Of a DNA stretch of 64,000 nt, positions 1-64,000 are shown piece by piece; within the stretch, counting starts at the first letter, position 1, and each line of letters starts with the position of its first letter. Position numbers and translations under genes: made by a program. The notes beneath the pieces were generated by a model. That model ran no database searches. It was not told the DNA's origin and saw only the letters and a program-made list of their open reading frames with translations. The DNA is taken from contig OX485804.1 of NCBI GenBank assembly GCA_950295325.1, positions 10,788,001-10,852,000 of the forward strand. Direction: 5' to 3'. Origin of the DNA: Polytrichum commune (lineage: Eukaryota > Streptophyta > Polytrichopsida > Polytrichales > Polytrichaceae).

Positions 1-2700
1 TCATGCGCCAGAGTTGTCTGCTAGCACAAGGAGACCTAGCTAGTTGAAACATCCAATGAATCGTAGTTCTTTGAAGTCCCCTATGAAGCTCCCCCCCACC
101 CCCTCTATCCCGGGCCAAATAATGCCCCAAACATAGTGGTGCCTACCAAATTAGTGGGAGAAAGACCGTTTGCAATGCGGTTGGTACCACTAGCTTGGAT
201 TGAAAATGTCATTGCAATGATATTAGTATGATTAAATTGTTAAATAAGTGTTGAAACAAAAATGTAAATATAGAGCTCAAAGATTTGGAATGTGCTCCGG
301 ATCGTTTTTGGAAGGAGGAGTTTGGGCAATGACCAAGGAAAGCCGATCGCTAGTTACAAAAGAACCGGTTGAGTTTGACAAATAACCAGTTGAAGTTCAA
401 GACTACTCACTTTACCAATCCTTTTAGAGGAATCTATAGAATATACCTTGATATTCTTTTTTCTTTTGAGACAGAAGGCCAACAAAGCCCACGCCAAAAT
501 GCATCAAGAACCAAGAGAACGCGTCCACATCAAGGGGAGGCCGGGCCCTTGAACGTGAAACACCGCCACGTTAAAAGTAACGACCACAAAATCCCCACCA
601 TAGACAACCCACCGGACGCCCTAAGCCAATGGTAGCTCCCAGACCACCAACATCACCCCCACAAGGAGCTAAGTTGCCTAACTACTTTGCCATTTCCAGT
701 TCCAGGCAACACGCAAACCATTCCTCCTACAGAGGACATTTCTAACACCTTGGAGCATGGCTGCAACGGAGAAGTTACTGATCTCAATTTGCTCGATCAC
801 CCGTTCCCAAGTCGTAAAATCAATAACGAGAACCCGAAAGATCACAACACGTAATCCAATTGGGCTTGGAAACACTAGGATTTTTGACCGGTCATGTCGA
901 AAATTCTACACGGACGGTGAGTCGGGGTTTGGAGTGTTCTCTATTTGACTTCTTCGGAGTGTGTATAGTGATAGATTCCGAATTCCAACCCAAACCGCCA
1001 TTGTATGGCATTAGATTTTCGCTTATGAATGTTGGAACAACTCATTGAAAACGTAGCGTTCAAACGTTCGAATGTGCATCCCACATCCAAATTGAGGCCA
1101 TATTTGAAAGTTGGTAGCTAGGGAGGATGGAGTGGCGCTTTGAGTGTTGCCTAATCAATGTTTTGGGAGTTTGTATAGTGATAGATTCCCTACCACTGGT
1201 TTAAATTGGGGACAGAAGGGAGTTGTATAATGAGTTATTTTAGAAACCAAAAAATGCCATGACATTGATCATACACAAAGCAACGTTCTTCCCAATGGAA
1301 TCACAAGACGCTGACAATATATAGGAGTCCTTACGTTATTCGATAGGGAGCATATCTTCGTGAAAGAAACGCTATCATGGTCACAAATCTGGAACATTTT
1401 TTAAAACACCAACAAATAACACATGGGCTCACCGAAATTATACTAAATTGGGTTTCATGATGTTAAGACATGCAACTCCCCCAAATGACCGCCACCCCTG
1501 TAATAAAGGCTAGGCAGACATATATGTGTGTGTATGTATATATATATACATATTTATGTTTCCAACATGGGAGACACTTCAATAGGTCATTGGGCATTGC
1601 AATTCACACCAACATTGGTAGAAAGTTTGACACATGCATGTAGTAGTATGTGCATGTAGTAGTAGTAGTGCATATATGCATGTATGTATGTATGTATGTA
1701 TGTATGTGTGTGTGTGTGTGCGCGCGCGCGCACCACTTCCAAGCCGTTTGTTGGCTAAGTATGTGATTTGACTAAGAATTCAAAGAGAATGTCTAAGATA
1801 TCCAAATGGGGTTTTTCAAATGCGCAAGTTCTAAGTTGAATGTAAACGCATTGTTGTACAAACAACTTGTTTGGATTGGTATAAAACACTACACTAGACA
1901 TCTAGTTTAGTGTGGTCCACGCTATTTCATCGTCTACTCACATCAAATTGTTTTGCAATCACTAAGTGGCAAGTATTCACTAAACATGCTACCGATCCTA
2001 ATTGTCTTGCTCAATACGGATCGTAAACCGTGGTGTAGTGCCACCAACACTACTTGTTAACCCAACATTCATTTGTCATTCCTTGTGAATATTTTGGGGT
2101 ATTATAGATTTAGAGTGTTACAGCTACTACTGTCGCTTACCCCGTCATTTTTCATCCAAATTTCGGTCATCCATGACCATATTTCATCATAAGTTGTTGA
2201 CAAGAGAAGGTAGGGTTTCGGCCAATGGATGAACTCATTAATCCATCCTCCGTGACAATATTTGTCTACTTATTCATAAGGAAGTGTTCATCCAAAAAGT
2301 TACCATAGTGATATACTGTCTACCAGTTATCAAGTGACACGTCGTAATAATGGTCTTATTACTCTACTGGTAGCTCATGTCAGGACCCGGCTGCTGACGT
2401 CAACTGGGAACTAAGCTCATGTTTACTTTCTGGTAACTTTCTTGTATGCAGTAACTTTCTTGTCCTAAGGTAACTCCCTTTTTACCCTTTTTACCCCCCT
2501 TCCCGGTAAGATAATATAACACACCCCCATTGACTGGGATAATATAACACCTCCTCACTACACTAAAAAGGATATTTGGTGTTTGATGCACTAAATATGA
2601 ACGCATACACTAAATGTCAATAACCCTATGAAAGTAAGTAACATTAAATGTAAACTCAAACCCTAAATATTAACTATGGGGAAGTTGCATGCTTGAATTT
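1..2700. other. Non-coding, repeat-derived stretch
   Basis: No gene can be supported here. The short open frames have no recognisable domain and no consistent splice structure. The stretch holds a diverged copy of a dispersed repeat at about 320-470 (second copy near 45560-45700), a twice-occurring string reading GTATAGTGATAGATTCC near 963 and 1174, a dinucleotide/tetranucleotide tract near 1676-1733, and MITE-end-like sequence (CTCCTCACTACACTAAA) near 2552. The rest looks like old, decayed repeat DNA. Confidence 0.5.
1676..1733. repeat. Compound microsatellite ATGT / GT / GC
   Basis: A run of ATGT units passes into GT units and then alternating GC ending in CGCGCGCGCAC. The alternating purine-pyrimidine order would favour a Z-DNA-prone segment. 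It was read directly from the sequence; no function is implied. Confidence 0.9.
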
Positions 2701-2718
2701 AGTGGTAGTAAGGATATG

Positions 2719-2746
2719 AAAAAAAAAAAAAAAAAAAAAAAAAAAA
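2719..2746. repeat. Poly(A) tract, 28 bp
   Basis: An uninterrupted run of 28 A. It could be the tail of a retroposed copy on the plus strand or a simple homopolymer. No recognisable LINE or SINE body lies just upstream, so its origin is open. Confidence 0.9.
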
Positions 2747-2956
2747 CATTGATAAAAGGAGATTTCTAGCATATCTTCTAACACTAATTATCAAAAAATA
2801 ATGTTTAGCAATGTAGGGTGGTAATAAAATTAAATATAATCAAACACTAAAGATGATGTTAGATGTCACTTACAATTTGGAGTTACGCAATGCTATATAT
2901 GCTTACTGTATAACTCATATTTTTCCCATGATTGGGGTTAATCTTACACCTCCTCA

Positions 2957-3179
2957 CTACACTAAATATGGTGTTTAATGTCACTTAAAAGTTGGAGTTG
3001 AGCAATGCAATGCCATATATACATATAGTATCTCATGTTACACTAGAAAATGTCAAATTGGTTGGTTGTACATTATAAAACATTAACGACTACTTGGTAA
3101 AAAATTACATTGACCGTAGACAATATAATATTCCAAAATTTCAAATAGGAAGTGACACTAAATACCATATGTAGTGTAG
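2957..3179. mobile_element. MITE, family A copy (about 223 bp)
   Basis: The left end reads CTACACTAAATATGGTGTTT and the right end, reverse-complemented, reads CTACACTACATATGGTATTT. Both then continue into a TGTCACTT-like sequence, giving inverted arms of about 30 bp. The interior carries a TTGGAGTT..GCAATGC block shared with the copies at 18.3, 50.6 and 53.2 kb. There is no coding capacity. Part of another copy (GATGTCACTTACAATTTGGAGTTACGCAATGC) lies just upstream near 2861. The parent transposon is unknown; Tourist-like or Mutator-like are both possible. Confidence 0.75.
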
Positions 3180-6100
3180 TCCTTCCCAAGTATCACCAGT
3201 ATTTCACGTTTAGGTAGGTGTCCCATTCCCACTATCTCCCTTATTACTCAAGCTACATGATTATTGAGTATGGAATACATATGATCTCTATGTCATACAA
3301 CCATGTGGGTGTGAAGGGTTCAATTGATTATTTGATTAATTAACCTCTTCATTATGGTAATTATGAGTTAAAAGGTATAGAATGAGGTTGGTTAGATGCT
3401 TTTTGAGATGGAAATTAGCTTAGCTAGATGAAAGCCTTAATTACGATTATTGAAGAATTAATGGTAGGAGATAATTAAGCTAAAGTAAATAAAAATAAAA
3501 ATAAAAACTATTGTAGTGATCATGAGTTAAAATGTGATTTTGAAAAATTAAAGTGATTGCACGTCAAAACGATCAAACAAATGAAGCTACCATGTTAAAT
3601 GACTAATGAATTGTTATATCTACCCTTTGACCTAGTAAGATATCCATGGACGAGGTAGATTTCCACTTGACGAATGTCTTTTGATGCTATAAAGTCAATG
3701 ACAGTTGAATAATTGGATGAACTGTAACAAAAGCCTAGTCTTTAAATAAGCATAAAAAACTAAGTGGACGGTGAGCAAAGCTACATCAAGTCAAGCATGA
3801 CATGGTGAAACGCAAGTCAACAAAATGGCTCAACCCTCATAGCTTGAAGCAACCCTTTAGAAAGATCTCGACTTCAGCTTCTTCGTCTCTTACCTCTCCG
3901 AGTCCAATTTCTCATTTTCAGATGCGGATCTCTAGAGGCTTGTTCCTCTGCTCTATTATCTCCCACATTGATTTCGACCAACTCCATCTTTGAGTAAGGA
4001 TGTGCAATTTCTTTATTTTTAATGATTTTGAGTGATATGTTAATATTATATATAAGGTTTATTATATATATATACATATAAAAACTTCAAATTTCATTAT
4101 TTTATAATAAAATTAAAATGAAAAGTTGAAACATGTTTGACTAGTGAATGATTGTGAGCCCGACAAAGACAGTCGACTTCTAAAACTAGCCATTGGTTAG
4201 TCCTATGTCCATTCTTTATGTATATTATAGATAGATCTTAAAGTCTTATTTCTAGTAAAATTGTCCTTGTAGCAATTTAGTTTTATGTCTAAAATTTACA
4301 AAAGTTACTGTGAGATTGCTTTAAAAACTACCTTGATAAAGATAGTTGACTTCAATAGCTTGCCACCGGTTAATCTTAGATCCATTCCTCACATTTCTTA
4401 TATGTGTAGATAGATCTTAAGGTCTTTTTTTCACAAATAATAATAATAATAATAATTCTCTCGGTCACAAACTTTTCCATCTCCTCCGCATCAATCCTCT
4501 CTACTGAGTGTACTTGGTTAGTAGCATTGTAGCTCATGTAGCCAAAATAAATTATGCGAACCTAGATTGAGCGTCAAGGAGCTTGGGAAAGTGCATGTTT
4601 AGACATCATTTCATAGGAAAAATCATCTGCCATTTAGAAACCATAATATCCAAGAAGAAAAGGGTATCATACAACAAACACTTGATGATGCATTTTCCAA
4701 CAAGTTCAACAATAAAAGTTCATGTAGTGAACAAACACTTCGTGCCAAATTCTCAATTAGAAAACCATAGCACAAAGGTATATATGGAAACATTGAACAT
4801 GAGCCTTCATAAAGAAATAAATCAAACAAGAAACATTATCTTCTTTGCCATATGTGCAAACCAAATAGGCTTCTACAATAAGGATTGTGATTGTAGCCTC
4901 ACATAAAGTATTGAAAGAGAACACATAAATTCTTGTAAATTAAATGAATGAAGTGTAACTACATTATTTCTTTCCAGGTTCGCATTCATAAAATCTTTCT
5001 AACCAAATGGTGCAATTGGGAGAACAAGAAACATCCAAAAGTGCAACATGCTTAGTGTATGCTTACAACAAATCATACTAAACATAAACCCTAGGATCCT
5101 AAACGTCAAATCTATATTAGTTATATTGGAATGTAATGGCCCATATTTTATATCTATCTACATTACTTATAATGGGATTGTTTAATTAAATAAACCCTTC
5201 ATTATTTGAAATTCCTATATAGGTCTTTTTAAGTAAATTTAATCCTCATATTATGTCGCACATAGTTTGTTAAAAGCACTAAGTGACCTACCCATGACCA
5301 AAAAAAAAAGGCCCTGTAATTTAGAGAATTTTTTTGACGATAATGTGTTGGTTTCATCCAATTCATGATTTTATCCACTATTGTCATATGGTAATAGTCC
5401 TTAATGAGTACCATGTTCATTCTTGTTAGGGTTTGCATTTTGGGTTCATGGGCATGTTGATTGGCATGGTTGTCAAGCTTTCTTTTACTTTAGGCAAGGT
5501 ATGTCAGATATTTTATGGCTATTTTATGGTAATAAGGGGGTTGATATTCCACACCGTAGTTTTAAACATTTGAATGAGGGGGTCATATTTAATTATTTTT
5601 CCTCCAATGGGAGTATTTGGGAATCTATTATGGCAGTAGGTGAATTGTATGGTGTTTGATGGGTTGTGGGGATGGGTGTATGGCTATATATGGGGACCCC
5701 TAATAGACATAATATGTCAAGTTTTAGAGGGGCCATGCATGTGCATGTGAAGGGGAGACATGTGCATTGTATTAACCATTTTAGGATTGTGATGTTTTGG
5801 GACCGGTTGTTTTGGTTGTTGGCACTTACTAGGGTATAGCACCTTGTGTGTTTGTTGGATTGGAATGTGTGGGCTAATTGGTATACTGCTTTGTTGTGTC
5901 ATGCTATGCAAAGACCTTTTATGTGTGGGTGGATGCAGGTGAAAAGTAGGTGTGGCCACTTGTCGATTTTGTGATTTGGGCAAAGTGTGCAATTGGGGTT
6001 GGGATATGCTAGTGGCCAAGACATGTTTTTTCAGTGGTCTCCCACATATTGGGCATATCGGAATTTGAAGGTTTGGGTAATTTGTGCATTAGATTTGTAT

Positions 6101-6700
6101 GTGGCTTTCCAAAAATGGTTTGAGAGTTTTTGATTGATTTTCTCGTTAGACATTCATTTGTCAACATATGTGAATTTTGATTTTGTGACTGTAGTTCTTG
6201 TTTGAGGTGGAATTTGTTTATGTATGTTTAGAGGTTGTGGATTTGTTTGTGATGTTCGCTTCTCGGGATTTTAAGGTATGATGTGTGCGATGCGTATGTG
6301 AGGGTGTGGGGGTTCATTTGTTGCAGGTGGTTCCTTCACTTGCTAATTTGGTTTGTGATTTCGTTGCCCAAGATTCCGATGTGTTCTCTAACTTTTTGTA
6401 TTGTTATGTTGTGTTTGGTCCATAGAATTTGATGGACTATGATTGAGTAAGTAGTTTATTGGGATGATTGTGCTGGGATGATGGGTGACGAATGTGATTG
6501 TTAATAAGATCTATGTTCTTATATCTTGGCTATATTTGAAAATTGTGTGACTAAGTGATATGTTGGAATATATTCAAATCTTACAAGTTATTTCTTAAAC
6601 AAGTTTTTAGCTGCAACTCAAATTGAGGTTCACTTTTGCACACATGTCTTTCATTCTCTAGAATCTAGATATCAAAGTCAATATAAAGGGATCTCCTTTT
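3180..6700. other. Non-coding stretch, part strongly GT-rich
   Basis: No gene is supported. A short AAT microsatellite lies at about 4436-4456. From about 5260 to 5450 there is a repeat that recurs near 25830-25980, including the string TTCATTCTT(G/A)TTAGGGTTTGCATTT. From about 5420 to 6500 the plus strand is rich in G and T and poor in A and C, which opens frames on both strands without clear protein similarity. This may be a decayed element copy. Confidence 0.45.
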
Positions 6701-6764
6701 GTGATATGCACCTCTCAAATAGTGGAAAATGCACTAGTCTACATACATTTTCTCCTTCCTTCTC

Positions 6765-8014
6765 ATGGAGTCCCTTCTTGACGTTATGACATCCTCATCT
6801 TGGAAGGTTACAAATGAGAAGCTTTGTGCATCGTGTGAGGATGATGATGTTGAAGAGTGCCTCATAAATTTATTAGTAGAGGAACTTTGTGGTTATGGAG
6901 AGGAGAGTGAGCCAAACCTAGAACGAGAGGCAACATTGATCGCCAAAGACAAGTTGCAACTAAGCAACTCTATAATGACTACTTTGCACCTAATTGGTGT
7001 TACACACCACACCAATTTTGACAAAGGTATCACATGATTTGTGGTTTGTTTTTGAGAATTCAAGAAACTATCATTATATATGATGATTACCATCTCCAAA
7101 AGTATGAGGCTACAAGAAATATTGGTTTAGCTACTTGTCAAAAATTCATAGTTGTTATGAGGATGTTGGCACTAGGGATTAAAACGGATGCCATTGATGA
7201 GTATTGCAAGATTGGAGAGAGCACTACATTAGAGTCCCTTGAACATTATTGTGTTGTGGTGAGAGCTATCTTTGTGCATGACTACCTTAGACAACCTACT
7301 AGGCATGCCATTAGCAAGCGAATGACAATCAATGAAGAAAGAGGGTTCCCAAATATGTTTGGTTTAATTGATTCTATGCATTGGCACTGGAGAGCATGTC
7401 ATGTTGTGCATCAATGGAGTTGCCAAGATAAGGATTAGAAGCGTAGCATTATTCGTGTGGTAGTTGTTGATCAAAGGTTACCAATATGGCATGCCTTCTT
7501 CGGCTTGTTGGGTGGAACTATGATGTTAATGTATTGGATAGATCTCCTCTCGTTAAAAATATGGGGTCATGCCAATGCTATAGGGGCGGATATAGGCTTC
7601 TTTGTGAATGAGAATTGGTATCCTCATTATTATCTCCTAGCTGATGGGATCTACCCCAAATACTCATGCTTCGTGCAATCCATTCTTGAGCCACAAGATG
7701 CTAGGCGGAGCAACTTTGCGTAGGCCCAAGAATTGGTGTGTAAGGATGTCAAAAGATGCTTTGAAGTCTTGCAAGGTCGTTGGGGAATCATTCAAAATCC
7801 ATCGCCTTTGTGGCACCCCCATGAAATTGAAGACATGATGTATGCATGTTGTATTCTTCACAACATGATTATACAAAATGAATTTGGTGATGAACACAAA
7901 CCGCTCAAAGTGGGAAACATATTGGAAAGAGGGTCACCTGGGAAGACTTGCAACGGGCACAAAAGGCTCATTTTGACTTGCGAGATGATTTGGCTGAGCA
8001 CTTGTGGCAAATAA
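6765..8014 (+). pseudogene. PIF/Harbinger-type transposase (HARBI1-like), frameshifted
   Basis: This is a decayed DDE transposase of the plant PIF/Harbinger superfamily, which cuts and pastes DNA at short A/T-rich targets. Joined across frames, the order fits the family: an acidic N-terminus; QLYNDYFAPN-like and MICGLFLRI blocks (about 6960-7065); QKFIVVMRMLALG and DEYCKIGEST (about 7140-7225); LIDSMHWHW with the first catalytic Asp (about 7366); VVVVDQRLPIWHAFFGL (about 7457); a VLDRSPL block with the second Asp, in another frame (about 7520-7550); YYLLADGIYPKYSCFV (about 7630); and KDVKRCFEVLQGRWGI with ACCILHNMI (about 7740-7870) toward the C-terminus. At least four frame breaks or stops make it non-functional. 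A convergent Myb-like ORF lies about 1.2 kb downstream, the usual PIF partner. No terminal repeats or target duplication could be fixed by eye. Confidence 0.9.
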
Positions 8015-9239
8015 AAGACTTCATTACCTATAAGTGATAGGGTGTAAGGTCCACATCAATTTGAAATTCGTTCATCAATGAAGAGTGCTATGTTTTCAAG
8101 TCAAGTTTTTCAGGGTTCAAGTTTGGTAGTTATGTTTTTTAGTGTTAGATGGCATTACCTTTAGGAAACCGATATTGGATTGGACCTCACAAGTATGAAT
8201 GAACTTTATGATTTGTATTTGTCAAGTAATTTCCTTGCCAATCATGTCAAAATTGCCTCATGACTTTCCAATCATGTCAAGTACCACTTATACCTAGCCA
8301 AACATATCAAAGCATTAATTACAAACTAGGTTGACAAGTGCCATTGACAAATCAAAATGTTTGAAATCAAATGAAGGTATCTCGACACAATAATCTTGAG
8401 TTTGTGAATTCAATCAACTTACCCTAGAGCTTAAACAAATGCACTTGAAACACCTACAATGACATTTGAGAAGTTTTAATACCATAAACAACAAAGACAT
8501 AATGAGAGTGAAACCTACATGCCCACAAATTGGTGATAGAAGATGTTACAAATTGAAATTGAGCCAAAGTCAACAAAAAAATAACAAAATTTTGGATTTA
8601 CATCAAAATTGTTGCAGCAAAAGACTTGCACACATGCAAGACTCAAAAACAACAAGAATCACTACAAACATAAAACATGTTATTGTAGGAAAAAAAATTG
8701 GCTATATTTTAATAAACCATTTATTATTGCCACAATATTGGTTGTTTAATTGCACATGATGCTTGGCTAGCTAATTGCACATGGCCTAAACTTTAAAACC
8801 CAATGCACATGCTAACTTGTGCTACCAAAATCCGATGAGAAATGTTGGGCAAGAGAGAAGATGTTTCTTGCAAAAGGAACCCATGTGTTGATGAAGCTTT
8901 GAAAACTAATGTTATCCAAAATGCCTACGTCTGATGATTGGCTTCGATTGCCCATCCATGCATAATAGCCAAGAGGTGCCAAAGTTGCAAAATGACAAAT
9001 TTGGGAGGTAGGCTACATGTGCATGGTGGGAGGGAGAATATAGGTGATGTGAAGGAGAATTGTGCAAAGGGAGGCATAATGTTGTTGCAACATCGAAGGC
9101 CTAGGGGAGGAGGCAACATGGTCAAAGTCGTTGTGAGCCTTGTCCAAGTCGTCTTCATTCCCAGCATTGCAATCCTAGTTGGGGATTTGGTCTATTGTAG
9201 CAGGTAGGTTGACCATTTAAGTATAATCTTGGGGGAAGG
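8015..9239. other. Spacer between the two PIF/Harbinger ORFs
   Basis: AT-rich sequence with no supported gene. Short frames on both strands near 8925-9207 overlap each other and show no family features. By position it is the inner, convergent 3' region of the decayed PIF/Harbinger element. Confidence 0.4.
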
Positions 9240-10119
9240 CTATGTTGTGGCTCCCATGCAAGGAGACAATGATGTTGTAGGAATTGTTGCCTTCGATCCG
9301 GCATCTGCGGCCAATTTCTTCTTGTACTTGGCCAATTCTTGGACCTGCATCAAGGTGAGCCATTTGCATGAAAGTGGGCATGTGATGGTGGAATTTTCTA
9401 CAATGAAGAGTTGGATGGAAGCTTGTTGGGCCATAATCTCCACCTTATAGATTGTGGCTAGGGTCAAGTCACTCATTGCCTTGGCAAAAACTCAGGTGGT
9501 CATCCCGTTGAAATTTGTCTCCTTGTGGTCAACCTTCATTGTTTTCACCCCTTGAGGTCTAGTGTTCGGAGTGTGACCCATTGTGGCTGCTAAATGAAAA
9601 TCATTGATGAAGTGGATGACTTCAACAACACCTCTTGCACTCCTTTCCAAAACCTCCATCTTTTTCCCCTTTTGGCCACCTAATGTTCCAATATTGCCCT
9701 TGTTCCAATTAGGGAAACTATGAAGCAACAACCAACAATGTTTGTACACAAATGGATTGTTGATTTCTCAATTTGAAATTATGAGGAGGCCTCAAGAAAA
9801 TGTCATCCTCAAAAACACTATAAATGTTCAAAGAAATTAATTCTTCGTAATAGCTAATGTATTTGCTCACATCTAATACGATTGTTCCCCAATTTGTTTG
9901 CAACGATCTATAAGGTTTATCAACACCCCTTGCAGGTTTGTGCTTTGCATAATAAGCACCCATGGCCATCCAGAAAGGAATGTTCGTTTCCCCAACACCC
10001 TTCTGTTTGTTGTTGCTACTATGCATGAAGCTTTGGCAAATTTGGTCTTCTTCTTGCAGGCATAAGGTTTTTTTCCCTTTCCCTTCTTTGACCCATTCTA
10101 GGAACCTTTGGGGCCGCAT
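9240..10119 (-). pseudogene. PIF/Harbinger-associated Myb/SANT-like protein, frameshifted
   Basis: On the minus strand three consecutive frames (10119-9718, 9749-9492, 9476-9240) give one decayed protein of the trihelix/Myb-like type that accompanies plant PIF/Harbinger transposases. In order: EEDQICQSFM, then FWMAMGAYYAKHKPARG, KPYRSLQTNWGTIVLDVSKY, and YYEELISLN (SANT-like DNA-binding region); next YKHCWLLLHSFPNWN; then RPQGVKTMK; then a C-terminal IYKVEIMAQQASIQLF helix. The Trp-spaced helices and the KHCW...PNW block are what I recognise. It converges on the transposase at 6765-8014, so the two probably belong to one dead element of about 3.5 kb or more. The Myb-like partner is thought to assist transposase binding or nuclear entry; that is family knowledge, not seen here. 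Confidence 0.8.
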
Positions 10120-10437
10120 TAATTGCAGTTGTTGTCATCATTGTGGAGCCGGGCCATGGTCATCAAAGGAGCGGCAAGAAGATAGATTATGGTGGGGTCT
10201 TTGGGAATATTTGCAGTGAGCAGGGGTTGGTTGGGAAGCTTGGCTAAGCATTGGGATGGGTCAAACAACACTATTGTTAGTGCTTATTCCTCCTTCATAT
10301 TAGGGTTACTATTGAGGGGTCCCATGGGATCGCTCTAAATGGTTTGGAAATTCTCTTGTGCCCAAGTATAGAACGTAAAAAGGTATCCTAAGGGGCTTGA
10401 ATTGTAATAAAGTGGCATTTGTTCATTGGTCTATTAC

Positions 10438-10650
10438 TCATGTTGGTGGCTCAAACTTCACCAACCTTGTAAGACAATCCGGTATTTTGTGGCTTCTATC
10501 GGGTGTATATACAACCATGAAGTCATATTCAATAAATAGTAAACTTTGCCAAGCAATATTATTAGAAACTTGAGGTTTGTTGACTAGGATCGTAGAAAAC
10601 GGGAGTGGTTGGATTTTGTACTTGTATTTTTTCATTGAAGGTAGAGACAT
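10438..10650 (-). pseudogene. Ty3/gypsy RNase H fragment
   Basis: The minus-strand frame contains IAWQSLLFIEYDFMVVYTPD followed by RSHKIPDCLTRL. This matches the end of a Ty3/gypsy reverse transcriptase-RNase H, where W-LLL-E-DF-V-Y-PGRSH-VAD-LSR is typical; the usual Asp of VAD-LSR is kept as PDCLTR. No integrase, protease or LTR is seen next to it, so only a scrap remains, abutting the decayed PIF element. Confidence 0.7.
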
Positions 10651-11242
10651 TTTCCTTATAAGTGTTTGGATTCATGCATGCCTTATTTGTTGCTCCATTT
10701 TTATTCAAAATCCTCTCTACATGCTTCCCTAAACCAACTGTCATAACTTGATCATTCATTTTTTGTATCTTCCATCTCTTGAGTACTTGCTCTTGTCATT
10801 TTTGTGTGGGTTGTATGTTGTAATGGCATGAATTAGCAATTTATACAATGTTTTGGTTTTGCATCAAAAAAACCGTTTCTTAGTGCTATGTAGTAATGTT
10901 ATTAAGACGATTTTAATTTTGATTGCATAGTTTTACGCAATTATGATCTTCTTGTTAGGCATTTTTCAAGCTTTGGTTCACATCATTGCCTAGATTGACT
11001 TTGTAAGTTTTCAAATTATGAATCCAAAAAATAAAAAACATAATCAACAGATCCTTGTAGTTTATAATTCACTCAAAGTATTATAAGTACGGTTTAAAAA
11101 ATTGGGTGTGTTGGAAAATTATAACTATAGATCTTTATAGGGTCTAAATATTTAGCAACAACAAAGAAATTACCCCTTCTTTAAACATTCAATTTTTGCA
11201 TGTGCTTCCTTAACTTGACAAAGAGTGTTACCCCAAGCATGG

Positions 11243-11893
11243 ATCGTAGCCATAGTCAAACTCTTAGTTGTTTGAGCTTGTCATATTCAAGCATCACACT
11301 ACCAAAATTTGCAAGTTTGAGCTCTAAACTCAAGCTTTTTGTGTAAAGGAGACCTCACTTATGCCCGAGTTGTACATTAAATAGGTTGAACGGTTGAAGA
11401 AAACATCATTTTCATTAGCAGGGAGTCTCTCACACACACATGTTCACTAAAGTCCACTTAACATGTGAGGTTTCAACTTGAGAACCTAGATTTTTTCCCA
11501 GGACTTATAATGCAAAGATGTCACCTTGATGGAACTCATGTGGAATGTCTATGACTAGGTCTTGGTCAAAATCCTAAACTACCTCATGGAAGACTCTTGC
11601 AAAGGATGTTAAGAGTTTGAATTCTCAATTTGTGGATCTCGAACCAATGAGTTTCTAAGCATGCTTTGGCATGTCATGAATTTTCCTTTGTTGGGTATCA
11701 TTCCCCCATGCTTGATATCTGACTTTGAACATGGCTACTCTACAATTACCCAAAATATTCAGAACCTGGTGATCGGTCAAGTCAAAGTTGTCAAAAGTTG
11801 AGCTATGGTTGAAGGCTTGTCAAATCCAAAGTATCAAACTACCGAAAATTGCAAGTTCAAGCTCTCAACTCGAGCTCTATTGTAAAGGAGGCC
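11243..11893. repeat. Diverged direct repeat pair (about 110 bp each)
   Basis: The stretch at about 11250-11360 (GAGCTTGTCATATTCAAGCA, CACTACCAAAATTTGCAAG, GAGCTCTAAACTCAAGCT, GTAAAGGAGACCT) is repeated with substitutions at about 11785-11895 (AAGGCTTGTCAAATCCAAAG, AACTACCGAAAATTGCAAG, AGCTCTCAACTCGAGCT, GTAAAGGAGGCCT). The copies are about 535 bp apart in the same orientation. They may be remains of LTRs or of an old tandem duplication. Confidence 0.7.
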
Positions 11894-12082
11894 TTACACT
11901 CTCTACCTTCTTTGGTAGGGCCAAGCAATGCCATAGCTTTCCACATGGAATCTTTGAAATAGGCCATGACAACAACCACTAATAAGTTAGACCAGCAGGG
12001 TGCCCACAAGCTGCATTGTGAACTGTTTCCAACTAAGGCAGATGGGTCTTGAATGGTTACTTTTTCCAACTAGACTAGCCCA

Positions 12083-12476
12083 CATCTCATAGGACATAAT
12101 ACACACGATCGGCCCCCAGGCTAGATCACTTCTTCATTCGGATGGGCCCCGCCCCTCTCATGCCTCCTATATTGCTCGGTCTTTCTGCCCGCACCTGCGT
12201 GGGAACTCTTCCCCATTGGGAACCAGTGTGGCAATACTTGGTCACTTAAGCCGTTAAGCTCCTATGGCATGTGAAGGAACTCCATCAATTGACTTGAGAA
12301 TAATGAAAGTGATGTCAACTTGAATGTTTATAATTTTTACCAGATATTGTCACGTTAGTTCCCAATGTGGAAGAGTTCCCACACAAGTGTGGGCAGGAAG
12401 ACCGGGCGGTGAAGGAGGCATGGGCCTAGCCAAATGAAGATGTGATCTAGCCCGGGCCCATGATTAGTATGAGATG
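12083..12476. mobile_element. Long-arm foldback element (394 bp)
   Basis: The left arm (about 12083-12225) runs CATCTCAT, GGCTAGATCAC, TTCTTCATT, CATGCCTCC, GGTCTTTCTGCCC, GTGGGAACTCTTCC, ATTGGGAAC. The right arm (about 12360-12476) is its reverse complement in the same order, with scattered substitutions. Arms are about 120-140 bp and the loop about 130 bp. There is no coding capacity. It resembles a foldback or MITE element; I could not define a target duplication. Confidence 0.85.
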
Positions 12477-13291
12477 TTTAGCAAATCCAAATTGAGGCGT
12501 AGCCACTTTCCTCATAATTTTTAAAGCACGTATGAATTTCTTACTCAAGATCAAAGTGAAGATTCCGTGCTCATTAAATGATCATACAAGTCCTCTGATA
12601 GTCTTGACAATTGAGTTTCGAATGCTTTTTGTATTTTAAACACGTAGTCCAATCCTATTAAAACACATGTTTTTAAAATACCCGTTCTTGGAGCTACACC
12701 TAACCATGTACCACTCATAACCAAGTGTCAACTAAGATAAGTAGTTGAATTGGGCACGCCTACCTTAATACATTACACTCTTTTATTCCCAAGAAGCCAC
12801 TCAATTGGGAGAGAGGGAGTTGTCGCATACAAGCTTTCCTATATAAATCCATCCAACATAAGAATTTGCCCCCTATAGGTTTGTGGTTGATTCATTTCTA
12901 ATGACTTGGAGTGGCCTCGTTCATGATCTTTGAAGCTAATTTCAGTGTCAAACCAACTTTACAACAAAAAAATGTGGACTGCATATTATTTCAAGGTTAT
13001 GTTGGATGAATGAGACGTACACTTGTATGCAATAATTCCCTCTTGTCAACTCGGGGGATGCACCTTTCATTAAAACCTAGAATCACGTGCGTTCACTGCA
13101 TTCTCTAAAAACCCCCTATATACAAGTTATTTTTTGTGAAATGAAGTAATACACATACAATTGCAACAATAAATATACAAGTGACAATATGTATACACAA
13201 AAAACATCCATTCATATATAGTCATTAACATAAGTATACAAATATACTTTTGAACAATAATCAACCCCTATAATATGTATAACAAAATATC

Positions 13292-13552
13292 CTAGCTTTC
13301 ATCAGCAAAGTTGTTGAATTTTTTTTCATCTCCTGGATGTAATTCATAAACATTTGATTCACCAATATATGTCATTGTGGCCAATGCAATTATTGTCTCT
13401 AAGTCTATCATCAAATGATCAGTAAGATCATATGTCCACTTGTTGTTAGCCCCTTTTTGATACCAACATAAACCAATCTCCACGTTTGATGGACGGTCCA
13501 TCAAGTCAATTGGATCCCTATACTCCACCCAATGATTACCAAACGATTTCAT
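13292..13552 (-). CDS. Unrecognised short open frame (86 codons)
   Basis: I do not recognise this frame. It starts MKSFGNHWVEYRDPIDLMD and ends acidic, with balanced amino-acid composition rather than low-complexity bias, so it could be an exon or element remnant. No convincing upstream splice acceptor, promoter or neighbouring exon was found. It may equally be a chance frame in AT-rich DNA. Confidence 0.15.
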   Translation of the reverse strand: MKSFGNHWVEYRDPIDLMDRPSNVEIGLCWYQKGANNKWTYDLTDHLMIDLETIIALATMTYIGESNVYELHPGDEKKFNNFADES

Positions 13553-16429
13553 CCAATCTGAAAACTTATGATATGTAGTATAGTAACAGTACCATACAAA
13601 TACAATTATTGTATATTTTTTAAAGGCCTTCCATATATGTACGTAACTATAAATTATAACATGTATACCATATGTATACGTAATATGGCAAGGTCCAAAT
13701 CAATACCCCTCCTGTGCACTCACGTATACTCGTACATGTTTAGTACAGTGCACCCCCCGAGCTTGTCAATCAATTGTACATCTAGGTGAGTCTTGTTAAG
13801 CCTTGTTATCTACAGTTTCCATTGAGTGATCATACTTGCAGAACCACTTCGCAATATCCATCCATGCAACAAATATTCAAGTGAAAGTGGACTTGTTGGA
13901 AGTTTAGAGATCCTCCATGACAACATTTTCAACTATATCTAAACTCTATACGCATCATGTGGACAAAATACATGCAAGAAGCACGCAAACATGTTTCACT
14001 ATCACCATATGAGTCCTAGGTAATCATCCTACGTTGGTGAAAGAAAGATACAAATCCATCGTTGCCATAGATTTACAAATTCCGGAGTGATGCATGACAA
14101 TTGCCCATGCTTGTAGCGTTTGTAGAGGCAAATTTGAATGTAAACTTGATCGTCATGTAATGACTTCATTGAATGCAATTAATCACCCCACACCATAAAT
14201 GACAAGTTGTAAAAGAGGAAATGCATGTATAGAGGAGGGGGGGGGGACATGACATTGTTAAGCCTTCATGGGGTTGTCCTCATGGTCCTCAAATCAAGGT
14301 ATGCATACGTATATTAGGACCCCCCTCAATTAATTATGCTAGGAACTCATGATTTCCTTAGTTCTCGATTGAAATTGACGGAGAGCCTTAAAAGTTGATG
14401 ACGGTCACAACTTGCCTCCCCAACAATCTCTATCTTTAAGTATGCCGGCCTAACTTGAAGGTAATGAATGACCAAGGAGGAGTGACTTAGTAAATCGGGT
14501 GTTGAATTGGTACATTCTTCCCATTGGGGTCACAATGTTATGAAGGGTCGTCAAGGCCTTTTTTTTTTCTTTTTTTCTTTTAAAAATAATTTGAACGTGA
14601 CATGATAAGACGCGGCTTGCATTGTAGATACAATAGCCCACACTAGTGTGGGGCACTACCCCAAACTACCCCAGACTATTCCACTACTCTTGTATATTTC
14701 ACATGCTATTATGTCCACTACTACACACTATTCCACACCACTCCATTACACTTGTATAGATGATAAGGCTTCTCCCCCAGATCTTATAACCCAATCAATG
14801 TGTCAAGAAACAAAAACAAACAAAAAAATTCACAATGAATACCTAACATCAATAAGTCATTGAAGAATGAGCCAAAATGACCAAAAAAATCAAGAAGAAA
14901 GTCAAACTGTTGATAAATATTTTGTTGAATGTCAAGCATGTTTTTATCAAACTACTTCAAATATATTCATCACATTTTGTTGGATTGGATATTTGTAGTT
15001 GTACTAAGGTAGAGGGTATAACCGACATCCCTCCAAAAACAAGCACGTTGCACAATGAGTGTGTAATGATCATGATAATGTCCACCACCTTAACAACATG
15101 CTCCTCTAACGGTCATGGATTATATACTAAGAAAACTTTCAACACTTATGACTTTTGCATGTGGAGTCCAAAGACGGCACATTTTGGTGCATTGGAATCC
15201 ACTCTCAATTGCTGTTGATATTATTCTACAAATATAATAATAGTTGATATACTCAATGCTCAAAGAGATGGTTTAAGCACCCTCTATTTTACAAGGAACA
15301 TTGGTCATAGTTTTCCAATAGTTTTTTCACCACTACAAGGTGGAGGTAAAGGTATAAATCAAATACATAGTTATATGTGTATTCCATTTCTATACCTAAA
15401 CTTTACCTTGTAGTGGCACATAGCTACATTGATTTTAGTAAATATTGTAGGCATATTATGTATAGTGTAACTTACCCTTTAGTGTGGTCCACAATATACA
15501 CCATTGCACATGAAAATAATGTGCAATTATAATTACACTCGAGTCTTTAACCACTCACTATGTTCTCAGTCTTTCACTTCTAGTTGTGGGTAGGGTATAA
15601 ATTGATAGCAATCCCAAAGCATTTGAGATTGCAAATCTAGAAAGCATAAACTCAATTTCTATGCCCAAATCTTGAAGGTATCTCGAACTCTTTAGAAAGA
15701 TCACGAGAAGATGGATAAAATGGGGATTGGTTTCTTGTGAAAGACGAACAAGATGACTTGAAGGGGATACGATTATTTGTTTTTTGAACTTTTGTCGTTT
15801 TATAGTGTGAGTTGGTGTGCACCCACATTATTGTCACCAATGTTTAGTGTTGATTCTTTGTTAATAGTGTGGCCCATAGTGTAGTGCAACGAATTGTGAT
15901 CATTGTAGGGAAGGTACATTTGGTTCTACAGTCATCATATTGCAATTGACATATACATATGAAAAAAAAAAAAAAAAAAAACACACTTCACCCTCTCCTT
16001 GTCATCAACTCATGCATTAGGTCTAAAATGAGATTCTTTGTTTCTTCTTTTTGCATGTGGAACGTCATGTATACATTTTGATTGACGTCAATGAATGAGC
16101 CCAAAATCTATTTTGATTTCACATATAACCATGATTGTGTAAAGTTATGATTTTGTCTCTATTGCATTGGCAACATGCTCTTACATCTAGTATCCACGTC
16201 TCGTCAATTTTTTATTTTTTTGGAAACACTAAATACACAAATTAAGACAATGTCAACATTTGTAAAAGTGCTAATTATTAGTTAAAAGGATACACATACA
16301 TTTAAGTACAACTAAATTAAGTTTAAGTCTAGAAGTATAACATGTTGAATTTTACTATAGGATCCTACGATAAGATTGTGCGATGAGATACTCCAATGGA
16401 ATATGCATAAATGTCTACTTCCAACTCGA

Positions 16430-16665
16430 TTCATCTATCCATTGAGAGTTCTCTAACTCCAATGAATACAAGCTCATCCATTGGGAGTTGTGTAACTTTG
16501 ATTCATATCTTCTAGTTGGAGTAATCTAACTCCAATGTGTAATCTTCCTTGGGGAGTTGTCTAACATCCGTGCACAACTCGTTTATAGGTCTTCAAGCCT
16601 GTGTGCACAATTCACTCATGAGTTGTTTGATCCACTTCTTCCTCTAGAGTTGTCTGACTCCAATC
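16430..16665. repeat. Degenerate tandem repeat, unit about 50 bp
   Basis: Repeated variants of GAGTTGTCTAACTCCAAT alternate with CATCCATTGGGAGTTG-like spacers at about 16432, 16480, 16530, 16555 and 16640. The units are too diverged to define an exact period by eye. Such arrays are common in LTR or untranslated regions of plant retrotransposons, but no element body is recognisable here. Confidence 0.6.
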
Positions 16666-17044
16666 GCTATCTACTCACTTGCTAAATATCACAATCAATA
16701 GATCTTCAATCATTAATCAAAATTTCACATCACAAGTGATAAGCATGTTTCACACTCTACCATAGACTAAATTCTTAAGGTGGCATATGGATTTTATGAT
16801 GGTTATACTCAAAAAAATGACGTGGGACACTTTGTTTAGATTCAAAATGTTACTTGTGCTGAACTTGCTTGTCACCTACAATATTATTCGAGCAAATATC
16901 TCAAGTCTATGACAAATGATTGGTTTTGAAGTGAGAAAACAATGGCTTGCACTCAAAGTTCGATACAATTCATAAAACTCACCATAGATTTGCCACAAAC
17001 TTGTATACGTACAACTAATGAATGCAAACTCCATATGATACATT

Positions 17045-17213
17045 AAACATTTATTTTAGTGTGGCATTGAAACTGATATGACATATTCGTGACCTTTTAC
17101 AATATGTAATGCCAAGTGTCATATGACGCCGTCTCTGGTTGCCACCCAGTGATTGCAAGACACTTAATTTGGGTCGGCAATGAACAATGTGGGTCACACC
17201 AAATCGCATGTTT
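17045..17213. mobile_element. MITE, family B short copy (169 bp)
   Basis: The left end is AAACATTTATTTTAGTGTGG and the right end, reverse-complemented, is AAACATGCGATTTGGTGTGA. The same ends frame a longer copy at 51691-52084. The interior is non-coding. The right flank continues TTTAGTGT in both copies, which suggests the true boundary may lie slightly further out. Confidence 0.65.
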
Positions 17214-17324
17214 AGTGTAGTCAATTGTACGACGATCTTGTGTAGATCGATTTGCAGTGATTTGCGCCCATATTATATATCCGGATTCGGTTTCATTCAT
17301 GTGAATGTGCCTAGCTCTACACTA

Positions 17325-17390
17325 GGATTGATTGAGTGATTGATTGATTGATTGATTGAGTGAGTGAGTGATTAGTTGATTGCTTGTTTC
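17325..17390. repeat. ATTG / AGTG microsatellite
   Basis: A GATTGATTGATTG run with AGTG variants (GAGTGAGTGAGTGATT), read directly. Confidence 0.9.
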
Positions 17391-18269
17391 AGTGTTTTAT
17401 TGGTATCCTAATTTTCTGGGCCTTTGGGCTTACTCCTGTATACACATAAAAGAATCAGCGTGATCAAAGAGTGTCAATATCGGTAGACAATTCTTGTCTT
17501 CTATGTTAGAAGTGAACACTACGCCTCCCCTTCAAAGTAGTAGGTGCATACTCCTTGTTTCTTGATTCATTTTAGCGTTTGCTCTTTGGCCTTTTACTTC
17601 AAAAACAAAGGAGAAAAAAGAGTGTCAATAGTAGACAATTTTGCAAGTCGACATGATCACGACGACCTGTCACTGATTTTTATTTGTCTTCCTCGATGTT
17701 CATAGCATTGTTCAGTTGTATGGTTGTGTTCCATTCTATATTTAGCAATTTGACCTCCACTATCTTACTTGTGTAGGAAGAAACGGACGCCATACGAAAA
17801 GTGAATAGTGCCGGGTTGGATAGTAGTAATATTGTGAATAGGATGGGCGTTTTCAATGATAGTGTTGCTATGAATAGTACTTTTAGGGAATAATGTTGGG
17901 ATGAACAATGTTTCCTATGAACATTCTTGGGATGATAGTAGTCCTTGCACCATATGACATTCAATACAATAATTAAGTTAGTGTAGTATCGTGACTCATG
18001 AGGTTCCATTTGGCTCAAGTTTTGCGGCATTCATGTAAAACTTATCCATCATGAATGCAAAGGTTCTAATGAATACAAACCCCTTATTACAGGTGGACGA
18101 TGATTCATGCCGAGTGGATTCCACTAGAACTAAAATCATTTTTAGATTCAATCGTCCAAAAATCAAAAACCAGTATAAGGTATGGAACAGTTTGCTACGT
18201 TTCCACCTTCCCAGAGGTCGAGATTAGACACCACAAAGCTCTACATTGTTTTGTCCAGTCATTGTGGCT

Positions 18270-18360
18270 TACCATTTGGAGTTACGCATTGTACCTAATA
18301 CTTAGCACACAATGAATACTCCCACTAAAATGCTTTAGCAATGTGTAACTCCAAATGGTA
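18270..18360. mobile_element. MITE, family A, compact foldback (91 bp)
   Basis: The left arm TACCATTTGGAGTTACGCAT and the right arm, reverse-complemented TACCATTTGGAGTTACACAT, form inverted arms of about 23 bp, broken by one mismatch, around a short loop. The arm carries the TTGGAGTTAC..ATTGC block found at the sub-ends of the 50.6 and 53.2 kb copies, so this looks like an internally deleted family member. Confidence 0.7.
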
Positions 18361-21300
18361 AAAAAGAAAAAGAAAAAGAAAAAAGATAACGCCCGTATCT
18401 ACATACCGGCATAAATGTGAGCCCGTTGGCCCTATGCCGATCATGGGGTCCCGTGATATAGCATAGGGTGTTCAACCTCCTTTGGAAGGTGGGCTCTAGT
18501 GCTGCACTAGTTATCCCATGTCACCAGGGTGGGGGGACGGGAGCTTGTTTAATATCTACTTTTCTTTTGTTTAGGACGAAGTATGAGGTACTTGGTGACA
18601 TTGTCGATGCATACTTTTCATGAGGGTTTTAATGCTAGATTTTGGGGTTTCTTAGTTCGTTAAAGTTGATCTATGGAATGTTCGTGTATCGCTCCTTTTA
18701 CTGCGGCCTCCAAATGGTAAACATTGTCGACATACATACATACATACAACTTAGACAACGAATCACATTAACACATTGTAGCCGTTGCAACATTTGCGGC
18801 TTCTAAGAATAGTCGTGGCCCGGGAACATCGTGGGAGAAGGGTACGTACATAGTAGTAGGGTACTTGACCAAATCCTCCAGTGCTGCAACAACCCATCAT
18901 GCATGAATGAATTAATGCCCCAAACTTTGTCTCTTGGGCTTTGAATCGTCATCGTGGGAGAAATCGCAGGAGCATTGACTGCAAACATGTCTCCAGATTT
19001 CGTGCTCCATCAAGGGCGTGATGGGTAGTACTACTAGGTACTACTACTGTGTAGTAAAACCGATCGATCACATGCTATCTATCTATCTATATCTATATAC
19101 ATATAAATATATCTTTTCACTGCACCTGTACGTTGGATGGATGGGTGGGAAAAAACCGCTGCTGACAAGTTTAGAGAGCTGGAGTGAGGTTTGAGTTATG
19201 GTGTGTGCGCATGTTCCGCACCACCTTCAATTTGCATGAGAAACTGGGCACTCGGTGAACCTTCCACGAGTAGTGCGAAGCGAACGTGATGATAAGCTAC
19301 GCTTATTTTAGTGGGCAAGTTTCTTCCACGATTTAGCTACCTAGCTAGTGACCCAGCCTCAAGGGGGTTGGTTTTTGACTTCCAAGCTCCTAATTAAATA
19401 GCCCGAGATATGGTGCCGCCCACAATCCTCCAATGCATGTCGTGAGATCACTCCTCCAAGTATTGGGGTCATGTGAAGAAAGATCTACCTTATAGCAGCT
19501 ACAAGTTACAACCATGCCCGAAAGTCATCGTCCGCGCCTAGGTATGATCACGTCTTGCCTCGCCTTCGACCGGCACACCCACCTAGTTACACAAAAAGAT
19601 TCATGAGATTGTGCTCATGCATGTGGGCCAAGTTATGTGCCCACTCTTTTACGTCGTCGCCTCCATTTGAGTGGTAAATAGTCAAGAATGGATGTTACAA
19701 CGAAGAGAGTGGGTATCGTGTGTTTGGATATTGTGTTTGACGTTTGTTAGTTGAATTGCGAATACAATCTCAAAAGAGATCACGTCCGACGAGATGCAGT
19801 GAGTGGCACTTGTCATGTAACCGTGTTCTATTGACATGGTGCAAGTTTACAATGTGCATTTTGAGTTTGCAGTTACATATGATCAAGGGTGAAGCGCCTC
19901 TCATTCACACCAACCAATTTCAGCTAAGACATGGTTAAATAAATCGAGGACTAGAATAGAATGTAACTACTTGAATTCACTTGCCTCTAGCATCCTAAAT
20001 CCTTCCCTACACCCACATTTTTTTCCATTTCAAAGTGCTCCCAAAGTTGTCTTGACATTCTCCCAAAGTCATCCCAACACACACTCTTAGAAACTACCCC
20101 CAATTTTCACCCAAAACCACTTCCACACTAAAACCAACGCTCCACCCATCAACGAATTTGAGTCCTTCTAATTTTTGCATGCATGATCATAACAAAAACA
20201 TACAAGTTCTAACTACATGCCAACGCTTATCCAAAAATTAGGCTAAATTGCATAAACAACATCCATTGGTTTGAGTGTCCTCTACCTTTTGTGATTAAAG
20301 AAAGAGATAGAGGGATCTTCACTTCAGATCCTTTTATAACTTTTGCATCTCAACTTCGATGAAGGAACTTGAATTGACACTTGTGAGGTTTACAATTATC
20401 GACTGGATGGTACAATTATGAGACAACATAATGGTCGAATTCATCAATGGCAAGGTGTGTAGTTAAGAATGGATCCCAAGAAGACATGTGTGATGATGAG
20501 ATTAGACTTTGAGCTCAAAATTTGCGAACAAATTAGGTGGATCAACCGCAATCATCGACTAAAATTGGATCTAAACCTAAGAATTTACGAACAATTTTTA
20601 GACATGGATACGACAATCTGCACGATTCACTATTGCTCACGATTGGATGCCACTTGTCCCATAAGGGGGTGCTTTCGACAACATCTTTGACACAAACTAG
20701 ACTCACATGGTTTGAAATGGCTTGAGTCAATTTTGTGGAAGTGAAGAGGAATGTTTGTTGAATGTGTGTTATTTGGACCCCATTGCAATGGCTCACACTT
20801 TGGAACCGCCCTTGCTTAGAATATTAATGTGAGGCCAGATGTAGTCGGAACATGTCACATGATCTTCGATCATGTTTTTAAGCCATGTCAACAAAATTGT
20901 GTTGAGGGTTTAGGGTTTGTTCATGTTGTGTTGAAATGAATCGTGGCCTTCGACATGGATTATGTCAAAGTGAAGTGCAAAATAGAACACTTTGATTTTA
21001 GTATGTAGGTGGGACTTGCACCCAATTCCATCAATGACCCATCCCACTGTCGACACCTACTTTTTTTTTTCCAAAGGAAGTAGGTAGGTATTTTATCATG
21101 AACACCAATCATGGTGCTTTGCGGACTAGAAACGAAGCTCATTGGTTGAAAGAGACAAAATGTCAACAATCAAAACAATACACTTTGGGAAGGACCCATG
21201 TGCCTAAGAAGGGTCAAATGAGGTTTGTGACTTTGAACATTTCTACAAAATCTAGATATGCTCAAGTCTCGTGATCTTGAGGGCACCATGCTCAAAAACG

Positions 21301-21700
21301 TAACTGCTAATCTAATTACTGTCTTGGATAATCGGATCGGGTTAGGTAAGAGATATTGTAATGCTCAAAGTGCTTGTGATGGGCACTTCTACCCTTGTAT
21401 GAGATGTCAATTTCAGACTCAATCTAAGTTAATGGGGAAATTGCATGTGAAGTTGGAAGTGCCCTCCCCCCATAGATAGGGCCCACTGTAAACTTTTCAC
21501 TGTGATGCATCAACTACATAACATTATTCAGCTGAATATATACAAAGGGCGGGGTAGGGAATAAGCTAGAATCCATTCGAAATTATATTTATTCTCATAA
21601 TAGAGCACTACACTAGCATGTACATGTTGAAAAACTTAGGTGAAGCAATGTAGTATAATTATTAATATGGAACGGTTGATAGTAGTTGTATAATGCTATG
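18361..21700. other. Non-coding stretch
   Basis: No gene is supported. It contains AAAG-rich sequence near 18362-18385, a TATC microsatellite near 19075-19110, and scattered short frames without domain features on both strands near 20469-20800. Nothing else stands out. Confidence 0.4.
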
Positions 21701-21787
21701 TAGGCTTCCATGTTATGGTTTTTCATATCAATTTGGGTACACACTTAGAAAGCAATTAAGCATATCAAAGGACCTTCAAGGGACTAC

Positions 21788-22060
21788 TTGTGGGGTGGAC
21801 AGCTAGGACATGCTAGGGCTAGGCTAGCATGGACAAAATATTATGCAAAACTTAAGAATGGAGGGCTAAGTCTAGAAGAAGTCACAAAGATTGTTTGGTC
21901 AAGTGGGGTGATCAAAGCATTGGAGGGGGGGGGGGGGGGACGAACCTCCATCTACTCATACAACACAGACTAAGGAATGCACAACTAGATAGGAAGAACA
22001 AGTGGTGTAAAGGTTTGGTGTGGATGTTTCTTAAACAACACCTCTTGTCACAATGATCTA
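21788..22060 (+). pseudogene. LINE-type reverse transcriptase C-terminal (zf-RVT region) fragment
   Basis: The plus frame starts WGGQLGHARARLAWTKYYAK and continues LKNGGLSLEEVTKIVWSS, the part after the reverse transcriptase in plant LINEs where (L)WGG....AW..IC.PK.DGGLGL is typical. After a 15-bp poly(G) tract (21925-21939) the frame shifts and resumes as QLRNAQLDRKNKWCKGLVWM, which also fits LINE sequence (KW..GL..). The poly(G) tract therefore coincides with the frame break. No 5' part of the element is nearby. It probably belongs to the same broad LINE class as the fragment at 43.9-44.7 kb. Confidence 0.65.
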
Positions 22061-22353
22061 AAATCTGTAAAAACATTGGAGAAGCTTAGAAAAGCATCCT
22101 AGGAAACATCCTCATAAGTCCACCCAAAGACAAATACCAAGTGCTTTATACGCAACTTTGATGGAACATTGATGTGCATGGTATTGGGGCATGATTCTCA
22201 AGAAACATGGAAACACAACTTGATAGGAGCATGAGACCTTTGGGATGAGGAGAATAACAAACCCCTTGACACTCCTACAATTGCCCAAAAGTTCAAACTT
22301 GATCCCAAAGGATTTTGAGCCATTGAACTTATGACAAATTCCATTCCTGACCA

Positions 22354-22575
22354 CTACACAAAATATGATCTTTAGTGTGACTTGTTGTCGGAATTACATG
22401 TTTCAATACCTTTTGACTATTAATGTACTTTTCTACCAAGTAAAGATGTTAATGTTCTACAATGTCCAAACAACCGATTTGACCATGGTCGGTAAAAAAT
22501 GAGATGCATAGTAGATAGTTATAGCATTGCGTAAATCCAAATAGTAAGTCACACTAGATAACATATTTTGTGTAG
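22354..22575. mobile_element. MITE, family A copy (222 bp)
   Basis: The left end CTACACAAAATATGATCTTT and the right end, reverse-complemented CTACACAAAATATGTTATCT, both run on into AGTGTGACTT. The interior holds GTAAAGATGTTAATGTTCTA and CCAAACAACCGATTTG, closely matched in the 50.6 kb copy (AAAGATGTCAATGTTCTATA, CCAAACAATCAATTTG). It is non-coding. Confidence 0.85.
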
Positions 22576-22659
22576 TAGAAAAACATGCCCAACAAAATGC
22601 CCAAAAAGATCGCAGCCATAATTGGTTGCAGTTCTTTTGACCAACTTGACCAGGAGTTG

Positions 22660-22855
22660 CTACACGACTACATAATCTCCTTTTTCGTTTTGCAAGTGAT
22701 TTTTTTTCAAAAATTTGAGGTATTTAATATACCGTTGGAAAGGTATTATCAAGACCTTTCCAACGGTGTATTATACGACCCTAAATTCCTAAAAACTCAG
22801 GTGCTAAACCAAAAAACCAAATCTGCAGTTGTTTAGCGACTACAGATCAGGCTGG
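22660..22855. repeat. Foldback hairpin with 14-bp perfect core
   Basis: ACCGTTGGAAAGGT (22731-22744) and ACCTTTCCAACGGT (22754-22767) form a perfect stem with a 9-nt loop. Beyond it the arms keep imperfect complementarity for perhaps 80-90 bp on each side. A diverged direct repeat (GCAGCC....TTGC.GTTCTTTT.GAC) brackets it at about 22613-22648 and 22863-22900. The foldback could be a MITE; no coding content. Confidence 0.65.
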
Positions 22856-22899
22856 TAGACTGCAGCCGATTTCGATTGCGGTTCTTTTTGACATAGTTT

Positions 22900-25800
22900 T
22901 CTTATCTAGGCACCCATTGGTAGTTGGGTAGGGTGCTTCAAAAGTAACGGGATTGATGCAACCCGGTAGTTGTGTCTATAGTTGCGCATTTTTTAACACT
23001 AATAATTGATGAATGTTCATGTGCACCTTTCCCCTTGTGCACGTTGAAGTGCTACCCTATACCAAACTCATACTTTTATCTTGGATACGGAAGTATGTAT
23101 GGGTCACGAGAGTAGCATGAAAGCAAGGTTGTTTATATTGATTAGAATTTGTTCAATCAACAAGGCATTTGAGGTAGAAGAGGTACACTAGAAATTGACT
23201 TAGCCCGGCTTAAGTGGAAATTCGGAGAGGACTTTCTGAGCTACACTTTAGTTAGGAACCCTCCCCCCAAGTCCATCATTACCAATGGCACAACATTCTT
23301 ACACCTAACCTCCAATTGAAGTGGGGCAATGTGTGGGACAAAAGCCGCGGTTGAAAGGAGATAGCACTTATTTGGTCAATTTGGAATGAAGTTGTACGTG
23401 GAGAGCTAGATTCATTGTTGATATTGACATCAAATGTCATGTGTGTAGTGTTGACATTTTGGAAACCATTGCATATAGATTTTGGGCTTGCAGGTTGTAG
23501 AGCAGGGAATTTTTCCATTTGGCATCATTAACATGATGAAAGCCAAAAATGGTGAGTAAGGCCCATGGAAACCATTGAACAAGCAACACGGGGTTTCTGG
23601 AAAGAAACCCCCCCCCCCCTTCTCTTAGCAAGCTTGGTAGAATTTGGTCCTCTTGCGAGGTGTCATGTTGTGGACCATTAAGGTGGAAAGGAATGACCTC
23701 ACTTTCAACAACAATAAGTAGGATTTCAAGAAAACAAAACAAGCAATTTGGCAAAGCTCACTCGAATATGCCCGGATCGCGTGGGGGCATGGCCCGTAAA
23801 GATGCTGAGAAAGCCACCGTCTACGACGATATGTTTGGAAATCATGATAAAGGATGGGGACGGAACGACTTTCTCTACACAAAGACAACACTAGGCTTGT
23901 GCACTAGCATATTAGAGCACCTAATGTGGGCTTTCAGTTAAACATGTTCAGGTTATTTACTTCGTGTGGTGTGTTACAGTTTCACTGGATGCACCCCTGA
24001 GAGCCCCCCACCAAGCTCTTTCCCACGGGTCATTGATGGCCTCGTAAGATCCGTTCTGGCATTGAAAAAAAAAGGGTATCGATCGTCTTCAAAAACACAA
24101 AACAAAAATGCAACATACTTCGAACTACACCACCGCATTACTCAATGTACAACTATTGTTCCGTGGGCCCTTCAAAAATACAACAACGAGATGCCTAAAA
24201 AGCCGTTGCACATGGAAACTTCAATTCATATTAAACTCCCAACATCTCCCTATTATAACACGACGACCCACGTCACCAATGACCCAGAGGCTTCATATAC
24301 ACTTTCCGGACACTGGCAATGAGGATTAAAATATGCATCATATCTCACTGTGTGCACATGTCGGCATATGGGTTCGGTGCAGGCCCAAACATGAATGATA
24401 GGCAACATTTTAATTTTTTAATTTTTTTAAAAGTATGATTCGAAGCTTTATATATAAGTTAGCTCAATAATATGAACTCGAAGCAGCCCAATTGCAAGGA
24501 AAGTTGACAGCAGATGATTGCAAGTGTTTGTCAGAGAATTGTTCTCTCCACTCTTGATGGAGGGGACTCATACTGTAGGCTCACTCATTGACTTATAGAA
24601 TTATACGGTAGGCATTATAGAAATTTCACAAAGACTTTGGGTAGTGGTCGTCTATGAAAGCCCGGGTGGGGCCTCAAGTTAATTATAAGTCATGGGAAGT
24701 CACTAGAGGAGGAAGTGTTACATCTATGACCGAAACGACCTATTGCTTTGCTTGTCGAAAATTAGTTTTATGGGTGCCATGTAGAGTCTACTATGGGATT
24801 TGGTCAATAGTTTTGTTGGACTCATACAAACACTTGCGTTGAGAGAAAATTATAGCAATTTTATGTTAAAGTTGTTATATGTGATCCTATAATACCGTAA
24901 TTGTTGGGAGAAGCAATGAACTTTAGGGCTGCTATGAGAGGATTTAAGGTAATGAGGCATACACGGACATCCTCCCTAAAAGCGGTTAGCGATATAGACA
25001 TGATACATTCTAAAAGATATAGATTACTTTAGGAAATGTGTATGTACTTGTGTTTTTACTTTATAATGAAGGGTGTTCAATGTACGCAACCTGCATTTAT
25101 ATTTTTTAGATTAAGTAAACTCACTATACCCTAACATATGTTGATTGCTTATCAAGGGTGTGGACATAATAAGCACATCGATCGTGTAGCTTGCTCCCAA
25201 CGTCAACAACTATTGCAAGGGCATTGGTGAAAGTTATGTTAGAATTCTCCACAAAGAACCAACAATTTCGTTATAACTTCCCAAGGATGGATGTCTACTT
25301 CTAAGCTTCTAGAGGTATTTATTTTATTCTTGGAAAAATATAACGTGCAAAATTAAAACCAAAGAGAAGACCAACATCCTAGTTTCCTAGGTTGAAAACG
25401 TAAAGGTTGGATGGAGAATGGGGATGGGGGGGGGGGGCAACTTCCAATGAAGGTGGTTGAAGTAGCATGCGCTTCTAGAGCTTTTGTTCATTCATAATCA
25501 CAAAACTACATTCCATAAAATGCAAAATCATAGTGGTAGCCACAACATAATACCAAAAATAAATTCAAAAGTAGAGATGCAGTTGTCATAAGAGTTCAAA
25601 GTGACTCTTTAGATGGTTACAAGATGATTGCTTAAACACAACCAATTGTGTTCACTAAGAATACATTATTCCTGGGGAGTGGACTCTTCATACCATGTAT
25701 GAACTAATGTGAGTGTAAGAAGGGGAATTGTTTGAGGCATAAGCGTACCTTGTAAACATAAGGGAGAGGAGTTGTTTTTCTCTTAGTGTGTACATCTAGA

Positions 25801-27290
25801 AAGGCTATTCATTTTTTTGAAGAAAAAGAAAATATAAAAAGGGGGCCATGTGGTGTAGAGAAACAAATTAACAATAGACATCAATTCATGTTTTCATCCA
25901 TTGTTGTTATGTGGTCATAGCCTTTAATGACTACTTTGTTCATTCTTATTAGGGTTTGCATTTCAGTTCTAGGTTTTTACAAGCTAAAGGCTTTGGGAGC
26001 GCTCATGGTCTTTCTTGAGTTTTCTCTCCAGATTGTGGCTAACTTTATTGTGCTCTCATCTTTGTTTATATGATGCAATCGTTGAGTTGCATGTTATGGA
26101 TGAAAGAAATGTTCAATGATTTTCTCGTTGGAAAGTGAAAGTGAATTTGAGGTGTAATAAAGGCCTATTTATATTTTGTATATGTAGTGGAGGCATTTAT
26201 CGCATTAAATAAAAAAACTCGGTATAAATACACGAGTCCATTTTCTAGCATGATATTAGTATGCATACATGTGTTTTTCTTTATAAACGTCTCGTATATA
26301 TGGGGTTTAATTTTAAGGTGATCCACGCACATCCTTTAGGTTTCCAATGAATCTACCCCCCCCCCAAGACATTACCGTGTTTAAAATGATGCCTATGACA
26401 TCTAGTCTGTTCTCACTGTAACACACTCGTATGAGCCCATCCGTCCTAGCCCTTTGCACCACCCATGCATATGACACATCATTTTAACTTGGTTCCCAAA
26501 CTATTCTAGAAAGAGAGGGAACGGTAGGACGACATCCACGACCACGTCCGTGTCACCACCATGTCTTCCATTATGTAGTAGACTGGTATGGGCATGTGCT
26601 AACCTCGCCCATTCCACCCGTGCATAGACACATCACTCACATATAGGCGCCCAATTATGAAGAGTAACTGCACAAGTCCCACACACCTTGGGATGATCGA
26701 TTCATTGGGATGAACTTTGCCGATATCATAGTTATCTGTAAAGTCCATCAACGAGGCACAAAATTGTGGGGTTCGATCCTTCTTCAAGAAACCTTTTTGT
26801 TAAAAGCTTACTAGCTCATCGTGTTTCGGAGCCTAGTTAAAAAGTTGGGTGCAAATTTTAGGACCTCCTCTTTCCACCTCTCAAACTTTGAGAGAATCTT
26901 AGAGTCTAAAAAAGGGTATGCGCATGGGACCCTTTGTCTTAAATCTTGGATCAGCCTATACAAGGCTAGCTTGGCCCACCCATCCTAGTAGGACAAGCTA
27001 AAAAACCAATTTTTAATAACCCAACACCACTCCTTGTGGATAGTAATGTAAGCATTAAGACAACTTGGATGACTTTATGTTAATTCTCATGAAGTCATGG
27101 CTTGGGACTTAAACCCATGGTTTCATCGACTTTACTTTACGAAAAACTCTATCGATTTGTCACCATAAGGAGTACTGTGTGAAAAGAATGTCAATTCCCA
27201 CAACTCTAACTTAGGACTTTGCAACCTGGTTTTAATTATTGACATCCCAAGCAATATTTAGTTAACATAAATAAATAAATAAATGATCAC
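22900..27290. other. Non-coding stretch with homopolymer tracts
   Basis: No gene is supported; the overlapping frames at 23.3-24.3 kb on both strands show no family features. Poly(C) tracts lie at 23608-23619 and 26356-26365, and poly(G) at 25426-25437. About 25830-25980 repeats the sequence near 5260-5450. Confidence 0.4.
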
Positions 27291-29355
27291 ATCATTATTG
27301 TAGTGTTAAATTCTTGAAGCTGGGACTTCATGGAAAACTTCCAAGCTAGTGAAAAGGCTGTGTCTAAGTCCATTAAAGTGTCACGATTTTGCAAGGCGAC
27401 CTCCACCGACATTCCACCGTCATTCAGGTTAACCATCTTTTTCATTTCCGCGTTCACACCTGTTTGTAAGCTCCATAAGAACACACTATGGAAATATATA
27501 CCGTAGTTTACTAGCAAGTTCGGCAACTTGCTGCCTAATATTTAATTAAAGTTCAAAAAGTAGGTTCGGCACCTAAAAATAGTATATTCGTATTTTAGGC
27601 AAATTTCTCTTTTAATTTATAAAAATTAAGCTTAAATTCATTTTTAATCTTCTATTTAAGCTTATATCTTGTACATCTCTCTTGCATTAAATGACAAGTA
27701 AGATGTGAGTGCAGACTTGAGAATGCTCTGTGGTTTATGCAAGTAGAGTGGAGTTGTGTTCAACAATGCATATGGGATATGTAAACTTTGAGGTGAAGCA
27801 CCTAGTTAGACTTCATTTTTATAACACACATAACTTTTGCACAGAATCTTCAAATGACATAAACTTTGTTGGAGGTGAAAGATTACTTGATTTCTAAACT
27901 TTTCTTAGACCAACAAAATTCCAAAAAAGTTGATCTTCTATGCACAAATGAGCTCCAAAAAACTGTTATGAACGCATTTTAATTTTTTGATCTTTACACG
28001 GCTGCAATGTTTTGTCCATATCTTTTGCATAAAGACTTATTTTGACACAAAACTTGTTGGAGGTGGAAGAAGGATTGATTTCTCAACTTTTGTTAGTTGG
28101 ACAAAATTCTATAAAACTTCATCTTCTATGCTCAATTGGACTCCAAAAATTTGTGTACAACACATTTGAAAAGCCTCACCTAGAGTCTTGCTACTTCTTA
28201 ACCCATATTCTTTGTGGACTAATGTAAGTGAGCTTGATTACAAAAGGAGCACCTTCTCTCCTTCAAAATTCACATATGCTTCGACTGTAAGTAAAACTCT
28301 AGTGAGAAGTAAAAATTTATTATTTTTTGGCAATTTTGAAAAATAATTAATTTTATAATCGGCAAAAAATGCCAATAATATTCCAAAATTTTAGGCATCT
28401 ATTTTTAAAATTATTTTGTGCCGAACCTGCTATTAAACTACGGTATATATATAGCATGGCCTTCTCATTCTTGACCATGAAGGAAGGCATGTGGGTGTTA
28501 TTCGGTTAGTTATTCGTGTTCTCCATCTTCCAATGAACAATTTCACATCATGAAAGTTGTGCTATGAGCAAAAGTCGGATTGACTATATAAACATGTCTT
28601 GATTTAGTTACAAATTCCAAAAGTGCACATGTACCGATTCTTTCAATGAACACCTTACCCTAGGGTCCACCAATTGTGTTGACTAGTGGGTTTGAGCGGT
28701 AGTTAAATAACTTCTAAGGACGGAGTTCCATCTCCTTTTAACACGTGTTGTCTCATGTCTTTTCTTACCAACCACAAATCACTCAAAGATATATAAGTTA
28801 GGTGCTTGGTTGGTTACGCATTCCATGAGCCTTGATTTTAAAAATCTACCACCTTCAAAACAACATGGAACCATGTAGCGGTTGAGAACAAGTGATGCAA
28901 GATTGCGTGATTTTTGCAAGTCCACGTGATACTATCAAGTGTGATCTTTGTGCAAGGTGACATCCAACGCACCCAAGTTAAACCCTTTTCCACTCCCACA
29001 TTCACACCTTTTGTGGTGGGCAAAAGTTTAATAAACATACACCATGGGGAGAATGTGGCCTTCTAGATTACTCATTCTCAACCATGAGGTGGTCACAAGA
29101 AGATTGCGTAATTGCTGTTAAAGTTTACAACTTTTATAGATCATAAACACCTGAGAGTGGTTGTTTGAGAAGTGGTAAGATCGCGTGATTCATGTGATTG
29201 CATTTAGTGTGGACTTTGTGCAAGGAGAAATCCACCGTCACCCAAATCAATCCTTTGGTTGCTTCCATGTTCACAGGCTCTTTGATCATTGACAAAAGTT
29301 TCATAAGCATAGACTGCGGAAATACCGTGATCTTATCACTCATTGTTGACCACTA
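27290..29355. repeat. Three diverged copies of a 230-270 bp unit, one interrupted
   Basis: Copy 1 is split (27290-27493 and from 28453 on), copy 2 is at about 28835-29095 and copy 3 at about 29100-29345. Shared blocks include GTGCAAGGTGACATCCA / TTGCAAGGCGACCTCCA, CATTCACACCTTTTG / CGTTCACACCTGTTTG and GGCCTTCTAGATTACTCATT / GGCCTTCTCATTCTTGACCA. Minus-strand translations of the copies share GVNVGVEKGL / GVNAEMKK- and WMSPC / GGMSV-like strings, so the unit may derive from a protein-coding ancestor that I cannot name. Confidence 0.6.
27494..28452. mobile_element. Terminal-inverted-repeat element (about 959 bp), nested
   Basis: The left end reads ATATATACCGTAGTTTACTA and then GCAAGTTCGGCA. 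The right end, reverse-complemented, reads ATATATACCGTAGTTTAATA and then GCAGGTTCGGCA. The element splits copy 1 of the 27.3-29.35 kb repeat, whose sequence resumes directly to the right (GCATGGCCTTCTCATTCTTG). The interior is AT-rich with two related blocks (about 27830-27990 and 28000-28170, containing TTTTGCA.A...CTTATT...GGAGGTG and GACTCCAAAAATTTGTG / GAGCTCCAAAAAACTGTT) but no transposase. The TA-rich ends make an exact target duplication hard to assign. Confidence 0.75.
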
Positions 29356-29859
29356 GATGGTTACAGAATCTACCATTTTCATAGATCATAAATCCATCTA
29401 ACTTGGTCATTCTTGATCACTAAACGGTTACAAAATCTACTACCTTCATAGATCATAAATCCATCTAACTCGGTTGAGAACAAATGGTAAGAACACATGA
29501 TTCCTGCATTAATGCTATGATAGTTGGGGACGTGTGGCATGTGTGTTACCAAGACGACATTAAACCACCCTGCATCATGCCAAGATTTTATTGCCCTTTC
29601 AACATTATTTAAAATTCTTTAAGACTGATTTAGGGCCTTGGCATAGGGGAAAGTTGTCTCCTGGAAACAATTTTGTATGTATAAGAGTGTCGGTTGAGGG
29701 CCCAAAGATGACATCTAAAAAAAGAAATGTTGAATAGAGTAGATTTCCCCCACTTTGTGAAGACCCATCTAAGGTCTCGTTGGACGATGTTTTAACACAT
29801 GATTTTATCAAGTGGCTTCTCAAAACTTAGTGGACTCGATCTCTCCAAGTCTTCCATGC

Positions 29860-31340
29860 GGAGGCCACACATATTCGAAAAACGCCAATTTCGAAATGGA
29901 GACCAGTGGGCCAAGGTAGAAAAATTTATGACCTCGATATGTGCCTAACCTTGAGGGCTTTGGTTTTCATGTTGGCCCCCGATTCCTGTGCAGGGGAAAG
30001 CCATACATGTTTGAAAACGTTGGTTTTGAAATGGACTTTGGTAAGCCAATGTAAAAGAAATTTGGCCTTGACATGTGCCTAGGTTCAAGGAGTTTGGTTT
30101 CCTGGTTGTTGTTGTTGTTTTAATTTTTTTAATTTGTTTGGGGGGGGGGGGGTCAAAATTTTTGTTTCCAACTTCGATTGGAAATAGAGGTTCTAAAGCC
30201 TTCCAAAATTGCCATTTTGGATCATAGTTGAAAATGAATGATCATACCCATTAAAAGAGGGACCAACCTTGAAACCAAGCTCCTCGTTAGGCACATGTCA
30301 AGGCCAAAATTCTTTTTACCTTGGCTTACCAAACTTTGTTTCAAAATCGATGTTTTCAAACGTATGTGGCCTCCCCCTCCCTCTCTTATCGAGTGCAAAT
30401 GTATGTTTTCAACTTGGATCCAAGGCGGTGTGTTTGTAAGGCATAAAACCTCCATTTTGGAGTGGAGTTGAATGGGAGGCCACACATGTTCTGAAATGCC
30501 CGTTTCGTAACTAAGTTTGGTAAGCCAAAGTACACGAATTTTGGTCTTGACATTTGCCTAACTTTGAGGAGCTTGGGTGCAAACCTGGTCCTTTTTTTGG
30601 GATTAAAACTGTCCTTTCCACCTATGATAACAAACAGAGGTTTGATCCTTGCAAAATTGTTGTCTTAGACCGGAGGTGAAAACAAACATTTATATGTAAT
30701 AAAAGAGGGACCAACCTTGAAACCAAGCTCCTCGAACTTAAGCACATAACAACGCAAAAATCTTTTGCATTGGCTTACCAAATTATTTTTCAAAATTGGT
30801 GTTTTCGAATGTGTGTGGCCTTCACATGAAAAAATACGGTTTTAACCAAAGAAAGGGGATCAACCTTGAAATTATGTGGAGGCCACACACGTTTGAAAAT
30901 ATTAGTTTTGAAATGGAGTTTGGTAACACAAGGTAAAAGAATTTTGACCTTAACATGTGCCTAACTTGAGGAGTTTGGTTTGAAGGTTGGTCCCTCTTTT
31001 ACTAAGTACAAATATATGTTTTCAACTCCAATCCATGACAACATTTTTGCAAGGTACAAAACCTTTGTGTCCCATTGGAATTGAAAATGGATGGTTTGAA
31101 CTAGAAAAAGAGGGACCAACTTGAAACTAAGCTCCTCAAAGTGAGGCACATAACATGGCAAAAAATCTTTTACATTGGCTTACCAAATTTTGTTTTGAAA
31201 CCGACACTTTTGAATGTGTGTGGCTCTCTTCAAGCTCCTCAAGATCAGGCGCATGTCAAGGCCAAATTTCTTTTACCTTGGCCCTTTGAACTCTATTTCA
31301 AAATCGGTGTTTTCAAATGTGTGTGGCCTCCCCTTCAAGT
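29860..31340. mobile_element. Array of a palindromic element (about 350-385 bp units)
   Basis: Successive units lie at about 29860-29992 (partial), 29993-30375, 30474-30823, 30876-31228 and 31229-31340 (partial). Each full unit starts with GGAGGCCACACACGTTTGAA-like sequence, runs through TTTTGAAATGGAGTTTGGTA and GACATGTGCCTAACTTGAGG, and ends with the reverse complement (AAACGTGTGTGGCCTCC). Each unit is thus one long imperfect inverted repeat with TTGGTCCCTC..TTT and AAAGAGGGACCAA near the middle. Two more units are at 49353-50073. No coding capacity; a foldback/MITE-like family. Poly(G) of 13 lies at 30140-30152. Confidence 0.8.
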
Positions 31341-32077
31341 GGGGTCCACACATGCCCAAAATTGGAGGTCTTCATAAAAAGCCATCTCAGACCAGAGAGT
31401 TGAAACCGGATGTTTTTGAAATTTGTGATCAAACTACATATGTAAATGGGCCCCCATTTTCGTTAGTTTCATGACATGTGGCGGGGTTGAAGAGCCGCAA
31501 GGTCCCACACCCTTTACAATGTGCTTTGACCAAACACTAATAAATTTACTTGGTTTCCACCCCTCTTTTTCTATTAAAAACAAATAAAAAATTATAATGG
31601 TTACTTGGTTTCCACCCCTTTGAGTCTCTATCCAAGGTTTTTATTGATGTTTTTAAGAATCACTCCTATAATACCATGGAGGAGGGTCATTGGAAATTCT
31701 ATCTTCATAACTCAAGATTTATATTTGTGTAATGTCAATGGAGCCTCTTGAGTTATTATTGCTCTCCTCTCCTTTGTTCCATGACAATGGTATAAAACAA
31801 CTTCACATTTTGATTCTTTTTCTCATGGTCTCTGGTTCAGAATATGGGTTGGAAATGTTTTTAGGGAGTTTGGGGTGTACCCTAGGTCCAACCATTATTG
31901 GGAGGTTACACATAAAGTAGTATGGCAAGCCACCACGAAAATGTGTGATGAGAATTAGGTGGTAGAATTTTAGATGAGTTTTTGTTCTTTTAATATTTTG
32001 TGTGACTTGCTTAGACTTATGTGCAAGCCAAAACTACAAATTGGAGAAAAACCAATAGAGCTTAAAAAGGTTATTGC
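31341..32077. other. Non-coding repeat flank
   Basis: About 31341-31478 (GGTCCACACATGCCCAAAATTGGA, ATGTAAATGGGCCCCCATT) is repeated with changes at about 35601-35740. A local duplication of TTTACTTGGTTTCCACCCCT occurs near 31545 and 31602. No gene is supported. Confidence 0.5.
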
Positions 32078-32079
32078 TA

Positions 32080-32561
32080 CAGTAGCCTCCCGCCTAAGTA
32101 CGCAACTTGAACCTGGGAGGATTGTGCGTACTTAGCCGGTAGGTGCGCACTTTAGGGTTTAGGGTTCCTAATCGCTTGATTCGGCTAGAATGTCGAAGAA
32201 ACCGAACGGGAAACGCCTCAATGAGTCCCAACGATGTGAGATCATAGCGAAGCTGAGCAAGACGGATTCGAGTCACTTTATAAGCAAGTGGTTGATATAT
32301 AGGATCAATTGCTCTCCTCCGAAGTTCGAGAAGAGGCTGAGGAAACATTCGATGATCTTAGAAAGTTGTTTGAATTGTTTCAAAGTAAGGCCTGGGCTGT
32401 CACCTTGAAAGCCGAATGCAAGAATCTTCAAAACTTGCGCCAAATGACAATCCATGACATGTTGAACTAAATAAACATGAACCCTATTTTTTCGGGAAAA
32501 TAATGTGTACTTTACCGGGATGTGTACTTAAACGGGTGCATACTTAGGCAGGAGGCTACTG
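32080..32561 (+). mobile_element. Non-autonomous pogo/Tigger-like element (482 bp) with TA duplication
   Basis: The left end CAGTAGCCTCCCGCCTAAGT and the right end, reverse-complemented CAGTAGCCTCCTGCCTAAGT, form inverted repeats of about 24 bp with few mismatches. The element is flanked by TA at 32078-32079 and 32562-32563, the Tc1/mariner-pogo target duplication. Inside, the plus strand encodes an N-terminal helix-turn-helix start (NGKRLNESQRCEIIAKLSK, from the ATG at 32190) typical of CENP-B/Tigger transposases, then in a second frame an EVREEAEETFDDLRKLFE segment closed by HDMLN and a stop. The DDE core is missing, so it is an internal deletion derivative. Confidence 0.85.
32190..32470 (+). 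pseudogene. Pogo/Tigger transposase remnant, core deleted
   Basis: The ATG at 32190 opens MSKKPNGKRLNESQRCEIIA, matching the first helix of the psq/CENP-B-type DNA-binding domain. The frame then breaks, and a different frame (from about 32305) gives LLSSEVREEAEETFDDLRKL followed by FELFQSK and NLRQMTIHDMLN before TAA, probably the C-terminal tail. Nothing resembling the catalytic DDE/D domain lies between them. A telo-box string (TTTAGGGTTTAGGG) sits about 25 bp upstream of the ATG. Confidence 0.7.
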
Positions 32562-32765
32562 TACATATTTAAAAAGATTAGCATATGGAGCATTAAATAA
32601 AAATAATTTTAGTCACTATGGCATAGGAAAGGATACATTACTGAAGGACACACTATTTATTATTGATGCATTATCTCATAGAGATAAACTTTTCCCTATG
32701 TTTAGTAATGGACCGCACAGTTAAAGATTAGTTGATATTATCGCAAGTTTTGTAGATTTGACAAG

Positions 32766-32969
32766 GGTAAGTCATATGTGTGGTGCATTGATGGTACACA
32801 CATCAAGCTTGCAAAGAAATCTAAAGTATAGAATTGAAAAATCATAATGTCTTACTACAAAGGGTTTGTGATTTTAATCTTTTTTTCGGATGTGGTTGTA
32901 TTAGCACCTAGTGGGACCCAAGATGCAACTTACCTTCGTGCTTCGTCCTTACATAGAAGATTCATGTAG
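32766..32969 (+). pseudogene. Second Harbinger-type transposase fragment
   Basis: The plus strand reads YVWCIDGTHIKLAKKSKV, a stop, then SYYKGFVILIFFSDVVVLAP and SGTQDATYLRASSLHRRFM. This matches the HARBI1 DDE core in order: the first Asp in CIDGTHI, then the second Asp in the G(S/T)..D...LR.S.L motif. It differs in type from the 6.8-8.0 kb transposase (GTHI rather than SMHWHW), so it comes from another Harbinger lineage. The N-terminus, third acidic residue and ends were not found. Confidence 0.7.
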
Positions 32970-32999
32970 CATGAAATTGTTGAAGGTGGAGCATTAGAT

Positions 33000-35900
33000 T
33001 GGTCGTAGTCATAGAAATGTAATATTAGAAAGAATGAGGTTGTAATAAGCCTACAAGGCTGGTTTGTAGTGGGAGAAGAGTTATCCCATTTGTTTTGTGA
33101 AAATCAAGTTGGAAATGAGCAATAAAAGGCAAGGCAAGAGGTGAGGATGATCATCTAACTCCAAACATTATTCATATGCCTTTGTGTATGTGTTCTTGCT
33201 TGTGCAATCTCATCTCTTGTCTTATTGAGTTCCTACAAAAATATTATATAGACCAATTCTTAACCTAGGAGGGAAAAACCTTAAACCCTATGTAGTTGGT
33301 AATGTAGCTTATCATTTTCTCATCAATCTCCCCAAAATGTATACTGAACATTTTTCCAGAGATGTACAAAGAGATACTTATGACAAGGCATTGCGGCTCG
33401 GGGGTTCACTCCCTCTTATCTTTTGCATACACGTGAGTTCGGGACCTATTTATTGGGGGGGGGGGGGGTATTTACCTTGTAGAAAAGATTATAAGGTGAT
33501 GGTATTTTACATGTAAATATGTTTCATTATTTTAAAATCCCCTATTTTACATGTACATTTTTTACATAATTTATCTACAATGAATATATTGGACCCTATT
33601 TTTTATCGCACGTTGTTCTACGATTTTCGCCAGTGAACCCCCCAAGCATTGTGGATTGGTTGTGTGAAAATTGAAAATGCTTTCGCCCCTTTAAAGAATA
33701 GGTAACATGTATTGAAGATTATGTATTTTAACGTTATTTATTATGGGCAAGTTACTCTTCATAATATTAAATAACAAGCCTAGAATGACCTTTACAAAAG
33801 AGCAGCGTGTGCCAGTTTGATGCACTTTCGAGAGTAAAGGTGGCGTTAATTTTGAATTTTTGAGGCTATTTTTAATCTATTTGGGTAGTTATTTTCATTG
33901 CTAAGAATTAATTATGTCAATTCTATGACAAAACTAATGCCAAGTAGAGGTAATGGTACTAATCTAGGCTAGATTAGAATCTAAACACGTCTAAATAGCT
34001 ATAAGCAAGAAAAAAAGTTGATGGGGTCAAAAAGATAGTTGTATTTTCTTGGAAAGTCTTCCGAAACCTGCATTGGAAACCATTTCAGCAATGGAAACTA
34101 GTGTAAGTTTTGACCACGAGTGGGTCACTTAGTGTATTTCACAAACAACTTATGACATAATATAGGGATGATTAAATTATTTTCAAATAAAAATTATGAA
34201 GGAATTGCAAATAACAAAGGTTCCATTAAAAGTAGACAATCCCATTAAGTAAAGTGGATAGATGTAATATGTGGCCCAATATTGTTTATTAGAATAAATA
34301 TAGGGGTTGAAGTTTAGGTTGGTTTTTTTCTTCGGTACCCATAGAGGATTTTCTTTTTGCTCATGATCAAAATCCTATAGAGCACGTGTTGTATTTTTTA
34401 GCACACAATCATTTACTTCTTTGGTGAATGCACTTGCACATTGTAATGCATATGGTGTAGAACATTTTAGTTGTCGGAATAACTAAGTGTGGTGTAGTTG
34501 TTCGATGTATTAGAATGATATATGCAAGTGTTTGTGCTCTATATGTGTCAATTTTAGCTGGTTGGAAGTATTGAATCTGTAGTTTTCATGGTAAAATAAT
34601 TTATTAGGTCTCATGTGTAAACACATGGGATCAATGTGTTTCGTTCTAGGTTTGTTATGTGATCAAATAGTGTTGTTGTGTTTTATAGTATGATCCTCAA
34701 GCACAAGTTTCTTGCAATGGCTTGTATGAAGTTGTTTTTGTAATAATAAGTATGGACATGGTTTTTGTATGTATGAAATGGTATGTACGGACATAGATTA
34801 TTTTTTATTACTTAAAAGGAATATAGACTACAATAAGTTTCATTGGCATGGGAAACATAAGTAATGATAGGGTGCCTAAATATAGGTTGTTATATAGAAA
34901 TAAGTAATTATAGGGAACCTTTAATTTATGCCTTGGAAGTAAATAGCCCTAAACAAATACCCTATGCCACATGTAAAATCCTATAGAATGACCCACTCTT
35001 GGTTTTGACATGAAACTTTTCAACCCTCTATCTCCCTCGTCTCTTAACAAAATCCAACCAAAATATCCACTAGAAATGCATTTGGAATTAAACCAACAGA
35101 GGTCAAACATCACCTAAATAATCAAAAACTTCGAGTTACAAATGCACATCAAAGTTTATGAATTTTAATCTTCTAAGCAAATGAGCCTTATGAGCTTCTA
35201 GAGTTACATAGTACTTCTTTAAAATGTTGTTAAAATATAAGAAAACTTAGTTGTTGGCACTGACCCCACCTCAAAGTTGACCACCCAACAAATAGACGAA
35301 CAAATTAATTTTAAATGTGTACAACCCAATGTTGCATTCTTATTGGCTCCCAAAATGATGGGCCATGTTTTTTCCCCATCATTTTTGAAGAGCTAGCAAT
35401 TTGATGGGGAGGCAAACCCCCGTTCCCAACTGTCAGTCTAAGAAAGAATCAACTTTGAACATAGTGACCGGATTTTGGGGATGATGGCGTCAGTGAGGAA
35501 AACTACCAGGTTTTCACCTATATGGCCCTCCTTTCAAGTTTTGTAAGAAAATACCAGATACAAGGTTCCAACGACTGCAATATCACCATTGTTCCACTCA
35601 AGTGAAGGCCACACATGCCCAAAATTTGGACGTTTTCACAAAAAATTGTCTTGGATCGGAGAGGTGAAATTGGGATGTTTTGAAACTCGGGGCCACATTA
35701 CATATGCAAATGAGCTATCATTATCATTAGTTTAGTGACACCCCACCTTAAAGATGGCTACTTTACAATCAGATCAAAATATTCATTTTAAACATCTAAA
35801 ACCCGATGTTGCATTCTTATTGACTCCCAAAATATGATGGTCAATGTCCCCCCCCCCCCCATCTGTTTTCAAGAGTTGGTAGTCTAGTAAAGAGGCAAAC

Positions 35901-36000
35901 CCCTATTCCCAACTGCTAGTTCAATGAAAAACCAATTCATGAAGGTGGCATTAGTGGGGGAATCCTAACTTGTAGCTACTTGGAGTCTTGACGATGAAGA
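33000..36000. other. Non-coding stretch with a 0.2-kb duplicated block
   Basis: No gene is supported. A block at about 35262-35455 (GACCCCACCTCAAAGTTGACC, CCCAATGTTGCATTCTTATTGGCTCCCAAAATGATG, GAGGCAAACCCC.GTTCCCAACTG) recurs at about 35730-35925, with a poly(C) of 13 at 35848-35860 in the second copy. Poly(G) of 14 lies at 33455-33468. The rest is AT-rich without recognisable structure. Confidence 0.45.
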
Positions 36001-37779
36001 ACCTCTGCAAAGTTAAGTTCTTACTACACTTTCTATTAATGGAATAAATGGGTTGCTATTGTTAGAACACATGGATGGACCAAATGTGTTTGCAAATGGT
36101 CTTCTAGGATTTAGGGTGTTACATAATGTAATTGCTAATCGAAATATAATTTTAGATGAGTTTTCAAGGGTTGGCCTGCTAGGTTTGGGGATTGTAGTGT
36201 TCAAAGTGTGCACAAGTGGTGCTTCTACCTTCAAGTAAATTTTGTGTAAAACCATTAAAAAAATGCAATCCCAATTGCTGAGACATTCAATTGATGAGCA
36301 ATAACTCATGATCAATGAGTAATAACATGTGAGCCATGATGTCAAATATAGAAAATTCAAAATTGTCACAAATGTAGAGTCCATGCTCTAATTCTTGCAT
36401 TGAATTTATTAAATTTACTCAACACAATTGTAATATAACCTTTAAGCCTATAAATGAAGGGATTCTATTAACATGGAGTATTGGAAAACATTTTTGTCAA
36501 ATGTTGATTTAGTTTAATAATCATAATATTGTTACATGCAACCAAAGTATCCTAAAACAATTGAAACTTTTATGTGAACATGTATGGACATATTGAAATA
36601 TTAGTGTGAACACTACACTAGCATCACTAGTGTTCAACAACACTGGCAAATTGAACCAAGCGCATAACCTTGTAATAGGTATATGTTAGAGTGTGAATGA
36701 GCTTGTCATTGTCGTAATCCACTTTGCAAAAAAATAAAATTGAACACGTAGTAAAGGTATTTGCGGTATATCCATATTTTTTTCTTTCCCAAAGCATGGG
36801 AGGGCATTGCGGTGAATTCATGGTAGATGCATTGTGGTATATCACCTACCCCATAGGAGATTACTTCCTTTGAGACAATCTTGGTAATCACTCCAAATCC
36901 TAGACATGGAGTGGCCATGGCTTCAACATTAGTATTCATCCACAAGGTTGGCGCTTTTCCATCTGTTTTTGTGATATGATGTTGGTGCTAGGAGGTTCCA
37001 ACGCATTTCCTTTGAAAATTGGGAAGTTGGGTGGGCATCTAGGTTTGGTAGCGCATGAAAATATGAATAAGAGATTGGGAACATTGCAATTGATGAAAGC
37101 CTACGACAGGGTGACATGGCCTCCCTTTGTTGCAATTGGAACGATGTGTCTTGAAGTATGAACACTTCCTCCTTCAATGGATTGAATCCTATCTTCATTG
37201 GCCCATGTGATGTCCACTATAGGCTAGTCTTAAACATTTATATTTTTTTATTACCACTCACACAATGCTTGATATTGTCAGGGAAAAACCAAAAGTCATG
37301 CTCCATATTGTTGGTGGAATAAAATTCTTTCTGCAACCCTTTGTGTGTTGGAGCATGTGTGCCGTGTTTTATGGTTCCGACTTTGGCATTGTACAAAATA
37401 CATATATTGGCTTGCATTGCCCAACATCTTTTGGTAAATGTGGATGAAAACCTTGCAATGTGCCATAAAGAAGCATGCTAATTAGATTCCAACATTGATG
37501 TGGTATGTGTCACACCATGCTCTACAAAAGTCAAGGTCCCTTCTATGCATCTCCCTTTTGACTTGGTGTTTGGGTGAGGAATGAAGTAATCATCTTTGTT
37601 GGGTCAATGTGAGTCACATTGAGCACCAGGTGGCAAATTGAGTTTATGTTTGGTGGAATCAAATAGCTCCAAGCTCTCCAAGGCACAACCCTAGGTGTTA
37701 AGATCTTCCATCTTTGAAAAAGATTTCATGGTTTCCGTTAATGATTTGGGATCTCCACATTTGGAAACAACCTTTAGTC
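36001..37779. other. Stretch without supported gene
   Basis: AT-rich sequence with short unrelated frames. The part near 37500-37780 may be the eroded C-terminal end of the MULE-like pseudogene that follows on the minus strand. An ACTACACTAGCATCACTAGTGTTC inverted motif occurs at about 36611-36634. Confidence 0.35.
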
Positions 37780-39573
37780 ATAAGCACATTGAACCATAGC
37801 CTTTACCAATGAAATTCCTTTCAATCATATCATATAATTCGCAATCAACATGAAGGCTTGGACCAAATCGTCCATTATGGCTTCGTATAGGCAAGTCATC
37901 TTGTTACTGGATTGTTGGAGCTATTTGTTGTGTACCGTCACCGCAAGGTTGCATGTTGGCATTTTTGCATGTTGGCATTTTTGCAAGTTCACCTATTGTT
38001 ACATCATGTGAGCACCATAAGAGTTGGATATGAGAACAACACAATATATAGTGGTTACATGGTGTGAGATGAACATCATTTAAATTGGCAATAAACTTAT
38101 AATAAGCATACAACACCCCATTTCTTGTAACAGTAAGCCAAAACCCCAACCACTCTGAGAATCCTAGCATGTCTTATACTATGGCAGCTCCAAAAGACAA
38201 CCGCCGTGAATAAACTACATGATATTTTACAACCCCACCGTCCATTGTTTTGGCTTATTTTTTTGCACATTACTTGCGTTGAAATTGCAATGAAGGTTTG
38301 ATAAAATTTTGAATGACATTGTTGAGATTAATAGACTAGTGGAATATACAAGTATGTACGAGAACTTCCATTTGAATAGCAAGATCTCCACTACCAAAAT
38401 TCTTCATGACTGCATTCAAATTAGCTTGAGCAATGTTTGCCATAAAGCCTTGAAGTTCACATTTGGCACTCATTGTCCACCATGACAACATGTAAGTCCT
38501 TCTAGAAGAGTGTTTGTGTTGCACCATTTTCATATTGTATGTCACAACATGTAATTGTCAACACCTTACATTATTTGCTATTGTACACATGACACACCAC
38601 AGTTCTCTAGTCCTTCAAAGTCATATTGACACTAGCTTGGACCCGTGCCATCCCGGCCCATTGCACCTATGCATGTGAATTGATATCCCATACACCCATG
38701 CAACCATATGTCCATGCCCATGCTCATATGCCCCCCATGACCCGACACTATGCTCCCATGAAGCACTGTATAGAAGAAAAAAACTAGCCTCCAAAACAAA
38801 ATTGTCCCTAGTTGGACATGTGTCCATCTTTTGTAGGCTCTCACCACCATCACAAGCTTTGTTGTATATAGATGGTCATATATTATCCACAAATACCCAT
38901 GTCCCTCCGATGTGTATATGGTTTACTAGCCCCACACCACTGCCTAGAAGGTCTATTGTCACTTTAAAAACAAACATTTTGTCTTTTGATTGTCTTGAGA
39001 TCTTGCTACCATGGACAAACTTGAAACCCAAATGGTCAATGAGTGCCATAATACTATCTATCATATCCATTCCACTATGCACAAATCCCTTTGACCTTGA
39101 CAAGAAGTTATGACAATTATGGGATGTTAGAGTAATGAATTTCTCCATAACCACCTCTAACGACAAACCAACAAAGTGATGACCTTCACCATTTGTGGGA
39201 GATATGAGAAGGTAATTTGACAATATTTGTTTGCTCATTGCTGTTAATATAAATGAGTTTTTGGCAAATGGCGTTTTCATTGCCTCTTTCACAACACACT
39301 TGTAAGACATGCCTAATGACTCACGACATATATCATTGGACACAAGGTGATCATGTACTCCAAGCCAATACAAGCCCTAGGCATCCAAAGGATGTTGAGT
39401 GGGCATTTATGATGAACATGGCACAAAGTAGTGCACACATCTTTTGAGCAACACACCTTACACTCCAATTTAAATTTTCCAGGTGCCTCACTATCCACAC
39501 AAATTGGGATTGGAGTTGATCGAGTCCACTTGGTCGTGTTGCGAACACCCTTACCATGTCGACATCTCCTCAT
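37780..39573 (-). pseudogene. MULE-like transposase family remnant
   Basis: The minus strand carries, in order and across several frame breaks: a Cys-rich segment (LECKVCCSKDVC, about 39460); GVHDHLVSNDICRESLGMSY (about 39350); a conserved block ending NGEGHHFVGLSLEVVMEKF (about 39180); SKDKMFVFKVTIDLLGSGV (about 38960); then after a disrupted stretch a GFMANIAQANLNAV block (about 38430) where relatives have FMAD-A-ANW; and a distal segment with MTCLYEAIMDDLVQAF (about 37870). This order matches a widespread plant transposon-derived protein family that I would place with MULE-like transposases. The Asp of FMAD is Asn here, and the frame is broken repeatedly, so it is dead. The family name is from memory and uncertain; that it is a transposase remnant is more certain. 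Confidence 0.6.
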
Positions 39574-41135
39574 GTCCTTTATTATTATAAAAGGGAAGGC
39601 AAGGTGTGGGTTAGTAATAATTTATCGTCCTAAATCCTAAACCCCAAAGTGGCCCCTAGAATTATGCAAAGCCTCACATGCAACTCATGGCCAATCACAA
39701 AATGCTATGAATTGTTATATAGCTTCATTATCAAGGATATGCTATAAATTGGGAAATATATATGTACAAGTGCTTCATGGCTAGGGCCAGACGCCCACCT
39801 CTTTGAGTTGGACCTCGCCACATTACCAAGGTAAAGGAGATCTACTAAAAACATGAACCACATAGGTTTGTGAGCTTTGCATCTCAAACAGGTTGAGTTC
39901 CTCTAGATTAATTCAACACTCCTAATACTAATTTTGGGATCAAATTTCCCAAATATAATGTATCTACATGTTATATTAAAATTGCATAAATTTTCACCTC
40001 GGATAATAATGGTAGGGCCCAACTCAAAGTGATGGACGTCCAGAAGGAACACACTAGAGGCCATCTAAGCACATACAAGTTGGATTAATTTAAATAGTAG
40101 TTGGCTGCAAGTCGCATGGCTTCCAATTGAATATGTTTTAATTGGGGGGATAGTAAGCTACAACTTGCAATGGAGCATGAATTGGAGTTGACAATAGTGC
40201 TAGTTAGGAACACACTGTAACTCTAGTGGACAAGTGAATACAAACCCTCCAATGGTTTATCCCTAATTTGTACAAATTTGGCAGCTAGGGTGTTAGCCCT
40301 AAACCCCCACCCTTATTGCGTCCTAGTCCATGTGAGAGCTAAGGGCCAACATGCACCTAACTTGTGTGTTCAATCTAGTCTCCTTGAGTCACATTGTAGC
40401 ACCCATGCAGTCATTCATAATCCCACACTTTTTATTGAAAGATCACAAGGTAATCAATGTTTAAAAACACTTTCACACCTTGTGACCGCTGAACTACCAC
40501 ACTTACTAAAAGAAATCAATACATCATGAAGGTTGAGCCATCACCCTTCCCCTTATTTCCCTAATACCACTCACTAACTAATTCTAACTAATATCACTGA
40601 TTAATCTGATTTTCCCGCTAATCCCCGCTACCATTCACTAAATCTTCTTCACCCCCTCGTAACTAACCATTCACCCTTCGGTCTGATAGCAATTAAATGT
40701 CCTCAGTCGGCTCCATCTTCCTCGAAATCTGCGCTGTTTGGTTGTGAGCTCCGGCCGTCAAAGCCCGTCAACGGCCCTTCAAGGGCCCGTCACCAAAGTT
40801 AGTCCAGTTGGCAACAAACCAGTATACGGTCGGCCAACGTCACCGAGTTCCTCCCACCAGGGCCATTACCAGCTTCCAACCTGTTCATACAGACAACGCC
40901 CTTCCATCCAACTTTGACCTGCCACATTAGTGGTAACTCCGGATGGGATCATCCTCAGCTCGCAACCTTGAGTTCCTTTTCCCTGAAGATGTAAATTGAA
41001 GCCCTTCATCCACCCAGCAGTGATGTTGTGCTGCTCCCAGATTTTAGATTCAAGCCCAGTTGAAGCTTGCAATGTCCAAATGCGGCAGTGTGATTGATTC
41101 CCTGACTCCCAAATGCGAACTCCAATTTACCCTAC
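39574..41135. other. Non-coding stretch, becoming GC-richer to the right
   Basis: No gene is supported. From about 40600 the base composition becomes clearly more GC-rich than the surrounding DNA and remains so to about 41640. This marks a different sequence compartment, perhaps the 5' region of an element or an old promoter, placed upstream of the open RNase H/endonuclease ORF. Confidence 0.4.
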
Positions 41136-41841
41136 ATGCTTATGCTGCACTGCCATAGAACTCTGAACTTGAGATCGCCGCATTTCCTACTTGAATGTGG
41201 TTATGGTGTTAGAAACAATCTGCCCAACACTAAGCTGTACGGATCCAACTCTTGTTGTGCAACCTCCCCGAATGCCCTTGGCTTTCCCAAATCCCCTCAA
41301 CCTCCTAGCGGCCTCTCAACTTCACCGCCACACCCTGGTTCGGCCCGACTATGGGTTCACCAACTCATTAACCATTTGCAAATTCCCAGCTGGCTACCTT
41401 CGGCTGCATCCGATCCAGCAATAGCAGCTACCTTGCTGCCCATCCGTCTACCCTCACATTTTCCTTGCTCTTCCTTTGATCGTGCGCGGCCAGGCTCCGC
41501 CTCCGAATGCCCTTCGGTGTTGTTGAGAGAGCTCCCCTGTCGGCCGCAACCGAACTCAACCCCCAGTCCGTCCGAGCTCCGGGATTTACTAGGGAACAGT
41601 CCCCTGCCCCCTAGAACGGACATTAACCTCACCCAAAATGGCTTGTAAAATCCAGCCTCCTACCTTAAGCCTAACCCGTATAAATCTAACTACCTAACCA
41701 ATGATTCAACAACAGTATCAACTATCAACGATTCCGTCACAAAGCCTAATCTAATTTAACTCCCACCTTATCACACTTTTTATGTTTTGAATGTTTTAAT
41801 GAGAAAATCAAATCCTATTTCTAATAACTTCGTAGCCTAAG

Positions 41842-41869
41842 ACCCTAAACCCTAAACCCTAAACCCTAC
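41842..41869 (+). repeat. Telomere-like repeat (CCCTAAA)3 plus partial unit
   Basis: ACCCTAAACCCTAAACCCTAAACCCTA is the plant telomeric (Arabidopsis-type) repeat read on the C-rich strand. It lies 7 bp before the ATG at 41876, and the frame of the following ORF is open through most of it (last in-frame stop at 41846). It could be a telo-box promoter motif or a junction left by insertion or repair. Confidence 0.85.
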
Positions 41870-41875
41870 GAACAA

Positions 41876-43549
41876 ATGAAATTAATAAGCGACACAGCAA
41901 ATAACCTCCAAATACTACAAAGCCACACACAAACTGCACCACCCACCCCTCCAAACATCACTATTAACCCTAGTAAAAAATGGGCTAAATCAAACTACCC
42001 AAACACACCCCTACACAATAATATCCCCACCCCACAACTTCCAAACTACCAAACTAACTTACCGTTAAAATTCCACCCCCAATTTAGCTACTACACAGAC
42101 GGATCCTTTATAAAACCCAAAGAAATTGCCCCTGGGGTATGGAGAAGAGAAAGAGCTGGATACGGTATCTATAGCCCCAAAGGCTTAAATATCGCCAAAA
42201 GACTCCATGGGCATCAAAACATACTACGTGCAAAAATGATGGCTATACACAAAACACTAAGAATCATCAATACAAAATTCCCTAATGAACCCGCATTCAT
42301 ATTCACAAACAGTTTAAACGTATTATACCTACTCAACACACAAATTAAACACCCCACTCTCCATAATAGTCATCCCGACCAAACCACACTCAACTCCATG
42401 GTAAAAATCCTCCAAGACCGTACACAACCAATCACACTATACAAAGTCAGAGCACACGTTAACATTGACGGTAATGAAAAAGCGGATAAACTAGCAAAAG
42501 ACGGGTTAGAATTAGAACACAGAATTGCCATCCACCCATACGAACATGCCCGCGCCATCCCGTATTATTACCAAAAGGACGTCTGGGCCTCGATGGCAGA
42601 CGTCCCAGACAAAGGCCCAGTAAGATTCTTAGAAAAACAAATAAAAAAATATGATAGGGAAACCAATATAGCAATCATGGCCACACAAACCCCCAACACG
42701 TGTAAATGGACAGAAAATATAGACATTGACAAAGAACTGTCCAACGAATTCTGGACAAATCCCTTAATCACAGACAAACAAAAATCATGCCTTATTAAAT
42801 TCCGCACAGGAACATACATGGGTAATGCTAGAAAACAAATGTTCTTCGGTCACCAGAGGTACCCCTCTATCACATGCCCTATATGCAATTCAAACGATCC
42901 AGACACTTGGCTACATGTTCTACTGAAATGCAACCAACAACATATACACTCATTACAAATTAAAAGACATGACAAAGCAGTCGGAGAAATTAGGAAGCTT
43001 CTAATCTCGTCCGAAAAATCCCGATGTTTTACTCTCATGAATGCCGGTACCTTCAATAATAACCCCCAAGAAAATACAGTCCCCAATTGGCTACTCCCCT
43101 GCACATGTAACACACAAAGATGTCATTGCAACGCAAGATTTCGACCTGATATACTCTGCGTCAAAGGATTACCATATCAAAATGACCCTCCCATTGACAT
43201 TGACCCTAACCTCACCATACAATTTATTGAATTCACATATTGTAACGACAGATTTTCCCCAGAAACAATAGAAGCAAAAAACAACAAATACAAACCTTTG
43301 ATTGATAGTATCGTTTCCAGAGGATGGAAAATCGAACCACTTATTGTCATCACAGCTGGGGCCCGAGCTACGGCCCACATCCCATCTATGAAAATACTAG
43401 AAGAAAATCTCAAAATACCCCTGGTTACCATAAAAAATACCTTTAAAAACATTAATACCATTGCAATACAATATGCCATGTCCATCCTCCTCCATAAGAG
43501 GAGAATTGAAAATCACCAACCGCTCCCCCAAAACTTAGACCCCCCATAA
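41876..43549 (+). CDS. RNase H plus restriction-like endonuclease protein (LINE-derived), 557 aa
   Basis: An intact frame that looks like the C-terminal half of a non-LTR retrotransposon polyprotein without its reverse transcriptase. Residues about 70-215 form an RNase H fold: YYTDGSF (first Asp), then RAKMMAIHKTL where Glu is expected after RA, FTNSLNVLYLL where Asp is expected, and GNEKADKLAK (last Asp). Next is a CX2CX9HX4C zinc motif (CPIC...LHVLLKC, about residues 337-355), a Cys-rich CTCNTQRCHC stretch, and a restriction-like endonuclease region (RPDILCV, then IEFTYCNDRF and KYKPLI, about residues 425-482). The RNase H-before-endonuclease order recalls Utopia-type elements; that placement is from memory. 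The coding strand is rich in A and C. Two RNase H catalytic positions appear lost (E to K, D to N). The start is the first ATG after the telomere-like repeat. It is a 5'-truncated element or a captured gene. Confidence 0.75.
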   Translation: MKLISDTANNLQILQSHTQTAPPTPPNITINPSKKWAKSNYPNTPLHNNIPTPQLPNYQTNLPLKFHPQFSYYTDGSFIKPKEIAPGVWRRERAGYGIYSPKGLNIAKRLHGHQNILRAKMMAIHKTLRIINTKFPNEPAFIFTNSLNVLYLLNTQIKHPTLHNSHPDQTTLNSMVKILQDRTQPITLYKVRAHVNIDGNEKADKLAKDGLELEHRIAIHPYEHARAIPYYYQKDVWASMADVPDKGPVRFLEKQIKKYDRETNIAIMATQTPNTCKWTENIDIDKELSNEFWTNPLITDKQKSCLIKFRTGTYMGNARKQMFFGHQRYPSITCPICNSNDPDTWLHVLLKCNQQHIHSLQIKRHDKAVGEIRKLLISSEKSRCFTLMNAGTFNNNPQENTVPNWLLPCTCNTQRCHCNARFRPDILCVKGLPYQNDPPIDIDPNLTIQFIEFTYCNDRFSPETIEAKNNKYKPLIDSIVSRGWKIEPLIVITAGARATAHIPSMKILEENLKIPLVTIKNTFKNINTIAIQYAMSILLHKRRIENHQPLPQNLDPP

Positions 43550-43850
43550 AACCCAAAAAAAAAACTTATATAAAATTTAGTATCTATTTACAGCTCAGAA
43601 TGAGGGATTGGTGCCGGTTGGTTGGTACAAATTTCCTGCCTTTTACTCACTTGCAACACCAAGTCATGCGTTACATTTTAGACGATCATACGGACTCGAC
43701 TGAAATCAAACCCGGAACGTCTTAACTCAAACATCCTCCCACAACCAACCGAGGAATCATGACTTGGCGTTCACTCACATAACAAAAACACTAATTATAC
43801 CTAAAAGGCATGCACCGCCGTGGGCCATAATCGGCCCACGTTATTTGTTT
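43550..43850. other. 3' flank of the RNase H/endonuclease ORF
   Basis: An A-rich stretch follows the stop codon directly, then about 200 bp of mixed composition with GGCATGCACCGCCGTGGGCC at about 43809. It is probably the 3' untranslated region of the same element; the end is not defined. The LINE fragment starts soon after. Confidence 0.4.
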
Positions 43851-43915
43851 CTTGGTTACTATAGTGTCCATCCTCGAAAGAGGAGAGTAGTTTTGTCCCA
43901 GCTTCCCCATGTCAT

Positions 43916-44693
43916 GTGGGCATCGGGTTGTTGGCATTACGAACGGACACTCTATTCATGCCGGCCCCTAAAAGGGACCGGAGTTTCTATCTATCTATCT
44001 GGTGGTCAAATGGCCTTGCACTCATCAACAATGGATTTACCTACACTAGAGCCCACGAGCTTTGCCGCAAAGGAATCCAATGTGTTGACATATTTGGGAT
44101 AGTGAGCATTGCACCTTTCTCTCTTGGGATGAAGCTCAGATTAAGTTCAAACCCATTGCAGTAGAGAATGAGGATTGCATCACGCTCCCATCTCTAAGCA
44201 ATGTGTGTTTTGCCTTGCTAACACAAGTGAATAAGTTAAACAAAAGTTTTGAAATTGCATTCAAGCCCAAAGAGTTTGGTTGTGGGCCACTTTCATCCTG
44301 GATGAGCTTTGTGGGGTCCGCACCAATATCTATGATAGCTTTCATTGGAAACAAATCCTTTTGGGAGAAAGGATTCCTAAGAAGTATGTCAAGCTAATGA
44401 AGATTTCGCACCTTCTTTGGGGCATTACTCTTTGGATTATTTGGATTGAACAAAACGATCAAGTGTTCAACCAAGAACAATGGCATGAAGCCAAGGTCAA
44501 CCACCTCATTTGGAATGACCTCCTTTTGTATGCCAAGGTCAGTTGGGACATGGTGGTTAAGTATGTTGAGATTAATGTTAATTTGACAGAATCTCTCTTT
44601 AAAGGCTTCGACAAAACTTGGGGTGCTAGGAATGTCCGTTATGGACGTTACGATTTGAGAATCACTTGGAATTGGAAACATCAATGTATGTAG
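43916..44693 (+). pseudogene. LINE 3' coding fragment (zf-RVT region)
   Basis: The plus strand gives FYLSIWWSNGLALINNGFTY then TRAHELCRKGIQCVDIFG (about 43990-44095), a frame change, then TFILDELCGVRTNIYD, and finally HLLWGITLWIIWIEQNDQVF, KVNHLIWNDLLLYAKVSWD, and FDKTWGARN ending RITWNWKHQ (to about 44690). This is the post-reverse-transcriptase tail of a plant LINE, where (L)LW.IW..RN..VF and W.G..DYA...W motifs recur. At least two frame breaks make it a pseudogene. The reverse transcriptase is absent upstream, so it is 5'-truncated. A T/G-rich degenerate tail (TTGGTTGG/TGGCTTGG units, about 44697-44840) follows. Confidence 0.75.
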
Positions 44694-44696
44694 TTA

Positions 44697-44845
44697 GTTT
44701 GGCACTTTGGTTGGTGACTTGGTGGCTTGGGGGTTGTCCTTGGCTTGGTGGGGTGGATGTGGTCCTTGGTTAGGTGGGTAGTCCTTGGTTAGTTGGCTTG
44801 GTGGGTTGTCCTTGATGGGGTCCTTGTTGCTTGGTTTGTTTTGTT
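44697..44845 (+). repeat. Degenerate TTGG/CTTGG-rich tail
   Basis: Units such as GGTTGGTGACTTGGTGGCTTGG and GTCCTTGGTTAGGTGGGTAG repeat with variation immediately after the LINE fragment's coding end. By position it is probably that element's 3' untranslated tail. Confidence 0.6.
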
Positions 44846-46524
44846 ACTCTTTACGTGGTGGTGTAGCAGATCCGCGGGACCCCTCTCCCCTCGAAATTAG
44901 TACATCTTCCTTGGTTCTTAATGCATTTTGGCATTGGTTTTTGCCCTTTTGTCTCAATTTTTATTTATTTTTGGTTTTCTTCTCCTTAGCATCAAAGAAT
45001 CTAGCCTTGATGTCTTGACATGCAATTCCAAAATAGCTTCCTCCTAGGAATCAAAGGACTGAAAGTAATCCTCTTGACAACTATCGAACATTACTGCTTT
45101 CCTTGGGGCCTTGGATTCAGACTCCCGAGGGTGTTCACGATTCACAAGAATATGATGTTTGGAAGGGCGGCTTCTTAGCTCTCCCCTTTGAGCCTGCCCT
45201 ATCTAGTGGCATTTTTCACTTGAGGAAGAGGTTTAAAAGTTGGCCAGTTCTATTGTAGAGTGCACCAAAATTTTGTAGTGTAGTGAATCTGTAGTGACAA
45301 CTAAATGGTCACGAAGGACAACAAGGACAAGTTATAGCATCACGTCCAAATCATATTCCTGAGTGAGGTGCCCAGGTGCATTGGCCTTCTACAAGCACAT
45401 TATGATATACTGAGCTCAATGAAGAGAACGCATTGAACACCATCTGGGGATTTTCCAGTCAGTTTTGCTTTAAAGTTACCACATCCCAGTCTGATATTTA
45501 GATATAAATGCATGAGAACCTCATGAAGAAAGGAAAGCCTATGTGAACTTGGAAAAATGATGGTTCAGCTCACTGCTCGGGGAGAACCGGCGGTTAGTTA
45601 CAGATGAACCGGTGGAGTTTGAGAAATAACCGGTTGAAGTTGGAGACTTAAGACAATTACTGATCATTTTAGAGGAATCTATAGAAGGAATATACCTCAA
45701 ATGAATAAAGCAACACCGGAAGATGTCAACATGTAACCAGCTGGATTTAGAATCACTAGGAAATTGACCGACTATATATGCCCAACAACTTCCCGGGCAC
45801 TGGTTCAGCTCCACCTGCAATTGCCAAGAAGAAATTGCATGTGTTACATTATTCCCTTGGAGTCCAGGCCCTGATTGGTGCACTTGATTCTCCACAAGCT
45901 GGTACATCACTCTTGAATACTTTAATTATTTTAAAGTCATCCTTTAAGTCCCATCAGTACAAGTCTATCTTAAAAGAAAAGAAAAGAAAGCTTGGAAATG
46001 AGGTCATAACCAATGTTGGTCTTGGTATGTCCTCTGATAGATACCAATAGGTTAATGTTATGGGATCTTTAGAATTTCTTCCGGAAGCAATGGTCTGGTA
46101 AAAATAAACATAAACATGACATGAGGGTATATGCATCAGTAATTGAATTTTTTCAAAAAATTTAAGGGTACATACCACACAGTAGGGAAAGTCCACATAT
46201 TGTGCCAATATCAGTACTCGCATGGTATGTCTTCTTCTCCACAACGTTTGTATAAATTGATGAAATAAAAGAGTCATATTGGAATTGAAATGCCAACAAG
46301 ACAACATTCATATTAAGAAAAGCATGGCAAAAATGTATGGGCTTCATATCAATATGAAATGGTGATACAATTTGAAATCCCACAACCATGTCCTATATTT
46401 CATTGCTTTGCATCGTCTTCATAACACCCCGTCTTTCTAGCTCCGTTTCATGTGCATCCAAATGGACAACCTCATCAACAAAATATTCTTACACGATATC
46501 CCCTTTGAATGTGCAACCATCATG
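44846..46524. other. Non-coding stretch
   Basis: No gene is supported. About 45560-45700 (GAACCGG.GGTTAGTTACA, GAGAAATAACCGGTTGAAGTT, TTTTAGAGGAATCTATAGAA) is a second copy of the repeat at about 320-470. Confidence 0.45.
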
Positions 46525-48100
46525 TACGTTACATGGCCAATTTCTTTTGTATCATGACTAGTGCATTTAAGTTCTCTAAGTCAAGCATACATTGCTGTAA
46601 ATTACAAAGGACTCTAGCAATGGAAAACATATGCTCCATTTCTATTTGGGAGCATGGAATTGCAAGAATTTGCCTAGCCAAGAAGCCCACATTCGGGAAC
46701 TCACGTGCATTTTCTATCCACCATTCTAAAGGTGTTGCCTCCGGCTTTGCATGAATTGTAAACCTCTAGAATAATGACAACTCTTACACAAGCAACCCTT
46801 TACCAACCTCTTTGATCATGGCGGGAGCACCAAACAAAGGGTGCACTACTTCATCGATCCCAATTATGATCATCATGACCTTTCATGGATTGCGGATTCA
46901 AGGTTGGCTTACCTCTACCAAGAGAGACAAAAGTAAACAATTATCATATTCTTCTAGAAGTTCCCGTGCCGGCACCACATGTACAAGCTCAGTTACACAT
47001 TTAAGTCCTTTGAATCATGGGTCCAACATAAGGGAAAGCATGTTGTGGGTTTTCTCTGCTTTGAAGGCACAAACAAACCATATGAAAGGATAAAGTACAC
47101 ATATGACCTCACCCGCCATGCGACCATAAAGAACCTCCAACTCTACATCAAAATCACCGGCGCCCATCCACGTGCCTTGCCTACACTTGAGTTCTAAGTG
47201 GTACCTTATGTAAATTGTAAGTGCATCAACGAGTACATTGCTAAGCAACCAATACCCCCTAGGTTGGTTGAGGACAAAGTACTTGACAACGGGCTTCAAT
47301 GCCTCTGTCACGGCACGCGCCACCACCCATGTAACTCCAAAGGGCACCCAAGCTTGCACAACAACATATTGTCTTTGATAGCATATATAGATTGGTTGTT
47401 GTTGCGTACTCTGAAGTTTCCTACACATGCACTCAACCACATGAAGTTCAAGCCAAATAAAATACACCACTGCTCACAACATTGGACAATGTTGATGAGG
47501 CTTGAGAATCCATCAATTTTTGAATCCAATATTGTTGATCATGTGCACGCTATGTGACCGTGATTGATAATGAGACCACAAAGTCATAAAATCCAAAGAG
47601 ATACATTGTTGGAAGAAAACCACCTTCGAGGCAAACCTTGTCTTTGTTGGTGTTTTCAATGTCCTTGAGGGGAGACTAGCATCAATACATGCCTTATCCC
47701 ACTCTTGTCTCCCTTTCCCGCTCATTTATGTCCAAGTTACAGTTTTTTGCAATGCCGTTTGAGCCTTCGATGTGCTCATCTCCGACATGTCTTTGCATAA
47801 CGTTGTGGCATATTAGCATGCCATGCCTTGCTCATGACATGCCCAAAGCAAGTGCCGGGCACTGTCATCCCAAGTGGCCCACAAGTCACCATAGAGCTCA
47901 AAGCCGTTGCCAATGTTGCCAAATTGGCACCCTTGTCCTTCACATAAGCAAACACCTTGTTGGTTAGCTGGAATGTTTGGAGCAGTTGCTTAACAATCTT
48001 TGCAAGTGCAAAACCCTATGTGTTTGACGCTTTGATTTATCCCACTGTCACATATTGCAGTTGTCATTCATCATCAACAAAGTTCACCACCATTTTGAAT
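46525..48100 (-). pseudogene. hAT transposase, frameshifted
   Basis: Reading the minus strand from right to left: VVNFVDDE (about 48090), KIVKQLLQTFQLTNKVFAYV then KDKGANLATLATALSSMV (about 48000-47900), CFGHVMSKAWHA (about 47850), GKGRQEWDKACIDASLPSR and LKTPTKTRFASKVVFFQ (about 47720-47610), ALTIYI, then FKAEKTHNMLSLMLDP (about 47070-47010), and the hAT dimerization region PLEWWIENAREFPNVGFLAR, QILAIPCSQIEMEHMFSIA and LNALVMIQK (about 46750-46530). This is the family order for plant hAT transposases, including the RNase H-like core and the C-terminal dimerization domain. Stops and frame changes are frequent, so it is inactive. A telo-box string lies upstream at 48276-48293. No 8-bp target duplication or ends were identified. 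Confidence 0.85.
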
Positions 48101-48275
48101 ATATCAAACCATGTGCAATTCATGCACAAGTGAAAAGTAATAGAAATAGGTACACACGCACTAGGGCAAGTAACAAAAAGCACTCCATACCCACACTGAA
48201 ACCCAACTCCAACCCCACTGTCGCACCACAACATTGGTCCCGGGAAGAGTGTCGAAGCTGTTGCTCCACCTGGTC

Positions 48276-48293
48276 GGGTTAGGGTTTAGGGTT
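48276..48293 (-). promoter_or_regulatory. Telo-box-like motif upstream of hAT remnant
   Basis: GGGTTAGGGTTTAGGGTTTA on the plus strand reads TAAACCCTAAACCCTAACCC on the strand of the hAT remnant, about 180 bp before its recognisable coding sequence. Plant telo-boxes are known promoter motifs in growth-related genes; a promoter role here is inference. Confidence 0.35.
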
Positions 48294-48299
48294 TAATTG

Positions 48300-49350
48300 T
48301 AGAGTCCACGTATATGCCACAATAGGGTTTCAGATGGGTATGGCCTTGGACCTATCCTCGGGCTGGATTTTGAGTGTCTTGGCTCATGCCCTAATCACAC
48401 CAAACTTTCTGTCCGGTTCCAGCCGTGAAATGGCTGAGGATTATGTTCAGAAATAGATGTTGGCCCACCACTTTTCACACTATTATAGCCAGACACGGGT
48501 AGATCACTCCATTGTCAAGTTGAACACCACATGCCACCAAAAAAAATCTTCTTTTGGTAAGTTGCACCACCAAAATGGGTCAAAATTTTATCAATTTTTT
48601 TTCATGAGTAGATATACACAGTACCTATGACATAGTTAAAAGTGGTAACTAAATTTGATGATTTGTTTTTTTCATAAAACATACCATTTCTAACTAGAAT
48701 GACACATAATTGAACTAAAACAATTACTAAAAAAAAATAAAGATGACTAAAAATTTCAAAAAAATATACAAAAGATACTATCAATGATTATGTATATGTA
48801 GAAAAAATATCATAAATTTTAAAATTATATATGGCATGTAATATAGGGGTAGCAAACTTTGGCTGCACGTGGTGTCAACTTGACAATGAAATGACCTCCC
48901 CGTGCAGCCAGAGATGTTGACGGATGGTGTTTGGACTGACCAGTGTGATCAGCCCCTCACACCCACCTACATACCCTCGTCAACCCTATATACTAGACCA
49001 ACACCAGTCATGACTATATGTCTACTTTGATAGAGTGGAGGGAAACACAAAACATACGATTGCATTCATCGGTCAAGCCTCAAGGTAAAATGCAAACCAT
49101 GGTCCACCCAACAGGGCTTGAGCCCATTTATATAATTACCCAAGATGGAGTGAACAACTTGGATGTTTTGCATTTTTTTCATTTAAGAAATATTCTGTAA
49201 TTAGGAAAGATGACCATACTTTGGCAACATGGTGTCCTTCTCTGATTTTTCTAGTCGGTGTATTCATGCATAAGTGATTTCATTCTCATTTTTCTGGTAA
49301 ATCCTAGTCCAAGCCATTTTCATGTTGGCATAAGTTGCTTGGTCTTGTTG
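48300..49350. other. AT-rich non-coding stretch
   Basis: No gene is supported. A small stem, TGGCTGCACG (48861-48870) and CGTGCAGCCA (48901-48910), with a 30-nt loop, is the only structure seen. Confidence 0.4.
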
Positions 49351-49352
49351 AA

Positions 49353-50073
49353 GGGGAGGCCACACGCGTTAAAACGCCGATTTTGAAATGGATTTTGGTG
49401 GGACAAGGTAAATTGTTTTGGGCCTTAACATGTGTCTAACCTTAAGGAGATTGGTTTCAAGGTGGGTCCCTCTTTCATTGGTTAGAGACGTCCGTGTTCA
49501 ACTCTAGTTGGAAACGGAGGGTTCGATAAGCCTTACAAAATTGTTGTCTTGGATCGGAATTGACAATGCACATTTCTACCCAATAAAGAGGGGCCAAACT
49601 TGAAACCGAGTTCAAAGTTAGGCACATGTTAAGCCAAAATTCTATTACCTTGACCCACCAGACTCCATTTCAAATCCACCGTTTCTAAATGTTTGTGGGC
49701 TCCATGTGTGTCTCATGTGAAGGCCACACGCGTTTGAAGCACCGATTTTGAAACGGAGTCTTGTAAGCCAAGACAAAAGAATTTTGGCCTTGACACATGC
49801 CTAACATCAAGGATCTTGGTTTCATGGTTGGTCCCTCTTTTATTGGGTATAAACGTCTGTTTCAAGTTTGATCCAAGATGTTAGCTTTCCAAGGCTTAAA
49901 AACTTCCATTTCCGATTGGAGTTGAGAACAAACGGATTTAACCCAAAAAAGAGGGACCAACCTTGAAACCTAGCTCCTCAAATTTCGGCACATGTCAAGG
50001 CCGAATTCTTTTACCTTGACTTATCAGCTTCCATTTCAAAATTGACGTTTCCAAACGTGTGTGGCCTCCCCTT
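49353..50073. mobile_element. Two units of the palindromic element family
   Basis: Units at about 49353-49701 and 49717-50073 begin GGGGAGGCCACACGCGTT and GTGAAGGCCACACGCGTTTG, contain CCTTAACATGTGTCTAACCTT / CTTGACACATGCCTAACATC and TTGG(A/G)TCGGA / AGAGGGACCAACCTTGAAAC, and close with AAACGTGTGTGGCCTCCCC. Both belong to the same foldback family as 29860-31340, about 18 kb away. Confidence 0.8.
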
Positions 50074-50592
50074 CGTCGAAACATCGTTTGCCATATAGTG
50101 TGAGGGAGATAAACTCATGTGAGCAGTACTGTATTGGGACTGTAAGTTCATTCAACTATCCAAGGGCACAGCCAAGGTGACCATCAGAAAAAAAGAAAAA
50201 AAAAGAAAAGAAAAAGTACTGAAGTAACCATTGTCAATTTCATATAAGTAAAATTTGAACAGATTCTATCTTTCGTCCAAATCCATGTCTAGACCAATTA
50301 TTTCTAGACAAACATTATTGATCTTCGGCATCATCCTGAATGATAATTAAAACTTGGAGATCAAGAAGTGGCAAAATGGAGTGACTGAATCCTAAACATG
50401 AGAATTGTCTGAGTTTAAGATTTCAACCAAAAGGTATGGAGATTCTATAATTTACACTGCTTGTGATGAGTTTGATCAGGCTTCAAAGATAAGGCATTCA
50501 TATTCCCTAAGGTTCACTCTTAGAGTCTTAAGATTAAGCCTGATCCTTGGCAAAAAGTTACGATCGATCATGAAAGAGAGCATAGCCAATGG

Positions 50593-50803
50593 ACACCGTT
50601 TATGGTATTTAGTGTCGCTTACTATTTGGAGTTACACATTGCTATAGCATTTTATTGTTAATGTAAATTTTTATCAATTAAAGATGTCAATGTTCTATAG
50701 CGTCCAAACAATCAATTTGGCCTTTGTTGGTAAAAATAAAAAACTGAGATTTACAGTAATAAGTTATAGCATAGTAAGTGACACTAAATACCATAAACGG
50801 TGT
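50593..50803. mobile_element. MITE, family A copy (211 bp)
   Basis: The left end ACACCGTTTATGGTATTTAG and the right end, reverse-complemented, the same 20 bases, extend to at least 25 bp of near-perfect inverted repeat (TGTCGCTTACTAT / TGTCACTTACTAT). The interior AAAGATGTCAATGTTCTATA and CCAAACAATCAATTTG match the 22.4 kb copy. The near-identical ends suggest it is younger than its relatives. It is non-coding. Confidence 0.9.
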
Positions 50804-51428
50804 AGTGCTACTAGCAATTGAGGCAGACCGAACAGCAAACACAACACTAATGTCGACAACTGTACTTGAGTGGTATGTGGTTAGATGTGGATCTAAGAAC
50901 TGAGAAAAAGACACGTGGTTAAGAGAGATTTGACTATGTGCTTAAAACATGCTAACCACTATGGGCTCAATAGCCAACACGATTGGGGGACCTATACAAC
51001 CACTTAATGAGCATGAGGATCCTCACTTATCACCAAGAAAACATTCTATGAGCACTGAAATTTTGTTAGGCAAATGGCTACGTGCGCGATCGGCATTTGC
51101 TAATCATCTTGGACAAATAGCGTGTGTCAAATCCGACAAGAAATGGGTGCAGAGAGACAAGTATCCATGTAAGGCGTGCCTACCTTTAGAAGGGATATGC
51201 ATCTATACCTTATTGTAGATCACCACAAATACATCCCAAATTTCGAGTTCAGGCAGCAAGCCCCGAATAGCAGTGTGCCCTGAGACTGGACCTGGACTTG
51301 TCGACAGCACTGTGCTCGAGGTGCTGGTTTTCTGTTAAGTAACCGGCCAGTCCTCACGTCGTAAGTTGCTTGGTCAAGTTCAACCCCAAAGAGGTAATGT
51401 TTTTTTGGGTTAATATATAGCCTGCACA

Positions 51429-51453
51429 CCCCCCCCCCCCCCCCCCCCCCCCC
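51429..51453. repeat. Poly(C) tract, 25 bp
   Basis: An uninterrupted run of 25 C, the longest of nine C or G homopolymers of 10 bp or more in the window. It also creates the Gly run of a spurious minus-strand frame. Confidence 0.95.
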
Positions 51454-51690
51454 GTTTACTATAAGCTCCACAATCCACTAGTTTTTTGTTACTGCAGCTG
51501 GGGTAGCTAGGTGTGTGGGGTAGGAGAAAGTCTATTTTGGTTTGGTGCATGGCTGCCATGAATTATTCATAAAGAGCTTATTTGGGGCCAGGTTGAGGAT
51601 ATGGGGTCCCTACATTTCTCATGATCAGGGCTCAGGATTCAGTCGATGGATCAACACAGGGGGGCAAAAGTTCAGAGTTAGACACGAATT

Positions 51691-52084
51691 AAACATTTGA
51701 TTTAGTGTGGCATTAGCATTAGAATTGGTGGTTCACGGTTATTAGAGTGGACTTCATGGCTTGTCATGGGCACGAGGCAAGAGGCAAGAGGCATACGAGC
51801 TTCTAGTGTGCCTCTCATTTTCTGTGAATAGTTGTAACCTGAAAGTGACTTCATTTAGTTGATTTGACATCAGATTCCAAAGTAGACGAAACGTTACAAT
51901 GTTCAGATGAATCAACCACTACCTTATCAGGGTACCTGTTGAGTTTTTTTTAACATGGATGGAAGAGAGGTAGCGACTGTAATATGCAACAAGTTTCTCT
52001 CAACCTTGTCACCGCCTCGGTGATGGCAGGAGCACTAATATGGGTTCATAATGAATAGTGCAGGCCACTCCAAATCACATGTTT
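51691..52084. mobile_element. MITE, family B long copy (394 bp)
   Basis: The left end AAACATTTGATTTAGTGTGG and the right end, reverse-complemented AAACATGTGATTTGGAGTGG, pair as inverted repeats and match the short copy at 17045-17213. The interior differs in length and sequence and is non-coding. Confidence 0.65.
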
Positions 52085-53224
52085 AGTGTCGTGGTGGGCA
52101 ACATCTACACACCTCCTAGATACTGGAGAGGGAGGTGATGGCTGCTGCATGCACCTGCAAACTTCGAGTCGTGCGTGAGAATCACATCTCCTGATCCCCG
52201 GATCGTATAACAGTAAAGAGCTACTCGAGACTAAGAATCCTTCCTTGATCTCCCTGCAGGTCTGCACCTGGGAAGATCAGCTGCCTTCAGAAGTTGTGGG
52301 AGTAAGGTATGTGGCCCTAGCTAGCGTGCGGCCTGGGCACATCTAATTCCACAATCAATTTGGACAGCACTTAAATCAAATCAAGAATTGCCCCACTCAT
52401 CTGCTTAGCATTTTCTGATTTGAGACATTTCGAGTTTTATCGTTGCACAGGTCATAGGAGGTCTAAGTGAAAGATTCTCTTTATCTACTTCCAAAGTGAT
52501 CAAATCATAGGCCCTCCCAATTGTGATGTTGACGATTGAACCTTGAGCCTATTACAATGGAGTCTAGCTATATTTCGGGCACGTAGTCCAATCTGATCGT
52601 TACACATGTCTTTTTGGTTTGTGTTGATGAATATCAAAACTCAAAGTCTTGCCATAAACCACCACTCGAGCATAGGTGTCCAAATGAAGCCCACATGCAT
52701 ACCGTATTTCAGGCTTTAAGCCACTCTGGATAATGATGTAGAAGCCTAGAACCAGGCGTCATTACAGGAGCAGCTATATGGTAAACCCCTGAGCATCCTT
52801 GCGCCCATATAGTTGCTGCTGCTGTAATGGCCATCATCGGGATCACAAGTTGACATGATTATTATGTCTTCAGACAGACGGGAGCTTCAGGTCCTGTTCT
52901 ATGTACATAGCTGATGAGCCCGAATCCTGATGTATGTGTTAAGATTCTTGGGAGCCAGTCAAAAGAGCTTGGATCAGAACTTAAGTTAGACGAAGAGCCT
53001 GGAAGGTCGGTGCACAGCTAAAAGCTCCCTAAAAGCCCAGCTGGTGTCAGTTAAAACTACAGGCCCCACCATGAGATGTTGTTTAATGTTGTTTATAGCC
53101 TGACATACTTCTGGGATTCACACTACCTAGACCTCTCAATTAGACCGAGTCTCGATGATGTCGGTAGCTAGCTGTGCGCGTGTCGACATGCTGCAGCTGT
53201 AGACTCTGTGCACTGTGTTGTCTA
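52085..53224. other. Non-coding stretch
   Basis: No gene is supported. A small inverted arrangement (AGGAGCAGCTATATGG at 52768 and CCCATATAGTTGCTGCTGCT at 52805) could fold into a hairpin. Nothing else stands out. Confidence 0.4.
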
Positions 53225-53442
53225 ATTAGTGTGGGTTACCACTTGGAGTTACCCATTGCTATTATTTTTATTTTTTATTTTTTATTTAAATTTTTTGCCA
53301 AGAGTATCAAATTCTATCCAAACAACATACGTTGTTAGTGTGCAAACCCAAGGAATAGGATATAACTTAGTTGGTAAGAAAACGGTAATGTCAGTATAAA
53401 AGTTACAGCAATACGTAACTCTGCATGGCAATCCACACTAAT
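53225..53442. mobile_element. MITE, family A copy (218 bp)
   Basis: The left end ATTAGTGTGGGTTACCACTT and the right end, reverse-complemented ATTAGTGTGGATTGCCATGC, continue into GGAGTTACCCATTGCT / AGAGTTACGTATTGCT. The interior keeps CCAAACAACATACG and GTTGGTAAGAAAA as in other family A copies. It is non-coding and more diverged than the 50.6 kb copy. Confidence 0.8.
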
Positions 53443-53928
53443 GATACAAAACAGTGTATACTAGCGATTGAACTGGCCCGGTCGATCCAATTCATGCAGG
53501 AGCTAGGTTAGCCACAAACCGAAAGCGTACTCACTCCAAATATCTCTTATCGATCATCCATGACCATAAAACGATGCATGCATGTCTGAAAGATTCGGCC
53601 TCTAGAACCATGTGAAGATGGAAACACCATGAGATGCAGAGAATTGATTAGATCAAGGGATGATAGAAAGATATATATCCCAGTGCCACCCGCATGCTCT
53701 GTCGAAACTATACAGATAGAGATGTACCAGAAATTTGAATCACCTTGCAGTTGAATTGAGTGCTGTCCCTCCCAGCACATGTAGCTCATGATCCCCATGA
53801 GTCCAATCTTTGCTGGTTGACTTAATGGGGCATCGTAATGATCATATGTTTATGATATCCATGAGACAACAGAAGACAAATGAATGCACTTAGTGTAGGT
53901 ACTGCATTAATATCATCACTCTTCACGG

Positions 53929-55072
53929 GTACCATGGCAGACAATTACAACACCTCCAACAACAACCACTACCACTACAGGAATCGCGGTTCCTTGATTG
54001 AGTACCCCACAGTCCGGGGAGTTTTATACAAAAATTGGTACATTTCCGATCTTTTATAAAGACATTCGGATTTTTATTTTTTTGCTCGGAAGCTACCTAA
54101 ATCCAATTTTTATTCTCGGTTAAAAACCGATATTTAACTTTACCATTCGGTAATTTTCCGACTTTCTCAATTTCATTTCGGTATGTTTCCAAAGATTTGT
54201 ATTATATGTCGGATTTGTTTTTTTAAATATTGTAAAAAAAATTGGTGTTATGCTTTTAAAGGGGTGAATTTGTGTTGATAGAAAATCCAAGTATCCTTGG
54301 AAGGATTTGAACCTTGCCAAGCCCCCACCAACTTGGGGCCAAGGATTTAGCCTTTAAAAAATATATAAATCCAAAAAGGGTTCATACATTATTTAGAGGC
54401 TAGTTAGTACAACAATACATGCAACTTTTAAACATCCGTATCCTCAGAATTAGAAAACATTGTTGAACTTACTGAACAAGATGCATCACTTGCAGAAGAC
54501 ACATAACGTGAAGGATTAGCATATAAAAACCGGTATTTGGTTCTAGTTTTCCACAAAGGAATTGCCTCTTCAATAATATTTTCAAAATTTTCATTTGGTC
54601 CCTCTAAAGCAATTCTAAGCATAGCTTCCAAATTTTTACTCCCAAGTTTGTTTGACACTTGTGTTTTTATTAAATTCTGGACACTGAATCCTAAACCCTA
54701 GACCCCAAACTTCATCCCACGCTTTGTACTTCAGGCGCCATGCACAAAACTGCAGTGTGATGTCAATGTGAAGTCTCAGAATCGCTATGAGAGATCCAGG
54801 AGATTCAAGAATCGTTGTGAGAGATTCAAGAGATCCAAGAGACGAGCATTGGTTCCGCACAAGTTTGTTTCCTACTCTTCAAGACTTATCTACAAGATTT
54901 CAAGAGATTCACGACCTCTGAAACAGATGTCTCCGACTGGATTGCAGTGGATCGCCGCACCGAACTGAACCTCCGAACTGGACCTCTGAACTGTACCATG
55001 GCAGACAATTACAACACCTCCAACAACAACCACTACCACTACAGGAATCGCGGTTCCTTGATTGAGTACCCC
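53929..55072. repeat. Perfect 80-bp direct repeats flanking 984 bp
   Basis: The 80 bp at 53929-54008, starting GTACCATGGCAGACAATTAC and ending TTCCTTGATTGAGTACCCC, recur without a difference at 54993-55072. The 984 bp between them hold a TCGG/CCGA-rich stretch (about 54045-54215) and a hAT C-terminal fragment. A third, diverged copy with its downstream flank is at about 55203-55325. Perfect identity implies a recent duplication or conversion. Confidence 0.9.
54428..54658 (-). pseudogene. hAT transposase C-terminal fragment
   Basis: The minus frame gives NKLGSKNLEAMLRIALEGPN then ENIIEEAIPLWKTRTKYRF. This resembles the very C-terminal tail of plant hAT transposases after the dimerization domain, where L...L.ALMRI...GP....F....A...W....R is usual. 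Ser-rich sequence and a stop follow. It is a different hAT lineage from the 46.5-48.1 kb copy. The rest of the transposase is missing. The TCGG/CCGA-rich stretch to its left could be the subterminal region of the same hAT element. Confidence 0.55.
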
Positions 55073-55500
55073 TGCTTCTCTTCCACAAGATAGGTAATTC
55101 GCAACCTATATATATATATATGGATTGGGAATCTATTATTGTACTGAACTACAAAACCATCCGGTGGAAGACAACCAATGGTATTGATCTTATGCTAGAT
55201 GTACAACCACAACACCTACGGCAACAACTATAGGAATTGCAGTTCCTTACTCTTGGTTTACTTCCATTAGATAGGTAATTTGCAATCTATGAGTATGGAT
55301 TGGGAACCTATTATAACACTATATTCGTTAATTGGAGACTTTTTGCTGATTTTGAGACTATTTAAGGACGTGGCTTTCACAATTGTAGGAAGGAAAACAG
55401 TACAAAGATGCTATGTTCCCAAATTAGGATTCAGATATGAGACTCAAATGCATGGAAGTACACAGACGTAAATAAGAAAACGAGATATATGAAAACATTT
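55073..55500. other. Non-coding stretch with diverged repeat copies
   Basis: About 55073-55155 and 55250-55325 are diverged copies of one sequence (TTCCACAAGATAGGTAATTCGCAACCTAT / TTCCATTAGATAGGTAATTTGCAATCTAT, then GGATTGGGAA.CTATTAT). No gene is supported. Confidence 0.5.
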
Positions 55501-55522
55501 GCATATACAAAATCGATATCAT

Positions 55523-55528
55523 ATTTAT
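55523..55528 (-). terminator. Poly(A)-signal-like AATAAA
   Basis: AATAAA on the minus strand lies about 100 nt past the stop at 55626 of the two-exon ORF, a reasonable spacing for transcript 3' end formation. One hexamer is weak evidence by itself. Confidence 0.35.
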
Positions 55529-55625
55529 TGAGTAGGGTTGAAGTACAAAATACATGTGGAATATCCAATATTAAGCCAAAGTCCTAAAAATATAATCCCT
55601 CTACTAAATGTATGTTAATAATAGC

Positions 55626-56531
55626 CTATATGTTTGGATTGTGAATACGACTCGCTACTTGTATTTTTGCCTTAGCCTTTGCGGCCGTTTCTTTTTCTTT
55701 TGCTTTAATGGCATCCATTGCTCTAAAGATCTCGGCTCCGCGGCTGTAACCTTGTTTATTGACTGATCCCGAATATGTGCCATTTGCCCATATTTGTTGA
55801 ACCGCTACCGATTTGTTGGTTGTAATATTGTGAGTGGAATAAGAATGCGTTTGGGAAACCGAATGTCTTGCACTCTTCCGTAGGGCCAAACAACGATCAG
55901 ACTCGCAAGAAGCTGTCTTCAGTGTTCGCCTATCCAATGACGAAGTCGATGATGCCCGGCCCACATTCGTGTACATTGGGGTCTGAACAATGACCATAAA
56001 TATATATAATGAAGTGGGTTAGTATAAGTGGTTACAAGTTACGGATGGAAGTCCAAAAAACCCAAGAAGTTGAAATGCACTAATACACGGAAATCATCAA
56101 GGAAAAACTTGAGAATGCCAATAGTTGGGCACCTTCGCCTTTGGGGCGCTGGTTAGAGCTTTTGGGACATCGACGGGTGTAGATACAAGCCCGAGAGGGA
56201 CGTTCGCAAACGCCGGGACATCAATTTGGGGTTCATCCATGCAAAGGCGTCTGGTCGACCGTGGGTTACGGACGTGCTTCTCACTGCGGAGGGGAGATGG
56301 AGATGGACTTGGAGCGTAATTGAGTTTTGCAACCTTTGCAGGAGGGCTATCCACGACTCCGTCTTCAAACCCGGAGTCTTTGGAGTAATCAACAGCATCG
56401 GCAGCATCGGCGGCCGAATATTGGAATAGTGAAGGCATTGCAACGTCGCTCATACCAAGGGAAGGGGAGCCGGTGTCTGCCTGAGATGCAAACATGCCAT
56501 TGACGACACTTTTGGGTGCTTGGTGAGGCAA
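55626..56531 (-). CDS. Two-exon open frame downstream of the ParB-like/FCP1-like gene
   Basis: Exon a (56531-56109, 141 codons) follows an acceptor TTTTGTGTCTTAG; exon b (55982-55626, 118 codons and stop) follows CATTGTTCAG. The proposed donor CAA|GTTTTTCC is weak, but both exons are phase 0 and the 126-nt intron is a normal size. The product is unrecognised: exon a is Ser/Pro/Asp-rich and probably disordered (DSGFEDGVVDSPPAKVAKLN, PSPSPSPL), and exon b is basic with an Ala/Lys/Glu helix (AMDAIKAKEKETAAKAKAK). No starting ATG is visible, since exon a begins TTG right after the acceptor. It may therefore be the continuation of the upstream gene through a junction I could not find, or a separate transcript sharing upstream exons. 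Confidence 0.45.
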
Positions 56532-56623
56532 CTAAGACACAAAAATACATTACAAAGATAAGGGGAGAAATGTTAGACATTTACATGGAGAGTCCAAGTA
56601 CAAACCCAAAATCATCAAAGTTT

Positions 56624-59600
56624 TCATATTAATTTATTGAGTCTAGCGTAGCCGTACAATCTCCTAAATTCCTCATCTTGTGGGCCTAGAGGCCTATTGC
56701 CAATTGGGTTGGAGAGCACAAAATCCGGGACACTTCCGGGGTGATAGGCAAGCCTCCTAATGTAGGGTCCTAGTTCACTCTCTAGAAAGTTGTCATTTTT
56801 ATCGCTTTCCCAAGGATCCGGGAATATGCAATTGCCCGGGGGATTGAGAATACTCTTTGCCGGGCTGTCGTCAATGAGGAGTGTGTTATCCAGGGTGGGC
56901 CAACAACCGTGGGGAACCCCCTCCAACATAGGGACGCCCACCCAGAGGTTCTTCCTCAGGACCTTTAAGAATTGAGGCCCACGACCTCCTCCGACCTTGG
57001 GTACAATATTGCCACTACGGTCATAGAGGTCATCGCAGTGTTCTTGACCGAGAAGCAAGCATGGCATTGCGAGTTCTCGGAAAAGGAAACCGACGATGGC
57101 CTTCGTGTTGTCCATGAGCATAGAGCTCCAGATGATGACATGGGCGAAGCCAAGGACCTCACGAAGGAAGCTCCTCAAACCGGGGCGGGCACGTACAACC
57201 TTCTTATTTATGAGAGTATCGAAATGTCCGCCGTAATCCATGTCTTGTGGACTACGGAAAGGCCCCTTGGACGCACTATTCGAGATATGTTTGGATTGAC
57301 AAAGCACCCCATTGAGGTCAAATATTATGAACGGTTTCATCATGGGCGCGCTTGGTTTTCCCGCGGGGTTGCGACATATCTCCGACGGACCCTGTGATGG
57401 AACATTCTATCTAGATAAATGGTACTACTCAAGAAAACCAATTGACAAGCATGGATAAATTCAACACAAATTATAAGGCCAAAAATAATCCGAACCATCC
57501 AGTTGAAAAATTGGTATTAATGTAATTGGTGATACACATTTGGTGAATAATATACATTGTCGCAAAAAATATCTGTTGAAGTTAATGGAATCTATGCTAA
57601 CAAAATTGTATCCACCCGCCGGGCGAAGTCGAGGATTGAACTCGATAATATACACACGCCACGAAGGAGGCAGACAAGGAAGTTTCGGACGCGCGTCCGT
57701 AATGTGGGAGGCATGCTCAAAGGTTGATTACCTCTTCAGGGGCGAGGTCCGCGCCAGCAGTGCCTCCCTCACCTGGCCCCGTCATGGGCACAGGCTCCGG
57801 ACGCGCGCCCGCAAAATTGTCCAGATCTTCGACCACCAACAAGGTGTCTCTAGCCACTTGCGACCCTTGAGTATCCACGTAAGGCTGATCCTCATCTGTG
57901 GAGTCTTGGCTGCCCCGCATATGTACATCTTTATCGCCGATGGGGGCGTTGCCTTCATTGACATCCGTCTCGGCGGCACCCGCCATGTCACGTGCCGGTA
58001 TCTCCTCCACTCCTGTAGGATGAGAGGAGGGCTCCTCTGGAGTGGCGACAACAAGGGGAGAGGGCGGGACAATCAACGCGGGGGCTGGATACGCATGCTC
58101 GGGTATATACACCGCATGGCTACTAGACGGAGGCCGCATGAGAGTGGGGGGCATAGACATGACGGCATCGGGAGCTGTATAGACTACAGGGGGTCTTGCC
58201 TGCAAGCTCTGCATCAGGCTCATAAATTGTTGACTTTGGGCCAAGAACTGTTGATTTTGGGCCATGAGATCGGCGTGCCTTCGAGCAGACTCCAACCTAG
58301 CTTGCTCCATCTCAGCTTGGATGGCGGCCATCTTTTTGGCGTGCTCTTCGTTAGCTTCTCGAAGCCGTTGGTCAAGCTCTTCTTTCATTCGCCTCTCCAT
58401 CTTCTCGTCCAATTCGGACACTGACATGGGCTCTTTCTTCACCTTGCCAGGTTCCGTAGGCAAGGCAGAGATGGCATTGTGAATCCTAATCTCATCCTCG
58501 TCTTCATCGGAGAGCTCCAAGACCGCGCCTTCAGGGTATTCGTTGTATGGCATCTTGTTCCTCTTTCGTCGACTCTCACGATATAGAGAGATATCAGGCC
58601 TCAATATCAACTCCAGCACATCCCTCCCCTCCATAGGGGGTAGATCTGAATGTTGAGATCCCCCTCCAGATGAAGCGGTGCATCCGCCTTCTGCCGCAAG
58701 GTCCACATCCTTCTCGGCCATAACTCTTGGAGCACGAGATGGACCCGCAGTTGAGGGAAATCCAACTCGAGAGGTGGGAGTCCCAAAAGGTGAGAGAACA
58801 GGGGTATGAGGGACCCTTATCGGAGTAAAGTTTACGCGTGCCTCCTGCGCATCCGTGTCGTCTGTTCCCAGCAGGAAAACACTTGGATTAATTGGGTCGC
58901 GAACAAGGCCGTGTAAAGGCTCCTGTGTGGAGGGTTGCGCTCTTGGGGAACTGGGATCTTGGTCCTCTTCAGGGTCTGTCTCCATTCCGGGCATTGCCTC
59001 TTCTCTAGAAGAAAGAGGCACAACAGGATGGGGTGTAAGGACGTCCATGATGTCCTGGATATCCATTTTGGAGGCCATTACCCTGTGAGTATGGGCGTCA
59101 TCGTAGTCGGAATCCTGCACAAAAGAATTCACCTGCAAGCCAAGCATCTGGACCATAACAAGAAAATTAGATAAGAACAATTGTGGTGATTGCATATAAA
59201 TGAGGCTAGATGTCAACACGTTATACGGACATGCGTTCGTAAAACCACCACTCAAAAGTTGGACAATTTTACAGACGCACGGTCGTAAAATTCACATGCA
59301 CCTGATACTGGGTTTTTACGGACGCGCGTCCGTAAAATAACTATGCAAAGATAGGTGGGTTGAAAGACAAACAAATACTCACCAGTGCTGCATACATAAA
59401 CTTCGTGCCTCCAAAAACGTTGTAAACTGTCTCACTCATGACAGTTAAAGCCTTCAAGACCCCTATATAAAAGTCCATCCGGAGCTCGAACGCCGGATAG
59501 ATTGCATGCATTGTCTCCTCAACAAGCTCCTTGGGATGTGGTGGCGGCAACGAATAGACTTTCCTGAACACCTCGTGTGGTTTAATGGGCAATCGCCCAG

Positions 59601-62124
59601 TTGGGGAAGACTTGCGTGTTAAGAAATAAAGCTGCACAGCTCCCACTTGCTTCACCCCCCTTGCCTCTTGAATGAAAGTGATCCCTTCTGTCTTCGCTGG
59701 GATGTAGGTGCTGTGGTACATATCGTATTCGAGGTCCATCGTTGATGTGTACAGATGGACAATGGATGTGGACCTCTCTTGCTCTACAATCCATAACCAC
59801 ACATGAGGCTCAAAGAGGGCAGGCGAGCGATAGCTCTTGAAGGCTTTTAAGAAGGGCTCGTAGAAGGGTGCTCCCGCAACGTCTTGCTTCCAAGCTCCGG
59901 GAATTGCACGAAAATCAAAAATGGCGAAAGGGCAACCCCTGGGGTCATCTCTCACAGAGGCTCTTGAAGCATGGGTGTCCCATGTGCCGAACTTCATGCC
60001 CTTTGCGACCGTGCAGAATCTTGCAAACCCTCCAAATTTCGCGTTCTTTTTCCTATCGAGAAAGTGAACGTACAACCCTGCCTCCCTCTCGTCGATGGAT
60101 CCCTTCTTTTCGTTCCTTCTAGATCGTTGGGCAAGGAAGGATGATGCCCCTCTTATCAAAGCTCGCATTGAGATGCCATTGATGTGGTATTCACCCTTCA
60201 ACTTCCTCCAATTCTCCCACACGATCTCACCATCACTATTAATGAGGTTGTGGGTGGGTAGCAATTTGCTAATCTCCCTTACAGCCATGGTCTTCTTCTT
60301 TCTGTAATCGCACCATTCCTTAATGTGGTACGTGCATGGCTTCATGTGCTTCGGCCGCTTCAGAAAGATTTTGGGATAGGGCAGAGTTCTTCTAGGAGTT
60401 TCTAGAAGAATGTGTTCTGCTGCCCTATAGAGCTCCGAGTCCATCAATCCTTGGAGGGGACGAAAGAACTCTCGCAGGATTGGTGGTACCTTAACTTTTG
60501 AGTTGCTCTTGTAGGTGTTCTCCGTATCTGGATTGACAAGGTCGCCGTTGTTGTGGGCATCGAAAAGTCGCAACCATATTGACCACGTCTCTTCTGTTGC
60601 AGTGATGAGTTTGAGTTCGCCTTTTAATTCATGCACTGTTTTCATGCCGCTTGTCTTCATGTCTATACTCGAGAACTTTGTCAATATGACATTGCTGAAT
60701 GTCTGCAAGAGGCACGAATTGCAAGAAATCAGAACACTGAATTCAGTACAGATTAAATTCAAATATTTGAAGTAGTGGGAGGAGAAGGGCCACATTTACG
60801 GACGCACGTCCGTAAATCTATTTGAATAACATACCTGCCATTTTGGGTTCTTCACGACTGCATTATCTCTTTCTTTAGGGGGACATTCATGCTCCACCCA
60901 CAAGGTCCTCCCAGCCACGATGTTGGCTGCCCATGAAGCCTCGAACTGCCTCACTTTATTCCCCTGGTTCATGAAGGCAGATATTGCTATGAGCTGGTTC
61001 GAGTCCTTGGAATGCACGACGAATGCCTTCCAATATCGGATTGTCTCCTTCAATGGGTTTTTCCACTCGTCGTCTTCAAGGAGAGCTTTTGCAGCCATTA
61101 CACTATGTTGGCCGTCAACAATGTAGAACTCTCCATTCTTGAGAATCGGCCAATTCTTTTCGTTGACTTCAACGATAGGATCCTTTGGTGTTACACAAAT
61201 GGTCTGTCTGTCAAACTTGGGGTTGTTCATGATGTTGTTCATTTGCCACCATACCCCGCTTTCTTCTTTTGCTCTGGTATTCATACTTTCGGTGCCCTTG
61301 TGGCATTTGTAGACGTCTACCTCGAAAGTAAAATACCTGCCAAGGGGCCAGCATCCCTTCGTCTTCTCATCGAACTCTTGGAATATTTTTGTTGAGAGTT
61401 CGGCGTCAGGGCGTTGACCCTTCTTGAGGAGTGGAGCCACAGTCAGTGTAGAGCTGACATCCGGACCCTCTGTTAGTCCAGAGTCCATCTGCGAGTGAGA
61501 GCGTTTACTCGTCTGTCTGCTCCCTCTTGATGCACCACTCTGCGAGGGCCTTGAGGAATCCGGCACTGGTTTAGGCACACGCTTGGGCCGTTCAGGAACG
61601 ACTTGTTTTTTCTTCTCTTTCCCCTTTCTGGCCTCTAGCAAGGCTCCATTTACTCTTGTTACATTGTTCAAGAGTCGTCCAAGCCGCTTCCCCGTCCAAG
61701 GTGCATTACATGCATAGTCTTGGAACTCCGTCTGAAGATTGAAGCAAGCCGCATCTGTACTACCATTTTCACATTCATTTTTGTTGAATGGATGGTAAAA
61801 TTCGTGCAAAATAAATGTTACTCGGTCTTCTTTCTTTTCAAGGTCTATTACTACATAGTCCCCTTGTGCCACTGCACACTCTACTATCCACGATTTAAGC
61901 TTTATCCACTTCTCAGCTTCATCTATGTCTGTCTTCATTTGATATGCAAATCTAAGCACATATATTTCTTTCTCGTCCTTTTCTACCAGTACTGTCCAAT
62001 TATCCACAATTTCATCTTGTGGCTTGTAATGGTCGTTGGGACTTATGTCTTTGATGGCTTCTGGTAGCGGAGGAATGAGAGCTTCTGCAAACATCTCAAT
62101 TGCATGTCTCTTTTTAGATGCCAT
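56624..62124 (-). CDS. Multi-exon gene: ParB/DGQHR-like N-terminal half, coiled coil, FCP1/NIF-like phosphatase C-terminus (about 1,597 aa)
   Basis: Four exons join in one frame: 62124-60835 (430 codons), 60702-59383 (440), 59147-57732 (472) and 57391-56624 (255 plus TGA). Donors are CAG|GTATGT, CTG|GTGAGT and GAG|GTAATC; acceptors CTCTTGCAG, TATGGTCCAG and CCATCACAG. Introns are 132, 235 and 340 nt, all phase 0. The start ATG is the first base after a TCATTTGCAG acceptor, so the 5' UTR is spliced. Residues 335-347 (YIVDGQHSVMAAK) match the ParB/DGQHR signature. Residues 431-870 are unrecognised. Residues 871-1342 are acidic and Pro-rich with a Glu/Lys/Gln coiled coil at about 1115-1185. The C-terminus is a HAD/FCP1-like domain: FDLNGVL (1366-1372), VIIWSSM, and LLIDDSPAKS. 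The second Asp of the DxD motif is Asn. Nuclear action is inferred. Host gene or mobile-element gene are both possible. Confidence 0.75.
57686..57699. repeat. Intron-3 palindrome copy
   Basis: CGGACGCGCGTCCG, a 14-bp perfect palindrome inside intron 3 (57392-57731), is the core of the locus-specific palindrome family. A possible eroded relative, CCGGACGCGCGCCCG, lies in exon 3 coding sequence at 57797-57811. Confidence 0.85.
59222..59337. repeat. Intron-2 palindrome cluster (three copies)
   Basis: Intron 2 (59148-59382) holds a perfect 24-bp palindrome at 59314-59337 (core ACGGACGCGCGTCCGT with TTTT/AAAA arms) and two degenerate copies, at 59222-59242 (TACGGACATGCGTTCGTA) and 59267-59290 (TTACAGACGCACGGTCGTAA). 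Confidence 0.9.
60794..60817. repeat. Intron-1 palindrome copy
   Basis: A 24-bp palindrome with one central mismatch (core ACGGACGCACGTCCGT) sits in the 132-nt intron 1, beginning about 17 nt after the 5' splice site. In the pre-mRNA it could form a tight hairpin near the donor. Confidence 0.9.
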
Positions 62125-62177
62125 CTGCAAATGATAAGATATATATGTTAGAATTCTTGGCAAAAGATATAGATCAT

Positions 62178-63013
62178 ACTTTACGAACGCGCGTTCGTAA
62201 AGTTTTGCAAATTTTCTCAATTACATTTTTTGATCGAAATGAAAAGATACATTTTTCCAAATACGCATAACGCGTATATTATATACTCAAATATCTCTAT
62301 AAGTTACGGACGCGCGTCCGTAAACTTTGCAAAGATAGTATGGTGTTAAATATCTATGTATTCAAGAACGCGCTTCCGTAACCTCTGCACATATATTATA
62401 TATAGTTGATTCATAGTTCTTCCCAGTTTACGGACGCGCGTCCGTAAACTTTGGAAATATTTTAGATGGGAAATGTCTCTTCTACTTGCAAAATCTATTG
62501 CATTTACGGACGTGCGTCCGTAAACTCTATACATATATTTTTTGAGAGTATTGTTTCTCACATACACAAAGATCCACAAAGTTTACGGACGCGCGTCCGT
62601 AAACTTTAAGGATTATAAAGTCTATTCTAATATGCCTAATATTATAATATTTGGCTTCGTTTGCGTAATATGCTGTTTGGGAGTCTTGTTTCTCACCTAC
62701 ACAAAGAAACACAAAGTTTACGGACGCGCGTCCATAAACTTTGAGTATTATAAAGGCTATTTTATAATGCCTAATATTACAATATTTGGCTTCGTTTGCG
62801 TAATATGTTGTTTGAGAGTCTTCTTTCTCACCTACACAAAGATCCACAAAGTTTACGGACGCGCGTCCGTAAACTTTGAGAATTATAAAGGCTATTTTAA
62901 TATGCCTAATATTACAATATTTGGAATCGTTTGCGTAATATGCTGTTTGAGAGTCTTGTTTCTCACATACACAAAGATCCACAAAGTTTATGGACGCGCG
63001 TCCGTAAACTTTG
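62178..63013. repeat. Palindrome array in the leader intron (10-11 copies)
   Basis: The 1,248-nt leader intron (62125-63372) contains palindromes centred at about 62190 (26 bp, ACGAACGCGCGTTCGT variant), 62313 (20 bp), 62372 (degenerate), 62437 (26 bp), 62513 (central mismatch), 62592 (30 bp), 62727 (32 bp, one mismatch), 62862 (32 bp, perfect) and 62997 (32 bp, one mismatch). In the 62190 copy both halves changed together (GGAC to GAAC, GTCC to GTTC), keeping symmetry. Confidence 0.95.
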
Positions 63014-63038
63014 AGGATTATAAAGGCTAATGTAATGT
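62540..63038. repeat. 135-bp tandem repeat, about 3.7 copies, one palindrome per unit
   Basis: Palindrome centres at 62592, 62727, 62862 and 62997 are exactly 135 bp apart. Each unit also contains GAGAGTCTTGTTTCTCAC, ACACAAAGATCCACAAAG, ATTATAAAGGCTATTTTAAT and TATTTGGCTTCGTTTGCGTA. Because 135 is divisible by three, chance frames stay open across the array on both strands; I do not regard them as genes. Confidence 0.95.
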
Positions 63039-63372
63039 TTGCGTATTCCAATGTTTTCATTAATGCTCTGTATTTTTCGGGACTTTACCTTGTCGTCCAA
63101 TATGGTTTTGTCCTCCAAATAAGAATGCAATCTTACTTCACTGCAATAGCAAACACTGCACTGCAGATTGACAACATAAGGCACTTTCAGAACACTGACA
63201 TGTCCAAAACTAAATGATTTTTAGAATGTAGCCATAGACAAAGTACTAAACAAATTCAGAATTCCTTGAAACTGTAATCTCACATGCTCTCATGCTAACC
63301 TTAAGCCCTAAACCACAACAACCCAAAATTGCAATCATACAAAATGCAATTGCAATGTTCTAAAAAACTTAC

Positions 63373-63431
63373 CTTTCTAGAGTGTTTGCTCCTAAACCAC
63401 AACTAGCTACTCCTGGTGCAGCTAATACCAA
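63373..63431 (-). other. Predicted non-coding leader exon (59 nt)
   Basis: On the minus strand this exon is bounded by the acceptor TTGTTCATTTGCAG and a near-consensus donor AAAG|GTAAGTTTTT. It has no ATG. It would join the CT-rich first exon to the coding exon starting at 62124, across introns of 386 nt and 1,248 nt. It was predicted from splice signals only. Confidence 0.6.
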
Positions 63432-63824
63432 CTGCAAATGAACAATAAAATTGAGGTCAGAAACCTCTAGTAATTCAATGTGCACATGCATGATTCAACA
63501 TTGAGAACTACTCAAAAAAAGTTGTTCATAAATCAGATTCATGCAACACAAGTGAAAGGAAACTATTCATTTGTATGCAAAAAATATAATGAACAACATG
63601 GTGAAGCTACAACTGAAACCCTAATGAGCAACATCTGAAACACTAATTACCCTTGCAACAACTGAAATCAACAACTGAAAACAACCTAATGAGCAGTACC
63701 AAGCAACAATGAGCATCCTAATGATCTAATGAGCAACAAGCAAGCAAGTAGCAAGCAGAAATTACTAATGAGCTAATGAGCTAATAAGCTAATGAGCAGC
63801 AAACAAGGAGAACTTACTCTAGCT

Positions 63825-63838
63825 CTGACGCGCGTCAG
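63825..63838. repeat. Leader-exon palindrome CTGACGCGCGTCAG
   Basis: A 14-bp perfect palindrome with the same GACGCGCGTC core as the intron copies but different outer bases. It sits in the predicted first exon just before the donor, so it would be kept in the spliced leader. Confidence 0.85.
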
Positions 63839-63839
63839 C

Positions 63840-64000
63840 AATTGACCAGCAAGAATGGGTTTTGAATTGTAAGGAAAGAGATGCAAGAGAAGCAAGAGAA
63901 GCAAGAGAAACAAGAGAAACAAGAGAGGAAAGAGAAGATAAGTAAGAGAAGCAAGAGAAGAGAGAGAAGAAAGTGAAGATAAGCAAGAGAAACAAGAGAG
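63840..64000. repeat. GAGA/AAGCAAGAGA-rich tract
   Basis: The plus strand is made of degenerate AAGCAAGAGA and GAGAAG units to the window edge. On the transcribed strand it is the CT-rich leader described above. Confidence 0.8.

Follow-up and report, generated by a model that had tools for sequence, protein, structure and literature searches.

A 17,140-bp transposon starts at position 55,315 of the window (the whole stretch of 64,000 nucleotides of Polytrichum commune DNA that was analysed) and ends 8,454 bp beyond its right end, so that the window holds only the left part. The transposon carries two genes in divergent orientation, namely the gene described in the initial annotation, here called gene 1, and gene 2, which lies beyond the window (Table 1). 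Both 28-bp terminal inverted repeats (TIRs) of this copy match the TIR pattern with no mismatches. When up to one mismatch was allowed, this pattern was found 384 times in the forward and 395 times in the reverse orientation genome-wide, compared with none for the reversed control. An exact 4-bp target site duplication (TSD) was present in 19 of 19 other TIR pairs sampled from well-kept copies, compared with 2 of 342 mismatched pairs, and the longest match was exactly 4 bp in all 19 and 2 or 3 bp in none. The TSD letters were mixed among the 19 measured pairs (e.g. ATGG, CTGG, CCTA), and the single family-B copy read had no clean 4-bp TSD. With inverted repeats and a target duplication of fixed length, the 17,140-bp unit is a TIR DNA transposon.

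Table 1. Features of the transposon in the window (positions of the window unless given as C2).
Feature	Position	Strand	Remark
Target site duplication TTAT, 4 bp	55311..55314	none	partner 8455-8458 bp past the right end of the window
Transposon, left part	55315..64000	none	remainder C2:10852001-10860454, beyond the window
Left 28-bp TIR AACACTATATTCGTTAATTGGAGACTTT	55315..55342	+	partner C2:10860427-10860454
"Exon 6", possible coding exon downstream	55626..56007	-	no alignment obtained with family A (16%)
"Exon 5", conserved coding region downstream of gene 1	56100..56531	-	77% amino acid identity with family A
Gene 1 exon 4	56624..57406	-	FCP1/NIF-like HAD domain, motif I DLNGVL
Palindrome, intron 3	57682..57703	none	22-bp motif
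Gene 1 exon 3	57732..59132	-	low-complexity, least conserved exon
Three palindromes, intron 2	59222..59336	none	starts 59222, 59268, 59315
Gene 1 exon 2	59383..60702	-	dN/dS 0.12 relative to family A
Palindrome, intron 1	60795..60816	none	22-bp motif
Gene 1 exon 1	60835..62124	-	holds YIVDGQHSVMAAK, residues 334-346
Eight palindromes upstream of gene 1	62180..63008	none	starts 62180, 62303, 62427, 62503, 62582, 62717, 62852, 62987
Tandem repeat, 135-bp period, 3.7 copies	62541..63036	none	one palindrome per unit
Isolated core GACGCGCGTC, presumed 5' untranslated exon	63827..63836	none	exact match

Gene 1, a conserved accessory gene, thus belongs with gene 2 to a mobile element of about 17 kb, many copies of which are present in the moss genome. 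The genome-wide search for paralogues proposed in the initial annotation returned at least 98 matches to gene-1 exon 1 in this clade and at least 97 in a second clade (B), both counts being lower bounds with some of the matches partial. The matches are dispersed across C1-C7, and 47 of the 98 listed for this clade have no internal stop.

The gene structure initially annotated was borne out, with four phase-0 exons and GT..AG introns giving 1,597 codons plus a stop and no internal stop. The dN/dS values for exons 1-4 were 0.10, 0.12, 0.27 and 0.18 when this copy was compared with a family-A copy (78% identical in exon 1), and the comparison of exon 1 with a copy on C6 gave a dN of 0.008 and a dS of 0.141. 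Judged by these substitution rates, gene 1 is under purifying selection. The family-A copy has the same splice-site positions at both ends of intron 1, at the intron-2 acceptor and at the intron-3 donor, whereas the GT of its intron-2 donor sits one base further on. Since low dN/dS and shared splice sites coincide, the exon model is supported independently of RNA, with the intron-2 donor as its one blemish. An untranslated first exon and a leader intron of gene 1 are presumed. The exon-4 stop was found in the three families read, and the end of exon 4 has two main spellings among the listed copies, which were retrieved with a pattern that itself demands the stop. A GT at the end of exon 4, by which splicing into the downstream coding region could occur, is present in family A and absent from this copy.

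The C-terminal FCP1/HAD domain was recovered as annotated, since exon 4 matched the Pfam NIF/FCP1 family PF03031 with 52.1 bits (cut-off 21.8, E 7.7e-14). Searched against the PDB, an exon-4 profile had one match that was not significant, a CTD small phosphatase (E 0.49), and the single sequence had none at E up to 0.01. The catalytic consensus of FCP1/NIF domains is DxDx(T/V), both Asp residues being needed. This motif reads DLNGVL in all three families aligned, with Asn in place of the second catalytic Asp; the domain of gene 1, as read from its sequence, departs from the consensus and has an altered catalytic Asp.

A ParB- or DGQHR-like fold had also been proposed, around a motif near residue 340 that is indeed there. 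A PHROG ParB-like profile matched residues 317-362 (best E 0.02) and was matched by 6 of 10 exon-1 relatives at E up to 1. No Pfam ParB family was found at E up to 1, and NCBIfam, which has a DGQHR-domain model, gave none of the 10 members a family match (E up to 1). The arginine motif of the ParB NTPase is GxHR or GERRxRA; at the DGQHR position all 10 members have an invariant DGQHS, with Ser for Arg, and on this reading the ParB arginine motif is missing from gene 1. The exon-1 profile had no match in the PDB at E up to 10, and the single sequence had only a chance match (E 0.27). Structure prediction, suggested earlier as a check on the fold, gave a mean pLDDT of 32 for exon 1 (430 aa) and 33 for residues 240-430 when AlphaFold2 was run without relatives. 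The sole match to a helix-turn-helix was a weak one in exon 2 (PHROG, E 0.2). A ParB-like core of gene 1 is therefore weakly suggested, the similarity being insignificant by curated models. No methyltransferase family was matched (E up to 1) by gene 2, by the four exons of gene 1 or by the ORFs downstream of them. Exon 1 had no confirmed relatives in viral contigs, and the ten-protein alignment of exon 1 had none confirmed in viral contigs or in bacterial and archaeal genomes. In the open-licence PMC literature we found nothing relevant joining DGQHR to transposons and nothing on FCP1 with a transposase.

Gene 2 encodes a protein of 975 aa that matches DUF7869 (E 5.2e-39), a family whose name was not found in a search of the open-licence PMC literature. 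By inspection, it has three candidate acidic motifs (HDKMD-437, QLDNC-561 and GHTHDDID-598), all preceded by a C-x2-C (RCSACEK), and its second exon was not found in viral contigs. It is likely that gene 2 is a transposase of the DDD type.

The core GACGCGCGTC occurs nine times in the window, and all nine lie within 57,688-63,836, confined to the locus as initially described; 100 shuffles gave none. The claim that it is private to this gene did not survive, as the 408-Mb genome contains 1,559 cores compared with 31 for the reversed control. The core is present as described, but the motif is wider, a 22-bp palindrome TTTACGRACG-NN-CGTYCGTAAA of which the central dinucleotide varies freely, making a binding site for a dimer plausible. 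This copy has 21 such sites. Each of the four introns holds at least one, others precede both genes, and none is in coding sequence (which makes up 8,534 of the 17,140 bp; p 5e-7); ten simple shuffles of the copy produced none. In family A, 1 of 25 palindromes is in coding sequence and in family B 2 of 30, all of them close to the end of exon 3. Since the 22-bp sites begin at least 2.1 kb from either end of the transposon, they are not its ends. The earlier suggestion of mobile-element end recognition was thus right about the mobile element but not about the palindromes, which are internal, the ends being separate 28-bp TIRs. Exon 3 of this copy contains one poor palindrome match, at 57795 (4 mismatches in 20).

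The palindrome has two spellings, G..C in one gene-1 clade and A..T in the other among the few copies compared, at equivalent places. All 25 sites of family A are G-type and all 30 of family B are A-type, and 2 of the 21 sites of this copy are closer to the A-type. Genome-wide there are 5,113 palindrome sites (none in the reversed control), of which 1,310 are G..C and 60 are mixed, and a Y..R spelling of the variable position was not found genome-wide. The clades that differ in spelling are 45% identical in gene-1 exon 1 and 73% and 85% identical, by exon, in gene 2, so that the proteins of both genes differ between them. There are 108 fixed differences in exon 1 between the two clades, which are too many for specificity residues to be chosen. 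A cluster of G-type sites was also seen at C1:25.98 Mb, with no listed exon-1 match nearby.

One derivative of 9.5 kb, flanked by a perfect TSD, also has the palindromes; most of both genes are gone from it, and 26 perfect palindromes are retained. Palindromes without the gene had been named in advance as evidence against the initial reading; since this one derivative is a relative of the transposon, its sites fit a role in cis and do not refute such a role.

On balance, we judge it somewhat probable that the palindromes are double-stranded sites for a dimer of the transposon's own protein, serving autoregulation or anti-silencing. The idea that the protein acts on its own palindromes was already part of the initial annotation, and the placement of the sites and the symmetric change between clades fit it, with the binding itself predicted. 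The protein would most likely be that of gene 1, which would dock in introns and promoters belonging to its own family so that those genes stay expressed, either by autoactivation or by anti-silencing, and the bound protein may perhaps also mark the DNA for transposition. The weakest step of this proposal is that the FCP1/NIF-like domain might act via the CTD of RNA polymerase II or another phosphoprotein. Since the second catalytic Asp is Asn, it could alternatively be a non-catalytic binding module. In its most specific form, gene 1 would be a transposon-encoded, sequence-specific regulator of polymerase II, a palindrome-docked dimer whose FCP1-type domain dephosphorylates or binds the CTD to permit transcription despite silencing, with protein and palindrome having co-diverged into G-type and A-type; this we put forward tentatively, as unlikely to hold in full.

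The palindromes could instead be internal sites of the transposase (gene 2), acting as transposition enhancers in the manner of subterminal repeats, with gene 1 doing something else. This possibility, which we consider rather improbable but the best of the alternatives, would explain why palindromes flank the starts of both genes and are not only retained but tandemly multiplied in the derivative, where most of either gene is missing. The 22-bp sites are not subterminal, however, given their distance from the nearer end, and gene 2 is better conserved between the clades than gene-1 exon 1, yet the site has changed.

Functionless palindromes, spread passively by tandem duplication and gene conversion within introns, would be expected to occur in tandem repeats, as several sites do (with a period of 135 bp, and at a spacing of about 95 bp upstream of gene 2), and to vary in number among close copies, which have 21, 18 and 17. 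Since several sites are in tandem repeats, the letters they share are partly due to duplication, and since the palindromes multiply along with their surroundings, the site counts are not independent. We nevertheless regard passive spread as quite improbable, as the sequence context differs in each intron of the two genes and the change from G..C to A..T is symmetric and at equivalent places in families that have diverged so far in exon 1. It is slightly harder still to believe that the palindromes are RNA hairpins acting in splicing, translation or small-RNA processing. Each of the four introns contains them, as does the region before the gene-1 start, and by inspection they could form a 9-bp stem with a GNNC loop, but the derivative retains them without most of both genes, C-G or U-A pairs would serve too in RNA at the variable position where Y..R is never found beside 5,113 sites, and there were no Rfam matches in 55315-64000 of the window. 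A host-type centromere or partition system resembling ParB/parS, also raised initially, would suit the weak ParB-like profile match and the palindromic sites but is extremely improbable, as the transposon copies are dispersed on C1-C7, the ParB Arg is missing from the motif and the coding regions scanned gave no ATPase among their Pfam matches (E up to 1).

The closest known system, compared by its description, is Sola1-1_Ec32 of Ectocarpus, a giant DNA transposon of 21.5 kb (17.1 kb in the moss) that in the available part of its account has a ParB plus DNA-methyltransferase accessory gene opposite the transposase (PMC12477816). In both, the accessory protein combines a ParB-like part, weakly supported in the moss, with an enzyme-like domain, but the moss domain is FCP1/NIF rather than methyltransferase and the moss element resides in a land plant. 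In giant transposons, accessory proteins with a ParB part are suspected to bind and modify their own element, with no target sites named in the available text (PMC12477816). The moss element, which may be a variant of this recently noticed kind with an FCP1/NIF partner, adds candidate target sites in the form of repeated palindromes with clade-specific letters. Given two clades with at least 195 exon-1 matches between them, two letter-variants of the palindrome and a gene-poor derivative retaining the sites, the idea of self-recognition becomes testable in a land plant.

In Arabidopsis, the motifs of the anti-silencing protein VANC lie within introns of the same VANDAL element and ahead of its genes. 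Binding and demethylation have been shown for VANC, whose motifs have 8-9 bases and are not palindromic according to the available text (PMC5735166). The moss element resembles VANDAL in arrangement, with short motifs in its own introns and upstream, often in tandem repeats, and in that motif and encoded protein differ jointly from one related family to another; unlike those of VANC, its motifs are 22-bp palindromes and are predicted sites only. VANDAL is not known to be an element with DUF7869. If our proposal is true, the moss element would join VANC as a second, independent case in which a transposon changes together with its recognition motif, and an FCP1-type domain acting on polymerase II, if that is what it does, would provide a new route for a transposon to resist silencing.

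CACTA elements start with CACTA, and a TSD of 2 bp also occurs among them. The ends of the moss element similarly read (AA)CACTA...TAGTG(TT), but its TSD is 4 bp rather than 2-3 bp. EnSpm families are described, in the portion of the source available, as having a 3-bp TSD, and the CMC group as having a C-x2-C between the second and last acidic motif (PMC12730594), unlike gene 2, where it comes before all three candidates. A TSD of 4 bp is shared with the Sola superfamily, including Sola1. Sola2 likewise has TIRs and 4-bp TSDs, which are AT-rich (AWWT, ATAT, AAAT, ATTT) in the available description (PMC3627910), whereas those of the moss transposon are mixed.

The four-exon minus-strand gene of the window (gene 1) belongs to a transposon. 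When the window and the next 10 kb directly to its right (L001) were compared with two other copies, on contigs C6 and C2 of the same genome, the sequence was common to them from window position 55,312 over ~17 kb and the flanks were unrelated. The element ends in a 28-bp terminal inverted repeat (TIR), AACACTATATTCGTTAWTTGGAGACTTT, for which a genome search allowing one mismatch gave 384 forward and 395 reverse places, and none with the reversed control. Target site duplications (TSDs) were sampled in 19 inverted TIR pairs 16.5-20 kb apart, taken from the first 100 TIR places listed with a few further pairs omitted; since the repeats are perfect at both ends, these pairs represent well-kept copies. 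The flanks of 19/19 carry a direct repeat of 4 bp, neither longer nor shorter, compared with 2/342 mismatched pairs; 4 bp also fits the window copy and both compared copies by eye. Searched at the protein level, the genome from which the window comes (408 Mb, 64 contigs) contains at least 98 scored exon-1 matches of 76% to 100% identity, partial ones among them, and at least 147 exon-4 matches, of which a distant group stands at 61-62%. By hand count, 47 of the 98 exon-1 matches listed have no internal stop.

Coordinates of the transposon, its genes and its relatives, with two other features
Feature	Location	Strand	Size	Remarks
Window copy of transposon	window 55,315 to L001:8454		17,140 bp	TSD TTAT
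Gene 1	window 62124-60835, 60702-59383, 59132-57732, 57406-56624	minus	1,597 codons + stop	GT..AG introns, phase 0
Downstream coding sequence	window 56100-56531	minus		amino acid identity 77% to family A, 41% to family B
Downstream coding sequence, second piece	window 55626-56007	minus		no alignment with family A in the comparison made
Gene 2	L001:4838-6242 joined to 6398-7920	divergent from gene 1	975 aa	DUF7869 match in second exon, E 5.2e-39
Family A copy	C2:21465066-21482337			exon 1 78% identical to window copy
Family B copy	C1:53236001-53280000			distant family
LTR-like insertions in family B copy	C1:53254512-53261800, 53263257-53270308			~980-bp direct repeats
Derivative	C1:639070-648560		9,491 bp	TIRs match 27 and 26 of 28 bases; TSD CATA
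RNase H frame	window 41849-43549	plus	566 aa	E 1.4e-10
Chlorophyll a/b-binding gene cluster	host genome C5:1751760-1846160		95 kb	fourteen genes

The four-exon model of the initial annotation was recovered in full. Between the window copy and the family A copy, dN/dS is 0.10, 0.12, 0.27 and 0.18 for exons 1-4, and in exon 1 against the C6 copy dN is 0.008 and dS 0.141. Since dN/dS against family A is low and exon-1 dN lies far below dS against the C6 copy, selection has preserved gene 1 as protein-coding in an element that was active recently, even though many copies are broken. In the family A copy the GT donor of intron 2 is shifted onward by one base relative to the window copy. Synonymous divergence from family A is uneven along the element (dS ~1.4-1.5 in gene-1 exons 1-2, 0.7 in exon 3, 0.44 in exon 4 and 0.28-0.34 in gene 2), which suggests that the elements are mosaic, with an exchanged N-terminal half of gene 1. 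The downstream coding sequence may belong to a third gene or provide alternative last exons; MPSLFQ..AVDYS..FEDGVV is kept in it in families A and B despite the exon-4 stop.

The second gene, with dN/dS of 0.23 and 0.15 for the parts compared (window copy against family A), is the sole candidate transposase that we found within the element. For its first exon the comparison covers 423 residues because the frame shifts near residue 435 in the family A copy. Its acidic motifs, HDKMD at 437, QLDNC at 561 and GHTHDDID at 598, look like a DDD triad, and family B likewise has DKMD, LDNC and GHTHDDID. Family B has the same two-gene layout, at 43%, 54% and 61% identity to the window copy in exons 1, 2 and 4 and 69% and 85% in gene 2, plus two nested LTR-like insertions that are recent since their direct repeats are 99.7-100% identical. 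A clean 4-bp TSD was not seen in the family B copy; AATTTGTA is common to both its flanks, and the left side has four extra bases before the TIR.

The ParB/DGQHR-like motif claimed for gene 1, YIVDGQHSVMAAK, was found at residues 334-346. Against a ParB-like PHROG profile, the DGQHS core of the window protein scores E 0.02, and 6/10 relatives score E 1 or lower; no Pfam ParB family and no NCBIfam family was matched at E up to 1 by the gene 1 proteins searched. DGQHR and ParB proteins carry Arg after the DGQH position. Since an invariant Ser replaces it here (10/10), nucleotide-dependent ParB behaviour is not to be assumed. The C-terminal FCP1 domain was likewise borne out by a Pfam NIF/FCP1 match in the last exon (E 7.7e-14), the sole Pfam family above its cut-off across the four exons. 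This domain retains the DD and WSS motifs, and motif I reads DLNGVL in all three families. The phosphatase consensus for motif I is DxDx(T/V), and because the second Asp is Asn, catalysis is doubtful. Structure predictions of gene 1 made without relatives gave no usable model.

It had also been noted that palindromes with a common core lie in the gene 1 region and nowhere else in the window; indeed, all nine exact GACGCGCGTC cores fall within 57,688-63,836, with 0 in 100 shuffles. Scoring 22-bp windows with up to three mismatches to TTTACGRACG-NN-CGTYCGTAAA gave 21 sites in the window copy and 0 in ten simple shuffles. None of the 21 lies within the 8,534 coding bases of the 17,140 (binomial p 5e-7). 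All three gene 1 introns carry sites, as claimed, and others lie in the gene 2 intron and upstream of both genes, some of those upstream of gene 1 belonging to a tandem repeat with a 135-bp unit. Site number varies among three copies of one clade (21, 18 and 17), as it would with tandem repeats in flux. Coding sites number 1/25 in family A (3 mismatches) and 2/30 in family B (2 mismatches each, the count depending on how the exon end is read), each of them close to where exon 3 ends. Imperfect palindromes occur in the coding end of this least conserved exon at window 57,795 (a poorer site, 4 mismatches in 20), family A 14777 and family B 34682 and 35058. Near the right end, at L001:7960-8230, TTTACGGATGTGGAATCC and TTTTACGGATGTGGACCC repeats look like decayed or half palindromes.

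The palindrome has two spellings that follow two gene 1 clades. Family A is G-type at 25/25 sites and those of the window copy divide by best match into 19 G-type and 2 A-type, whereas 30/30 family B sites are nearer A..T where the window clade reads G..C, at equivalent places (upstream of both genes and in introns 1, 2 and 3). Genome-wide, TTACGNACGNNCGTNCGTAA was matched at 5,113 places, against 0 for the reversed control: 1,310 sites are G..C, 60 are mixed G..T or A..C, none is Y..R, and by subtraction, with other combinations pooled, at most 3,743 are A..T; among the matches to this pattern that were listed, 100/100 are A..T. These counts are not independent, since sites spread by duplication. 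Six G-type clusters are listed for the first 37 Mb of C1; five have an exon-1 match of the window clade no more than ~10 kb away, and the one at 25.98 Mb has no listed match within that distance. None of the A-type clusters listed up to 2.6 Mb of C1 is near a listed window-clade match, and three contain a clade-B one. The centre is free, with many different central dinucleotides, and together with the symmetric change this is the pattern predicted for a double-stranded site bound by a dimer.

In a shortened derivative of the element, tblastn recovers only 81 residues of exon 4 and 49 residues of gene 2. All 26 perfect A-type palindromes of this derivative lie within the element, where they have multiplied (one derivative read). 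That the palindromes persist in it although most of both genes is gone speaks for a candidate role of these sites in cis.

Two known systems offer parallels. VANC21 binds short, tandem-repeated motifs in the VANC21 and VANB21 introns and upstream of VANA21, and the motifs differ among related VANCs (PMC5735166); the likeness is close in the placement of motifs in introns and upstream of the element's own genes, in their tandem repetition and in their divergence among relatives. Sola1-1_Ec32 is close in another way, as a giant element (21.5 kb) in which the transposase and an accessory gene lie on opposite strands, the 1,104-aa product of the accessory gene joining a ParB-like domain to a DNA methyltransferase where gene 1 has an FCP1-type domain; its authors, who cite cases from green and red algae, suggest that proteins of this kind bind the transposon encoding them and modify it (PMC12477816). 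From these parallels gene 1 can be read as a transposon self-recognition protein with the palindromes as its candidate sites, through which it would influence how its own family is expressed or silenced. The element, its genes and their selection, the sites and the clade-specific spelling are observed; from them we infer which protein binds the palindromes and what the FCP1-type domain does. The initial annotation had proposed that the protein or its RNA may act on its own palindromes, in autoregulation, a centromere- or partition-like role or mobile-element end recognition; its observation stands, and of its interpretation we retain the mobile element and, as a candidate, the action of the protein on its own palindromes. 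The element would thus join the newly recognised giant transposons with ParB-like accessory genes, the FCP1-type domain and candidate target sites being new here; our searches of open-licence PMC literature gave no paper on DUF7869 and none on a transposon protein of FCP1 type.

Elsewhere in the window, the open frame with RNase H is probably the end of a LINE. One chlorophyll a/b-binding gene of the host genome was searched against single-domain PDB chains and came nearest to 8htu_U and 7xqp_a, both moss structures; given also its seven large contigs, the genome is likely that of a land plant, probably a moss. The chlorophyll a/b-binding genes on C5 form one cluster with equal profile score.
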